A stretch of 45,654 bases of DNA from a virus. The position numbers and the translations under genes are program-made. The notes under the pieces are model-generated. The model had not been told where the DNA came from, searched no databases, and saw nothing but the letters and a program-made list of their open reading frames with translations. This document shows, in pieces, positions 1 to 45,654 of this stretch; the first letter of the stretch is position 1, and the number at the start of each line of letters is the position of its first letter. The stretch lies in the IMG/VR virus record IMGVR_UViG_3300020005_000011, positions 1 through 45,654 of that record, one strand, 5' to 3'.

Positions 1-1
1 T

Positions 2-127
2 TTAAACAAATGTCCGGTCACAAGCCCCGCTACTCCCTGACCGGACGGCGGGGTTTTAAAAATATATGAAAGCAAAAGATGTAATTAGCCATTGGGAATT
101 TCTTAAAACTCTTATCGAAAGAGAAAA
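2..127. repeat. 126-bp direct terminal repeat, left copy
   Basis: Positions 2-127 are identical to 45528-45653. The bases just outside differ at both ends (t at 1 against a at 45527; t at 128 against a at 45654). The repeat holds the structured leader and the first 20 codons of the 50-residue ORF. It most likely reflects a circular or terminally redundant genome, giving a unit of about 45,526 bp. The mismatched edges mean it is not a plain overlap of contig ends. Confidence 0.9.
12..57 (+). promoter_or_regulatory. Bistable leader RNA with a terminator-like hairpin
   Basis: GTCCGGTCA (12-20) pairs perfectly with TGACCGGAC (38-46). Inside that loop, CCCCGC (25-30) can pair with GCGGGG (48-53), extended by a G-U and an A-U pair and followed by TTTT (54-57), which looks like an intrinsic terminator. 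Only one nucleotide separates the first stem from the second stem's 3' strand, so the two helices are probably mutually exclusive. The promoter at 45483-45511 would place this element at the very start of the rightward transcript. I infer an attenuator or antitermination site; a protein operator at the 9-bp inverted repeat is an alternative. Confidence 0.6.
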
Positions 128-218
128 TATTTATGCTGATTTTGAAATATCAGCCATAGACTCTTACTTTGATTCTGAACTTAAAAAAGAAATCAATAAT
201 GGCAAATCCTCAACTTGA
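66..218 (+). CDS. Small hypothetical protein, 50 aa
   Basis: An ORF of 50 codons begins with MKAKDVISHWEF and ends at TGA 216-218. It overlaps the start of the O-like gene (ATG at 199) in another frame, which suggests translational coupling. There is no clear Shine-Dalgarno sequence before the ATG; the base of the leader hairpin and its T-run lie just upstream. The product is charged and probably helical. I do not recognise it. As the first ORF after the leader, it could act as a leader peptide. Confidence 0.5.
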   Translation: MKAKDVISHWEFLKTLIERENIYADFEISAIDSYFDSELKKEINNGKSST

Positions 219-714
219 AAATGGATATACAAGAATAGCGAACGAAATTCTAGAACATTTAATTGTAGAACCATTGGGTGGTGTTGAATTAAGAATCATT
301 TTATTTATATTTCGTAAGACTTATGGGTTTAAAAAACCATCTGATAGGATTAGTTTATCTCAATTTCAAAAGGCGATTGAAGTTGGAAGACCTACAATAT
401 GTAAATATATTAAATCTCTAGTATCCAAAAGGATACTAATAAAGAATAAGGGTGTATATAAAATCAATAAGAATTGGGAGCAATGGCTAGTATCCAAAAG
501 GATACTGGTATCCAAAAGGATAATAAGTAGTATCCAAAAGGATAATCTGCTAGTATCCAAAAGGATACAGACAAAAGAAACTAATACAAAAGAAACTATA
601 CAAAATAAAGAAGACGAAGACGAAGACGTCATAAATGACGAAAAGGTAAGACCAGAAGCTCTTGATTGGTTAAAGGAACAAAAGAAAAAGTTTTTAGATA
701 AACATTCCATTTAA
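199..714 (+). CDS. Replication protein O-like initiator (winged helix), 171 aa
   Basis: The N-terminus (MANPQLENGYTRIANEIL) and the following RKTYGF and DRISLSQF segments match the phage replication protein O N-terminal domain (lambda O family), a winged-helix origin binder. I chose ATG 199 because MANPQLENG is the usual family start; an upstream TTG would add ten unrelated residues. After about residue 90 the protein runs through repeated VSKRI-type peptides, which are simply the translation of five DNA iterons (421-568), then a charged low-complexity tail. As in lambda, the origin seems to lie inside the initiator gene. The usual helicase-recruiting C-terminal half is very short or absent, and no helicase-loader gene follows. 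Confidence 0.8.
   Translation: MANPQLENGYTRIANEILEHLIVEPLGGVELRIILFIFRKTYGFKKPSDRISLSQFQKAIEVGRPTICKYIKSLVSKRILIKNKGVYKINKNWEQWLVSKRILVSKRIISSIQKDNLLVSKRIQTKETNTKETIQNKEDEDEDVINDEKVRPEALDWLKEQKKKFLDKHSI
421..568. repeat. Putative replication origin: five palindromic 16-bp iterons
   Basis: The palindrome GTATCCAAAAGGATAC occurs at 421-436, 490-505 and 553-568. Copies at 508-523 and 530-545 differ only in the last base. Four copies are clustered at start-to-start spacings of 18, 22 and 23 bp, and one lies 69 bp upstream. A purine-rich A+T tract follows (about 569-611), a candidate unwinding element. Lambda ori has the same plan: palindromic iterons inside gene O followed by an AT-rich stretch. 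The repeats are in frame and code for VSKRI units, so the peptide repeat is a by-product of the origin. Confidence 0.75.
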
Positions 715-725
715 TCATATAACTT

Positions 726-1169
726 ATGAACAGTTTACATTTAAATGAACTGGTTTATAATAATTACATACTTGTTAATGTTTTAATTGAATTCACTTTG
801 ATAAAACATGAGAAGAAGGAACTCAAATCTCTTATTCGTCAATTTATTTTATTAAGGGATGGTGAAAAATGCAGAAGATGTGGAACTTCAGAAAAACTTC
901 AATGCAGCCACATTTATTCAGTCGGTGCATATAAAAAACTCGAATTCGATACAGACAACATAGTAATTCTTTGTTTTAAATGTCATTTTCTATTCTGGCA
1001 TAAAGAACCTTTAGCAGCCAGTGAATGGATTAAAACAGTGGTTGATAAAAAAATTCTCGATCGCCTTAAACTTCGCTCTCAACAGACAGGCAAGGGAATG
1101 AGAGACTTCAAAATTCTTAAAGCAATGCTATCTCAACAGATTAAGAATCATGAAAAATCTTGCATCTAG
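726..1169 (+). CDS. HNH-type nuclease-like protein, 147 aa
   Basis: A zinc-knuckle HNH core is visible: CRRCG near residue 55, CSH near residue 66, then NIVILCFKCH around residues 88-97. The spacing CxxC...H...N...CxxCH fits small phage HNH or NinG-like nucleases. It sits one small gene block upstream of the terminase genes, where HNH proteins often assist cos or headful cleavage in tailed phages. No strong ribosome site precedes ATG 726; a downstream TTG is an alternative start. It is not related in layout to the intron endonuclease at 9155, which has an N-terminal HTH domain. Confidence 0.7.
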   Translation: MNSLHLNELVYNNYILVNVLIEFTLIKHEKKELKSLIRQFILLRDGEKCRRCGTSEKLQCSHIYSVGAYKKLEFDTDNIVILCFKCHFLFWHKEPLAASEWIKTVVDKKILDRLKLRSQQTGKGMRDFKILKAMLSQQIKNHEKSCI

Positions 1170-1201
1170 AACACGATTCTGCAATTAATAATAAATAATA
1201 T

Positions 1202-1215
1202 GTGTCTAAAGACAC
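1202..1215. repeat. Short hairpin GTGTCTAAAGACAC, copy 1
   Basis: A 14-nt inverted repeat (stem GTGTC/GACAC, loop TAAA) lies just upstream of the small gene starting at 1217. The same 14 bases recur at 1694-1707, also just before a start codon. No Shine-Dalgarno sequence is evident at either gene. The hairpin may be a translation or RNA-processing signal. Confidence 0.5.
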
Positions 1216-1216
1216 T

Positions 1217-1363
1217 ATGAAGAATCTTAAACAAGTCCAAGCAATGAAAAGAAGAATTAAAAAGTCTTTGCATATTAAAGGCAAAAAACCTGGTGACATG
1301 ATAGAAAAAGCAAATAAAGAAGCTAATCATTCTAAACCTGTTGATAAGTCATTTTCACTATAA
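1217..1363 (+). CDS. Small basic protein, 48 aa
   Basis: The ORF begins MKNLKQVQAMKRRIKKSL and ends SFSL-stop. It is rich in Lys and Arg over its first half and probably helical. It lies between the HNH gene and the terminase block and is preceded by the GTGTC-TAAA-GACAC hairpin. I do not recognise a family. Its basic character and place suggest nucleic-acid binding, but that is a guess. Confidence 0.5.
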   Translation: MKNLKQVQAMKRRIKKSLHIKGKKPGDMIEKANKEANHSKPVDKSFSL

Positions 1364-1434
1364 ACGGTGACCCTAGAGCGCCTTAAATCTTAAAGACAGC
1401 AGAATATACAGCCAGTCAAGTCAAAAGCGTTCTA

Positions 1435-1692
1435 ATGTCAAAAATAACCATTAGAGTTAAATCTGATATGAGAGATAACAGTCTTAAACTCTTATTTGAA
1501 TCTCAAAGTTCAGTTAATCCTGAAATTACTTATAAAATTTATGAAGACAGTTCTGGACTTAACTATGTAATTTATTTTTTCAGCAAAGGAGAACGAATTC
1601 ATCATGAGCACACTTCTTATTCTAATTCTGAACATGGTTTAGAAGTTGCAAAGCAAATGGCTGAATCAACAATCAAAGAATATATCATTTAA
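1435..1692 (+). CDS. Hypothetical protein, 85 aa
   Basis: Starts MSKITIRVKSDMRD and ends KEYII, with alternating strand-like and polar segments and a central NYVIYFF stretch. This suggests a small alpha/beta protein. It lies directly upstream of the small terminase candidate. No recognisable domain or catalytic motif is seen. Confidence 0.6.
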   Translation: MSKITIRVKSDMRDNSLKLLFESQSSVNPEITYKIYEDSSGLNYVIYFFSKGERIHHEHTSYSNSEHGLEVAKQMAESTIKEYII

Positions 1693-1693
1693 T

Positions 1694-1707
1694 GTGTCTA
1701 AAGACAC
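1694..1707. repeat. Short hairpin GTGTCTAAAGACAC, copy 2
   Basis: Identical to 1202-1215. It sits 14 nt before the ATG at 1722 that I take as the start of the small terminase candidate, so it lies in the translation-initiation region. An exact 14-base recurrence in two start regions 490 bp apart argues for function. Confidence 0.5.
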
Positions 1708-1721
1708 GGTTTAAAAGAAAT

Positions 1722-2120
1722 ATGGCTTGGAATAATAACAGAGCTACTAGAGGAAGAAAAACTCTTAAACAAGAATTGCAAGTAGTCCAATACATGTCAG
1801 AGCTTCAAGGACCAACTTTTGATTATATAAAAAAATGTCTAGAAAAAGGAAACAAAACAGATAAAAAGTGGGCAGTCGAACAGATGATAAAACTTTATGG
1901 AAAAGCAATACCTCAAGAAATTTTTTCTAACAGTGATAATCCGTTAGTTGTGCAAGTAGTTCAAGTGAGCAAAGAAGTTGCTGATAAATATAGCATTCAA
2001 AATACACAAGAAGATAAATCTTCAGACGAAGATAAATCTTCAGACGATTTTCAAGAAATATCAGACAATGCCACTACATCTAGCACAATCGAAAATAGTC
2101 CAGGACAACCATCGGTTTAG
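1722..2120 (+). CDS. Putative terminase small subunit, 132 aa
   Basis: I call this from position: it lies directly upstream of and overlaps terL by 53 nt. The sequence (MAWNNNRATRGRKTLKQEL) begins with a basic region, continues with helices including a KKWAVEQMIKLYGKAIP segment typical of small terminase N-terminal domains, and ends in an acidic Ser/Asp-rich tail with a repeated SSDEDKSSDD element. ATG 1722 is preferred over an ATG 30 nt upstream because the earlier one lies before the hairpin at 1694-1707. A TerS role in DNA recognition during packaging is inferred. Confidence 0.55.
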   Translation: MAWNNNRATRGRKTLKQELQVVQYMSELQGPTFDYIKKCLEKGNKTDKKWAVEQMIKLYGKAIPQEIFSNSDNPLVVQVVQVSKEVADKYSIQNTQEDKSSDEDKSSDDFQEISDNATTSSTIENSPGQPSV

Positions 2121-3324
2121 AATTTTAGTATGCGGAAGAAAGTTTGGAAAGACTACTCTAGCTAGTGAAGAGATTATGGGATGTGCTATTGCAGGAAAAG
2201 ACAGAAGAATTTTATACATATCTCCCACATTAGATGATTCAAGGCGTTTGATGTGGGATAGATTGAAGAATAAATTAGGAAGTGCTATATTTAAAAGCAA
2301 TGATTCAAGATTAGAGTTAATAGTAAAAACACAAGACAATGGAAAGAGCAGAATATTTTTAGGAAGCTGGGAAAAGGTCCAAGATTATCGAGGAGATGAA
2401 TATGACTTGATAATTCCTGACGAAGCACAGGACTACAGGAATTTCTGGCTAGGCTGGCATGAAGCACTTCGTCCAACTCTTACACCACGACAAGGACAAG
2501 CCTTGTTCATGGGTACACCTAAAGGATTCAATCACTTCTACGATCTGTATAATTTTCAAGACATAGACAATGATTATAAAAGTTTTCATTTTACATCATA
2601 TGACAATCCCTTTCTTCCTAACAGTGAAATTGAAAAAGCAAAACAAGAGTTGAATGAAGACAGATTTGCTCAAGAGTATTTAGCAGATTTCAGAAAAACT
2701 CAAGGCTTAGTTTATAAAATATTTGACAGGCAAAAGCATACATATGACAGACTGGAGATTAAACCGACTGAAACAATTGCTGGAATCGACTTCGGTTTTA
2801 CTAACCCATGCGCAGTCCTTACTATTCAACGAGATGGTGACAATAACTTCTACGTTGAAGAAGAATGGTACAAAACAGGAAAAACAGATTCACAAATAGC
2901 AGAGTATGTAGCAAGCAAAAACTTTAATAAAGTTTATCCAGACCCTGAATCTCCTAGTGCTATTAAAGAATTAGAAAAGAAAAAAATCAATGTCAGAGAT
3001 GTGATTAAGAATAAAGATTCAGTTAAGAATGGAATAACTAAAGTAACTGAATTGTTCAAAGCAAATAGATTAAAGATTAACAAGAACTGCATTAATTTAA
3101 TTTTCGAACTTGAAACTTATTCATATCCAGACAAGCAAGACTTCAAGAATGAATATGAAAATCCAATTAAAGAAGATGATCATGCAGTAGATGCATTAAG
3201 ATATGCATTGATGATGCAGTCAGACAATAAAAGAGAAGCATTTCAATTCATACCTAGCCAGATGAATAGAAACCCTAACTACATAATTGAGCATAAATAT
3301 GCTAAGCAATATATACCAAGATGA
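2068..3324 (+). CDS. terL: Terminase large subunit (packaging ATPase/nuclease), 418 aa
   Basis: The packaging motor is recognised by its ATPase motifs: Walker A CGRKFGKTT at residues 22-30 and Walker B LIIPDEAQ at 114-121, followed by a coupling-like MGTPKG segment. The C-terminal RNase H-like nuclease has GIDFGFTNP (first acidic residue, about 240) and DHAVDALRYA near the end. ATG 2068 gives the standard short lead-in to Walker A; the longer upstream extension would be read within the small-subunit tail. It overlaps the upstream gene by 53 nt and the downstream gene by 4 nt. Length fits compact TerL proteins. Confidence 0.93.
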   Translation: MPLHLAQSKIVQDNHRFRILVCGRKFGKTTLASEEIMGCAIAGKDRRILYISPTLDDSRRLMWDRLKNKLGSAIFKSNDSRLELIVKTQDNGKSRIFLGSWEKVQDYRGDEYDLIIPDEAQDYRNFWLGWHEALRPTLTPRQGQALFMGTPKGFNHFYDLYNFQDIDNDYKSFHFTSYDNPFLPNSEIEKAKQELNEDRFAQEYLADFRKTQGLVYKIFDRQKHTYDRLEIKPTETIAGIDFGFTNPCAVLTIQRDGDNNFYVEEEWYKTGKTDSQIAEYVASKNFNKVYPDPESPSAIKELEKKKINVRDVIKNKDSVKNGITKVTELFKANRLKINKNCINLIFELETYSYPDKQDFKNEYENPIKEDDHAVDALRYALMMQSDNKREAFQFIPSQMNRNPNYIIEHKYAKQYIPR

Positions 3325-3740
3325 CTAAACAAGAAGCATTTAATTTATATCAGAGTATTTCTACTAACTTGTCTAATTTGACAGGAAGCAAATTTGCATA
3401 TGGGATATCGAGGAATATAAATATATTAAAAGCTGAAATAGAAGCACTGCAAAAAGCAGGACTAGACTATGAAACAAAAAGACTTGAATTAGCAGCTAAA
3501 TATTCAAAGAAAGATTTAGACGGACAGCCTGTTCTTATCAACAATCAATTTCAATTAGAAGACTCTGTCGGATTTGTCAATTCTTTAGAAAAATTAAAGT
3601 TAGAGAATAAAGAATATTTTGACCTATTAGCACAAGAAAGCGACTTTAAGCCATATAAGATTAAAGCAGAAGATTTACCTGATAATATTACTGTCAATCA
3701 GACTAATATGATTAGCTCTTTATTAAGTGAAACGGAGTAA
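3321..3740 (+). CDS. Hypothetical phage protein (DUF1617-like), 139 aa
   Basis: The start overlaps terL by an ATGA-type junction. The segment SKFAYGISRNINILKAEIEAL (residues about 23-43) gives an amphipathic helix with the KFAYxxxRN pattern seen in small phage proteins of the DUF1617 type. That family match is from memory and tentative. The rest is helical with charged residues and no catalytic motif. Its place between terminase and portal suggests a morphogenesis or host-factor role. Confidence 0.65.
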   Translation: MTKQEAFNLYQSISTNLSNLTGSKFAYGISRNINILKAEIEALQKAGLDYETKRLELAAKYSKKDLDGQPVLINNQFQLEDSVGFVNSLEKLKLENKEYFDLLAQESDFKPYKIKAEDLPDNITVNQTNMISSLLSETE

Positions 3741-3748
3741 AACTCCTG

Positions 3749-4291
3749 ATGAATAAAAGCGTCTGCATAGGAATTGTAACTAATGGTTTAGTTCATGTTG
3801 AGACAATGTTCTCAATCATACAGGCTATTAAGTCTTTGACAATTCCATCAAGCATGGTAATAATTACAGGATGCTATGTAGACAGAAACAGGAATGAGTT
3901 AGTAGAAAAGGCAATACAGACAGGTACAACTCATTTGATGATGATTGACACAGATATGGTCTTTGAAAAAGAAGCGATAAATATACTTCTTTCACATGAC
4001 AAAGACATTGTTGGTGCTAACTACAACAAAAGGCAATTTCCTATAACAAGAATAGTCAAAGAAGACATTAAGGATATAGCAAAAGTAGAATTTGTTCCAG
4101 CTGGTTTTGTTCTTCTTAATTTAGATATTTTTAAAACTATTCCTTCTCCTTGGTTTAAAATAGAGTATAATAAAGATAATTCAATTATTGACGATGACAA
4201 GTATTTCTCAAGATTAGCAAAACAATATAACATTGATACATGGTGTGACCCTAAAATTGTAATTAAGCATATAGGACAGTTCTTATTCTAA
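3749..4291 (+). CDS. GT-A glycosyltransferase-like protein, 180 aa
   Basis: A short Rossmann-like nucleotide-sugar fold is suggested by VCIGIVTNG at the N-terminus, then a helix, then THLMMIDTDMVF (about residues 61-72) containing a DTD motif, the DxD metal and nucleotide-sugar site of GT-A enzymes. KDIVGANYNKRQ follows, where family members have conserved acceptor residues, and DDDKYFSRLA may be the catalytic acidic region. At 180 aa it is shorter than typical GT2 enzymes. It lies inside the packaging module between terminase and portal, an odd place for a sugar transferase. It could glycosylate virion protein, or add a further sugar to DNA. Confidence 0.7.
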   Translation: MNKSVCIGIVTNGLVHVETMFSIIQAIKSLTIPSSMVIITGCYVDRNRNELVEKAIQTGTTHLMMIDTDMVFEKEAINILLSHDKDIVGANYNKRQFPITRIVKEDIKDIAKVEFVPAGFVLLNLDIFKTIPSPWFKIEYNKDNSIIDDDKYFSRLAKQYNIDTWCDPKIVIKHIGQFLF

Positions 4292-4292
4292 A

Positions 4293-6368
4293 ATGTCTAT
4301 TTTAAAAGTTCAAAAGAATATTGACGGTAAAATCAAGTCAGCAAATGAATGGAAGATTGACAATTCAAAGCTAAGTTTAGACAATGAATATAGACAAACT
4401 GTCACTCCAATTGAATACACAAAAGACAAAGATGAAATAAAGCTCAGACAAAGCATTTTGAATAAATTTGCTTTAGGCTACATGACAATGTACACTCCAC
4501 GTATTGAATTTTCTGACCTCAATGTCATTGACAGAATGCAAGTAGACCAAATGAGCTTCAACACTTACCAATCTAACAACGGCATAGGAAGTGAAGGAGA
4601 TGAACTCAACAACTGGAAAAGCAGAGCGATGAAACCTGTTGTCAGAAACAAATGCATATCTATTGCAGCACACGCTACAGCAAGACTGATATTCCCAAAG
4701 GTATTTGCATATGACAAAAATTCAGACACTCAAGAAGAAGCAGCAATAGTAATGAGAGACTTGATGGAATGGGCTGGTGATCAGGCTAATTACGAAAATA
4801 CTTCACTTCATGCTGTGATTACTTCTCTTACAGATCCTGCTAGCATTGTTTATAAAGAATATGGTGAAGTTTACAGAACAGTCAAAAGAGAAAAGAACGG
4901 ACAGAAATACAAAGAAGAACAAATCCTTGATGAAACACTGTCAGGATTTAAAGACACAATGGTTCCGGTAGATGAATTGTTTATAGAAAACTTTTTTGAA
5001 TCTGACATACAGAAGCAAGGCTGGCTGATTTGGAGAAGAGTCATTTCATATTCGTTAGCTGAAGCTAAATATAGTCAAAAATATAAAGACAAGTTTAAAT
5101 ATGTCAAACCAGGAATGCAAGTTCTTTACAATGATGCAAATGAAAGTTTTTATCAAGTCTATGACCAGAACATGCGACCATATGATGTTGAAGAAGTAGT
5201 GTATTTCAACAGAACTTTAGATTTGAAAATTATTTTAGTTAATGGTGTCATGCTTTGTGATGTAGATAATCCTAATCCTAGAAATGACAAGATGTATCCT
5301 TTTGTCAAATTTGGTTATGAACTTATAAACAACAGATGTTTTTATTACAAGAGTTTAGCTTTCAAGCTTCAGCAAGATGCTAACATCATCAACAGCTTGT
5401 ATCCTATGATTATTGATGGGACTTATCTCAATATTTTTCCTGCAATGGTCTCAACTGGTGGAGAAATTATAGGAAGTGATGTTATTATTCCAGGAGCTGT
5501 GACTACTCTTCAAGACACTAATAGTGACATCAGAGCAATTCAAACGACAACAAGCAGAGGTTTAGAAGTAGGAATGCAGACATTGCTTAAAGTAGATGAG
5601 AGTTTAAACATAACAAGTGCAGATGGACAAACTCCTGGCCAGAATGTCAGCAAAAATCAGACAGCTTATGAAATATCAAGGCTAGAACAGAATGCTGCAA
5701 CAGTTTTAGGCTTGTTTGTTAAAATGATTTCAACTTATGTCAAAGAATATGGAAAATTGACAATGGGAGATATATTGCAGTATCTGACAATCATAGATGC
5801 TGATAAAATTACAGACAAACCTGATTTAGTTTATAAGACATTTTTAGTCCAAGACCATACAAATCCAGGAAAACACAAGAAAATTATGTTTGATGGAAAT
5901 ATGAATGACGAAGCTACTACAGAAAAGGATTTGCTCAATCAAAGCTATGATCTTTTAGAAGAGCAAGGAGGTCCTGACAGTGATATGACACTTTACAAAG
6001 CAAATCCAACAATGTTCAGAGATTTAAAATTCATCAATGTCATTGATGCTGATGTAATGAATCCAAGAAGTGATGAGCTTGAGCGTGCCTTGGACTTGGA
6101 AACATATGATCGAGCTGTGAATAATCCTGCAGCAAATCAAGAGCAAGTTTACAGATTCTTGCTAGGAACAAATCCCACTACAAAAAAAGACCCTGACAAA
6201 TATACAATGTCACAGCAGGCTAGTTCTAATCCAATGGACATGATTGGACAATTAGCACAACAGCAAGGACAAACTCCAATGCCTGGAATGCCAAATGCTG
6301 GAAATAGTCCATTAAATGCAATGTCTGCACAGCCACCTCAGCCTCAGCCAGCAGTAGCAAGGAGATGA
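4293..6368 (+). CDS. Portal protein, 691 aa
   Basis: Position after terminase, length near 700 aa and overall character fit a podoviral-type portal (head-tail connector). The N-terminal half carries repeated aromatic and charged segments such as WKSRAMKPVVRNKC, the middle contains NRCFYYKSLAFKLQQDANI, and the C-terminal part has a long helical YEISRLEQNAATVLGLF region. The end is a flexible Gln/Pro/Met-rich tail. It would form the dodecameric channel for DNA entry and exit. The stop overlaps the start region of the next gene. Confidence 0.8.
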   Translation: MSILKVQKNIDGKIKSANEWKIDNSKLSLDNEYRQTVTPIEYTKDKDEIKLRQSILNKFALGYMTMYTPRIEFSDLNVIDRMQVDQMSFNTYQSNNGIGSEGDELNNWKSRAMKPVVRNKCISIAAHATARLIFPKVFAYDKNSDTQEEAAIVMRDLMEWAGDQANYENTSLHAVITSLTDPASIVYKEYGEVYRTVKREKNGQKYKEEQILDETLSGFKDTMVPVDELFIENFFESDIQKQGWLIWRRVISYSLAEAKYSQKYKDKFKYVKPGMQVLYNDANESFYQVYDQNMRPYDVEEVVYFNRTLDLKIILVNGVMLCDVDNPNPRNDKMYPFVKFGYELINNRCFYYKSLAFKLQQDANIINSLYPMIIDGTYLNIFPAMVSTGGEIIGSDVIIPGAVTTLQDTNSDIRAIQTTTSRGLEVGMQTLLKVDESLNITSADGQTPGQNVSKNQTAYEISRLEQNAATVLGLFVKMISTYVKEYGKLTMGDILQYLTIIDADKITDKPDLVYKTFLVQDHTNPGKHKKIMFDGNMNDEATTEKDLLNQSYDLLEEQGGPDSDMTLYKANPTMFRDLKFINVIDADVMNPRSDELERALDLETYDRAVNNPAANQEQVYRFLLGTNPTTKKDPDKYTMSQQASSNPMDMIGQLAQQQGQTPMPGMPNAGNSPLNAMSAQPPQPQPAVARR

Positions 6369-6370
6369 TG

Positions 6371-6895
6371 ATGGACGCAAGCTTAAACCAAGCAGAATGG
6401 GTCAAATTAAGTCCTTCTTTACGAATTAAATTAGCAGAGATTTTTGAAATACCTAAAACAACAGGAAGCCAAGTTGAGGTAGTAGCAGGACAGACTATTG
6501 TTGTCAGTGATGGACATACTCATAATGATTTGAAAGCAATCACAGTCCAGAAAATGAAAGACTATCTTGCAAAAATAGAGTATGTTGGTCCATTATATGA
6601 TGATTTCTTTCAGCTTTTTGACATAGTAGCTCAAGAGCTTGAAAATAGCTCTAGCAGCGTTTCTAAAAGACAAGCTGATATATCTATCAACTCTGATGTA
6701 AAAAGCGCTCTCGGAGTGACTAGGAAGACTCAGGAAGCCCCTTCGTATCCTGATATGGATGAAGAAGCAATCAAGAAAGACTGGCAAGAAGTAATTGACG
6801 AAATGAAAAGACAATCAATGCAGTTTGGTTTAGATGTAGAATTAAGAAAAATTTTATATAGAAACAGTCCTAAAAAATCATTTCCAAATATTTGA
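6371..6895 (+). CDS. Hypothetical head-module protein, 174 aa
   Basis: Three ATGs occur in tandem at 6365, 6368 and 6371. AGGAG lies immediately before the first, so the third has the best spacing (6 nt) and is chosen. The product (MDASLNQAEWVKLSPSLRIK) has a SDGHTHNDL segment with two histidines, then helical charged regions. I do not recognise it. Position after the portal suggests a head assembly or connector factor. Confidence 0.6.
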   Translation: MDASLNQAEWVKLSPSLRIKLAEIFEIPKTTGSQVEVVAGQTIVVSDGHTHNDLKAITVQKMKDYLAKIEYVGPLYDDFFQLFDIVAQELENSSSSVSKRQADISINSDVKSALGVTRKTQEAPSYPDMDEEAIKKDWQEVIDEMKRQSMQFGLDVELRKILYRNSPKKSFPNI

Positions 6896-6897
6896 AT

Positions 6898-7320
6898 ATG
6901 TTAAAAGATTTTCTTCCTAAAAAAGTCAATCTTACTAAGGAACAGAAGAAAGAGACTAAAAGACAGCAAGTTTTAGCTAAAGAAGTCATTTGGCCGATAT
7001 TAGTCAAGAACAGTAAATCAGTTAAAGACTGCCAGAATAGTTTAAAAAGTTTAGTAGTAGGTCTTGACGCTATATTTCACCAGGATGTACTCAAATACAG
7101 CCAAGGACGAAGTGAAAATCCATTGCATACTTTAAATCTTAAAAGACAAATGGTAGATAAAGGTTATGATTTAGAAAAAGAACTTGTTGAAGCTCTTAAA
7201 GATGAATCAATTACAACAGCCAAAGCACTTATAGATGGAATGGACAAAGAATTGCAAAGGCTATTAGACAAAGAATTAATGTCTAGAAAATTAGATGAAT
7301 TGGAAACAGAATTTTTATAG
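6898..7320 (+). CDS. Hypothetical helical protein, 140 aa
   Basis: Starts MLKDFLPKKVNLTKEQKK and is almost entirely charged helix, with a C-terminal stretch LQRLLDKELMSRKLDELE suggesting a coiled coil. ATG 6898 is preferred over an in-frame TTG at 6892 that overlaps the previous stop. No domain is recognised. It belongs to the portal-to-scaffold block. Confidence 0.6.
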   Translation: MLKDFLPKKVNLTKEQKKETKRQQVLAKEVIWPILVKNSKSVKDCQNSLKSLVVGLDAIFHQDVLKYSQGRSENPLHTLNLKRQMVDKGYDLEKELVEALKDESITTAKALIDGMDKELQRLLDKELMSRKLDELETEFL

Positions 7321-7324
7321 ACTC

Positions 7325-7633
7325 ATGGTCAAGACAAGTTTAATTAGAGCTCCTATTATAGATTTAGAAAATGTATTGACAGAAAAGAATGGCAAACTGT
7401 TTCTTAATAAAATTCTTATTCCTGATAAGTTAAAAGACCAGCTAAAGAGTGAAGCAAATTTATATCGCAATACTAAATTATGGGAAATTATTACAAACAC
7501 ATTAGAGAATCAAGCTTATGAATCCGGATGGACTAAATCAACTACACTACAAGATTTATTAAATGCAAAGAGCATTTGTTTTACTATTTCAGTTCAGAAG
7601 AATATAATAGAATTGATTGAAAGGGCAAAGTAA
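7325..7633 (+). CDS. Hypothetical protein, 102 aa
   Basis: ATG 7325 follows the previous stop by a few bases; an upstream TTG inside the preceding gene is less likely. The product (MVKTSLIRAPIIDLENVL) looks alpha/beta with LWEIITNTLENQAYESGW in the middle. No family is recognised. It is the last gene before the long structured leader of the capsid operon. Confidence 0.55.
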   Translation: MVKTSLIRAPIIDLENVLTEKNGKLFLNKILIPDKLKDQLKSEANLYRNTKLWEIITNTLENQAYESGWTKSTTLQDLLNAKSICFTISVQKNIIELIERAK

Positions 7634-7639
7634 TTTTAA

Positions 7640-7832
7640 GAGTTGAACTTCGAAGTCGAGAGTTAAGTGTTTGAAAACTGTTTAGAATAAAAGACACTTT
7701 AGGGCAAAGGTCTTCTAAATATTCTAAATAGTTTCCACTTACTTATAGACTCAAGGCCGTCAGGCCAAGTCCAAATTAGTGAGACTAATCCGTGTCAAAC
7801 ACGAGAAACCTCTTTAATGAGAGACAAACCAT
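7640..7832 (+). ncRNA. Structured RNA leader upstream of the capsid operon
   Basis: This 199-bp gene-free stretch is full of secondary structure. A palindrome ACTTCGAAGT (7647-7656) comes first. A long imperfect hairpin follows: 7675-7689 pairs with 7720-7734 (15 bp, one G-U), extended outward by AAGTG/CACTT (7665-7669 with 7737-7741) and inward by AAGAC/GTCTT and CTTT/AAAG. Four small hairpins then run up to the start codon: GGCC-GTCA-GGCC (7755-7766), ATTAGT-GAG-ACTAAT (7775-7789), CGTGT-CAA-ACACG (7791-7803) and CTCT/AGAG (7810-7823). The next gene has no strong ribosome site. I infer a regulatory or stabilising 5' UTR or a separate small RNA; I match it to no known family. Confidence 0.65.
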
Positions 7833-8504
7833 ATGGCAGAAGAAGCCAATGAGATTATAGCAGGAACGACTCCTAAAGAGTCTGAAGAACAAAGAGAAGT
7901 AACGATCTCTGAAGACGAACCTGAAGTCGCTAATCAGGAAACAAACAAGACTGATTCTATCGATTATGCTAAAGAATTAGTTAATGAGATAGAAAAGTTT
8001 GATCAAGCCGAACGTAACCGATTAGGTTACATGAAGAGAAAAAGGGATACTGGAGAAGTAGAAACAGCTGAAGATTTGGATGCAAAAGCTGAAGAAGCAT
8101 TAGAAAGAGCTGCTCAAAAATACATTCCTAAACTTCAGTCGACATTAGTAGAAGACAATATTGAGTCAATTCTTAATGAATTGTCTCCTAATAATTCTGC
8201 TAAACAGAAACTTATAAAGTTTCATTTCGAAAATTCAGTTGGACTTAACGGCACACTGCGAGAGCGTTTAGAAAATGCTCTTCTCATTGCTGATAAGAAG
8301 ACCATTCTTAAGACGAATAAAGAAATGGCTGTCGCCCTTCAAAACAGACAAGGTCTTTCTACTACTGGACAAGGCACAAATACAGAAGAAGTTGAAGTTA
8401 AAGACAGTCTTTTAAGCAAAGACCAGATAAATGATCTTAAAGCTAGAGGCTGGAATGACCAAAAAATCCAGAGGTTTAAAGACAATTTAAGGAAACAAAA
8501 ATAG
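7833..8504 (+). CDS. Putative scaffolding protein, 223 aa
   Basis: Acidic, Glu-rich N-terminus (MAEEANEIIAGTTPKESEEQ), long charged helices in the middle (EEALERAAQKYIPKL) and a basic helical C-terminus ending RFKDNLRKQK. That pattern, with a basic helix-turn-helix tail and position right before the decoration and major capsid genes, is typical of internal scaffolds in small tailed phages. No protease is seen nearby. Function is inferred from context and composition. Confidence 0.6.
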   Translation: MAEEANEIIAGTTPKESEEQREVTISEDEPEVANQETNKTDSIDYAKELVNEIEKFDQAERNRLGYMKRKRDTGEVETAEDLDAKAEEALERAAQKYIPKLQSTLVEDNIESILNELSPNNSAKQKLIKFHFENSVGLNGTLRERLENALLIADKKTILKTNKEMAVALQNRQGLSTTGQGTNTEEVEVKDSLLSKDQINDLKARGWNDQKIQRFKDNLRKQK

Positions 8505-8520
8505 TATTCTCATAGAATAC
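8504..8520 (+). other. Intergenic hairpin after the scaffold gene
   Basis: GTATTC (8504-8509) pairs with GAATAC (8515-8520) across a TCATA loop, starting at the scaffold stop codon. There is no T-run, so it is not a good terminator; an mRNA stability or processing hairpin between scaffold and decoration genes is more likely. Confidence 0.4.
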
Positions 8521-8573
8521 GAAGTAAAATTTCTTAGAGAATTCGTCAAAATTACAATTAACTCGAATATAAT

Positions 8574-9062
8574 ATGGCACTTTTAGGTGACATTCAATTA
8601 TATGACACTCCTTCTGTACCATACCCAGGTGATGACGTATATCGAGTAGATTCAGGAACGACATCTTCAATAACAGCAGGTACTCCAGTTGCATTTACTT
8701 TAGGAAGTGCATTTGTAGCAGCAGCAACAACAAATAAGCCTATTGTTGCAACTGACTTTCTAGGTATTGCAACTTCAACAAGCACAGAAACTGCATCAGC
8801 TACTGGAACTGTCAATGTTATGAAATTTGTTTCTGGAACTACTTATCTTATTGCACCCAAAGTCGCAGCAACATTTGATACACAGTCAGAATATAATGCA
8901 TTAGTTGGAGATAGAGTTCTTCTCGACCTCACTGCTAGTACATGGACAATTCTGGCTGCAGATTCTGCTACTTACGGTTGTGTGATTATGCCTCTTGATG
9001 TAACAAAAAATCCAGGTATGGTTAGGTTTGCATTCAGAAATGGTGTCAATTATTTGACGTAA
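8574..9062 (+). CDS. Putative capsid decoration or cement protein, 162 aa
   Basis: Rich in Thr, Ala, Ser and Val with alternating strand-forming segments (for example ITAGTPVAFTLGSAFVAA) and no charged helices, so it is probably a beta-structured head protein. It sits between scaffold and major capsid, the usual place for decoration or cement proteins (DUF2190-like proteins have a similar look). It contains YRVDSGTTSS near residue 24. Assignment is from position and composition only. Confidence 0.55.
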   Translation: MALLGDIQLYDTPSVPYPGDDVYRVDSGTTSSITAGTPVAFTLGSAFVAAATTNKPIVATDFLGIATSTSTETASATGTVNVMKFVSGTTYLIAPKVAATFDTQSEYNALVGDRVLLDLTASTWTILAADSATYGCVIMPLDVTKNPGMVRFAFRNGVNYLT

Positions 9063-9080
9063 ATTAACAATTAAAAATCT

Positions 9081-9110
9081 ATGTTTACAGAAGCACAAAA
9101 TAAACAAGTT
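9081..9110 (+). CDS. Major capsid protein, exon 1 (10 codons)
   Basis: ATG 9081 encodes MFTEAQNKQV and is then stopped by TGA at 9111-9113. Joining base 9110 to 9979 removes the stop and restores one frame: MFTEAQNKQV followed by FAIVQTELDD. The splice point is ambiguous by one T, but an intron ending in G (9978) fits group I rules. Without splicing only a 10-residue peptide would be made. The full protein is 311 aa. Confidence 0.85.
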
Positions 9111-9978
9111 TGAGTAAGTTGTACAAATGTAAATATTGATGATATGATTATGCTATGGATACATATCATAAACTTCCAATAAAAATACGGGAAGAAATCA
9201 TCAAAAAGCACTTTGAAAAAGGAATATCACAAGCTCAATTAGCTAAAGATTATAATGTAAGTCGTCAAATAATTTGGAGATATTGCCATAAAAAAGGAAT
9301 TTCTCCATTCTTTAAAGGTTATAAGATTGATAATGAAACAATTATTGATTTGTATAATCAAAAGAAGTCTATTCTTCAAATCTATAAGATTACAGGTTTG
9401 GGAAGAAGACAAATAGATAAACGACTGAAATTAGCTGGAATAGAAAAAAGACAATTGTCTAGAAGAAAAGAATTTGAGCAAATTTCAAATTATAGGATTA
9501 AAATGAGAATTTGGAAACTCAAAGTTAAAGAAGCTGATAATATGAAATGTATGATGTGTGGGAATACTAAACACCTTCATGTCAATCATATAATTCCAGT
9601 AAGAGATATAAGTAATTCTAATGATTTATTTGACATAAATAATGGAATTACTTTATGTAAAAAATGTCATCTGAAAATACATTTTAAAGAGTATGAGTTT
9701 GTAGATAGATTCAAACAACTTATATCTAAGCGATGTTTTGTGGATAAATAATCGGGTTAACTCAGGGAAAACCTTATAATAAGCACTAATTATAAGACAA
9801 TCCTGATCCAAGCGATTTAGGGATAAATCGAAGGAGCAACGACTAGAAGCATACTGCCAGATCGGCTATGAAGCTTCCACGAACGCCCGACATTCCAATA
9901 TAGAATGAAGATATAGTCTAACCTTACAAGTGATTGTAAGATGTAAAAGATAAAGAACTTTTACGATAATAAATATTG
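9111..9978 (+). ncRNA. Group I intron in the major capsid gene (868 nt)
   Basis: The part after the endonuclease ORF (9752-9978) has group I core signatures: CTCAGGGAAAACCTT, GACAATCCTGATCCAAGC (P3-P4 region), AACGACTAGAAG (P7 5' side) and GAAGATATAGTCTAACC (P7 3' side). AACGACTA with GATATAGTCT are the same P7 elements found in T4 td-type (IA) introns. The intron ends in G at 9978, and removing it fuses the two capsid reading frames. The HNH ORF lies before the whole core, so it occupies a 5' peripheral loop (P1 or P2). I could not draw an unbroken P1 helix with certainty. Confidence 0.9.
9155..9751 (+). CDS. Intron-encoded HNH homing endonuclease, 198 aa
   Basis: The N-terminal half has helix-turn-helix units (ISQAQLAKDYNVSRQIIWRY and a second near ILQIYKITGLGRRQID) that would contact the target. 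The C-terminal HNH domain runs from about residue 130: CMMCG, HLHVNHIIPV, NNGITLCKKCHLKIH, with complete CxxC, H, N and CxxCH residues. It lies inside the group I intron, so its expected job is cutting intronless capsid genes and driving intron homing. ATG 9155 is the first in-frame start. Confidence 0.9.
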   Translation: MDTYHKLPIKIREEIIKKHFEKGISQAQLAKDYNVSRQIIWRYCHKKGISPFFKGYKIDNETIIDLYNQKKSILQIYKITGLGRRQIDKRLKLAGIEKRQLSRRKEFEQISNYRIKMRIWKLKVKEADNMKCMMCGNTKHLHVNHIIPVRDISNSNDLFDINNGITLCKKCHLKIHFKEYEFVDRFKQLISKRCFVDK

Positions 9979-10884
9979 TTCGCTATTGTGCAGACTGAGT
10001 TAGATGATGTCTTTTTTCAGACATTTGAATATGACTCTTCAAGCCCTGGAATTGCAACAGCTCAATCAGGAGACTTGTTCAAAGTTGTACCTACTACTCA
10101 TGCTGCATATATTGGCGAAGTAAATAAAGGAACAGGACTTTGGAAGCTTACAGGTGAAACACAGACAATTTCACAGTCTACTCCTTCAGTTCGTAATAAG
10201 TATACGATCTATGTAAATGACTTTACAGATTCAATTGCTCTGTCAAAAGATTTGTTCGATGACAACATGCATGGTGTTTGGTCAGAAGACGTCAAACAAT
10301 TTGCATTAATGGCTCGAATAACTCAAGATGACCAAGCATTTGCTCTGTTCAGAAATGCATTCACTACTACTTTAACAGCAGATGGTGTTGCATTCTTTTC
10401 GGCAAGTCATGTCTTGATCGGAGGCGGAACTACTTCTAATCTCATCACTGGAGCTTTGTCTGATACAACTCTGAATAATGGAATTGTCTCACTCAGAGAG
10501 CAGAAAAACCAAGCTGGTGTCATTCTTGGTGGTGTTCCCACAATATTATTGGTCCCTTCGAAATTGTTCAAATATGCATTACAGCTGACTGATTCAGCAC
10601 TTGTAGCTGACAGTGCAAATAATGCAATCAACGTCTATCGGTCAAGTTATGGATTCAAGGTCATGTCAAGTCCATACTTAGGTGCAGCAGCAGGCGGAAG
10701 TGATACTGCTTGGTTTTTGCTGACTCCTAATCATTCAGTGTCAAGACTTGTCAGACAAGGAGTTCAGACAGCTTTGACCCCATGGCAGTACAGCAATAAC
10801 AGGACATACAACTATCAAGGAAATTTTCGTGAAAGTGTATTTGTTCCTGATTATTCTGGTGCAGTAGCAAGCTTGGGCACTTAA
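9979..10884 (+). CDS. Major capsid protein, exon 2 (301 codons)
   Basis: This encodes residues 11-311 of the spliced capsid protein. Features fit the HK97-fold family near Mu gpT: DGVAFFSASH near the middle (compare the family's FSxxH element), then SLREQKNQAGVILGGVPTIL, VPSKLFKYAL and a C-terminal VFVPDYSGAV. The frame is open upstream only to a TTG at 9976 inside the intron end, and no ATG or ribosome site is present, which supports splicing rather than independent translation. Position after scaffold and decoration genes agrees. Confidence 0.88.
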   Translation, partial: FAIVQTELDDVFFQTFEYDSSSPGIATAQSGDLFKVVPTTHAAYIGEVNKGTGLWKLTGETQTISQSTPSVRNKYTIYVNDFTDSIALSKDLFDDNMHGVWSEDVKQFALMARITQDDQAFALFRNAFTTTLTADGVAFFSASHVLIGGGTTSNLITGALSDTTLNNGIVSLREQKNQAGVILGGVPTILLVPSKLFKYALQLTDSALVADSANNAINVYRSSYGFKVMSSPYLGAAAGGSDTAWFLLTPNHSVSRLVRQGVQTALTPWQYSNNRTYNYQGNFRESVFVPDYSGAVASLGT

Positions 10885-10901
10885 TCATTAATTATAAATT
10901 C

Positions 10902-11231
10902 ATGATAGGAACAGGATTTTTTACCACACTGACTAGTCATACTCAAATTGCTTTTACCGACAACAATGGATTAGCAATGCTAGTAAGTTGTGATACCACT
11001 CCTGAAACTCAAGCTGATACTTATGCCAAAGGATGCATTCTTATTAGAACAGATAATGCTACAGTCTACACCAATACAGGAACAAGTGCAAGTCCAACTT
11101 GGACAGTCAATGGAACTGGTGGTGTAGGAGCAACAGGAGCTGCAGGAGCAACAGGGGCTGCAGGTGCTACAGGAGCTTCAGGTGCTACAGGTGCAGCCGG
11201 AGCAACAGGAGCTACAGGACCAGGAGTTTAG
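10902..11231 (+). CDS. Collagen-like head or fibre protein, 109 aa
   Basis: A beta-type N-terminal domain (about 75 residues, ending SASPTWTVNGTGG) is followed by collagen-type Gly-X-Thr triplets (GATGAAGATG and similar) to the stop. Short Gly-Ala-Thr triplet runs in phages form trimeric stalks. It directly follows the capsid gene, so a head fibre or decoration is likely. The tail of two hairpins overlapping and after the stop is listed separately. Confidence 0.65.
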   Translation: MIGTGFFTTLTSHTQIAFTDNNGLAMLVSCDTTPETQADTYAKGCILIRTDNATVYTNTGTSASPTWTVNGTGGVGATGAAGATGAAGATGASGATGAAGATGATGPGV

Positions 11232-11277
11232 TCTTAGACTAATATAGTTTTGCCTCTTCTATTCAAAAAGAGGCAAA
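11228..11277 (+). other. Two hairpins after the collagen-like gene
   Basis: TTAGTC-TTA-GACTAA (11228-11242) overlaps the stop codon. A 10-bp stem follows, TTTGCCTCTT (11249-11258) with AAGAGGCAAA (11268-11277). No T-run follows on the plus strand, so this is not a canonical terminator. It probably sets an mRNA end or processing point after the highly expressed capsid genes. Confidence 0.45.
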
Positions 11278-11301
11278 GAGTTAAATAACGGAATAAAATA
11301 T

Positions 11302-11577
11302 ATGAACAGACAGTTTAATAATTACACTTCAATTACAACTCAAACTACAACTACTGTAGTAAGTACATCAGATCTTGTTTATCTTCATTCGATAATTGCA
11401 CCTAAAGCTAGTGGAGGTACAATTACATTGACAGACGTTGCATCAAGCCCAGCAACTTACATGGTTTTGCCAATTGGAACAATAGGAACAATGCTATTTG
11501 ATATTGTACTTCCTAATGGATTAAAAGTTGTGACAAGTGCAGGAGATACAGTATTATTGACTTGGAGCAGGGGATGA
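11302..11577 (+). CDS. Small beta-structured virion protein, 91 aa
   Basis: Thr/Ser/Val-rich with strand-forming segments (TVVSTSDLVYLHSIIAPKAS, then GTMLFDIVLPNG and a final VLLTWSRG). This resembles small beta-sandwich domains at phage fibre tips or on capsids, though I cannot name a family. Its stop overlaps the next ATG in an ATGA junction. Confidence 0.6.
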   Translation: MNRQFNNYTSITTQTTTTVVSTSDLVYLHSIIAPKASGGTITLTDVASSPATYMVLPIGTIGTMLFDIVLPNGLKVVTSAGDTVLLTWSRG

Positions 11578-11747
11578 ACGAGTTTGAGATTCCAGATTGT
11601 GTCTGTGATCTGTGTTCTAAACCTGCAAATGCTATTTATTGGTGCTGCACAGGAAGAAATTGCAAATACAAAAATCAAAGTCCTGCTAGTTTAGAACAAG
11701 ACTTTGACGGTGATTTTATAAAATATTTTAATTCACCTTATGTCTAA
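11574..11747 (+). CDS. Small Cys-rich zinc-binding-like protein, 57 aa
   Basis: Contains CVCDLCSKPANAIYWCC and then CKYKN, at least six cysteines in the first half, arranged like a small zinc ribbon or knuckle. ATG 11574 overlaps the previous stop and has a GGGG-rich stretch upstream. It lies in the head-tail joining block, where small zinc proteins are unusual. Function unknown. Confidence 0.6.
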   Translation: MNEFEIPDCVCDLCSKPANAIYWCCTGRNCKYKNQSPASLEQDFDGDFIKYFNSPYV

Positions 11748-12948
11748 TTACAGTGTATTAAATGCTAAGAGTGACTTAACAGGGATAGTTCATGGAACTA
11801 CTCTGAATCAGATAACCAATCTTAACGGATTGTTTAACAGAGCTGCAAGGCAATTATTGCAAGACCTTGATCCAGCTGAGACTATAAGATATTCTTTGAT
11901 TGGCCCTGTTTTTGACCAAGTGTTTGATTATTCATGCCCAATTGATTTAAAGGGCACAAAAATTATTGACATCGCACCTCAAGTCAACAGATTAGGAAAT
12001 GTATTTTTGTCAAGATACAATCAAGATTTTGATATTGCTAAAACATTTTCATTACAAGATTTATTTACTATCACTTATAATGGAAGCATAAAAGTTCTGA
12101 AATTGAATTTTTCTCAAGCACCATCACCGATTGTTGTAGATACAATGTCTTCTATAACAGATAATGGAACTTATTCCGTTAGCGGTGGTGGTGCTAATTT
12201 GTCTGTAGACAGTCAAAATTTCGTTGTAGGAGGTAGTAGCTTGAAGTTTGACCTATCTTTAGGTCAAAGTACTGGATACGTCCAAAACACGACTTTAACC
12301 ACTGTAGACTTGACTGACACACTAAACGAAGGTACTCAGTTTCTATGGGTGTATTTGCCTAATGCAAGCTCTGTAACAGCAATCGAATTGAGATGGGGAA
12401 GCAGTACAAGCAATTATTATTCGTTAAGTGTTACAACAACTCAATCAGGAACTGCTTTTCAAAACGGATGGAATTTGTTAAGTTTCAATTGGTCAAGTGC
12501 TTCAACGACAGGAACTCCTGTAATTACTGACATTAATTTTGTCAGAGTAACTTTTAGTTATGACTCAACTTTACAGACAGGTGTTCATGTCAATGGCTTA
12601 ACAAGCCAATTGGGAAGTTTATTGAATGTTGAGTATTACTCTGAATGTTTGTTTAGAGACTCATTGACTTTAGCATTTCAAGCAACAGTTACTGATGATT
12701 CGAATCTTATCAATTTAGAATTAGATTCATATAACATTTATCTCAACCAATTGTCATATTTAGTCTGCCAGCAATTGCAAGGAAGTGACGCTCAAGGTTT
12801 TGATGCAGGATTTTTTCTTACATCTTACCAAGAAGGAATTAAGAAATATAAAGCAATGTATAAAGGACAAGTGCAAAAACCTCAGTCTAATTATTATCAT
12901 CTTCCTTTTAGAGGATTTAATAGATTTATAGGTCGAAGATGGAGATAA
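11740..12948 (+). CDS. Head-tail adaptor-like protein with inserted beta domain, 402 aa
   Basis: The N-terminal region (LNGLFNRAARQLLQDLDPAE) and the C-terminal helices (QGFDAGFFLTSYQEGIKKYK) resemble helical podoviral adaptor (tubular A-type) proteins. Between about residues 130 and 290 there is a Ser/Thr/Gly-rich beta domain (SGGGANLSVDSQNFVVGGSS, then WVYLPNASSVTAIELRWG) that looks like a jelly-roll carbohydrate-binding module. The arrangement suggests a neck adaptor decorated with a sugar-binding insert. It overlaps the previous gene by 8 nt. Confidence 0.5.
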   Translation: MSNYSVLNAKSDLTGIVHGTTLNQITNLNGLFNRAARQLLQDLDPAETIRYSLIGPVFDQVFDYSCPIDLKGTKIIDIAPQVNRLGNVFLSRYNQDFDIAKTFSLQDLFTITYNGSIKVLKLNFSQAPSPIVVDTMSSITDNGTYSVSGGGANLSVDSQNFVVGGSSLKFDLSLGQSTGYVQNTTLTTVDLTDTLNEGTQFLWVYLPNASSVTAIELRWGSSTSNYYSLSVTTTQSGTAFQNGWNLLSFNWSSASTTGTPVITDINFVRVTFSYDSTLQTGVHVNGLTSQLGSLLNVEYYSECLFRDSLTLAFQATVTDDSNLINLELDSYNIYLNQLSYLVCQQLQGSDAQGFDAGFFLTSYQEGIKKYKAMYKGQVQKPQSNYYHLPFRGFNRFIGRRWR

Positions 12949-12949
12949 C

Positions 12950-14851
12950 ATGCCTAAAGCTAGTACAATTAAAGTTCCATCAAAAAGCAAAGAATTTACT
13001 TTGATTTCATCTTTTCCTTTCGGTTACAGAAACCGTGAAGATGATACAAATTCTCAACCTGGAGTTTTGATTAGCGAAAGCCAGAATGTTTTGACTCAGT
13101 CAAATGGAAGAGTAGGAATTTGCCAGGGATATGTATTAGATGGAGAAGCAAGTGCAGTTATATCTCCGATTTTGTCAAGTTTTGACTGGGAAATGCATGT
13201 CAATCGAGTTCATCATTTGCGAAGTGGATTTTTGACAGAGGCAGGAAATGATGGAAAATTGCAATTCAGATATGTTAATTCTTTAGGAAATACAGTCTGG
13301 ACAGATCTTTTAACAAGTTTGACTAAAGTCAATTTTCAATATGCAGATTGGTGGAATACAACAAATAGTCAAGCATATCTGTTAATGGTCAATGGTACGA
13401 CTAATGTCTATGAATGGAGTGGAGGAATAGCTACATTTGCATCAGCTACTTCAAATACAATCACTAAAGAAGGAGCTGAAACTTTTGCAGAATTAGGTTT
13501 TTACGTAACAAGCACTCCTTACCAAATTACTATTAATGGAATTGTTTATACAGCAACAGGAGGTTTTGGAACATCAACATTGACTGGAGTGACTCCAGAC
13601 CCAACAGGAGCAGGGCTAACTGCAGGAACTTTAATGTTTCAGACACCTAAGACAATTGCAATTTCTTCATTTACTAATGGACCAGGAAGCACTTTTATAG
13701 CTAATGGTATTGCAAATTTAAGAAACCAGATTTATTTAGGGTCGAAGACAAGAAATTCTGTGTATATTTCAAAAGTTAATGATTATACGACATATACTGT
13801 AACTGCACCTGTCAGAGTTGTAGGAGATGGAGCTTTAGTGACAATGGATGGACCGTGGAGAGCATTTATTACACAAGAAGATTACATGACAATGTTTGCA
13901 GGACTTGATCAGATTTATCAGACAGTGTTTACTTTAAGTTCTGACTTGACTAAAGAAGATTTTGCAATACACAGGCTAAAAACAACTCCACTTCAAGGAA
14001 CACAGAGCCAAGATTTGACATGTAAAATTAAAAATAATATTGCATTTGTTTCAAATGAACCAATTTTGAATACACTAGGCAGAGTTGACAATGTTGTATT
14101 GACTCCACAGATAAGTGATATATCCTTTTCCATTGTTAATGATTTTAATACTTATGACTTTACAGATGGAAGTGTGTTTTTTTGGAGGAATTATATTTTC
14201 GTAGCAGTTCCAAGAGAAAGCTTAGTCAGAATTTATAACATGACTAAGGATGTGACAAACCAAGCAAGTCTAGAAAATCAGACTCATTATTGGGAAGCAC
14301 CATTGACTATAGCAATTTCAAGGTTTTCAATCATCAATGGAGAATTATATGGTCATAGCTATATGACAAGTGAAAGCTATAAATTATTTACAGGATATAA
14401 TTTTAATGGACACCCAATAGATGCTAAAGCTGTATTTGCATATCAGAATTTTGGAGTGAGATCAGCTACTAAAAGTTTCAATGAGTTTTTTGTAGAAGGA
14501 TATATATCTTCAAACACTACACTTAATTTGAACTTTAATTATGAATTAGAAGGTTTTGCAGGACAAGCTACTTATCCAATTAAAGGAACTGATGCTCAAA
14601 TAGTTTTATCTAGCGGAGATGATGCAAGTTTAGGAAAATTTCCTTTAGGAAGCCAGCCATTAGGTGGAGATTTAGATATTCCTAAAGTTTTACCTCCTAA
14701 ATTTAGAGAAATTCAGACATTTACTAGAACACCCTTTTATGAATTTTCTCCTTCTTTTTCATCAAGTGGAACTGATTTTAACTGGTCAATTTTAGCATTT
14801 GGTCCAGCAGTATCATTAACAAGTGAAGGGAATAATCCCATAACTAAATAA
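12950..14851 (+). CDS. Tail nozzle / stabilisation-like protein, 633 aa
   Basis: The order adaptor, then a ~630-residue beta-rich protein, matches podoviral tubular B or P22 gp10-type nozzle proteins. The sequence has repeated beta-blade-like units with VNRVHHLRSGF, RNQIYLGSKTRNSVYIS and WRNYIFVAVPRESLVRIYN, suggesting a propeller-like body. The C-terminus is Pro/Phe-rich. It would form the short tail tube below the connector. The call rests on position, size and beta-repeat pattern. Confidence 0.6.
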   Translation: MPKASTIKVPSKSKEFTLISSFPFGYRNREDDTNSQPGVLISESQNVLTQSNGRVGICQGYVLDGEASAVISPILSSFDWEMHVNRVHHLRSGFLTEAGNDGKLQFRYVNSLGNTVWTDLLTSLTKVNFQYADWWNTTNSQAYLLMVNGTTNVYEWSGGIATFASATSNTITKEGAETFAELGFYVTSTPYQITINGIVYTATGGFGTSTLTGVTPDPTGAGLTAGTLMFQTPKTIAISSFTNGPGSTFIANGIANLRNQIYLGSKTRNSVYISKVNDYTTYTVTAPVRVVGDGALVTMDGPWRAFITQEDYMTMFAGLDQIYQTVFTLSSDLTKEDFAIHRLKTTPLQGTQSQDLTCKIKNNIAFVSNEPILNTLGRVDNVVLTPQISDISFSIVNDFNTYDFTDGSVFFWRNYIFVAVPRESLVRIYNMTKDVTNQASLENQTHYWEAPLTIAISRFSIINGELYGHSYMTSESYKLFTGYNFNGHPIDAKAVFAYQNFGVRSATKSFNEFFVEGYISSNTTLNLNFNYELEGFAGQATYPIKGTDAQIVLSSGDDASLGKFPLGSQPLGGDLDIPKVLPPKFREIQTFTRTPFYEFSPSFSSSGTDFNWSILAFGPAVSLTSEGNNPITK

Positions 14852-14855
14852 ATTT

Positions 14856-16019
14856 ATGTCAGATCAGTTTAAGTTCGTGCAGGCACAATCATTTACATTA
14901 GCAGGTTCAGGAGCAGTCATTGGAGATACTTCAATCGTTTTGTCTAGCTTTAAGCAAATAGATGGAACGACTAATTTGACAATGACAGATTTTGGTTCTA
15001 TTGGTTTTATGACAATAGAGCCAAATAGTGGAACTCAAGAAGAGCAGATTAGTTTTACAGGAGTTACTCAAAATGCTAATGGAACAGCTACATTGACTGG
15101 AGTTAAGACAGTTTTATTCATAAGTCCTTATACAGAAACGTCAGGTTTAGCTAAAACGCATGCAGGTGGAACTAAAGCAATCATTTCTAATACAGCAGGT
15201 TTTTATGATAGATTGACAGGCAAAGATGATGATGAAACAATCAATGGTTTATGGACATTTGTTCAGCCTCCTATTTCTGCAACTAATCCTACAACTTCAA
15301 CTCAAATTGCTAATAAAGCATATGTAGATGGCATAGCAATAGCTGGAGCCCCTGATGCGTCGACTACAGTTAAAGGCATTACTAAATTAGCCACAGCTCC
15401 AGCATCTCCAACTTCTCCCATAGCTGTCGGAGATAATGACGGCAGAGTTCCAACTCAAGGAGAAAATGACGCATTAGTTGGAAGTAGTGGAACTCCAAGT
15501 TCGAGCAATAAATATATAACAGCTGACGATGTATCAGATGCAGCGGTATCAGGAAAAGTTGTTCGAGCGACAGGTACTGCTCTACCTGCATTAGATGGAG
15601 TTAATTTAACAAATGTCGTACATACTCAATACGCACCAGTTTGGAAAAATGGCACTGTTGCAGCAGCTACAACGGGTGGCAGTACTACTCAAAATATTGC
15701 TCATGGATTAAGTGCAACTCCTAAATTTATTCGTTTAACTATTATGATGGGAGGGGATGGAACAGGGATAACTCAAGGAGTTGCAGTGACTACGTATAAT
15801 GGAACTAATCAAGCAAGCATATATTCATTTTGTCGGATAAATACTTCTCCCAATTCAACTGTTTTTGGAGTTCAAAATGCTGTATTAGTTGGAGCTAGTG
15901 ATAAATTATTTTCAGCTACAATCACAACTGACGCTACAAATATTATTATTTCTTGGGTTTTGACAGTAGGAGCAGGCTTAGATGTAACTCCTCAAATTAT
16001 GTGGGAAGCAATGTCTTAA
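14856..16019 (+). CDS. Tail fibre or fibre-adaptor protein, 387 aa
   Basis: After a beta-rich N-terminal domain there is LTGKDDDETINGLWTFV followed by TSTQIANKAYVDG, the repeat style found in phage fibres (a WTF segment followed by AxKxYVD). The C-terminal 130 residues are strand-rich and glycine-containing (FIRLTIMMGGDGTGI), probably a tip domain. It likely attaches to the tail and helps adsorption. Confidence 0.65.
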   Translation: MSDQFKFVQAQSFTLAGSGAVIGDTSIVLSSFKQIDGTTNLTMTDFGSIGFMTIEPNSGTQEEQISFTGVTQNANGTATLTGVKTVLFISPYTETSGLAKTHAGGTKAIISNTAGFYDRLTGKDDDETINGLWTFVQPPISATNPTTSTQIANKAYVDGIAIAGAPDASTTVKGITKLATAPASPTSPIAVGDNDGRVPTQGENDALVGSSGTPSSSNKYITADDVSDAAVSGKVVRATGTALPALDGVNLTNVVHTQYAPVWKNGTVAAATTGGSTTQNIAHGLSATPKFIRLTIMMGGDGTGITQGVAVTTYNGTNQASIYSFCRINTSPNSTVFGVQNAVLVGASDKLFSATITTDATNIIISWVLTVGAGLDVTPQIMWEAMS

Positions 16020-16025
16020 AATTTT

Positions 16026-18080
16026 ATGGCAGTTGATCCGTTAGTACAAACTCAGACTGTACCTAATCCTGCAGCAGGATCGACTTTTACGTCGCCTGCA
16101 GTAGAGCAGCAATATCAGAATCCGTATACCCAAAACGGACAGACTTTTTTTGCACAATCTCCTACAACAAATCCTCCTGCTGCTGCTCCTACTGTTGTCA
16201 GTGCTGATAAAGCAAGTCAAGATTTAGCAGCAAAACAAGCAAGCTTGAATACTACTAGTGCTGCAATGTCAGCACAGTCTGCAAATACTGCTGCAACTAC
16301 TGCTAATGCAAATGCACAATCTCAGCAAGCAAAACCTGTCACTGCAGAAGATATACAAAAAGCAGTGAAAGGCGGTTATGATTATGCAAGTATAGGACTG
16401 CAGCCAAATCCTCCTGACGCTAGTAAAACTTATGATACAACATCAGCTCCTCAAGGATACAAGTACATGTATGACAGTGCAGGAAATAGAGTTCAAGTTC
16501 CTGAATCTCCTGCTGACACGACTAATGACGAATTAAAAAGAATCCAAGAAAAGCAAGATCAAGCTTATCAAACTGTACAAAGCCAATTGACACAGCTGCA
16601 GCAAGGGACTTTTCCTTTGACTGTAGACCAGCAGGCTCAAGTCAATGCATTAACTCAGCAATTTGAGCAGTTAAAAGCGCAGCAAAGATTAACTAATGCA
16701 AATTATGAAGGTGGTGTAACTAATGCAGGAATAGCAGCAGGAAGAAACAGATACGCTCCTGAAATAGAATTAGGAAATATTATGAGTACTGTGAGTGCAG
16801 GAATTGCTAAAATTGCAGATATTGATGCAAAAGCTGCAAGTGCAATAGCTCAATTAAGACAAGGCTTTGCTGACAATAATTACAAACTCATAAATGCAAG
16901 CTATGAAGCTGCAAGCAAGTATTTTAGTGAAAAGTCAAATACAGTCCAGCAAATGAGTGATAATGTCAGGCAGCAAGCTCAAGATGCTATAGCTCAGCAC
17001 CAGAGAGATGTAGAGCAGCAGAGATATGACCAGCAAAGAAGTGATGCTGCAATAAAATTCGCTCAAGAAAATAAAGTCACACTTCCATTTTATTTATTAG
17101 GCAACACTGCAATAGATGCTCGAACTGGAGACCCTGTTGATTTAGCAACATATCAGAAATTAACTGGACAACAAGTTGGTCTTCCTGAAGATCAGACTGA
17201 TTTTAGTAAAATTCAAACTGGACTTCAAAGTCCAGCTGATAGAGCTGCAGCTCAAAGTGCTTCTCAATATCAGCAAACATTTGCAGAGAACAGAAGACAA
17301 TTTAATGTTACAGAAGCAAGACAGCGTGCTCAATTTGCAGCAACTCAAGTTAAAGCAAGTGTTGGAGCAGATACTGTTGATGGTTTAGCTCAACAGTTAG
17401 TTTCTGGTAATTTAGCACCTTCTGAATTATCAAAACGCTCAACAGGAGTTGGAAGTTATAGTTCTATACTTGCTGCTGCAGATAAATATGCAATGGCAAC
17501 TACTGGTAAACATTTTAATATTGCCCAAGCAGACAGAGATTATAAGTTTGCAAATTCAGCTGGAACTCAAAATACTTTGAATTATTTGAAAAGCTTAGTT
17601 GGAACGACAACCGAACCTGGAAATTTGGGTGAATTGAAAACTTTATCTGATTCTGTTAGTAGAACTAAATTTCCAAAACTTAATGACGCAGCAGCATGGG
17701 CAAGGATTCAATCTGGTGATCCTACTATTACTGCTTATTATGCAACAGTTACTGAAGTCGCTGACCAAATTGCTAAGATATTGCAAGGCGGTGGAACAGG
17801 AAGTGGAACAAGTGATGCAAAATTAGCTCAAGCACAAGCTCTATTCCAAAGCGGATTTAATAAACAACAGATTGAAGCGACTATAAATGCAATGAAGCCT
17901 TTGCTAATGAATCGGGCAAAAAGTATGATTGGAGACAATCCTTATTTGTCTGATTATGCAGAAGAATTAGGATTGACTGAAAATATCCAATCTAAAGAAG
18001 ATTTTACTACTGCAGCTAAAGCAGAGGGCTGGAGTCCTGAAGAGATAAATTCATATTTGAAAAATAAAGGAATTCAATAG
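16026..18080 (+). CDS. Putative internal virion/ejection protein, 684 aa
   Basis: A Gln/Ala/Thr-rich, low-complexity N-terminal 150 residues is followed by long coiled-coil-like segments (ELKRIQEKQDQAYQTVQSQL; NVRQQAQDAIAQHQRDVEQ). This composition and its place between tail fibre and the 1224-residue polyvalent protein fit podoviral ejection (internal core) proteins. The C-terminal SKEDFTTAAKAEGWSPEEIN resembles a small helical domain also seen in lytic or packaging proteins. Function inferred from composition and order. Confidence 0.55.
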   Translation: MAVDPLVQTQTVPNPAAGSTFTSPAVEQQYQNPYTQNGQTFFAQSPTTNPPAAAPTVVSADKASQDLAAKQASLNTTSAAMSAQSANTAATTANANAQSQQAKPVTAEDIQKAVKGGYDYASIGLQPNPPDASKTYDTTSAPQGYKYMYDSAGNRVQVPESPADTTNDELKRIQEKQDQAYQTVQSQLTQLQQGTFPLTVDQQAQVNALTQQFEQLKAQQRLTNANYEGGVTNAGIAAGRNRYAPEIELGNIMSTVSAGIAKIADIDAKAASAIAQLRQGFADNNYKLINASYEAASKYFSEKSNTVQQMSDNVRQQAQDAIAQHQRDVEQQRYDQQRSDAAIKFAQENKVTLPFYLLGNTAIDARTGDPVDLATYQKLTGQQVGLPEDQTDFSKIQTGLQSPADRAAAQSASQYQQTFAENRRQFNVTEARQRAQFAATQVKASVGADTVDGLAQQLVSGNLAPSELSKRSTGVGSYSSILAAADKYAMATTGKHFNIAQADRDYKFANSAGTQNTLNYLKSLVGTTTEPGNLGELKTLSDSVSRTKFPKLNDAAAWARIQSGDPTITAYYATVTEVADQIAKILQGGGTGSGTSDAKLAQAQALFQSGFNKQQIEATINAMKPLLMNRAKSMIGDNPYLSDYAEELGLTENIQSKEDFTTAAKAEGWSPEEINSYLKNKGIQ

Positions 18081-18082
18081 AT

Positions 18083-21000
18083 ATGGCACGTAGGTCATTA
18101 GATGAGATATATAATCAGGTAAATTCTACAAAAGTCAAGAGAAGCTTGGATGATATTTATAATTCAAAAAATATTAGTCAAGATCCTCGTGACCAATTGT
18201 TAGAATATCAGAAACAGCAGTCAACTACTTCTAAAATTGGAAATTTCTTGACAAAACCATTAGCACCAGCTCAAGGAAATTTGGGAGATGTTGGCAGATT
18301 AGCTGCAAATATTCCAACAAGCGCAGTCGGATTTGGAGTAGGAGTAGCCAAATTTTTAAATCCTGTAGACAAATTAAAAAGTATATCTCAAGTTCCTGGA
18401 GCTGTCAGTGGTGCAAATAAAGATGTTAGTGCTATGGCTGAAGGAGAAGCTAATGTTACTCAATCTACTGAAAAATTAATTCAGGCAATTCATAAGAAAA
18501 GACAAGAAGGTGGAGATACTACTCATTTAGTTGGAATGTTAAAACAATTAAGCAGTAATACAACTCCTGATTTATCACAAGATTTGAGCAAAACTAAATT
18601 AGCAGGACATATGGCATCGAGTCTTATTCCATCAGAAGCTCCTAAGCATTTAGTTGAATCTATTAAACAATATAGTAGAGGAAATAAAGAAGCAGGTAAG
18701 ACATCATTATTAGAAGCAGAGAAAGCTTTTGTTAATAATCCAGTTGGAGAGACAGTTCCTTATTTTTTGTTTGCTAAACAGATTGCAGACAGTGCTGGTT
18801 ATGGTTCTGAATTTGATGCAACTGTTTCAAAGGTTACTAAACCAATTAGTACTGCTACTAAACTAGGATTAGATTATGTAAAAGCAGGAGCAAGCAAAGT
18901 TGGTGAAGTTGGAGGTAATATAGGTGCACAAGCTTTAGGACTTGGTGCTAAGGGGGGTGCAGAAAGTGTAAAACAAGGATTTCAAGCTGGTTTAGAGGGT
19001 GGTGAAGCTAAAACTGCTTTTACTCAATCGATGCGTGGACAAACTTCAGAATCGGCACCTGTAGAGAGTGCTCAAACAAGCTTGTCTAAAATGTATGAAG
19101 AGAAAAGTACTGCGTATCAAGATGCAATGGGCAAAATTAAAGTAGAAAATCCAAAGTCTCTTGATATTTCTCCTATGCTTGATGTTTATGAAAAACTAAA
19201 ATCTAATTTTAATGTTAGAACTAATTCAGATGGTAGTCTTGATTTTTCTCGTTCAAGTTTGACAGATAATTCTAAAAAAGTTGAAGCAATAGATAATCTT
19301 ATAAAAGACTGGGGAAGTCAAAAGGGAGACAGAACTGTCCAAGGAATTGATTTACTTAAACAGAATATTAGAAATTTTAGAGGAAATGATCCATCTTTGA
19401 ATAAATATGTGTCTGATGTTGCAAATTCAGTTCAAGATATAATCAGAGATGTTCCTGGATATAAAGATGTTATGTCTAAATATGGTGAAAGCATGGATAT
19501 GATTAAAGATATTCAAAAAGATTTGTCTACTAATGATAAAGCAACTGTATCACAAGGATTTAAAAAATTAACTGGTGCTCTAAAGCAAGACAATCAATTA
19601 AAAATTGATTTGATTCAAGAATTGTCAAAACGAGGAGATCCTAATCTTCTTAAACAAATTGCTGGAATGAATTTTAAAAATTTTGTTCCTACTGATATAT
19701 TTCGTGGTGGAATTGATTTATATGCTATCGGGCATTTAGTAGCAAGTTGGGGACTTGATCCGATTGCATGGGCAGAATTATTGTCAACTTCTCCTAGAGC
19801 TGTTGGTGAATTTGTTCAAGCATTAGGGAGTGCAATTAGAAAAGCAAAAGAAGCAGGAGTGATATTAAAAGGAGCAGCAGATAAAGCAGGTGGAATGATA
19901 AACAAAGCAGGAGAAATTGCAAATACAGACGTTAAAGACATTCCTTTAGGAAGTCAAGAAGGTTTTGCTCAGTTGGGTCCTAAACCAAAAGGAGAACCTA
20001 AGACTTTAAAAGGAGAAACTTTTAAATTTAATGTTCAAGATAAAATGAATAATAGAACAATTCCAATTGAAACCGATGTTTTATATCATGGAACTCAAAC
20101 TAAAAATTTAACAAAAATATCTAAAGAAGGACTTAAATCAGATTCATATTTAACTTCTTCTATACATATTGCTGGAGACTATTCATTAGAATCTAGATCA
20201 GGAGTAACTCAAGAAATAATTAGAATAGATCCTAAGTATATAAATGAAAAGAAATTGTTTGTTGATGAAGGCCATATGGGAATTGATTTTAAACCTAGCA
20301 GATTGAATGCATTTTTATATAAAGAAACCATTCCTCCTGAAGCACTTCAGAGAAAAATAGGAAATTCTTGGGAATCATTAATAAGTAAAACTCCTTCAGA
20401 ATTTAAAGGATTTAAAGATATAACAACTACTATTTTGGACAAACTCAAAGGCAAATCAGTAACATCTAAACAAGAAATTATGGATTTTACTAATAGCGGA
20501 GATATTAAGCAAGCAGAAAGAGATGTAATCAGAAACATGCTCAAAGATGAAGGAGACAAAGTTAATGTCAAAGAATTTGCTGATAAAGTCAAGACAGAAC
20601 TGTTGCCGTTGAAGAGAATGAATAGCAATGTTCCAAGATATGAGTCTGTAAGTCTTCCAGAGGAAGTAAGAGGAAATGTTGTGAACTACAAGGAGCATAT
20701 TTATAACTCTTCTATAAAAACGTCAGCAGGTGATGTTCACTTTGGTGGATTAATTGGAGAGTCTAATTATTTTGCCCATACAAGAGTAGAAGATGTTTTG
20801 CCTAAAGGAGTTAAGTTTAGCAAAACTCCATTGCAAATATCTGAAATGGCAAATGGAACTTTTGCAGTTGAAAAACAATATGGGACAGGAATTGTAAAAT
20901 CAGGATTTTCTTCAGAAAGGGCTGCACAGACATTTATGGATGAAAAACTTGGAGCACAATCTGTTAAAGGCGATACCCGTCGTGTCATTGAACTTCAATC

Positions 21001-21757
21001 AGATTTGTTTCAAAAAGGAAATTTAGAAAGAGAAGCTAAAACATTAGGAGAAAGACCAAATGTGGGTCCAAATGACAAATGGGAAGATTTAAATGTAACA
21101 ATGAAAAATGAATATAAAAATAAAGCTAATTTTGAAAAGATTAGAGATGCTAGAGAATCCGAAATTTCTAAACTCGAACCTTACCGCAACACTTGGCATG
21201 AACGAGTTATCAGAGAGGAAGTTAAACAAGCAGCCGTAGACGGCAAGACTAAACTGCAATTCCCCACAGGTGAAACTGCTATGAAGATAGAGGGATTAGG
21301 AGAAAGAACAACTTGGGCAGATTCAAATACAAATGTTAATTTAAAACCTGAACATTTGAAAGTAGGAAAGGAAATTAATGCTGATAATGATACAGGAGAT
21401 TGGATTATCACAGATGTTTTAGGTGATGGGAAATTTAAGGCTGTGCAAAAAAGTTATTTTGAAGGACATAGTAAGGAAGATATTGATTCTTTAATGACAG
21501 GAAAACATAAGATTTTGCAAGATAATTTTGAATCTAATAAAGAACAATTTGACATTTCAGGAAAGATTGATACAGAAAATCCAATTTATAAGTTTTATGA
21601 AAAGGAAGTTGGAAGATACTTAAAAAATAAATTTAATGCAATTCCAGTAACTGACAAACAAGGTGTAAAATGGTGGCAGATAGACATCAAACCTGAAATG
21701 AAGAATAAGCCTATCAATGCATTCTCAATTAAACAGCAAGAAAAGGTAATGGCTTAA
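18083..21757 (+). CDS. Large polyvalent ejection protein with ART-like domain, 1224 aa
   Basis: The N-terminus has two copies of a short RSLDxIYN motif (residues about 4-11 and 20-27). Residues about 70-650 are helical with Gly/Ala-rich patches. At about 667 there is LYHGTQTKNLTKISKEGLKS, the first motif of ADP-ribosyltransferase-fold domains (Tyr-His-Gly-Thr plus a downstream GLK), followed by the strand YLTSSIHIAGDY. The last 300 residues hold TWHERVIREEVKQAA and FPTGETAMK (about 1037-1070), then NPIYKFYEKEVGRYLKNKF, features shared with the C-terminal domains of phage polyvalent proteins injected with DNA. It is probably carried in the virion and delivered to the host. The ART acceptor is unknown. 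Confidence 0.7.
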   Translation: MARRSLDEIYNQVNSTKVKRSLDDIYNSKNISQDPRDQLLEYQKQQSTTSKIGNFLTKPLAPAQGNLGDVGRLAANIPTSAVGFGVGVAKFLNPVDKLKSISQVPGAVSGANKDVSAMAEGEANVTQSTEKLIQAIHKKRQEGGDTTHLVGMLKQLSSNTTPDLSQDLSKTKLAGHMASSLIPSEAPKHLVESIKQYSRGNKEAGKTSLLEAEKAFVNNPVGETVPYFLFAKQIADSAGYGSEFDATVSKVTKPISTATKLGLDYVKAGASKVGEVGGNIGAQALGLGAKGGAESVKQGFQAGLEGGEAKTAFTQSMRGQTSESAPVESAQTSLSKMYEEKSTAYQDAMGKIKVENPKSLDISPMLDVYEKLKSNFNVRTNSDGSLDFSRSSLTDNSKKVEAIDNLIKDWGSQKGDRTVQGIDLLKQNIRNFRGNDPSLNKYVSDVANSVQDIIRDVPGYKDVMSKYGESMDMIKDIQKDLSTNDKATVSQGFKKLTGALKQDNQLKIDLIQELSKRGDPNLLKQIAGMNFKNFVPTDIFRGGIDLYAIGHLVASWGLDPIAWAELLSTSPRAVGEFVQALGSAIRKAKEAGVILKGAADKAGGMINKAGEIANTDVKDIPLGSQEGFAQLGPKPKGEPKTLKGETFKFNVQDKMNNRTIPIETDVLYHGTQTKNLTKISKEGLKSDSYLTSSIHIAGDYSLESRSGVTQEIIRIDPKYINEKKLFVDEGHMGIDFKPSRLNAFLYKETIPPEALQRKIGNSWESLISKTPSEFKGFKDITTTILDKLKGKSVTSKQEIMDFTNSGDIKQAERDVIRNMLKDEGDKVNVKEFADKVKTELLPLKRMNSNVPRYESVSLPEEVRGNVVNYKEHIYNSSIKTSAGDVHFGGLIGESNYFAHTRVEDVLPKGVKFSKTPLQISEMANGTFAVEKQYGTGIVKSGFSSERAAQTFMDEKLGAQSVKGDTRRVIELQSDLFQKGNLEREAKTLGERPNVGPNDKWEDLNVTMKNEYKNKANFEKIRDARESEISKLEPYRNTWHERVIREEVKQAAVDGKTKLQFPTGETAMKIEGLGERTTWADSNTNVNLKPEHLKVGKEINADNDTGDWIITDVLGDGKFKAVQKSYFEGHSKEDIDSLMTGKHKILQDNFESNKEQFDISGKIDTENPIYKFYEKEVGRYLKNKFNAIPVTDKQGVKWWQIDIKPEMKNKPINAFSIKQQEKVMA

Positions 21758-21763
21758 ATTTCT

Positions 21764-24700
21764 ATGGACAAGAAAGCTAAAAAATTAATAAAGAAAGCTG
21801 CTTTTCAGCAAGATCCTATTGGAGCTAATAATTCAGAGCTTCAAGAGACCAATGACCATTTGGGAGACATTAAGGATATGCTTTCAAGCGACAAAGTAAA
21901 ACAAATCAGCAATGCTGGAGAATTTGTTACTAATTTCTTGTCGAGCATTAAGGGTGATAAGGGCGATATAGGGGCTACAGGACCAATAGGTAAGGATTCT
22001 ACTGTCCCTGGTCCTCAAGGCCCTCCAGGGAGTGATTCTAACCTTCCAGGGCCTATCGGGCCAGCAGGTGTTGACGGATATACTCCTATTAAAGACATTG
22101 ACTATTTTGACGGTGAAAAAGGTGAAAAGGGAGATAAAGGTGATAAAGGAGATACTGGTTTAGCTGGAATAAATCCAGACCCTAAAGATGTAATTGGTTT
22201 AATGAAAGTTTTGCCTGAAAAGGACAAACTTGACATTTCACATTTACGAAATAGTGCTCAATTGTCTAGTGCTGTAGGAAAATTAGGAAAAATCAATTTT
22301 GACGACTTACGTTGGCATGGAGGAGGAATCAGCAATATTACAGCAGGTGAAAATATTAATATTACAGGTACAGGTTCAACTTCTGACCCTTTATTGATTG
22401 AAGGAAATGAAAGCACTGTAGGTTATCAAGCATTTTATAATGGTGGACCAAGCGGATCGAGTTATTCTATTGGACAAGCCTTTTCAGTAGATGGAGTAGA
22501 CTGGATTAGAGACGGAAATAATCCTTTAATCATTCCAGTAGCAGGGACATGGGAAGCTAATGTCGTCAAGGACCCGTGGGTGGTTGTTGTTAATAATATA
22601 ATTTATCTTTATTACGCAGGCTGGCGTTCTTCGACCAATAGATTCCAAATCGGTTTAGCCATTTCTAAAGACTATGGTCTGACATATACTAAATATTCAA
22701 CTAACCCGATAATTGCCAATGGCGGAGTGGGAACAGTAGATGAACGTAGAGCTATGTTCCCGACAGTTGTCTATGAAGCTGATGAAACAAATGTAAATAA
22801 AAAGTGGAAGATGTGGTATGCAGCAAGAGATGGAAATGATGTTGAAACTATTGCTTATGCATATTCAGCAGATGGTATAACATGGACTAAATTTGGTCGA
22901 GTCTTGAATGTTGGAAGTACAGGACAATTTGATGATACCGTTCTTCAAACTGGTGATGTTAAAAAGATTAATGGAACATATTATCTATTCTATGGTGCAG
23001 CAACTTCAGTTGCAGGAAGATATAAGTTTTCAGGTGGTTTAGCTACATTTACAGATTCTGAAGGAACTTATACAAAACAAGGTCAAATACTGACTAGTTT
23101 AGTTGATCAAGCACAAAATTTGACTGCTGATACTTTAACAGGGTCTAAAGTTGTGACTGTCGCTGATACTTCTGTTTTTGAAACTAATGAGTATGTTTTA
23201 ATTGGAGACACTAATAGCCAGCCATTATTGACTCGAATTGCTTCAATAGACTCAGCAACTCAAATAACTTTAAGAGATGCAGTAGCTAGTGATATAACAA
23301 CAGCTTTATCAGGAGCATTAAGAAGTGTATATCAATGGAGCATAACACCTAGAACAGTCTTTCGTGAGAATGGTCATTGGACAATGGCAGCAACTGTCTA
23401 CCAAGTGTTTTCAGATATGGGTTACTTACGAGAATATTCAGGTTGGGCATATAACTACAATACTTTACCGACAGGAGATTGGGTAATTGATGTAAGTCGA
23501 GGAATAGCATTAGAAACAGTACCAGCTACTTGGGAGACTAATTCAATTGAAAATTTTTCAATTATTCCACTTCGATTTGCAACTGCAGCACATTTGTTTG
23601 GTGAAAGTGGGGCTGGAGCAACAGGAGCCACTGGACCTGCTGGAGCAACTGGATCAAGCAGTGTTGGAGATTCAGTATCTTTTACAGTTTCTCAAACAGC
23701 TCATGGTTTTGTAGTAGGTGATGTCATCAAAGAATCAGGAACGGCCAATACATATGCAAAAGCTCAAGCTGATTCTGCTGCTAATGCAGAAGTAGTAGGA
23801 ATAGTCACTACAGTTACTAATGTTAATAGTTTTGCTTATACAACTCATGGCATAGTTATAGCAGGAGTTCCTGCTGTTGCTGCTGGTACAGTTTTATTTC
23901 TTTCTCCATCAAGTGCAGGAGCTTTAACTTCTACTGAGCCAACAAGTGTTGGACAAGTTAGTATACCTTTAGCTGTAGTTTTAGAAAATTCAGTAAGGAT
24001 GTTGTTTAACAATAAGAGGGGAGAAGTATTATCAACTCCTGCAATAGGTGCAACTGGATCGACAGGAGCTACTGGTCTTACTGGCTCTACTGGACCTATT
24101 GGAGCAACTGGACCAGTAGGTGCTACAGGTGCGACTGGTCCTGCTGGAGCTACTGGTGGAAGTGGTGCAACTGGTTCTGTTGCTAATATATTGCCACTTA
24201 ATATAACAAATGCTAATACTGTTGACCAATATAATGCGGCGAACGCCCAGACTTTCAGCATTTATAACAGGCGGGCTGATGCCAGCAATTATGAACGCTT
24301 CTCTCTTTTGTATGATGGCGGCGTTACCATGTATTTGTACACGAATCACAGTGGAGCTGGATATAACAATACCAATATCAGGATACAGGCTGACGGTAGC
24401 GTTAGTTTATATAACAACTCTCAGTCTGGTAGTGATTACAGTGGTATTGTCATTGATGGGAGTGGAGTTTTAATCACGGCCAGACCGACGTTTCCAATTA
24501 CTTTGACTCAAACAGGCGGCAATACCAGCACCAGCGGTACTTACACTGGAATCAGCATGACTCCGCTGTTTGCTCCTACTGCGACTTCCACAATGGTTGC
24601 TCGCGGTTTAGTTGTTAATCCGACTATCAACTACTCGGCAGGGACTCCTGGAGCTGGCTCATATGAAGCTTTAAAAATTTCAGTGATAGAAACTGCTCTC

Positions 24701-27220
24701 CCGACTGGAACAAATTATTTAATCAAGGCAAGCGCTGGGGCAGCAGGTACTACGGATAGATTTTATGTAACAAATAGTGGTGCTAGTTTTCAGACAGGTG
24801 TTTCTACAACACAAATAGACGGCATAGGGGTGACTTCTGCTGATGGCCTTGTCTTACAAAATACAACAGCGGCGGCTTTGGGGGCACAGCAATGGTCGCC
24901 AAGATTACGTTTGTCTGGTTTTGCATGGAATAGCGGGACAAGTGCAAGCCAGGCGGCTGATTGGATTATTGAAAATCAAACCAGTCAAGCTAATCCGATT
25001 TTAAGTAATTTGGTATTTTCTCGTCAGTTGGTTGGTGCTGGCTATGCGGCTGAACTTACCTTATCAACTGGTTCAGCTGATTTTACCAGGAGAATATCAA
25101 GCGGAGGAAATGTTACAGCAGCAGGTCCAAGTGCATTTACTTGGAATACTTCAAACTCGGCTGGATTATATTCGGATAGTGTGGCAAATACTGTTTCTCA
25201 ACGAAATTCAACTAATCCTCAGACTTTTAATGTTTATGAAACTTGGACAGATGCCAGCAATTATGCTCGTTTGGCATTTATAACGGCTGCGGGAAACTAT
25301 ACTATCCAACAGCAGGCGGCAGGAAGTGGTTCTGTAAGGGTTGTGGAGTTTAAAGACCCTCTTGGTAATTCTCTTATTTTCCTTCCTTCAGCCGCGACTA
25401 ACAGTTTAGGGTTTAGTACTTTTTCAGGTGGCTCAACTGCTTTTACTCGTATTGTTGTCGGACCAACTGGCGCAAATGGTGAAACAGCAACAAGCGGAAC
25501 ACATGTTACGTTGAATGTTCGGGATGGAGCACACCCATCGAGCACATCAACATTAGTTCATGTCTCTCTGCAAATCGCTCCGATCATAAATTATACCAAC
25601 GTTACTCCTGGTGCTGGTTCTTATGAGGCATTGAAAATTGCGGTAACCGAAACTGCTTTACCGACAGGAACTAATTATCTTATAAGAGCTTCAGCAGGCG
25701 CAGCAGGAACGACCGATAAGTTTACTGTTGATAACGCTGGGAATATGGTTGTTGGAGCTGGCACATTTGGCGGCAATACTAATGTCTATCTTAGCTCTTC
25801 CGGCATTCAAGCGGGTAATGGGGCGCAGGCTCTTAAATTCGCGGCAGGTTCGGCTGCAGGAGCGATGGATACAATTCTTAGGAGAGCGGCAGCGGCAACC
25901 CTCCAAATGGGCAATGATGTCAACGGAGCTCCTGTCACACAGACGCTCAAAGCCCATGACGGCATTACGGGCACAGACGTTGTTGGCGCTAATTTTACTC
26001 TTGCTTCAGGAAGAGGAACGGGAGCAGGGGCTGTTTCTTCCTTGATTTTTCAGACACCAACAGTTTTAACTACAGGGACAACCGCACAATCGCTTGCAAC
26101 AAGGCTTACTATAACCGAAACGGTAGCTTCATTTACTACAAATGTTGGAATCAATGAAGCAGCACCTGACAATAAACTGCAAGTGACTGCTACGAGTTCA
26201 GGCGCTTTAGTTAATGGGATTAAAATTAAAAATAATGCCACAGCGACTTCCACAGCCGCAGGCCTAGCATTTGCCACTACAACTTCAACTGCTGTATCTT
26301 CTCAAATTCATTCCTTGCGGGATGGCTCTGGCAATAATGATTTAGTATTTTCAAACAATCTAAGTTCTTCTTTGGTTGAGGTTATGAGAATTACTTCGGC
26401 TGGAGCCTTGAAACTGATTTCAGGCGGAGTAATTAATTTCAATAACGGCAATGCGACTTTAACTCATTCGTCAGCTTTAATAACTTCTAATGTAAATATT
26501 GCTGTACCTGACGAAGCGTACGGTTCAAGTTGGAATGGTAGTGTCAATGTTCCGACCAAAAATGCGGTTTACGACAAAATTGAAACTTTAGTTTCCACAC
26601 CTGTTGCTTTAACAGCTTTTTCTATGGAAAATACTGCTCGATATCTGACTACAGTAGTAGCTTTGGCAACAATAACTCAAAGTTCTAATGGTGATGGTAT
26701 TACACTTTCTACGGGAGTCACTCTTTCAGGATCAGCTCAACTAACAGGTAATGCTTATATGTCAGGAGCTGACGTTGCTTTAGGAAGTCCCTTATGGTCA
26801 GCTACAATTACTCTTTCTAATTTTGGCACTGATTCTCAGTCATATGTTGGCATTGGAGCGATAACTACAGCTGGAGCGGGATTGACTTATACTAATAAGC
26901 ATTTTGGCTTTAAATGGGTAAGAGTTTCAAGCGGAACTGTAAATTTAGTGGCCACACAAGCTGATGGGTCAACTGAAACTGTATCAGGAACTTTAACAAC
27001 AGTAACTAATAGTGATCATCTGGAATTGATTATAAAAGTTAACGGAACAAGCAGTGCTGATTATTACTGGAGAAAAAATGGCGGAGCGTTATCATCAGCT
27101 ACTAATCTTGCGGCTAATTTACCTACAGGATTGGCAGAACAATTTTCAGCGTCAGTCAGTAATGCCGGAGTAGCAACAACTTCAGGCTTTACAGTAAGAA
27201 GTGCCAGTTATCAAAGATAA
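21764..27220 (+). CDS. Long mosaic tail fibre with collagen stalks and propeller domain, 1818 aa
   Basis: Order: a helical N-terminus; collagen block 1 (about 63-140, GPQGPPGSD, GEKGEKGDKGDKGD); a five-bladed beta-propeller-like domain (about 220-450) with GH32/43-type repeats such as VKDPWVVVVNNIIYLYYAG and SADGITWTKFG; short collagen runs near 620 and 760-805; two copies of a ~320-residue beta module (from about 815 and 1140); and a C-terminal lectin-like domain after DEAYGSSWNGSVNVPTKNAV. From about 24230 to 26600 the DNA is visibly richer in G+C than the flanks, a sign of module exchange. It is the likely receptor-binding or surface-glycan protein. The propeller's enzymatic activity is uncertain. 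Confidence 0.75.
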   Translation: MDKKAKKLIKKAAFQQDPIGANNSELQETNDHLGDIKDMLSSDKVKQISNAGEFVTNFLSSIKGDKGDIGATGPIGKDSTVPGPQGPPGSDSNLPGPIGPAGVDGYTPIKDIDYFDGEKGEKGDKGDKGDTGLAGINPDPKDVIGLMKVLPEKDKLDISHLRNSAQLSSAVGKLGKINFDDLRWHGGGISNITAGENINITGTGSTSDPLLIEGNESTVGYQAFYNGGPSGSSYSIGQAFSVDGVDWIRDGNNPLIIPVAGTWEANVVKDPWVVVVNNIIYLYYAGWRSSTNRFQIGLAISKDYGLTYTKYSTNPIIANGGVGTVDERRAMFPTVVYEADETNVNKKWKMWYAARDGNDVETIAYAYSADGITWTKFGRVLNVGSTGQFDDTVLQTGDVKKINGTYYLFYGAATSVAGRYKFSGGLATFTDSEGTYTKQGQILTSLVDQAQNLTADTLTGSKVVTVADTSVFETNEYVLIGDTNSQPLLTRIASIDSATQITLRDAVASDITTALSGALRSVYQWSITPRTVFRENGHWTMAATVYQVFSDMGYLREYSGWAYNYNTLPTGDWVIDVSRGIALETVPATWETNSIENFSIIPLRFATAAHLFGESGAGATGATGPAGATGSSSVGDSVSFTVSQTAHGFVVGDVIKESGTANTYAKAQADSAANAEVVGIVTTVTNVNSFAYTTHGIVIAGVPAVAAGTVLFLSPSSAGALTSTEPTSVGQVSIPLAVVLENSVRMLFNNKRGEVLSTPAIGATGSTGATGLTGSTGPIGATGPVGATGATGPAGATGGSGATGSVANILPLNITNANTVDQYNAANAQTFSIYNRRADASNYERFSLLYDGGVTMYLYTNHSGAGYNNTNIRIQADGSVSLYNNSQSGSDYSGIVIDGSGVLITARPTFPITLTQTGGNTSTSGTYTGISMTPLFAPTATSTMVARGLVVNPTINYSAGTPGAGSYEALKISVIETALPTGTNYLIKASAGAAGTTDRFYVTNSGASFQTGVSTTQIDGIGVTSADGLVLQNTTAAALGAQQWSPRLRLSGFAWNSGTSASQAADWIIENQTSQANPILSNLVFSRQLVGAGYAAELTLSTGSADFTRRISSGGNVTAAGPSAFTWNTSNSAGLYSDSVANTVSQRNSTNPQTFNVYETWTDASNYARLAFITAAGNYTIQQQAAGSGSVRVVEFKDPLGNSLIFLPSAATNSLGFSTFSGGSTAFTRIVVGPTGANGETATSGTHVTLNVRDGAHPSSTSTLVHVSLQIAPIINYTNVTPGAGSYEALKIAVTETALPTGTNYLIRASAGAAGTTDKFTVDNAGNMVVGAGTFGGNTNVYLSSSGIQAGNGAQALKFAAGSAAGAMDTILRRAAAATLQMGNDVNGAPVTQTLKAHDGITGTDVVGANFTLASGRGTGAGAVSSLIFQTPTVLTTGTTAQSLATRLTITETVASFTTNVGINEAAPDNKLQVTATSSGALVNGIKIKNNATATSTAAGLAFATTTSTAVSSQIHSLRDGSGNNDLVFSNNLSSSLVEVMRITSAGALKLISGGVINFNNGNATLTHSSALITSNVNIAVPDEAYGSSWNGSVNVPTKNAVYDKIETLVSTPVALTAFSMENTARYLTTVVALATITQSSNGDGITLSTGVTLSGSAQLTGNAYMSGADVALGSPLWSATITLSNFGTDSQSYVGIGAITTAGAGLTYTNKHFGFKWVRVSSGTVNLVATQADGSTETVSGTLTTVTNSDHLELIIKVNGTSSADYYWRKNGGALSSATNLAANLPTGLAEQFSASVSNAGVATTSGFTVRSASYQR
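24207..26100. repeat. Diverged tandem duplication inside the fibre gene
   Basis: Two modules about 0.96-0.97 kb apart share a head (TVDQYNAANAQTFSIYN near 24213; TVSQRNSTNPQTFNVYE near 25190) and a tail (GAGSYEALKISVIETALPTG near 24650; GAGSYEALKIAVTETALPTG near 25610, each followed by TNYLI and ASAGAAGTTD). The copies differ at many bases, so the duplication is old or came in by recombination. Boundaries are approximate. Confidence 0.7.
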
Positions 27221-27232
27221 TTAAATAATTTT

Positions 27233-27625
27233 ATGGCAGCACAATCAGCATTCACACAAACACCAGGCAACGCTTTAGGAACTATCAACCTCGTTATAGA
27301 CGGAGGTGGAGCGGCTATCACCACAGGTGTTAAACTGGATATATATATTCCAACCTCTATTACCATTACCCAAGCAACTCTTTTAGCCGACCAGTCAGGT
27401 TCAATCGTCCTGGATCTATGGGTTGATACTTACGCCAACTATCCTCCGACTGTTTTAAAAACCATTACCGCTTCTGCCAAACCGACTTTAGCTACTGCTC
27501 TAAAGTCGCAGGATAGTACCTTGACAGGCTGGACAACTGTAATCCCCGCCGGTAGCAGTTTAAGGGTCAACGTTGATTCAGCAACCACAGTCACTAGAGT
27601 CGTTTTAGCATTAAAATATAATTAA
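27233..27625 (+). CDS. Beta-sandwich fibre-associated protein, 130 aa
   Basis: Starts MAAQSAFTQTPGNALGTIN and is Thr/Ala/Ser-rich with regular strands (VKLDIYIPTSITITQATLLA, SIVLDLWVDTYANYPP). It looks like a single small beta-sandwich, as in receptor-binding accessory or tail-associated lectins. The DNA is richer in G+C than the head genes, like the adjacent fibre segment. No specific family recognised. Confidence 0.6.
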   Translation: MAAQSAFTQTPGNALGTINLVIDGGGAAITTGVKLDIYIPTSITITQATLLADQSGSIVLDLWVDTYANYPPTVLKTITASAKPTLATALKSQDSTLTGWTTVIPAGSSLRVNVDSATTVTRVVLALKYN

Positions 27626-27635
27626 CAAATAAAAT

Positions 27636-28037
27636 ATGGCGTCAAACACCACTCCAACATATGCATCCAGCACAGCTGGAAATGTCATCGCTTCTGCTTC
27701 ATTAGCAGCTTCAGCGACCACTAACTCCTCTACCGCAATGGATTTTTCAGCTGCTTTTCAGGGACAAGTTCATGTTCTTAATACACCAGGAGGTTCAGTA
27801 GCCGCAACTCGTGGGCTTAAAATAGAAATCTTTAGAAGGTATGGAACAACTCCGACGACTGCTCAAACTGCAATGCTGACTTACACTTTGCCTTCTACAA
27901 CTGCTTCTACCGCTGAGTCAATGGATATTTTTCTTGACAGCGGGGTCTATAATATCAAGCTGACTAATTTGGACGCAACAAATGCCGTAACTGTGGAAGT
28001 CACCTCTGATAAGATTTCGGCCTTAGCAACTGCTTAA
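27636..28037 (+). CDS. Beta-rich virion-surface protein, 133 aa
   Basis: A Ser/Thr/Ala-rich protein (MASNTTPTYASSTAGNVIAS) with strand segments ending VEVTSDKISALATA. Similar size and composition to the preceding gene and packed between fibre and LamG-like gene, so probably part of the adsorption apparatus. It is a stand-alone small beta domain of unknown fold. Confidence 0.55.
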   Translation: MASNTTPTYASSTAGNVIASASLAASATTNSSTAMDFSAAFQGQVHVLNTPGGSVAATRGLKIEIFRRYGTTPTTAQTAMLTYTLPSTTASTAESMDIFLDSGVYNIKLTNLDATNAVTVEVTSDKISALATA

Positions 28038-28841
28038 ATGTATTTCTTTAAAGGAACACAAAAACCGCCATTAGGGGCAAGAGTAAATCTTGAACATCCA
28101 CTTGCAACGGGTTTTGTCTTTGCAGTGTTGCTCAACGAAGGGTCGGGAAGACCGATGTGGATTAGGACTAAGATGATGCCTCCTACTTTTCAAGTTGGAA
28201 TCACCGGCACTACAGCTTGGAATGGCAACACAAGCGGGGTTAGTTACCAGTTTTTAACAACAGGCTCATATATTCAATTCGGGACTCATATCCCATTTGG
28301 CAGTTCATTTTTGCCAACAGCTGCCATAACTGTCTGTGTCATCCGTCGCAAGCTAGACACGACGCTGCGTACCGCTGGGCTGTTCGGGCAGTTGAGCGGT
28401 ATTACAACTCCTCAACACTGCGGAGCGGCGGTACCAAATGCCGCCGGTACGGTCTGGTGGAATTTCGGCGGCAATTCTGGTGCGAATAGCTTGACCGTAA
28501 CCGGCTTGACGTTTACGACTAATGTCGAATCTTATATCTTTACGGCAGGTCCAGCTGGATCGGCTATCTGGCAGAACGGGATTAAAGTCGCCAGCCAGTC
28601 AACTCCTATCACTCGAACTAGTAGTACTTCTCCCGTAACCTTAAATAGAGGTATTGAATCGGCTTCGTCCTCGAGCGACATTCAAGAAGTCAATTTCTTT
28701 CAGGTCAGCGACCAGCAATGGTCGGACGAATTATGCCGCTGGTGGAGCGCCGAACCTTATGCTTATCTTTACCAATCCAGTAAAAGCTATTCGGTGGTGG
28801 TTGCGTCAGGCTATGCCCATAGCCAAGTAGTAATTATTTAA
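28038..28841 (+). CDS. LamG/concanavalin-like lectin protein, 267 aa
   Basis: After MYFFKGTQKPPLGARVNLEH the sequence follows a concanavalin A-like pattern: GVSYQFLTTGSYIQFG, ITVCVIRRKLDTTLR, GTVWWNFGGNSGAN, SAIWQNGIKVASQSTP and INRG-like VTLNRGIESASSSSDIQEV, then FFQVSDQQWSDELCRWWSAE. These correspond to the strands of LamG-type jelly rolls common in phage virion proteins that bind glycans. The gene is one of the more G+C-rich in the window, suggesting recent acquisition. Confidence 0.65.
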   Translation: MYFFKGTQKPPLGARVNLEHPLATGFVFAVLLNEGSGRPMWIRTKMMPPTFQVGITGTTAWNGNTSGVSYQFLTTGSYIQFGTHIPFGSSFLPTAAITVCVIRRKLDTTLRTAGLFGQLSGITTPQHCGAAVPNAAGTVWWNFGGNSGANSLTVTGLTFTTNVESYIFTAGPAGSAIWQNGIKVASQSTPITRTSSTSPVTLNRGIESASSSSDIQEVNFFQVSDQQWSDELCRWWSAEPYAYLYQSSKSYSVVVASGYAHSQVVII

Positions 28842-28842
28842 T

Positions 28843-30009
28843 ATGTTCACTTTTCATGTTATAGGACTTCCTCATACTCAAGTTGTTAAAGAAGAAAACA
28901 AATGTGCATATACTACAAAGGTTCTGAGATTCTGCAATATGATGAAAAGTTTAGGTCATGATGTGTATTTGTACGGTGGAGGAGACAAAACAGACGCAGA
29001 CTGTACTCAATTTATTAGCTGTATTTCTAGTCAAGAACAAGAAAAATATTTTGGACAAGTAGATACAGATAAAGATTTTTATCCGATTGAATGGGATTCA
29101 AATTTGCCATATTGGAAGATAATGAATCATACTGCTATTGCTGAAATATCTAAACGAATTAAAAAAACAGATTTTATATGCTTGATAGGAGGAGACTGCC
29201 AGAAAGTTGTTGCTGATGCATTTCCAATCAATACTTCAGTAGAATTTGGAGTAGGTTATAAAGGAGTATTTTCAAAATTCAGAGTATTTGAATCTTATTC
29301 TTTTATGCATTATGTATACGGATTAAAAAATATTGACAATGGCTTGAATTACGATATAGTCATTCCTAATTATTATGATGTAAATGAATTTCCTTTCAGT
29401 GATAAAAGAGAAGATTATTTTTTGTTTATAGGACGTCTAGTAGGTCGAAAGGGAGCAAATATTGCAGTGCAAGCATGTGAAAAATATGGAGCAAAGTTAA
29501 TAATGGCAGGACAAGGTGTAATAGAAAGAAATGGACAGATGTTTAAGTCAAACGAATTATCAATTGACAAAGAACATGTTACTCATATAGGAAGTGTTGA
29601 TATACAAAAAAGAGGTGAGTTAATGAGCAAAGCTAGAGCAGTTTTTGTCCAGACACAATATATTGGTCCATTTGAAGGAGTACATATCGAAAGCAATTTA
29701 TGTGGAGTTCCTGTAATTACTACTGATTGGGGAGTATTTTGCGAAACTGTAAAAAACGGCTATAATGGATTTAGAACAAGAACTATGGGTGAAATATTGT
29801 ACTCAATGGACCAATGTGATAAAATGGATATAGACCATAGGAAGAAAATTCAAAACTGGGCAGTTGATAATTTCTCATTAGACAGAGTTAAAATGCAATA
29901 TCAGTATTATTTTGAGCAATTGATGGACCTTTGGAGTCAAGGCTATTATTCTAATTGGAGTGAAGGCATTAAAAACAATCGATATTCTGAATATGCCCGA
30001 AGAAAATAA
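28843..30009 (+). CDS. GT-B glycosyltransferase (GT4-like), 388 aa
   Basis: A two-domain Rossmann protein. The C-terminal domain shows the GT4 pattern: YFLFIGRLVGRKGANIAVQA (about 193-212), AKLIMAGQG, then KARAVFVQTQY and the E-x7-E-like FEGVHIESNLCGVPVITTDW (about 282-301) that binds the nucleotide sugar. The N-terminal domain has the acceptor side (GHDVYLYGGGDKTD). It sits between lectin genes and the lysis module and is AT-rich, unlike its left neighbour. It may glycosylate virion proteins or the cell surface, or add a second sugar to modified DNA; the sequence does not decide. Confidence 0.82.
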   Translation: MFTFHVIGLPHTQVVKEENKCAYTTKVLRFCNMMKSLGHDVYLYGGGDKTDADCTQFISCISSQEQEKYFGQVDTDKDFYPIEWDSNLPYWKIMNHTAIAEISKRIKKTDFICLIGGDCQKVVADAFPINTSVEFGVGYKGVFSKFRVFESYSFMHYVYGLKNIDNGLNYDIVIPNYYDVNEFPFSDKREDYFLFIGRLVGRKGANIAVQACEKYGAKLIMAGQGVIERNGQMFKSNELSIDKEHVTHIGSVDIQKRGELMSKARAVFVQTQYIGPFEGVHIESNLCGVPVITTDWGVFCETVKNGYNGFRTRTMGEILYSMDQCDKMDIDHRKKIQNWAVDNFSLDRVKMQYQYYFEQLMDLWSQGYYSNWSEGIKNNRYSEYARRK

Positions 30010-30235
30010 AACTGACAGAAGAAGCCAAGATGAACGGGATGATTTAGTTGAGATTAAAACTTCTCTTAAATATATCGCCAAAGAATTAGATGATATTTAT
30101 GGGAGGCTGGAGAAGAACTATGTCACTTTCGATCAATTTTCTCCGGTCAGAGCCATAGCCTATGGCTTAATGGGAGCAACAGGTTTTGCTTTATTGGCTG
30201 CTATTCTGGGATTTGTCATTAAAAAGCCTGTATGA
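29993..30235 (+). CDS. XhlA-like membrane protein, holin candidate, 80 aa
   Basis: A charged helical N-terminal part (TDRRSQDERDDLVEIKTSLK, then ELDDIYGRLEKNYV) is followed by one transmembrane helix (about residues 53-76, GLMGATGFALLAAILGFVI). This layout is that of XhlA-type phage membrane proteins found in lysis cassettes. ATG 29993 lies inside the glycosyltransferase end (17-nt overlap). An upstream GTG is less likely. Confidence 0.6.
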   Translation: MPEENKTDRRSQDERDDLVEIKTSLKYIAKELDDIYGRLEKNYVTFDQFSPVRAIAYGLMGATGFALLAAILGFVIKKPV

Positions 30236-30678
30236 TTACTCCAAGCCGAATAACACCTTGGCTAACTAGACTGGCAGTAGTCATTCCGATTCTCGCGGCT
30301 TTGATGATTCTTTATGTTTCGTTCTTGTTCTTTTCTCCTGCTAAACCTATCAGCGTATCGGATTACCATATCATAACTCCGATAGTTAATACGGGAACAC
30401 GAATAGGATATACGTTGATTTATTGCGCTAATAAAACGTCTCAGTTTGTGGAAGAAAGACAGTTATTGGCAATTTCAGATTCAACTTTATATCCGTTAGC
30501 TTCGGTTATTGTGCATTTGGATAAGGGCTGTTCACAACGAAAACTAGACGCGCTTACACCCAGCAATATTCCTGAAGCTGATTATAAAATTCTTAATACT
30601 ATTACTCTGCGTTTAAATTCAATTCAGCAGACAGAAGTTAACTTTTCCAGCGATGTTTTCAAAGTGAAAGCGAAATAA
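30232..30678 (+). CDS. Membrane-anchored hypothetical protein, 148 aa
   Basis: One N-terminal transmembrane helix (LAVVIPILAALMILYVSFLF, residues about 14-33) then an exported-looking domain with two Cys (IYCANKTSQ; DKGCSQRK) that could form a disulfide. It overlaps the preceding gene by 4 nt (ATGA) and lies in the lysis block, so it may be an anchored lysis accessory. No homology recognised. Confidence 0.55.
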   Translation: MITPSRITPWLTRLAVVIPILAALMILYVSFLFFSPAKPISVSDYHIITPIVNTGTRIGYTLIYCANKTSQFVEERQLLAISDSTLYPLASVIVHLDKGCSQRKLDALTPSNIPEADYKILNTITLRLNSIQQTEVNFSSDVFKVKAK

Positions 30679-30685
30679 TTATATC

Positions 30686-30771
30686 TTGGCCTCCAATCTA
30701 ATAGAGATTGGTGACTTAGCTGGCGGCCCCTTAATCAGGTTTGCTTACCTCTAACCGGATTGGGGGCTAAG
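30686..30771 (+). promoter_or_regulatory. Bistable structured RNA before the holin-like gene
   Basis: Two competing folds are visible in this gene-free stretch. Fold A: hairpin CCAATCT-AATAG-AGATTGG (30693-30711) plus a nested arm CTTAGC/GCTAAG (30715-30720 with 30766-30771), CCCC/GGGG, AATC/GATT and AGGT/ACCT. Fold B: one long helix of 30686-30698 with 30758-30770, about 13 bp including G-U pairs. The holin-like gene follows with a strong Shine-Dalgarno sequence. I infer a riboregulator of lysis timing; no known family recognised. Confidence 0.55.
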
Positions 30772-30794
30772 CTATAATTAATCAAAGGAGCTAT

Positions 30795-31040
30795 ATGGAT
30801 ACGGGATTGAATGATTTATTGGCTCTGGGAGTGATAGGAGCTTTGTTGAGCATAGGTTTTAAATTTGTCTCAAAGAACCTAAGTCCTTTAGGCTCTAAGA
30901 TGGTCATCGTTTTGGCGTCAATCGTGTTAGGTGGAATTTATTATTGGTTGCGGCAGAGCAATTACCTTGTAGCGGTATTATCAATTCTTTCCGCTTCCCA
31001 GATTGTTTATGGATTTTTTATTAAGGAGTCAAAGGAATAA
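30795..31040 (+). CDS. Putative holin, 81 aa
   Basis: Three hydrophobic segments (LLALGVIGALLSIGFKFV, MVIVLASIVLGGIYYWL, YLVAVLSILSASQIVYGF) in 81 residues with a charged tail KESKE is a typical holin layout. AAAGGAG lies just before the ATG. It follows the structured RNA at 30686-30771 and precedes a short membrane peptide and the cysteine peptidase. Confidence 0.65.
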   Translation: MDTGLNDLLALGVIGALLSIGFKFVSKNLSPLGSKMVIVLASIVLGGIYYWLRQSNYLVAVLSILSASQIVYGFFIKESKE

Positions 31041-31043
31041 TTT

Positions 31044-31130
31044 ATGTGGTGGATAGCATGGATAGTAGGAATAGGATTAATATTATTTCTGGTCTACGTT
31101 ATAGCAAAAGGCGACGATGACCCAGAATAA
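31044..31130 (+). CDS. Single-pass membrane microprotein, 28 aa
   Basis: The ORF MWWIAWIVGIGLILFLVYVI plus a polar KGDDDPE tail is one transmembrane helix. AAAGGA lies upstream at suitable spacing, and the ORF overlaps the peptidase start by 14 nt. It may tune the holin or anchor the peptidase. Confidence 0.6.
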   Translation: MWWIAWIVGIGLILFLVYVIAKGDDDPE

Positions 31131-31953
31131 AGGGCTGTTAGTTGACCCCCGAGAACGTGTACGAGTAGCCGGGATTATAGGGTATACAGTTAGAAATCCT
31201 GACGGAGATTGGACGAAGTGGTTGCCAGACGGCGAGAAACAATCCAATGGAATAGATACAATGGCTTGTGTTAGTTTTTCTCTTCTTAACTGTATTGAAA
31301 CGCAAGAATATTTTCTCACAGGTAAACAGGTCAATTATTCTGACAGGTGGCTGGCTAAAATTAGTGGCACTACAAAGCAAGGAAATTATCTAGTTTCAGT
31401 AGCCGAAGCAGTCAATCAATACGGGTTAGTCAGGGAAGAAAGCTGGCTGCCGCCAGACCTCGATAATTACACATGGGAGCAATACTACGCCGAGCCAGGG
31501 CCTGCTAAGCACAAGGAACTGCTGGCAGAAGGCCAAGAATGGCTCAAGACGCATAAATTCCAGTATGAATGGCTGACTACGGACAGGGATGAGATTTTGA
31601 AGCAGTTAAAACAGTGTCCGTTGCAGGTCTGTATTCCCGGACATGCGATTATGAATTTTTATTCTTACGTGGATGTGATTCACTTTTTTGATTCTTACGA
31701 TCCATTTTGGAAAGAAACTCAACGAATAAATTTAACAAATGTTTTTAAACCATTATTAACCATTAAAAAAATGAGATTTGTAAATGACAAAGGCACAGTA
31801 TGGCTCGTGGGAGATAAAGGCAAGATCGGTTTTACCGATATGCAAGCCTTGCAGAAAATGCAGCAGATTGATTCAAGCGAAGTTGAACAAGGTTCAACCG
31901 AAGGGATACCAGTTGTCGGCCTTTTCGAATCAGGGTTAACTTTTCACAATTAA
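31117..31953 (+). CDS. Papain-like cysteine peptidase, likely endolysin, 278 aa
   Basis: The C1-peptidase order is present in degenerate form: active-site Cys in DTMACVSFSLLNCIE (about 47-61), then GNYLVSVAEAVNQYGLVREE as in papain family helix regions, then the His element CIPGHAIMNFYSY and HFFDSYDPFW, equivalent to the Asn/Asp-Ser-Trp region. The C-terminal 60 residues form an extra tail, maybe wall-binding. In this lysis block it is the only candidate for cleaving peptidoglycan cross-links or peptides. No glycosidase or amidase endolysin is seen. Confidence 0.7.
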   Translation: MTQNKGLLVDPRERVRVAGIIGYTVRNPDGDWTKWLPDGEKQSNGIDTMACVSFSLLNCIETQEYFLTGKQVNYSDRWLAKISGTTKQGNYLVSVAEAVNQYGLVREESWLPPDLDNYTWEQYYAEPGPAKHKELLAEGQEWLKTHKFQYEWLTTDRDEILKQLKQCPLQVCIPGHAIMNFYSYVDVIHFFDSYDPFWKETQRINLTNVFKPLLTIKKMRFVNDKGTVWLVGDKGKIGFTDMQALQKMQQIDSSEVEQGSTEGIPVVGLFESGLTFHN

Positions 31954-32075
31954 TGTTTGACATTACGTTTTTAGATTGGCTCGGCCATATCGGTCTTATC
32001 TTTAAAAGCCTCTGGCCAATTCTATTGATATTATTCTGGTTGATATTTTTTAGTATAATTATTAACAGAGAGTAA
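31953..32075 (+). CDS. Small membrane protein, 40 aa
   Basis: MFDITFLDWLGHIGLIFKSL followed by a strongly hydrophobic helix (WPILLILFWLIFFSIII) ending NRE. The ATG overlaps the peptidase TAA by one base. Probably an accessory of the lysis module. No family recognised. Confidence 0.55.
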   Translation: MFDITFLDWLGHIGLIFKSLWPILLILFWLIFFSIIINRE

Positions 32076-32110
32076 AGTCGAAATAATTAAGTTTAGAAAG
32101 GAATCAAAAT

Positions 32111-32185
32111 ATGAATTTTGAAGAGCCTAAGAGTCGTGCAGAAGGCGAAGGTACTGAAGAAAAAGAGCCAGTTGAAGTTAAATAA
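32111..32185 (+). CDS. Acidic micro-ORF, 24 aa
   Basis: MNFEEPKSRAEGEGTEEKEP and four more residues; AAAGGA precedes the start at reasonable spacing, and an intrinsic terminator follows at once. It may be a real micropeptide or a chance ORF. Confidence 0.4.
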   Translation: MNFEEPKSRAEGEGTEEKEPVEVK

Positions 32186-32196
32186 TTAAATAACTT

Positions 32197-32221
32197 AAAG
32201 AGGGCTTTACTGCCCTCTTTT
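32197..32221 (+). terminator. Intrinsic terminator after the lysis block
   Basis: AAAGAGGGC (32197-32205), loop TTTACT, GCCCTCTTT (32212-32220), then T. A 9-bp stem with a short U-run at the end of the rightward lysis genes. Confidence 0.75.
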
Positions 32222-32240
32222 AATAATTAAATAAAATCAA

Positions 32241-32438
32241 ATGAGTCTAATTACAATTGTAATTGCCTTGATTGTTGTGGGAGTTCTACTCTGGTTAATG
32301 GAAACGTACGTGCCGATGGACGCAACAATTAAACGAATAATCGAAGCAATAGTCATAATCGTAGTTGTGCTTTGGCTATTGCAGGTTTTTGGAATCTTAA
32401 GTGCTGCTAATCAAGTAAAAATTGAACCAATCAGATAG
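32241..32438 (+). CDS. Small membrane protein (Thivi_2564-like), 65 aa
   Basis: Two hydrophobic helices (ITIVIALIVVGVLLWLM and RIIEAIVIIVVVLWLLQVF) joined by YVPMDATIK, a pattern found in many small phage and bacterial membrane proteins. The name is from memory. It lies between two terminators, so it may be transcribed separately. Confidence 0.6.
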   Translation: MSLITIVIALIVVGVLLWLMETYVPMDATIKRIIEAIVIIVVVLWLLQVFGILSAANQVKIEPIR

Positions 32439-32447
32439 TGTATAAAT

Positions 32448-32478
32448 AAAAACCCATCATAGTTAAAGGTGGGTTTTT
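32448..32478 (+). terminator. Intrinsic terminator
   Basis: AAAAACCCA (32448-32456) pairs with TGGGTTTTT (32470-32478), with a 13-nt loop, ending in a U-run. It follows the membrane gene at 32241. Confidence 0.7.
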
Positions 32479-32518
32479 ATATATAAATTATTAGAGTAAA
32501 ATATAAACGGAGGAAATT

Positions 32519-32695
32519 ATGCCAGAAGAAGTGAAACAATTGTCTTGCCGCTGGTGTCGTCGTCCCTTCCGTGAAGAAGAAACGATTGAAAAGATAGGCA
32601 ATATGCTGTTTCATCAGCAAGGCTGTGTCGAAGCTTGGAAAGAATACTGCCGGCATGAACAGGGGGGTAAGAAGCCGAAGCCTGATTCCAGTTAA
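32519..32695 (+). CDS. Treble-clef-like zinc microprotein, 58 aa
   Basis: CRWC (residues 10-13) and FHQQGC (about 33-38) give a CxxC...HxxxC site, as in small treble-clef or LIM-like fingers. GGAGG lies 5 nt before the ATG at 32519. It is the only plus-strand member of a three-gene family; the others are at 33467 and 33669 on the minus strand. The coding DNA is more G+C-rich than most of the genome. Confidence 0.7.
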   Translation: MPEEVKQLSCRWCRRPFREEETIEKIGNMLFHQQGCVEAWKEYCRHEQGGKKPKPDSS

Positions 32696-32710
32696 TCGGG
32701 CTTATTTTTT
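32678..32710 (+). terminator. Terminator at the convergent junction
   Basis: AAGCCTGATT (32678-32687), loop CCAGTT, AATCGGGCTT (32694-32703), then A and six Ts. It overlaps the end of the zinc microprotein and would stop rightward transcription where the two arms meet. Confidence 0.85.
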
Positions 32711-32907
32711 AATTTCTTTATCCAGGACTCTAAAATATTTAAAATCTCCTGATTCAGCTCAATCTGCTTTTCCATCCCATCAGAAAGTTTATTGACTTCA
32801 TCAATGAGCTGATTAATCGTTTCAGCAAGCAGTTTTAAATCTTCATTTAAACCAGTTTTGTGTATTTGAGCACCCTCGCCAGTTTCAAAGTCAAGTTTGT
32901 TAATCAT
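32692..32907 (-). CDS. Coiled-coil small protein, 71 aa
   Basis: MINKLDFETGEGAQIHKTGL followed by a long amphipathic helix (LAETINQLIDEVNKLSDGME, then EILNILESWIKKLKN). It overlaps the previous gene of this operon in an ATGA junction. Possibly oligomerises. Function unknown. Confidence 0.6.
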   Translation of the reverse strand: MINKLDFETGEGAQIHKTGLNEDLKLLAETINQLIDEVNKLSDGMEKQIELNQEILNILESWIKKLKNKPD

Positions 32908-33116
32908 AATATTCTCTCCACGAAATTGTTATTATATTCGTTTCGTTTCCATTTCTTTGGGTCGAACTTCTCCTCAGGAAATTGGCCATGCCATTTTCCT
33001 AAACCGCACTGACTGCAAAGTTTAGGCTTATGTTGAGTCAGCCTTGCCCAATAATCAGACAGGGCTGTGTTTTCAATATTGCGGCAAGCGGGATTTTCAC
33101 AAATGTAAAGGGGCAT
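32904..33116 (-). CDS. Small zinc-ribbon protein, 70 aa
   Basis: CENPAC near the N-terminus and CSQCG in the middle (about residues 34-38) form a Cys4 ribbon. MPLYICENPACRN is reminiscent of small zinc proteins seen in other phages. It overlaps the next gene by 4 nt in the leftward operon. Confidence 0.6.
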   Translation of the reverse strand: MPLYICENPACRNIENTALSDYWARLTQHKPKLCSQCGLGKWHGQFPEEKFDPKKWKRNEYNNNFVERIL

Positions 33117-33117
33117 T

Positions 33118-33246
33118 TTATTTAATTATTTGATTTATTCCCCAAACGCATATCGCGATAAATCCCCAAAAGAACAGCAATGTTAAAAATAAACAGCCAA
33201 TTCCACTACCGATTATTTCTAATATATCTTTGTCATTTTCATTCAT
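33118..33246 (-). CDS. Small membrane protein, 42 aa
   Basis: MNENDKDILEIIGSGIGCLF followed by LTLLFFWGFIAICVWGI, one transmembrane helix. Its start overlaps the upstream gene stop (ATGA). The longer reading in the same frame (starting about 33384) lies in the neighbour's region and is not supported. Confidence 0.6.
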   Translation of the reverse strand: MNENDKDILEIIGSGIGCLFLTLLFFWGFIAICVWGINQIIK

Positions 33247-33443
33247 GGTTGCTTTGTTATATGAATTGAATAAATAGTCCAAACTAAAGATACAAAAATC
33301 CAAATCGGAAAAAACCAGTCTAAAAACTTTTCCAGTTTTGGATGGTTGGCGGAATACCTTCCAAGAGCCATCGCTCCATAGCAAATCGCAAAAATTATAC
33401 TGGCGAACAGAATAGAAACAAAAAGTTTAAGCCAACTAATCAT
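33243..33443 (-). CDS. Two-helix membrane protein, 66 aa
   Basis: MISWLKLFVSILFASIIFAI and a second hydrophobic stretch WFFPIWIFVSLVWTIYSI with a polar loop between. Coupled to the next gene by ATGA overlap. No family known. Confidence 0.6.
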   Translation of the reverse strand: MISWLKLFVSILFASIIFAICYGAMALGRYSANHPKLEKFLDWFFPIWIFVSLVWTIYSIHITKQP

Positions 33444-33466
33444 AGATTTATTTTAAAAATAAGTCG

Positions 33467-33676
33467 TTACTTCTTGTGAAGTCCCGACAAGTCTCTGATA
33501 TCCTGCTGTGCCTTCTCCGCCTGTTTCCACGCTTCCCGGAATGTCAGCTTAGAGTATCGGAGGCAATCCGGATCGTGAAAGACAAGGTCACCGTTCATTA
33601 CCGCTTTCTGGTTAGGCTCAATGATTTTACCGCAGAATGAACAAACAACCGGCACGTCAGGAGTGTCCTCAGCCAT
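33467..33676 (-). CDS. Treble-clef-like zinc microprotein, 69 aa
   Basis: CSFCGKII (about residue 12) and VFHDPDC (about 32-38) give CxxC...HxxxC, like the proteins at 32519 and 33669. The rest is a charged helix ending DLSGLHKK. ATG 33676 overlaps the upstream gene's stop by 8 nt. Paralogy with its neighbour suggests tandem duplication. Confidence 0.65.
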   Translation of the reverse strand: MAEDTPDVPVVCSFCGKIIEPNQKAVMNGDLVFHDPDCLRYSKLTFREAWKQAEKAQQDIRDLSGLHKK

Positions 33677-33845
33677 CGCTCTGCTCCTTTTTATCTTCGG
33701 GTTTACGCAGCCGATCGGCTTTCTGCCGCAGCGAGTGCCATTCCAGAAAACAATCGAACTTGTGAAAGACGTACATGCCGAATCTTTCGACTTCCTGACC
33801 GGGAGTGATTCGTTTCGCACAGAAATCACAAATCACAGTCGGCAT
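33669..33845 (-). CDS. Treble-clef-like zinc microprotein, 58 aa
   Basis: MPTVICDFCAKRITPGQEVE with CDFC at 6-9, then VFHKFDC at about 27-33, and a basic helical tail. GGAGG lies just upstream of the ATG. Same CxxC...FHxxxC plan as two other proteins here. G+C content is above the surroundings. Confidence 0.65.
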   Translation of the reverse strand: MPTVICDFCAKRITPGQEVERFGMYVFHKFDCFLEWHSLRQKADRLRKPEDKKEQSDG

Positions 33846-33855
33846 AAAACCTCCG

Positions 33856-33957
33856 TTAGGTATTCTTATGCAACAGCGAGAGGTCTCTAATGTCCCGCAG
33901 TATCTCTGCGATCCAGTTAGTCAAGCGGTTCCTGCGGATTCTAAGCGTGATAATCAT
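33856..33957 (-). CDS. Small basic protein, 33 aa
   Basis: MIITLRIRRNRLTNWIAEIL and a short tail. GGAGG lies 11 nt before the ATG, and the ATG overlaps the stop of the upstream 43-aa gene (ATGA). Arg-rich and helical. May be a genuine micropeptide. Confidence 0.5.
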   Translation of the reverse strand: MIITLRIRRNRLTNWIAEILRDIRDLSLLHKNT

Positions 33958-34085
33958 TGTTTTCTTTTCCTCCATTTATTTGTTGATACCTGCCAGATTA
34001 AGTTTAGAAAGGCTCTAATGAAAATTAAACTAAAAAAGGAAACTCCCATTCCGATAAAATATGAATCTAAATCAAAATGCCACAT
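33954..34085 (-). CDS. Small membrane protein, 43 aa
   Basis: MWHFDLDSYFIGMGVSFFSL followed by IFIRAFLNLIW and a basic tail KWRKRKQ. The stop overlaps the next start in an ATGA junction, which supports both ORFs. Confidence 0.5.
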   Translation of the reverse strand: MWHFDLDSYFIGMGVSFFSLIFIRAFLNLIWQVSTNKWRKRKQ

Positions 34086-34091
34086 AAATCT

Positions 34092-34274
34092 TTATTCTTT
34101 TATATAGTAAATGCGACCGCCACAATTATTGCAAATAATGTAATACCTTTCGTCTATTGAAGGATAAAAGGTCAGCGACAGACCAAGCCCAGGACTAGAA
34201 CAATGGCAGGTTCTCACTTTTTCATACAGGTCATTTCCTCGGTTATAAAATTCAATCTTTTTAATTGTTTTCAT
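34092..34274 (-). CDS. Small zinc-binding-like protein, 60 aa
   Basis: CHC at residues 23-25 and CNNCGG near residue 48 form a possible Cys3-His site in MKTIKKIEFYNRGNDLYEKV and the following residues. Coupled by ATGA overlap to the 43-aa ORF upstream. Function unknown. Confidence 0.6.
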   Translation of the reverse strand: MKTIKKIEFYNRGNDLYEKVRTCHCSSPGLGLSLTFYPSIDERYYIICNNCGGRIYYIKE

Positions 34275-34402
34275 ATAGATATTCCTATCCCAAATCCTAA
34301 AATTTCTAAATAAATTCCTAGTTCTGAACCTAAACTAAATTCAATAATTTTGAATTGCTTACATTCGTTAAGGTCAAAGAAATAACAATAAAATAAAATC
34401 AT
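34271..34402 (-). CDS. Small hypothetical protein, 43 aa
   Basis: MILFYCYFFDLNECKQFKII followed by a hydrophobic glycine-rich end. Starts right after the previous stop and ends overlapping the next ATG. This continuous packing supports it although nothing in the protein is recognisable. Confidence 0.45.
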   Translation of the reverse strand: MILFYCYFFDLNECKQFKIIEFSLGSELGIYLEILGFGIGISI

Positions 34403-34621
34403 TTAATTTAACAAAATTAAAGCGTGACGTTCTGTCATTACAGGTTGAGGCATACATTGCAATCTATTGAGCTTGTCGTTTAAGAGCCTGATTGATTCAG
34501 ACTGCAACTCATTGACCTTAATGAGTTTGTCGTTGATAGTGGCTTGCATAATCATAAAGACGCTCATAAGAGCCATCCAGAAGAATGCGGTGAATATTAA
34601 TACTAGAGTGGTTTTATTCAT
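34403..34621 (-). CDS. Membrane-anchored small protein, 72 aa
   Basis: An N-terminal transmembrane helix (TLVLIFTAFFWMALMSVFMI) followed by a cytoplasmic or periplasmic coiled coil (ELQSESIRLLNDKLNRLQ). Its start overlaps the stop of the 59-aa gene upstream. No family recognised. Confidence 0.6.
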   Translation of the reverse strand: MNKTTLVLIFTAFFWMALMSVFMIMQATINDKLIKVNELQSESIRLLNDKLNRLQCMPQPVMTERHALILLN

Positions 34622-34797
34622 TCGAGTATAACTTTAGTAGATTTAGTCACGACACGTTTAAGTTCGTAAACGCCGACTTCGCCGTTACCTAGATTTTTTG
34701 GATCTTCATCAGCATAAAATAGATGATTGTTAATAGGTTGTTGTTCCTTTTCGACAAAAATAATTTGAGGAAATTTATGGGTTGTTTTATTATTCAT
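34618..34797 (-). CDS. Small hypothetical protein, 59 aa
   Basis: MNNKTTHKFPQIIFVEKEQQ, then YADEDPKNLGNGEVGVYELK and a beta-type end VVTKSTKVILE. The start overlaps the upstream gene by 8 nt and the stop forms an ATGA junction with the gene downstream. It looks like a small beta-strand protein of unknown role. Confidence 0.6.
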   Translation of the reverse strand: MNNKTTHKFPQIIFVEKEQQPINNHLFYADEDPKNLGNGEVGVYELKRVVTKSTKVILE

Positions 34798-35164
34798 GTA
34801 GTTTAGGTAATTTTTCCTTTAATTGTAAAATAATTTTCTCCATTCTTGATCGATAATATGCGTCGAAGTCAACGTATCCAAGTTTGTCTTTTTCATACAG
34901 TCGATATAGCACAGATCTCATTCTCGTTGCCGGTGATTTGATTGTATCATATTTATCAGTTTCATATTTAGGTATGTCTTCTATTGAGATTAATGAATCA
35001 CCTTCTTGAAAAATAAACCAACCAAATTTGTTTAATAGTTTGAACAATTTAAGTTTAGTCTCATCATTGACTTCTTGTGTAGAAATTCTGATTCCAATGC
35101 TGCCATCAACACGAGTTGAAAGACCTGTTATAAAGCATTGCAATTGTAATAGATCTTTATTCAT
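34790..35164 (-). CDS. Conserved-type phage protein, 124 aa
   Basis: The region ITGLSTRVDGSIGIRISTQE with LNKFGWFIF, and the end SPATRMRSVLYRLYEKD, match a pattern I recall from many small phage early proteins of unknown function (a beta half followed by helices). It starts just after the polymerase stop. No enzyme motif seen. Confidence 0.6.
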   Translation of the reverse strand: MNKDLLQLQCFITGLSTRVDGSIGIRISTQEVNDETKLKLFKLLNKFGWFIFQEGDSLISIEDIPKYETDKYDTIKSPATRMRSVLYRLYEKDKLGYVDFDAYYRSRMEKIILQLKEKLPKLHE

Positions 35165-35166
35165 AG

Positions 35167-37380
35167 TCAGAATATTAAAAGCTGTCCTTCACTGACTCGT
35201 AATCTTTTAGGTATATTTGGTATGCCATACAATTTTAGCCAATTGACAGAAGAATGTGATGCTTCTAATATTCTAAGCAAAGGAGGAAAAATTTTATTAT
35301 TCCAATAATAATGCCGGTCAAATTCTTCTTTAAAATTTTCTTTAAGAAGAAAGATTTTAGATTCATTATTAAGAACAACATATTCTATTTCAGAAGATTC
35401 TAATTCTCCCTTTTCATCAATAATTTTTTTAGCCAATCTTACATGTGGAGCATTAGTCTGAACATAGTCATTGATGTTCTTTCCTAATTGTGTAGAGATT
35501 TTTAATTCATCAAATGTAAATTTATCATTGTTGATTTTATTAAGTTCTTGGCTTAGAAATCCTCTAATCTCAGATTCTGCATAGTCATCTAAAACCATTT
35601 CAATTAATGACCTTTGAGACTTGAGAACCATTGGTAAAGTCGCCTTTTTTGCTATCTCTAATCCAACAGCTTTGAATTGATCAGATTTTGCAACAGTCTT
35701 ATTTTCAATATTAACAATCCTGCCTGCATAGGTCTTCTTATTCACCAGGATCATTTCTGAGAACAATTTTTCATATTTAAGAGTTATATATACTTCATTA
35801 ACATTATACTCACTCAGAGTGAATTTGATCTTCTTATGGTATTGAGAAAGGACATCATTTATATCTAGTTCTCTGTCTGATTTGACGAATATTGAGTCAG
35901 TGTCACCATAGATTGTTTTAAGTCCATTAATATTGTCAAAATAATCTTTAGAAAATTTTAACAGCCATTGTCCTGTCAAAGTGATTGATTTTGCAATGTC
36001 TAATGAGTAGTATCTTAGTCCATGGTTTCCTAAGACTCCATAGATTGAATTCGACAATTCTTTAACAATGATTTCATTTGCTCTTGCTGTTTTAAACTCT
36101 TCAGTGTTCATTTTGCCATGACCGATTAAATCTAATCTTAATCTTTTATATGACTGTCTTTCTTCAATGAGCCTTCTTACAACCTTTGAAATTATAGATT
36201 CTTTATCTTTGCTGAAATATAAATTAGTTCCTGGATTTTTTATTCCACTGTCAGATATTGTGTCAAAGCCAAGATTGAAAGTCATAATGATTGAAGGATA
36301 AAGGCTTTTAAAATCAAAAACATAAACATTCTTGTGTAGACCAATATCTGGATCAAGAACAAGACCACCTGCATAAGGGTCCTTTCTGACTTCTCTTTTT
36401 GAAGGACAATAGATTTTATTAAGATGAGCTTCTTTTAAAATCATTGAATCAAGAATTTGAGAGACATAAATCCCTGCAAAGTCTCTGATTAAGCATTTAG
36501 CCATTGAGCATTCTTTTCCAATAAGGTCAAATATTCCAATCTTATCATCTAATTCTTTAAGAATATAGACATCATTTAAGTTATATGCTTTAAGTTCTTC
36601 TTTAGTCATGTTAATAATTTTTCCTTGAAATTGAATTTTGCCTTTGTTTAAGAACTTCTGTGCTATATTTTCTAGTTTATATGATTTTAAAGAAGCATCT
36701 TCTTGAAACAATCTTTTTAGTCTTTTAAGCATGTCAATTTTTGCCAATTTTATCCAGTCAATGAATTTTGAATTATTGTATACTTGCCATCTCATTTCAA
36801 GATAAGGAATATCAAATTGGTCAATATTCCAGCCTGTTACGACGTCATATTTTCCAAAAAGATTCTGAACTTTAGAGAGGATAATATTTTCATCTCCATT
36901 AAAATAAAATTCATTTCCATTATTGTCAACTGCTCCAAAGGCTATAATCTTGTCATGTCCAATTTCAATTCTCATATTAGAATCATCTGTTTCTATATCG
37001 AAATAGAGAATATCATATTTGTCATCAACATCAACATCATTGTCAACCATAAATCTTTTTGCACTATGCAAATCAGCTTCAAATGTTTCAATTTTATATT
37101 CTCTTAAAATCTTAACTAATGTTCTAGAGTCAGACCAATTGCTTCCTTCATCTTTGTCTGCATAAAGCTTTGTATATTTTTTTCCATCTTCGACTTTAGA
37201 CAATACTCCTGACAATTCTAACTTATTTTTAAATTTAATCCAATCTTTAGTTAAGATGACACAATACCACATAAAGTTTGTAATGACAAATTTTTTTCTT
37301 ATATCATTGTCTTTATATGTAAAAATCAGATCATTTCCTTGGCTATATGCATTTCTTATCTTTATATCATTTATTGTCAT
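35167..37380 (-). CDS. Family B DNA polymerase, 737 aa
   Basis: Complete PolB signatures. The 3'-5' exonuclease has FDIET (127-131), NIDQFD (185-190) and YNLND (266-270). The polymerase has DFKSLYPSII (356-365), KELSNSIYG (440-448), YGDTDS (491-496) and KKTYAGR (about 560). ATG 37380 overlaps the hydroxymethylase end by 14 nt; a start 54 nt upstream lies wholly inside that gene. It is compact for the family and follows the nucleotide-modification genes in the same operon. Such polymerases must accept modified dCTP if the modification cassette works as inferred. I see no protein-priming insertion with confidence. No primase or replicative helicase gene is evident in the window. Confidence 0.95.
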   Translation of the reverse strand: MTINDIKIRNAYSQGNDLIFTYKDNDIRKKFVITNFMWYCVILTKDWIKFKNKLELSGVLSKVEDGKKYTKLYADKDEGSNWSDSRTLVKILREYKIETFEADLHSAKRFMVDNDVDVDDKYDILYFDIETDDSNMRIEIGHDKIIAFGAVDNNGNEFYFNGDENIILSKVQNLFGKYDVVTGWNIDQFDIPYLEMRWQVYNNSKFIDWIKLAKIDMLKRLKRLFQEDASLKSYKLENIAQKFLNKGKIQFQGKIINMTKEELKAYNLNDVYILKELDDKIGIFDLIGKECSMAKCLIRDFAGIYVSQILDSMILKEAHLNKIYCPSKREVRKDPYAGGLVLDPDIGLHKNVYVFDFKSLYPSIIMTFNLGFDTISDSGIKNPGTNLYFSKDKESIISKVVRRLIEERQSYKRLRLDLIGHGKMNTEEFKTARANEIIVKELSNSIYGVLGNHGLRYYSLDIAKSITLTGQWLLKFSKDYFDNINGLKTIYGDTDSIFVKSDRELDINDVLSQYHKKIKFTLSEYNVNEVYITLKYEKLFSEMILVNKKTYAGRIVNIENKTVAKSDQFKAVGLEIAKKATLPMVLKSQRSLIEMVLDDYAESEIRGFLSQELNKINNDKFTFDELKISTQLGKNINDYVQTNAPHVRLAKKIIDEKGELESSEIEYVVLNNESKIFLLKENFKEEFDRHYYWNNKIFPPLLRILEASHSSVNWLKLYGIPNIPKRLRVSEGQLLIF

Positions 37381-38170
37381 ATGAATTGAGCCATTTAGCA
37401 AATAAAAATTCATCAGGAATTTGGATAAAATCATTTTTTCTTAAAAATTCTACTTCATCTGAATTTAGAATTTTAGGACATTTTAAATCTTCAAATTCAT
37501 CTTGACTTATAATCTTGTCAAGCATTTCAAAATGTTTAGAATAAATATGAAAGCTGTCTACAATATGATAATAATTTCCTATAAGCAAATCTAAATAATC
37601 ATTTTTAAGAGTCATATAAATCATTTCATGTATGAAAGAAAAACAAGGAAGATCAGAAGCAAGACCATAGATAGCATCTTGGCTTCTCATATGAACTGAC
37701 ATATTAAGTTTATTGTTTCGAATTCTGAAACTTAAAGCAATTGTGCATGGCAAATCAGCGTCTTTTGACAAAACATGGTCTTTGTTTAGTATAGAAATAA
37801 TCGCTCTTCTTGAATCTTTATCTTCTTTTAAAGTTTTAATGACATAATCAAATTGATTATTTTCTCCAAAGATATACTGTCCATAATTTGAATGAATTAT
37901 TCCTTCTTTATTTATCATATCTTTCCATAACTTTGCGTGTTCTACAATGCTTAAATCAAATTTGTTTCCATTTAAGTACCATAAAAATTCCTTTTTAATA
38001 TAATCTAAATTTAATTTTCTTGATTTGAAATTAATAAACCTGTAATATGAAGGAAATTCAACATGAAAATTTTCAATTTCTAATACTTTAAATCCTCTTG
38101 GAGAAACCAATTTTCCTTGAGAATAAAGGTTAGTATAAATGATTTTAAAAAATATTTGTTGTTCACTCAT
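37367..38170 (-). CDS. Deoxycytidylate hydroxymethylase-like (ThyA family), 267 aa
   Basis: ThyA-fold features: EFLWYLNGN, DSRRAI (phosphate-binding Arg pair), catalytic Cys in DLPCT and HMRSQD. The asparagine that selects dUMP in ThyA (E. coli N177, in LPFNI) is aspartate here (GLASDLP), as in T4 gp42 dCMP hydroxymethylase (Asp179). The base after the catalytic Cys is Thr (PCT), as in gp42 (MCT), where ThyA has His; HSNYG resembles the gp42 SNYG rather than ThyA PVYG; SFHIYSKHF resembles SLHVYSRHF. I therefore infer conversion of dCMP to hydroxymethyl-dCMP with methylene-tetrahydrofolate. It overlaps the kinase fusion upstream (ATGA). A dCMP methylase or unusual dUMP enzyme is the alternative. 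Confidence 0.78.
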   Translation of the reverse strand: MSEQQIFFKIIYTNLYSQGKLVSPRGFKVLEIENFHVEFPSYYRFINFKSRKLNLDYIKKEFLWYLNGNKFDLSIVEHAKLWKDMINKEGIIHSNYGQYIFGENNQFDYVIKTLKEDKDSRRAIISILNKDHVLSKDADLPCTIALSFRIRNNKLNMSVHMRSQDAIYGLASDLPCFSFIHEMIYMTLKNDYLDLLIGNYYHIVDSFHIYSKHFEMLDKIISQDEFEDLKCPKILNSDEVEFLRKNDFIQIPDEFLFAKWLNSYDNK

Positions 38171-39084
38171 AAAGATTTTTTAATTTGTTCTGCATAATCA
38201 ATATATGAAATACCTGCTCGAGAGACAAAGGATGGGTGCCAAGCACTCGATAAGGCTTTTGTGAAGTCGCTCGTCGCTCTGAGAGCGTTTAAAATAGAAA
38301 AGCTGTTAGTACCTAAAGCTATAACCTTCTCGATGTGAGGCAGATTAATTTCTTTAAGCAATGCTTCTCTATTCTCATTTTCAGTAAAATCAAGCTTTAT
38401 TGCATTAGTAATTAATGAACTTTTAAGAATTTCTAATCTTGTTAATGCTTTGAAAAGAACCAAACCTGGTTGATTATGAGAAAATGGTGCTAAAGGTTCA
38501 ATCAATGGCCTTCCATACTTTTCTGCTACAAAAAGATATTTTGCATTTCTCAAATTTCCAATAATTCGATAATTCTTAGTCATTTCAATATCATAAGCAT
38601 CTGGCTGCATGACAAATTCTTCTGCAACTCTTTCTATATTGTCTCCAATTTTATATCGAAACCAAGTCAACAAACTTGAATTAATTTCTTTTTCATAATT
38701 ATTAAGTATTAAAGGAATCTCTTCATCTTTAGAAAATTCTTCATTGTCTGTCTTGAATCTCTGTCTGATTTTATAAACGTCATCATAGCAATAGATGTTA
38801 AATGTATTTAAGCTAAGGCAAATCATTTCAATGACTTTGGTATTTCGAAAATCTAATTGCGATTTTTCTCTTTTAACTGGTCCGTAAACATTTTCATCTA
38901 TGTAATGCCTGTCAAATATTGTTGGAACTTTAGCATTGTAAAGTGAATCAATATAAGATTTGTACATGTCTTGATAAGGTTTAGGATTTGAAAATTTAAC
39001 AATTGGCATTTTAAATTTTTCTGACAAGAATTTTGCTAATGTTGTTTTACCTGTTTTATTTTCTCCTGTAATTATTATGTTCAT
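38167..39084 (-). CDS. Nucleotide kinase fused to UDG-like domain, 305 aa
   Basis: Residues 1-150: a P-loop kinase with GENKTGKTT (7-15) and IFDRHYIDENVYGP (about 56-69), the DR-x-VYGP element seen in phage thymidylate or dNMP kinase-like proteins. Residues about 170-305: a uracil-DNA-glycosylase-superfamily pattern, with YLFVAEKYGRP (compare FVGExPG), SLITNAIK, KVIALGTNS and AWHPSFVSR (compare the HPS motif). The Glu of motif 1 and the HPS are kept. The fusion is unusual. In the operon it sits between the glucosyltransferase and the hydroxymethylase, joined by ATGA overlaps on both sides. The kinase may make hmdCDP; the UDG-like part might remove unwanted bases or bind DNA. Confidence 0.75.
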   Translation of the reverse strand: MNIIITGENKTGKTTLAKFLSEKFKMPIVKFSNPKPYQDMYKSYIDSLYNAKVPTIFDRHYIDENVYGPVKREKSQLDFRNTKVIEMICLSLNTFNIYCYDDVYKIRQRFKTDNEEFSKDEEIPLILNNYEKEINSSLLTWFRYKIGDNIERVAEEFVMQPDAYDIEMTKNYRIIGNLRNAKYLFVAEKYGRPLIEPLAPFSHNQPGLVLFKALTRLEILKSSLITNAIKLDFTENENREALLKEINLPHIEKVIALGTNSFSILNALRATSDFTKALSSAWHPSFVSRAGISYIDYAEQIKKSL

Positions 39085-40385
39085 AAAATTTCTCTTCTTA
39101 TTCGTCCTTTAGAACGAACATAAACTCTGACATCCTTTCTTTTTAAATCTGAGGGATCGAAAGCAATATTCTTTACTTCTGAATTAGAAACTAATAAAAA
39201 AGACATTAATTGTTCTTTATTCATTGTTTTAGTGTCCTTTGAGGTGATTTTAGTCACTACCTCGTGAACTCTTTTAAATGGGTTGTAGAATTCATTAAGG
39301 ACTGTCTTTTGACGCTCGAGGAGTGATTCTCGTTCTTCTTGATTGGTATAGAGCATTTTCATTTGCTCTGATACTTGTTTTGCATTAGTTCCATCATATG
39401 ATAAGCAAAAATTATAGTCTATAAGTTTCTTTCCATTAAGATAAACATTCTCTAAAAAATGAGTGTGAAGAATACATATGCATTGATTATCCATCATTTC
39501 TGCAATGACAAAGTCTGATTTGCTTCCATAGTTGTTTGCTTTTAAATGATAACCTGAAAATGCAAACATGCTCTTTCTTAAATATCCTAGCATCTGATCA
39601 TTTGGTGCAATTCCTCGAATATTGATTTTATCAAGCTGATTTGAATTTTTATATGACAGATAAGAACAGTCAGGATTGTTAATAAAATCTAATGATTCAA
39701 TAGTTCGTCCTATTCCATAACATTCAAATTCTGTGTCAAATGTATTGCTGAGCATTAATTCAATCATCATTTCTGGTGACTTAAAAGAAGCAAAGCGGCC
39801 AATGTATACGCAAGAATTTTCTTTGTCCTTAATTTTTTCTTTGACTTGAGGAGTATAAGGATGAGCAAAATCAAAAATTCTGTCTTGCTTGTATGGAAGC
39901 CATTTTTTAATTTCTTTTGCATAATCTCCATCCTTTGAATTAAAGACAAATATATAGTCGATAAAATTAAGTCCTAGAAGAATCTTAGTCTGGTGATTGA
40001 TATATTGTGCGTTATTGAAAACTAAAAATGCTGCAAGAATAATATTTGCATTATGAAGTTCTTCTAATTGAGAATAAAATAAATCAATTTCTTCTATAGT
40101 GTTTTTGTCATTAGGAAAAGATCCTATGTAAATGATTTTTTCATTCTTCAGCTCATCGAATATGTTAACTGTTTCAATTACTTCAAAATCTGACAAAGAA
40201 AAATTTTTTGAATTTGAGTAATTGGCAAAATTACTTTTAAAATGAATGATTTTTTTGTTTTTGAATAGACGAGAAAATTCAATGACATGTTTTGTTCCAC
40301 CGACACCGTCTTGATTAGCATTAAGCCAAGTTATTTTATTGAACAATGTTCGATTGTAATTATCGTCCTGAACTTCCAAGTCCAT
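39081..40385 (-). CDS. T4 alpha-glucosyltransferase-like DNA glucosyltransferase, 434 aa
   Basis: GT-B fold protein with regions that line up by eye with T4 AGT: GVGGTKHVIEFSRLF with CGVTKFSLEQRDWF; FNSKDGDYAKEIKKWLP with SHSDNGDFNKVLMKEWYP; CVYIGRFASFKS with NRWIGRTTTWKG; SDFVIAEMMDNQCICILH with YTHLELGACGTIPVFW (the acceptor-side Glu). The catalytic His region of AGT is not clearly kept. Start at ATG 40385, overlapping dUTPase by 26 nt; a longer start lies deeper inside dUTPase. Extra C-terminal 60 residues are basic and may bind DNA. Expected role: adding glucose from UDP-glucose to hydroxymethylcytosine in DNA. A general GT4 enzyme is the alternative. Confidence 0.7.
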   Translation of the reverse strand: MDLEVQDDNYNRTLFNKITWLNANQDGVGGTKHVIEFSRLFKNKKIIHFKSNFANYSNSKNFSLSDFEVIETVNIFDELKNEKIIYIGSFPNDKNTIEEIDLFYSQLEELHNANIILAAFLVFNNAQYINHQTKILLGLNFIDYIFVFNSKDGDYAKEIKKWLPYKQDRIFDFAHPYTPQVKEKIKDKENSCVYIGRFASFKSPEMMIELMLSNTFDTEFECYGIGRTIESLDFINNPDCSYLSYKNSNQLDKINIRGIAPNDQMLGYLRKSMFAFSGYHLKANNYGSKSDFVIAEMMDNQCICILHTHFLENVYLNGKKLIDYNFCLSYDGTNAKQVSEQMKMLYTNQEERESLLERQKTVLNEFYNPFKRVHEVVTKITSKDTKTMNKEQLMSFLLVSNSEVKNIAFDPSDLKRKDVRVYVRSKGRIRREIL

Positions 40386-40791
40386 GGTGTTTTCTTTCTT
40401 TAACTTTTTGTACAATGAGCTTATCGTCAACTATTAAACAATTAGATGTATCTGTTCGATGGATTAAAATTTGTCCAATTTTATCTCCTTTATGAATTTT
40501 AAATGGAACATCTGAATTGTTTTGAAGAATAATTGAAATTTCTGATTCAAATCCTGCATCAATAATATCTCCGATAACGTCAATTCCATGATTAATTGCA
40601 AGACTTGATCTTCCATGCATGATATAAACCTTGTCAGTTTCTCCATTGATTGAAAAACCTAGCATAAATCGATGTCTTCGTCCTGGTTCTAGTGCATAGT
40701 CTTCTAATGACATTACATTCCATCCGCTGTCAAAAGAATATGACTTAGTTGGGATTTTTAATGATTGAGATATTTTTTTAATCCTGAACAT
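40360..40791 (-). CDS. dut: Trimeric dUTPase-like nucleotidohydrolase, 143 aa
   Basis: Five-motif dUTPase layout: DSGWNV (motif 1), GRSSLA (2), GDIIDAGFESEI (3), GDKIGQILI (4) and GLGSSGR at the C-terminus (5). It hydrolyses dUTP to dUMP, lowering uracil in DNA and feeding thymidylate synthesis. In T4 the analogous step (gp56) also destroys dCTP to force use of modified dCTP. Whether this enzyme accepts dCTP cannot be read from the sequence. Its end overlaps the glucosyltransferase gene. Confidence 0.88.
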   Translation of the reverse strand: MFRIKKISQSLKIPTKSYSFDSGWNVMSLEDYALEPGRRHRFMLGFSINGETDKVYIMHGRSSLAINHGIDVIGDIIDAGFESEISIILQNNSDVPFKIHKGDKIGQILIHRTDTSNCLIVDDKLIVQKVKERKHHGLGSSGR

Positions 40792-41067
40792 TTACAATAA
40801 AGTTTCTTTTGGATTAATTTTAAGTCTTCCTGTTTTAAGTTCTCTTTTAAAATCTAAATATTTTTGAGACACTTGTCTTGTTTTTATAGGATTTTTTAAT
40901 GTTCGTCCTTGATTGTCCTTTCCAATGAGGACTTCAACTGTCGGAATGCACCAAAAGGTTATTCTATTTTCAACTTTTTTTATTATTGCTCCTCTTCTTA
41001 TTGCTTCGTCAATGACCTCTTGCTTGACATAACCTAAGAGTTCATTTCTGACTAAATTAGTATTCAT
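40792..41067 (-). CDS. Hypothetical protein, 91 aa
   Basis: MNTNLVRNELLGYVKQEVID then mixed alpha/beta with ITFWCIPTVEVLIGKDNQGR and a basic end. It abuts the dUTPase start (TAA followed directly by ATG), so it belongs to the same operon. No recognised domain; possibly a small nucleic-acid-binding factor. Confidence 0.6.
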   Translation of the reverse strand: MNTNLVRNELLGYVKQEVIDEAIRRGAIIKKVENRITFWCIPTVEVLIGKDNQGRTLKNPIKTRQVSQKYLDFKRELKTGRLKINPKETLL

Positions 41068-41113
41068 AATTTTAGTTCTTAATTCTGCCCTCTAAATGAG
41101 AGCAGTCAAAAAA

Positions 41114-41359
41114 TTAAACTTGTGGTTGAGCTGCTGTTTCTGCTGATTGAGAAATTTCAATTGAAGGTTTATCCTCGTTTACTTGGGATTTTCTAATTCG
41201 AGATTTTTGAGCTTCTTTTCTTAAATTCTGAGCTTCAATTTTAATTTCTTGCAGATATTTTCTAAATTTAACGAGATTAGGATATCTTGGATTTTCTTCA
41301 TATGCAGTTAATGCTGAATCTGCATTTGACAATGATAATTTAAGTTTTGTTAAGTCCAT
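41114..41359 (-). CDS. Small basic protein, histone H1-like pattern, 81 aa
   Basis: MDLTKLKLSLSNADSALTAY followed by NLVKFRKYLQEIKIEAQNLR and KSRIRKSQ, then a polar acidic tail. The central helix with regularly spaced Lys/Arg is reminiscent of bacterial H1-like (Hc1) proteins, but the resemblance is weak. A DNA-binding role is possible. Confidence 0.45.
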   Translation of the reverse strand: MDLTKLKLSLSNADSALTAYEENPRYPNLVKFRKYLQEIKIEAQNLRKEAQKSRIRKSQVNEDKPSIEISQSAETAAQPQV

Positions 41360-41360
41360 A

Positions 41361-41609
41361 TTATTTATGTGTTAATTGTTGTTCTAATTTTCCTTCTTCT
41401 GCTTGAACTAAATATTGAATGATGTTTTCTCCAAGTATATGATATCGAGTTCCTGAAGTTCCTTTTCCTACGTATTTTACTGCTTTGAGATAATTATTAG
41501 TTCTTCTGTCAAGTTCAACCCATCTTCTTAAAGCTGGAAGAGATTCGATCCAGGGAATGAAGTCTAATAGTTCAGAAAGATTGTAATATTTTGCTGGATT
41601 TATTTCCAT
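41361..41609 (-). CDS. HTH DNA-binding protein, excisionase-like, 82 aa
   Basis: MEINPAKYYNLSELLDFIPW then LPALRRWVELDRRTNNYLKA and RYHILGENIIQYLV. The order of a YNLSEL-type helix, a recognition helix with RR, and a beta-hairpin resembles MerR/excisionase-type winged helices. ATG 41609 is chosen over a start 27 nt upstream because it follows the SSB-like end more tightly. Candidate regulator of this operon. Confidence 0.55.
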   Translation of the reverse strand: MEINPAKYYNLSELLDFIPWIESLPALRRWVELDRRTNNYLKAVKYVGKGTSGTRYHILGENIIQYLVQAEEGKLEQQLTHK

Positions 41610-41613
41610 ATAC

Positions 41614-41955
41614 TTAAAATGGAAGTTCATCATCACTTATGTTAATTTGAGGTTTATCGACCAAAACCTTGTCTTCTAAAACTTTAACTCTTTGTTCCAG
41701 TATATCTAGCTTTGTTGGAAGCTTGAAGTTTTTAAATCCGTCCCTTTCTTCAATTATGATATTGACTTCATCTCCTTGTTTTAGACCCATAACTCTGTCA
41801 TCTTGATTAAATGCTAATGTTGAAAACCATTCGTCTCCAAATTTATCTGTCTTAATGGAAATTTTCCAGAAAGATTTTCCTTCTCTAGTCTTAAATTTAG
41901 TCCCGTCTTTTTTCTGATCTGAAACATAAACTTGTGTTAGTTTGACTGTATTCAT
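41614..41955 (-). CDS. SSB-like OB-fold protein, 113 aa
   Basis: Strand-rich N-terminal half (FWKISIKTDKFGDEWFSTLA, GDEVNIIIEERDGFKNFKL) fits an OB fold, followed by a short helix and the acidic tail ISDDELPF, very like the SSB C-terminal tip DDDIPF that recruits partner proteins. It likely coats single-stranded DNA during replication or recombination. It lies next to the RecB/Cas4-like nuclease. Confidence 0.72.
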   Translation of the reverse strand: MNTVKLTQVYVSDQKKDGTKFKTREGKSFWKISIKTDKFGDEWFSTLAFNQDDRVMGLKQGDEVNIIIEERDGFKNFKLPTKLDILEQRVKVLEDKVLVDKPQINISDDELPF

Positions 41956-41961
41956 ATTTTT

Positions 41962-42711
41962 TTATTTAATGATATCATTTAATTCCTGTTGAAGTTTATA
42001 AATTTTTAAGCAAGCTAGAAAGACTTCTTGATTGCTTTGTCTTCCATAGCTTTTTTCAATTACAAATTCTCCGTTCTTTCTGCAGTTGATAATCATATAT
42101 CCTTTAATGTCTTGATATAATTCAGTTTCATTTTCTGATAAACAGATGTCATAGCCTGCTATTTGCCAGAACATATCTGGACTTACTCCTGAACTTGTCT
42201 TGATGTCTCCTATGTATTTCTCTCGTCCAATTTCAAAGACTAAGTCGACTGTTCCTGCATACCAGAATTTCTCTGAATATACTTGTTTTTCACTTTCTAA
42301 AAATTTTACTCTGTTGTCTTCACTCCATTTAACAAAATTATCAGTTATATGCTTGATGTCTTGTTCAGAAACTGGAGGATTTGAATTGTTGATTTTAGCA
42401 TTGACATAAGATTCAATCCACGTATGCGTCTTTTTTCCTGTATCGGCTGCGGTTCTTGATATTTGTCTATGAGAGTTTTTAGCTTGCTCTAATAATTCAT
42501 CTGTTACTCTAAATGCAGTTAACTTAGAATCAGAATCATAAATTTTTTCTGCATTTTGTTTAATATATTCAATCGTAGTTTTAGCAGCCCAAGCGACAAG
42601 CCATGGCTTACTGATAATTGAAATCACACTTGTAACTCCTGTCAGAGGTTTTTCGTTTAAAGTATAGAGGTGTTTGTCTTTGTCAAATTTGAAATTTTTA
42701 TTTTCTATCAT
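41962..42711 (-). CDS. PD-(D/E)XK exonuclease (RecB/Cas4-like), 249 aa
   Basis: The core WYAGTVDLVFEIGREKYIGD (around residues 148-168) with IKTSSG and QIAGY gives the D...xIKTxxG...QxxxY order of RecB-family PD-(D/E)XK nucleases. N-terminal segments TGVTSVISIISKP and AADTGKKTHTWIE match those seen in phage exonucleases. No Cys cluster, so an iron-sulfur Cas4 type is unlikely. With the SSB-like neighbour it may form a recombination pair or resect DNA. Confidence 0.8.
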   Translation of the reverse strand: MIENKNFKFDKDKHLYTLNEKPLTGVTSVISIISKPWLVAWAAKTTIEYIKQNAEKIYDSDSKLTAFRVTDELLEQAKNSHRQISRTAADTGKKTHTWIESYVNAKINNSNPPVSEQDIKHITDNFVKWSEDNRVKFLESEKQVYSEKFWYAGTVDLVFEIGREKYIGDIKTSSGVSPDMFWQIAGYDICLSENETELYQDIKGYMIINCRKNGEFVIEKSYGRQSNQEVFLACLKIYKLQQELNDIIK

Positions 42712-42866
42712 ATTTTTAGAATTTGCCTTTCTTTATTTTTATAGATAATTAATATCTCGTTCTTTTGAAATTGTCTGACTTTCTTAATGTCACTTAAATT
42801 AATTTTATTGTTCTTAAGAATTTGTTCAATTTCACTCGAAGTTTTAAATGTATCGATTTTAGGCAT
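42708..42866 (-). CDS. Small hypothetical protein, 52 aa
   Basis: MPKIDTFKTSSEIEQILKNN and KKVRQFQKNEILIIYKNKER. It overlaps the end of the ParB-like gene by 8 nt and the start of the nuclease by 3 nt (ATGA), fitting the coupled operon. Probably a small alpha/beta protein. Confidence 0.55.
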   Translation of the reverse strand: MPKIDTFKTSSEIEQILKNNKINLSDIKKVRQFQKNEILIIYKNKERQILKI

Positions 42867-43770
42867 TTAATTTGACCTTTTCAACTGCGAATTTTTCAAT
42901 TGTTGCATGCAGTAAATATAGAAGAGAAAGAATACGGTCTTTCTGAAACTGAGGGAGTTCTTCAATTGAATGGTTTTTTAACAGAGTATTAAGACTCATT
43001 ATTTCAAGAGCTAATTCTTCAACTAAAGCAATTTTAGGTTTGAGAATGTCAGTGATAGGGCTAGGACTGTATCCAGTAATGTGTTTACGAAGAAGATTTG
43101 TAGCTTCATACTCTTTGAGATTGTAAAAGTTGAAGTTGAAGATTTTATCTTCGTAAGAAGGAAAGTTGACAAGAGCAAAGGCTAATGCTAGTTTAACTTC
43201 TCTGTTTGTGATTTTATCATCATCTATTTTTTTTAAGAATTTTAGTTTTTGCTCTTTTGACATCTTCTTTAAAGAGTGAATTAATTTAGGTGAATGCTTT
43301 TTAGCTATTTTCTTGCCTAATTCATCTAATTTTAGATACACCAAATGACTCTTGACCCAGCTGTGTGATTTTCCGATTGTTCTTGCTAGCCAGGCAGAAC
43401 CTTGATCTTTAGAATAGTTAGTAGATTTTTTCCAAAACATCTTGATAAATTTCTGTATTGCATGGGCTGTCTCGTCAATGTCCATTGTTTGATTATGGAT
43501 ATTTTCTAAGAATTGTCTTCTGAATCTTGACTTGCTGTCAGTCATTTTTATGATTTTAGCAGGCACAGTTTTAAGACCTGCTAACTTTGCTGCTCTCCAT
43601 CTACTTTCACCTGTGATTATAACATAGTCTTCATCAATTTCAATAGGATTAATCATGCCTTCTATAGAAATGTTTTTAGAAAGTGATTCTAATGTTTCAG
43701 GACTAAATCTCTTGCGGGGCTGATCAGGGTCTGGCTTGATTTTGTTAATATCTATTTCTTCAATTTGCAT
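42859..43770 (-). CDS. ParB-like protein, 303 aa
   Basis: The N-terminal ParB/Srx domain is clear: INKIKPDPDQPRKRF, EGMINPIEI and ITGESRWRAAKLAG (about 52-65), then a helical region with KSHSWVKSHLVYLKLDELGK as the HTH. In chromosomal ParB this domain binds CTP and spreads from parS. In phages such proteins often regulate transcription or nick DNA. No ParA ATPase is found here. AAGGAG lies upstream and the start overlaps the preceding gene. The C-terminal 100 residues are less typical. Confidence 0.8.
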   Translation of the reverse strand: MQIEEIDINKIKPDPDQPRKRFSPETLESLSKNISIEGMINPIEIDEDYVIITGESRWRAAKLAGLKTVPAKIIKMTDSKSRFRRQFLENIHNQTMDIDETAHAIQKFIKMFWKKSTNYSKDQGSAWLARTIGKSHSWVKSHLVYLKLDELGKKIAKKHSPKLIHSLKKMSKEQKLKFLKKIDDDKITNREVKLALAFALVNFPSYEDKIFNFNFYNLKEYEATNLLRKHITGYSPSPITDILKPKIALVEELALEIMSLNTLLKNHSIEELPQFQKDRILSLLYLLHATIEKFAVEKVKLNA

Positions 43771-44323
43771 GACTGAGCTCCTTGACTTTTTCTCTAATTC
43801 TTTTCTTTGCTTCTAATGCTTTAGTCTGGATAGTCTCTGATATTTCTAAAATTGAATCATATTCCTCAGGGTGCTTTTCTAAAAATATTTCCATTGATTC
43901 AACTTGCCGAACAAGAGAAGGATTAGACATATACTTTTGCCTATTATTTGAACTTTCAATAAAATGTTCTTTGTTTTCAGTAACATCAGCTAAGATACCT
44001 TCCTTTCCAAATTCTCCTCGTACTGTGCCGACTGGATGAATGAAGTATCCTTTTTTTCTTAAAATATTAAGAGAATGTTGGATTTCGTCAACTGTCTTAT
44101 GGTATCTCTTGGCATAACCAGACATGGTGTCTTTGATTCCTTCTTTGACATCATTGAGAATTTTATAATTTAAGCTTCCAGGAATTATATGATCGTAAAA
44201 ATTCTTGTAGCCTTGCTTTTGATATTCAATGCGTCGTTGTTGTTTTACTCTTTCAGTAGTATATTTGCTCCACTTTTGTTTATTTTCTAACCTCTGTTGG
44301 TCTGTTAATCGTCGTCTAGCCAT
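43760..44323 (-). CDS. Winged-helix-like protein, 187 aa
   Basis: A strongly basic start (MARRRLTDQQRLENKQKW; KQQRRIEYQKQGYK) is followed by MSGYAKRYHKTVDEIQHSLN and ILRKKGYFIHPVG, which reads like a winged-helix pair with its wing. The C-terminus is charged helix. AAAGGA lies before the ATG. It could be a DNA-binding replication or regulatory factor; I cannot name a family. Confidence 0.55.
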   Translation of the reverse strand: MARRRLTDQQRLENKQKWSKYTTERVKQQRRIEYQKQGYKNFYDHIIPGSLNYKILNDVKEGIKDTMSGYAKRYHKTVDEIQHSLNILRKKGYFIHPVGTVRGEFGKEGILADVTENKEHFIESSNNRQKYMSNPSLVRQVESMEIFLEKHPEEYDSILEISETIQTKALEAKKRIREKVKELSHAN

Positions 44324-44489
44324 TTAAATCCTTTCCATTTAATTCTTTAAGTACATTTTCTCGAGCTTCTTCTTCTCCTTCAATTTTTCCATCGTCAAAA
44401 GAAAGAGATTTTATTCTGTCAAGATGCAAGTCGCATAAACATACTACTATATTTGTGCTTCCACATTCGTCGCAATTATGTTCAATCAT
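44316..44489 (-). CDS. Small zinc-binding-like protein, 57 aa
   Basis: MIEHNCDECGSTNIVVCLCD with CxxC and CxC..H (CLCDLH) in the first 25 residues, a likely zinc site, then an acidic helix. ATG 44489 has GAGGA upstream and overlaps the previous gene's end. Function unknown. Confidence 0.6.
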   Translation of the reverse strand: MIEHNCDECGSTNIVVCLCDLHLDRIKSLSFDDGKIEGEEEARENVLKELNGKDLNG

Positions 44490-44733
44490 GTTTATTTTCC
44501 TCCTCATCTGCATTATTATCTTCCAAATCTAACTCGATATCTTCTTCGTCTTGATGCTGTTTATCAATAGGAGCATATTGATTATGAAAGTCATCTAATT
44601 TCCAAATCATTCTGTCCATGTTAGGAATAAGCTTGCTTCTCTGATAATCAGCATCAAATAATCCTATTTCTTTTTTTAAGTCTTCAGACAATTTGATCAA
44701 ATCATCATTTAATTCTGAAAGTGTTTTAGTCAT
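44482..44733 (-). CDS. Acidic helical protein, 83 aa
   Basis: MTKTLSELNDDLIKLSEDLK with helical Leu heptads and a highly acidic tail (DEEDIELDLEDNNADEEE). ATG 44733 has AGGAG at 6 nt spacing; the ATG 6 nt upstream is directly abutted by it. Possibly a DNA mimic or partner-binding protein, but nothing specific is seen. Confidence 0.6.
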   Translation of the reverse strand: MTKTLSELNDDLIKLSEDLKKEIGLFDADYQRSKLIPNMDRMIWKLDDFHNQYAPIDKQHQDEEDIELDLEDNNADEEENKHD

Positions 44734-44842
44734 AATCATCTCCTAGATCAATGTCATGAATATCTAAAGATTTATCATTGCCATTGATTATATTGTTAGC
44801 GATTACGAGTGCAACCATTCCTAAGAATATTTGAAGTATCAT
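44726..44842 (-). CDS. Single-pass membrane microprotein, 38 aa
   Basis: MILQIFLGMVALVIANNIIN then an acidic tail (DIHDIDLGDDYD). A strong GGAGG precedes the ATG. It overlaps the next gene by 8 nt and the previous stop by 3 nt. Confidence 0.6.
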   Translation of the reverse strand: MILQIFLGMVALVIANNIINGNDKSLDIHDIDLGDDYD

Positions 44843-44955
44843 ATATTCCTCCACCAATTCATGAACTTGGAATCTTTAGCTGCAATTTTTGTAAGAGTCC
44901 ACATTATTGCCATTAATATCCAGAGACTGATCAGTACTGTTAAGATTATTGTCAT
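44839..44955 (-). CDS. Single-pass membrane protein, 38 aa
   Basis: MTIILTVLISLWILMAIMWT then a basic end (KDSKFMNWWRNI). AAAGGAAA precedes ATG 44955. A start 93 nt upstream is possible but lacks such a site. Its stop overlaps the next start. Confidence 0.6.
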   Translation of the reverse strand: MTIILTVLISLWILMAIMWTLTKIAAKDSKFMNWWRNI

Positions 44956-45048
44956 ATAATTTCCTTTCGAGTATTTATTGATTAATTTTTTAGAGAAGGA
45001 AGGGAGTTCTTGGCAGATACCTTTTCCTTCCCTCTCTAAAGCCAACAA

Positions 45049-45252
45049 CTAATTAAATATTTCATTTATAGCTTGAACTGATTTAGCCAATCTTTCGCTT
45101 ATAGCTTGAACTGATTTAGCCAATCTTTCGCTTGAACTTTTTGCTCCATTTTTTGTATGCTTCTCACAAGCATATTTCCCTACGGCTTTGGAAGAAGCGA
45201 AATGAGTTTTGTGTTTACAAAACCAGCATTTTTTAGGTTCTGGAAATTCCAT
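45049..45252 (-). CDS. Small Cys/His protein with tandem repeat, 67 aa
   Basis: CWFCKHKTHF and CEKH (about residues 9-31) form a likely zinc site. The C-terminal half is two copies of SERLAKSVQAI, from a 33-bp DNA repeat. It is the first gene of the leftward operon, preceded by AAAGGA. Function unknown; first-gene position suggests an immediate-early role. Confidence 0.65.
   Translation of the reverse strand: MEFPEPKKCWFCKHKTHFASSKAVGKYACEKHTKNGAKSSSERLAKSVQAISERLAKSVQAINEIFN
45066..45131. repeat. Two perfect 33-bp tandem repeats
   Basis: The 33-base unit at 45066-45098 repeats exactly at 45099-45131, in frame with the zinc-type protein and giving an 11-residue repeat. Perfect identity points to a recent duplication. 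Confidence 0.9.
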
Positions 45253-45294
45253 CTTTATTCCTTTCGTTTAAGTATTCGACCTTTATCTGTATTC

Positions 45295-45323
45295 ATTATA
45301 CTATAGTATCTTATTCTTGTACA
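45295..45323 (-). promoter_or_regulatory. Leftward early promoter
   Basis: On the minus strand, TGTACA (45318-45323) and TATAAT (45295-45300) are 17 bp apart. A 12-bp palindrome ATACTATAGTAT (45298-45309) overlaps the -10 side and could be an operator. It lies 42 nt upstream of the first leftward gene. Confidence 0.7.
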
Positions 45324-45468
45324 CCTTTGCTCATACTGTAATCTGTTAATAAGTGGCCTTTGTTCACCTCTGTATAGCCAGAATCATTCAAAAGAAATTC
45401 TTAAAGAAACGTAAAGCTGCCCATTTATTATGGAATAAAGTGATATAAAAGGGAAATCACAAAGTTAT

Positions 45469-45507
45469 TAACATATTAACAGTTTCATGTTAAACATTAA
45501 TATGTTA
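45469..45507. promoter_or_regulatory. Nested inverted repeats over the rightward promoter (operator candidate)
   Basis: TAACATATTAA (45469-45479) and TTAATATGTTA (45497-45507) are perfect 11-bp inverted partners. Between them TTAACA (45476-45481) and TGTTAA (45488-45493) form a second inverted pair. The outer repeat runs into the -10, the inner one flanks the -35. A repressor dimer or tetramer is the natural reader; I cannot say which gene encodes it. Confidence 0.6.
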
Positions 45508-45511
45508 TAAT
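45483..45511 (+). promoter_or_regulatory. Rightward promoter
   Basis: TTTCAT (45483-45488) as a weak -35, 17 bp, then a perfect TATAAT (45506-45511). The start would be near 45518, about 20 nt before the leader hairpin (right copy at 45538-45583). This is the only clear promoter for the long rightward gene series. Confidence 0.65.
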
Positions 45512-45527
45512 ACTTGAAGATAGCCAA

Positions 45528-45653
45528 TTAAACAAATGTCCGGTCACAAGCCCCGCTACTCCCTGACCGGACGGCGGGGTTTTAAAAATATATGAAAGCA
45601 AAAGATGTAATTAGCCATTGGGAATTTCTTAAAACTCTTATCGAAAGAGAAAA
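45528..45653. repeat. 126-bp direct terminal repeat, right copy
   Basis: Exact copy of 2-127. It directly follows the rightward promoter, so joining the ends places the leader and first genes downstream of that promoter. This joining makes biological sense and supports circular or redundant ends. Confidence 0.9.
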
Positions 45654-45654
45654 A

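What the first reader, a model, noticed from the sequence alone, without database searches (positions are those of the whole stretch)
421..611. Lambda-like origin: palindromic iterons inside the O-like initiator gene
Five 16-bp palindromes (three perfect) and an AT-rich tract lie within the gene whose N-terminus is an O-type winged helix. Lambda places ori in gene O in the same way. The repeats force a VSKRI peptide repeat.
Basis: partly seen in the sequence, partly recalled or inferred. Interest (0 to 1): 0.75.

Follow-up and report, generated by a model that had tools for sequence, protein, structure and literature searches.

The report
Lambda-type origin with winged-helix iteron
This phage probably starts copying its DNA from repeated sites hidden inside the gene for the starter protein, as phage lambda does, but one extra site lies inside the stretch that encodes the protein's own DNA-reading domain, at a distance that distant relatives also keep.

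Summary
Five 16-bp elements GTATCC-AAAA-GGATAC/A occur at 421, 490, 508, 530 and 553, all inside gene 199-714 (PF04492 Phage_rep_O, E=3e-25) and nowhere else in 45.6 kb. Four of them plus the A-rich tract 569-611 form a lambda-type origin: spacing 18/22/23 (20/24/23 in phage 434), and 26 of 28 bases of the tract match 434. That part is a new member of a known kind.

Of 50 divergent O-like genes with arrays, 27 carry their own iteron inside the DNA-binding-domain coding sequence, against 0.4% for another phage's iteron. Nearly all lie in the helix-3/wing stretch, in all three frames; 18 of 31 keep a 68-69 bp distance although iteron, peptide and wing length differ. Eleven lambdoid-type O genes lack it. 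I found no description of this. Its function (auxiliary O site) is inferred. GC skew is confounded with gene orientation. This O is short, without a C-terminal partner domain, and no DnaB-type helicase is recognisable.

The parts
199..714 (+). O-like replication initiator gene, 171 aa (PF04492 Phage_rep_O, residues 5-96)
388..426 (+). coding sequence of the predicted recognition helix (residues 64-76) of the winged-helix domain
   Evidence: AlphaFold model, pLDDT about 97 there
421..436 (+). iteron 1 GTATCCAAAAGGATAC, inside the DNA-binding-domain coding sequence (helix-3 end to beta strand 2, VSKRI 75-79)
   Evidence: same place in relatives
490..505 (+). iteron 2, first of the 4-copy array, directly after the conserved NKNWEQW motif
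508..523 (+). iteron 3 (GTATCCAAAAGGATAA)
530..545 (+). iteron 4 (GTATCCAAAAGGATAA), out of frame with the other copies (SIQKDN)
553..568 (+). iteron 5 (GTATCCAAAAGGATAC)
569..611 (+). A-rich unwinding tract with two 13-bp direct repeats ACAAAAGAAACTA (571-583, 586-598)
   Evidence: 26/28 identical to the tract after the iterons in phage 434
487..648 (+). coding sequence of the linker predicted disordered (residues 97-150), which hosts iterons 2-5 and the A-rich tract
   Evidence: pLDDT 54-68
649..711 (+). short C-terminal helix (residues 152-168); the longer C-terminal region of most relatives is absent
   Evidence: relatives are mostly 190-340 aa

Best explanation
This is a lambda-type theta replication origin embedded in its own initiator gene. 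Dimers of the 171-aa O-like winged-helix protein bind the inverted-repeat iterons; four clustered iterons (490-568) build an O-some-like complex that opens the adjacent A-rich tract (569-611) so that a helicase can be loaded. The fifth iteron (421-436), 69 bp upstream, lies in the DNA that encodes the end of the recognition helix and the start of the wing. Shown here: the sequence elements, that they are not chance, the family-wide position and spacing, the frame-independence and the match to lambda-type origins. Inferred: binding, opening, and the role of iteron 1.
For: PF04492 match; iterons confined to this gene; same layout as 434 with annotated gpO sites; A-rich tract 26/28 identical to 434, and ACAAAAGA repeats just after the last iteron in 33 of 50 relatives, 1.36 per gene against 0.35 on synonymous resampling; relatives have other iteron sequences at the same places, and 6 of 10 tested have a DnaB-type helicase gene downstream. 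Embedded copy: 27 of 50 own-motif versus 0.4% of cross pairs, frames 13/11/9, 68-69 bp to the array in 18 of 31. Recognition-helix similarity tracks iteron similarity beyond overall similarity (partial r -0.23, permutation p 0.002). In Stx phages extra distal iterons are weakly bound yet needed for plasmid replication (PMC7466680).
Against: No binding or replication data. The protein lacks the C-terminal region that in lambda contacts the loader P, and no DnaB-type helicase is recognisable in the genome, so helicase recruitment is unexplained. The phage has a family B polymerase on the other strand, an unusual partner for an O-type initiator. Eleven lambdoid-type O genes lack an embedded copy, so the extra site is not required for the mechanism in general. 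GC skew is uninformative.
Confidence: 0.84

Rival explanations
1. The origin is as described, but iteron 1 has no present role: it is a relic, or the seed from which the array was duplicated, kept in step with the array by gene conversion.
For: In-frame copies encode a peptide close to the general winged-helix consensus LxxKxII, so an origin by duplication of this coding segment is plausible; lambdoids do without it.
Against: Copies occur in all three frames and in different structural elements (helix end, wing tip; in L217 and L137 an N-terminal helix) while the 68-69 bp distance is often kept. A relic would not be expected to hold distance when wing length changes.
Confidence: 0.25
2. The 68-69 bp distance is set by the protein, not by the nucleoprotein complex: the rigid strand-plus-NKxxxxW segment of about 16 residues cannot hold an iteron, so copies sit as close as possible on both sides of it.
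For: The array starts 0-7 nt after the W codon and the wing copy ends just before beta strand 3 in most relatives.
Against: Spacing inside the disordered linker (18/19, 22, 23) is equally constant although no fold constrains it.
Confidence: 0.35
3. The repeats are an operator through which the O protein represses its own gene, rather than an origin.
For: Binding inside the gene could block transcription; iteron 1 is nearest the promoter side.
Against: Sites lie within the gene next to a conserved A-rich tract, in the layout of proven lambda-type origins.
Confidence: 0.06
4. The 16-bp inverted repeats are a partition or packaging site, read by the ParB-like protein (42859-43770) or by a small terminase near 1692.
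For: A ParB_N protein is encoded and the terminase genes lie about 1 kb downstream.
Against: Only a ParB_N domain was found in that protein; arrays in relatives follow the O gene's binding domain in sequence and place, often with helicase genes next to them.
Confidence: 0.04

Closest known systems
ori-lambda in gene O of lambda / phage 434 (iterons ITN1-4 plus 38-bp AT-rich region)
   Same: Initiator family PF04492; inverted-repeat iterons with an AAAA-type centre directly after the NKxxxxW motif; array spacing 18/22/23 versus 20/24/23; A-rich tract 26/28 identical.
   Different: A fifth iteron lies inside the winged-helix coding sequence; the iteron sequence differs; the protein is 171 aa instead of 299 aa; no P or DnaB gene recognised.
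Stx phage P27 / 933W origins with six iterons (PMC7466680)
   Same: Extra iterons beyond the basic four, distal to the AT-rich region.
   Different: There the two extra iterons lengthen the O protein by 13 residues and, as I read the paper, sit next to the array; here the extra one lies 69 bp away inside the binding domain.
Iteron plasmids (RK2, P1, F, R6K)
   Same: Initiator bound to repeated sites next to an A+T-rich unwinding region.
   Different: Mostly direct repeats bound by initiator monomers (PMC5043065).

Membership tests
Lambda-type origin (ori in gene O) | Initiator of the Phage_rep_O family | tested here: met
   PF04492, 89 bits, cut-off 28.7
Lambda-type origin (ori in gene O) | About four inverted-repeat iterons inside the initiator gene after the DNA-binding domain | tested here: met
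   490-568, spacing 18/22/23
Lambda-type origin (ori in gene O) | A-rich / AT-rich tract immediately after the last iteron | tested here: met
   569-611; 26/28 match to 434
Lambda-type origin (ori in gene O) | C-terminal partner domain of O and a loader (P) or DnaB helicase gene next to it | tested here: not met
   171-aa protein with one short C-terminal helix; DnaB_C absent; next gene is an HNH/NinG-like endonuclease. This limits the claim of full membership in the lambda O-P system, not the claim that the DNA is a lambda-type origin.
Lambda-type origin (ori in gene O) | O dimers bind the iterons and open the tract; replication starts here | not testable with these tools
   needs gel shift, footprint, 2D gel or coverage
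DBD-embedded iteron variant (this work) | Own iteron within the winged-helix coding sequence, about 68-69 bp before the array | tested here: met
   421-436, 69 bp
ParB/parS centromere | Repeats bound by a ParB with its HTH | tested here: inconclusive
   only ParB_N found in the ParB-like protein; binding not testable here

The most novel reading that the evidence does not exclude
In a broad group of phages the DNA encoding the initiator's winged helix is itself a functional, position-fixed binding site for that winged helix. Reader and site are written in the same bases, so specificity can only change when the domain, its embedded site and the array change together.
Probability: 0.5. Interest if true: 0.68.

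Novelty: new variant of a known kind. Interest (0 to 1): 0.5.

Why it matters
Lambda's origin has been studied for decades with four iterons in the linker-coding part of gene O. Here many environmental relatives add a site inside the DNA-binding-domain coding sequence at a near-fixed distance, with the iteron sequence changing from phage to phage in step. This gives about fifty natural initiator/site pairs for reading the recognition code of the O family, a strict case of dual-use DNA, and a testable geometry for the O-some; a 2024 review states that the structure of O bound to iterons is unsolved (PMC10797057).

Tried and rejected
Searching for any ATCCnnnnGGAT pair: many hits, not followed. 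Close relatives via TerL or PolB: none close, so the test 'iterons absent in close relatives' could only be done at 40-52% identity. A code-25 (Gracilibacteria) host suggested by L217: rejected for the window because 12 of 44 long ORFs end in TGA. GC skew as proof of origin: rejected as confounded with gene orientation. Synonymous-shuffle test of the embedded copy: weak by design, because the peptide itself carries much of the motif; replaced by the own-versus-other-phage motif test. Solved structures: no O structure in the PDB, only generic winged helices.

Full report
CHECK. The window is a phage genome with a 128-bp end overlap (126 identical), so it is probably complete, although IMG/VR classes it as linear. 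Gene 199-714 encodes a 171-aa Phage_rep_O protein (PHROG 'replication initiation O-like'). The five inverted repeats are at 421, 490, 508, 530 and 553 and nowhere else. Spacing is 69, 18, 22, 23. Copies 1, 2, 3 and 5 read VSKRI; copy 4 is in another frame. The tract 569-611 is 67% A, which no other 43-bp window of the genome exceeds.

ANATOMY. The AlphaFold model built with 45 relatives shows a confident winged helix: helices 9-23, 28-44, 53-60, recognition helix 64-76, strands 80-83 and 86-89. Calling 64-76 the recognition helix is by position in the fold (general knowledge of winged helices). After W96 the chain is predicted disordered (97-150), then one short helix. Iterons 2-5 and the A-rich tract lie in DNA for the disordered linker, where the peptide is free to vary. 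Iteron 1 encodes residues 75-79, the end of the recognition helix and the turn into the next strand, inside the folded domain.

LAMBDA COMPARISON. Phage 434 carries a lambda-type origin annotated with four gpO sites at spacing 20, 24, 23, starting right after NKNISEW. The window's array starts right after NKNWEQW. Its A-rich tract ACAAAAGAAACTAATACAAAAGAAACTA differs from 434 at 2 of 28 positions, and from SEN22, MS2 LVA and BPM-V3 at 3; the reversed query gives 8-12 mismatches. ACAAAAGA repeats follow the last iteron in 33 of 50 relatives, in any frame, with a mean of 1.36 per gene against 0.35 after synonymous resampling.

RELATIVES. I collected 79 distinct O-like genes from IMG/VR and one MAG contig. 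For each, a 15-bp motif was derived only from DNA after the binding domain and then sought inside the binding-domain coding sequence. Of 50 genes with an array and less than 75% identity to each other, 27 contain their own motif with at most 2 mismatches (33 with at most 3). For 2094 pairs with a dissimilar motif from another phage the rates are 0.4% and 2.4%. Thirty of the 33 lie 50-90 nt before the end of the W codon, the helix-3/wing stretch. L137 and L217, the nearest relatives, carry a copy in the N-terminal helix coding instead; L137 has a degenerate wing copy too.

GEOMETRY. The distance from the embedded copy to the first array copy is 68 or 69 bp in 18 of 31 genes where both could be measured; within the array 18/19, 22, 23(24) recur. 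Examples: window 69-18-22-23; L141 and L146 68-18-22-23; L158 21-68-18-22-23; L164 69-18-23-22-24. Embedded copies fall in frames 0, 1 and 2 (13, 11, 9) and encode different peptides (VSKRI, VIKKDN, IAKKGN, LSKLIT and others). With a short wing the copy falls in the helix end, with a longer wing in the wing tip, and several genes have one in each. This argues for a constraint on DNA position. Part of it may come from the rigid strand-plus-NKxxxxW segment, which cannot hold an iteron; I cannot separate the two.

DISTRIBUTION. On a tree built without the wing columns most carriers form one group that includes the window, with L153, L177 and L154 outside it; support is modest because few columns remain. 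Eleven O genes from named phages, mostly lambdoid, show no embedded copy. The sample was chosen by similarity to the window, so 27 of 50 is not a prevalence.

CO-VARIATION. Similarity of the recognition helix tracks similarity of iterons beyond overall similarity (partial rank correlation -0.23, permutation p 0.002). The effect is modest, and shared ancestry is only partly controlled.

MECHANISM. By analogy with lambda, where O dimers bind each iteron, form an O-some and open the AT-rich region (PMC3985674, PMC5043065), the four-copy array and tract are the core origin. The embedded copy resembles in role the distal iterons 1' and 1'' of Stx phages, weakly bound but needed for plasmid replication (PMC7466680). 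Open points: the window's O lacks the C-terminal region, its neighbour is an HNH/NinG-like gene, and DnaB_C is absent, whereas 6 of 10 relatives tested have a DnaB-type gene downstream. How a helicase arrives is unknown.

VERDICT. Ordinary in being a lambda-type origin; a new variant in the embedded, position-fixed iteron. I did not find it described in nine literature searches of an open-access library, which does not hold most of the classic lambda papers.

Noticed in passing
9711-9940: Group I intron (RF00028, 78 bits) on the + strand between ORF 9155-9751 and a major-head-like ORF at 9976-10884; possibly an intron inside the head gene.
   Followed up: no
18-60 (again at about 45540-45585): Two interlocked inverted repeats, GTCCGGTCA/TGACCGGAC and CCCCGC/GCGGGG followed by a T run, just upstream of the O gene; a pseudoknot or alternative terminator is possible (z -1.7).
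   Followed up: partly
571-598 and relatives: ACAAAAGA repeats at 12-15 bp after the last iteron are conserved in any reading frame across the O family; possibly a sequence-specific single-strand element.
   Followed up: partly
1-128 and 45527-45654: Direct end repeat with 2 mismatches, although IMG/VR classes the record as linear.
   Followed up: partly
35167-44323: Leftward cluster with PolB, thymidylate synthase, kinase, dUTPase, exonuclease and ParB-like genes but no recognised helicase or primase.
   Followed up: partly
45060-45140: Short tandem duplication (tatagcttgaactgatttagccaatctttcgctt, twice) seen by eye.
   Followed up: no
L137 about 2061-2083, L217 about 2061-2083: Iteron-like copy CTAGT(C/T)AAGACACCTTTACTAGG in the N-terminal helix coding sequence of the two nearest relatives.
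   Followed up: partly

Follow-up and report, generated by a model that had tools for sequence, protein, structure and literature searches.

The major capsid gene of an environmental phage, whose whole IMG/VR record (IMGVR_UViG_3300020005_000011; 45,654 bases) is the window analyzed here, is very probably interrupted by a mobile group IA intron. In this reading, for which our confidence is high and which is drawn from the nucleotide sequence and its homologues, position 9101 is joined to 9979, a guide sequence lies just before P3, and a gene for an HNH endonuclease occupies the P1 loop. The 877-nt intron (9102–9978, + strand) matches RF00028, is preceded by U and terminates in G, with ends fixed by homologues and by the P1 and P10 pairings. 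The intron core, the junction, the guide and P10 pairing, and the intact reading frame can all be recognized in the window, and empty sites in its relatives. The initial annotation had proposed a capsid gene split by a T4-type group I intron with an HNH gene, very near the capsid start codon. All of this holds, but the split follows codon 7 instead of codon 10.

The ORF downstream of the intron encodes a Mu gpT-like major capsid protein (PF10124, 1.4e-14; PF25209, 7.8e-12; phrog_371), and relatives of this protein were found in viral contigs at 24 loci in one search and 38 in another. Among them, the intronless genes L002, L003, and L004 are 80, 60, and 59% identical to the capsid of this record. 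Exon 2 runs from TTC at 9979 to the TAA ending at 10884, whereas exon 1 comprises only seven codons (9081–9101, ATG to AAT, MFTEAQN). The same seven codons, with small variations, open the intronless genes L002, L003, L004, L193–L200, L202, and L204, and the N-terminus reads MFTEAQN-F(A/S)IVQTEL, or nearly so, in L002–L004, L193–L195, L197–L200, and L204. As exon 1 of the window gives MFTEAQN and exon 2 gives FAIVQTEL, the intron starts after T9101 and ends at G9978. The L002 DNA across the join, GCACAAAATTTCGCC, equals the joined exons of the window, GCACAAAAT followed by TTCGCT, except for the last base. The expected junction peptide is thus MFTEAQNFAIVQ, not MFTEAQNKQVFAIVQ. As the initial annotation had anticipated, mechanical ORF calling misses exon 1 and places the capsid start at TTG 9976; annotation of the window and of its relatives loses not only exon 1 but also the splice site and the genuine start of the capsid protein.

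The covariance-model search that had been proposed as a check confirmed the intron. Of all Rfam families searched against the window, RF00028 (group I intron) was the one found, at 9711–9940 (model positions 1–253) with 78.1 bits and an E value of 2.7e-18, against a gathering score of 50. The match contains the group I core, i.e., the P3–P8 and P4–P6 domains and the guanosine site in P7. From the Rfam alignment, the 5′ strand of P3 lies at 9751–9758, the 5′ strand region of P7 (ACGACUAGA) at 9839–9847, and its 3′ strand region (GAAGAUAUAGUCUAA) at 9907–9921; alignment and fold together place the 3′ strand of P3 at 9884–9892, and P9 with a following hairpin folds at 9923–9964. Between the P7 5′ strand and the P3 3′ strand, an insert relative to the Rfam model (9848–9880) folds into stems corresponding to P7.1/P7.2, a mark of group IA, and it is on these stems that the assignment to group IA (IA2) is based. 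No tRNA was found when looked for.

The splice site was also approached through base pairing, by scanning every U in 9075–9159 as a candidate 5′ splice site against each G in the 72 nt preceding P3. The winner by far was U9101 with G9735, which combines an 8-bp P1 with a neighboring 5-bp P10. Exon 1 ends in eight bases (CACAAAAU, 9094–9101) that pair with the internal guide sequence GUUUUGUG (9735–9742), with a U·G pair at the splice site, and AGCGA (9729–9733) pairs with UCGCU of exon 2 (9980–9984), leaving the first base of exon 2 unpaired, as is likewise the case in the related loci L203 and L205. Among 20,000 dinucleotide shuffles, an 8-bp P1 arose in six, and P1 and P10 together in none. 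The group I rule is therefore kept, as the terminal U9101 of exon 1 pairs with G9735 of the guide and the intron terminates in G9978. Homologue comparison and base pairing, which are mutually independent, lead to one and the same junction. Measured from the intron start, the guide is 634 nt in; it precedes P3 by 17 nt and overlaps the C, F, and V codons close to the C-terminal end of the HNH protein. Unconstrained folding recovers P1 with pair probabilities of 0.75–0.99 when most of the ORF is removed and of about 0.5 in the full pre-mRNA. It also predicts a further long stem that shuts the ORF loop, part of which pairs UAAGUUGU (9115–9122) with ACAACUUA (9715–9722, within the HNH ORF) at probabilities of 0.9–1.0, uncut pre-mRNA included.

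These results bear on three other readings of the locus. The initial annotation had joined the exons as MFTEAQNKQV-FAIVQ, with a ten-codon exon 1, and this join also restores one open frame. However, the three extra residues KQV occur in no relative, the seven codons of the intronless genes and the guide pairing both point elsewhere, and no matching guide or P1/P10 exists for a site after T9110, compared with 8 and 5 bp for the site after T9101. The KQV codons and the TGA that follows them are intron sequence, and we regard the ten-codon exon as scarcely credible. One may also suppose that the intron is a dead insertion that is never spliced, the capsid being translated from TTG 9976, which is in frame immediately before exon 2. 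Yet the core clears the score threshold by a wide margin, and the conserved MFTEAQN is still encoded in exon 1; that exon 1, guide, and P10 are still matched is not expected of a dead intron, which makes this reading very improbable.

The remaining alternative keeps the splice site but changes the architecture. Near the 5′ end of the intron, GUUU (9108–9111) could pair with 9098–9101 to form a 4-bp P1 that likewise ends at U9101, at the position used by related introns. This would put the ORF in a P2 loop, the arrangement of L205 and L208, and leave the distal match as a relic or an alternative guide. In its favor, introns with a guide at the 5′ end group with that of the window in core phylogeny and carry homologous HNH ORFs. 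Against it, the short pairing is worth −1.9 kcal/mol versus −7.3 for the distal one, its P10 is poor, and its pair probability in unconstrained folding is 0.00. The splice site is identical whichever of the two guides acts as P1, and we consider the proximal guide unlikely in that role.

With the distal guide as P1, the HNH ORF (9155–9751, 198 aa; PF01844, 3.2e-9; PF02796, 2.6e-8; phrog_8446, 2.4e-22) lies between the 5′ splice site and the guide, and since the guide falls within its last codons, it sits in the P1 loop. Its domains are intact, with a DNA-binding helix-turn-helix (HTH_7) at residues 20–46 and an HNH domain (PF01844) with two CxxC pairs at residues 132–177, as befits an HNH homing endonuclease. 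The initial annotation had placed the ORF wholly 5′ of the core, in P1 or P2. The first part is nearly right, except that the last codons form the P1 guide strand and the stop codon reaches P3 at its first base; as for the second, guide scan and folding favor the P1 loop over P2. With the HNH protein as a query in viral contigs and genome contigs, no relatives were confirmed, and its relatives were found via the capsid gene loci instead; no experimentally studied close homologue was found. Its closest PDB and NCBIfam matches are to the HNH part of IscB, but as they fall far below the NCBIfam cut-off and reflect a shared domain only, we rejected an identity as IscB. Elsewhere in the window, a second, apparently free-standing HNH/NinG-like ORF is located at 726–1169 (PF05766, 1.2e-4, below cut-off), and collagen-like GAT/GPP repeats occur in putative virion proteins (10902–11231 and 21764–27220). 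Across the insertion site, the joined exons also form a partial palindrome, GCACAA-N10-TTGTGC (9093–9098 and 9986–9991), which is present in L002 too and might be recognized by the HNH protein.

How the endonuclease gene might be expressed is suggested by the sequence preceding it. There is no obvious Shine-Dalgarno site at its start codon, and a promoter-like element, TGTACA-17-TATGAT with TG before the −10 box (9120–9148; 9 of 12 matches), ends 6 nt before the ATG. By itself this site is not significant (P = 0.16 by score, 0.036 with position). Across 36 intron-embedded endonuclease ORFs, a promoter-like site within 75 nt of the start was found in 22, where shuffles predict 5.3, and a −10 box 5–7 nt before the ATG in nine, where 0.35 would be expected, although many of these ORFs are homologous, so that their effective number is smaller. 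The −10 spacing is common to four separate ORF lineages, i.e., those of the window, of L208, of an endonuclease VII group, and of an HNH group in psbA-type introns. We infer that sigma-70-like promoters inside the introns transcribe these endonuclease genes, some as leaderless mRNAs, and the HNH gene of the window may have its own promoter positioned in this way. Internal promoters are present for T4 intron genes too (PMC2988022). A search upstream of the HNH ORF for an I-TevI-like operator similar to the homing site gave no significant result (P = 0.135).

Taken together, these features suggest how the element could operate. The capsid pre-mRNA would fold so that the guide ahead of P3 pairs with the eight terminal bases of exon 1; guanosine would attack after U9101, and, with P10 aligning the exons, the seven-codon exon 1 would be joined at 9979 to exon 2 to restore the capsid N-terminus. 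The HNH gene would be held in the P1 loop, closed by the second stem, its last codons serving also as guide. Ribosomes starting at exon 1 of unspliced RNA would halt at the TGA at 9111–9113, after three intron codons, and the endonuclease would probably be made from the internal promoter, on RNA that lacks exon 1 and hence cannot splice. The HNH protein would then cut or nick intronless capsid alleles, and repair would copy the intron in. Splicing in the cell, homing, and intron-internal transcription are thus all predicted. If the leaderless-promoter pattern holds, it would be a simple way to stop endonuclease translation from disturbing the splicing of an abundant late mRNA.

In related capsid genes, introns occupy roughly five further sites. 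L203 contains tandem group I introns (about 1763–3000) separated by a 24-nt exon (AGTTCAAACAGAATTGGACGACGT). The first follows MLTEAQNFAV (phase 2; 62.8 bits), and the second follows VQTELDDV, with a P1 of 7 bp and a P10 of 6 bp; its 31.4 bits are below the gathering score (E value 1.8e-6 in a 321-base search). In the VRTEL/VQTEL motif, introns follow GAGT in L205 (71.8 bits) and GAGCT in L208 (79.7 bits). A site near codon 104 is occupied in L005 (4248–4999), L069, L077, L166, L207, and L217; here the endonuclease ORF lies 3′ of the core, and those of L005 and L069 are endonuclease VII-type (PF02945). The U…G rule is kept by five other introns of the family, and in four of these the guide sequence that best fits the junction set by homologues likewise forms a P1/P10 pair. 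The exception is L205, whose weak pairing of 4 + 3 bp is no better than those at other positions. The first intron of L217 was omitted from this tabulation because its 3′ splice site could not be placed at a G. Outside this family, L134 (IMGVR_UViG_3300025087_000044, about 3,000–7,600) has an apparently HK97-type capsid gene, judged by eye, that is interrupted by a run of four or more group I introns, several of them with HNH ORFs, one antisense (5111–5548), and apparent capsid genes of other families in L135, L147, L160, L173, L149, and L159 seem to contain group I introns that share this core type.

In a core tree, which is built from a small alignment and is only indicative, the introns of the window, L205, L217 (first), L208, and L203 (first), all of which occupy N-terminal sites in the capsid gene, group together with support of 0.87–1.0. 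The HNH proteins of L205 (34% identity, 3e-35) and L203 (30%, 8e-27) are full-length homologues of that of the window, and the L208 protein resembles it mainly in the HNH half. In contrast to the distal guide and P1-loop ORF of the window, L203 (first intron), L205, and L208 have their guide 8–11 nt into the intron and the ORF after it, in P2; P2-like stems closing the ORF can be seen by eye in L205 (CAGCAGUUUG/CAAACUGCUG) and L208 (GGAAGUGUUC/GAACACUUCC). We tentatively suggest, as a possibility somewhat short of even, that one HNH-intron lineage moved among neighboring sites in the first ~17 capsid codons, refitting its guide each time; in the window the guide would have passed from the start of the intron into the terminal codons of its own endonuclease gene, turning a P2-loop ORF into a P1-loop one, and the endonuclease would be made from a leaderless mRNA beginning within the intron. 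With several intron sites in one gene and empty sites as well, the capsid family offers a natural series for studying how such an intron adapts its guide to a new site.

In the T4 td intron, which encodes I-TevI, the ORF is located in P6. Like that of the window, the td intron has a T4-type group IA core, an ORF whose 3′ end gives ribozyme bases, and an intron promoter; unlike it, td encodes a GIY-YIG enzyme whose Shine-Dalgarno site is hidden by a hairpin (PMC2988022). Such contribution of ORF ends to the core is also treated in a review (PMC3984707). The DNA polymerase intron of cyanophage Pf-WMP3 (I-PfoP3I) shares subgroup IA2, P7.1/P7.2, the lack of P2, and an HNH ORF overlapping structural elements, but its ORF starts in P6a and its host gene is different (PMC3428280). 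Closest in host gene is mycobacteriophage LittleE, whose major capsid gene is also split by a probable group I intron with a homing endonuclease ORF, and for which splicing was shown by RT-PCR and N-terminal sequencing. That ORF, described as LAGLIDADG-like in the text and as HNH in a legend, is on the opposite strand, and both the capsid and the site differ; a capsid gene intron is mentioned for lactococcal phage Tuc2009 as well (PMC3706429). Myxomycete S1389 nuclear rDNA introns carry a sense-strand endonuclease gene in the P1 loop, but in a eukaryotic rRNA gene, with His-Cys enzymes and a nuclear intron subgroup (PMC8395846). In open-access text, we found no description of a phage intron with an ORF in P1, of a phage group IA intron whose P1 loop holds an HNH gene that itself contains the guide, or of so many intron sites within one family of capsid genes. 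Introns in capsid genes, endonucleases in P1 loops, and overlap between ORF and core each have precedents of their own; what is unusual is the layout found in the window, along with the crowding of introns in one capsid gene family.
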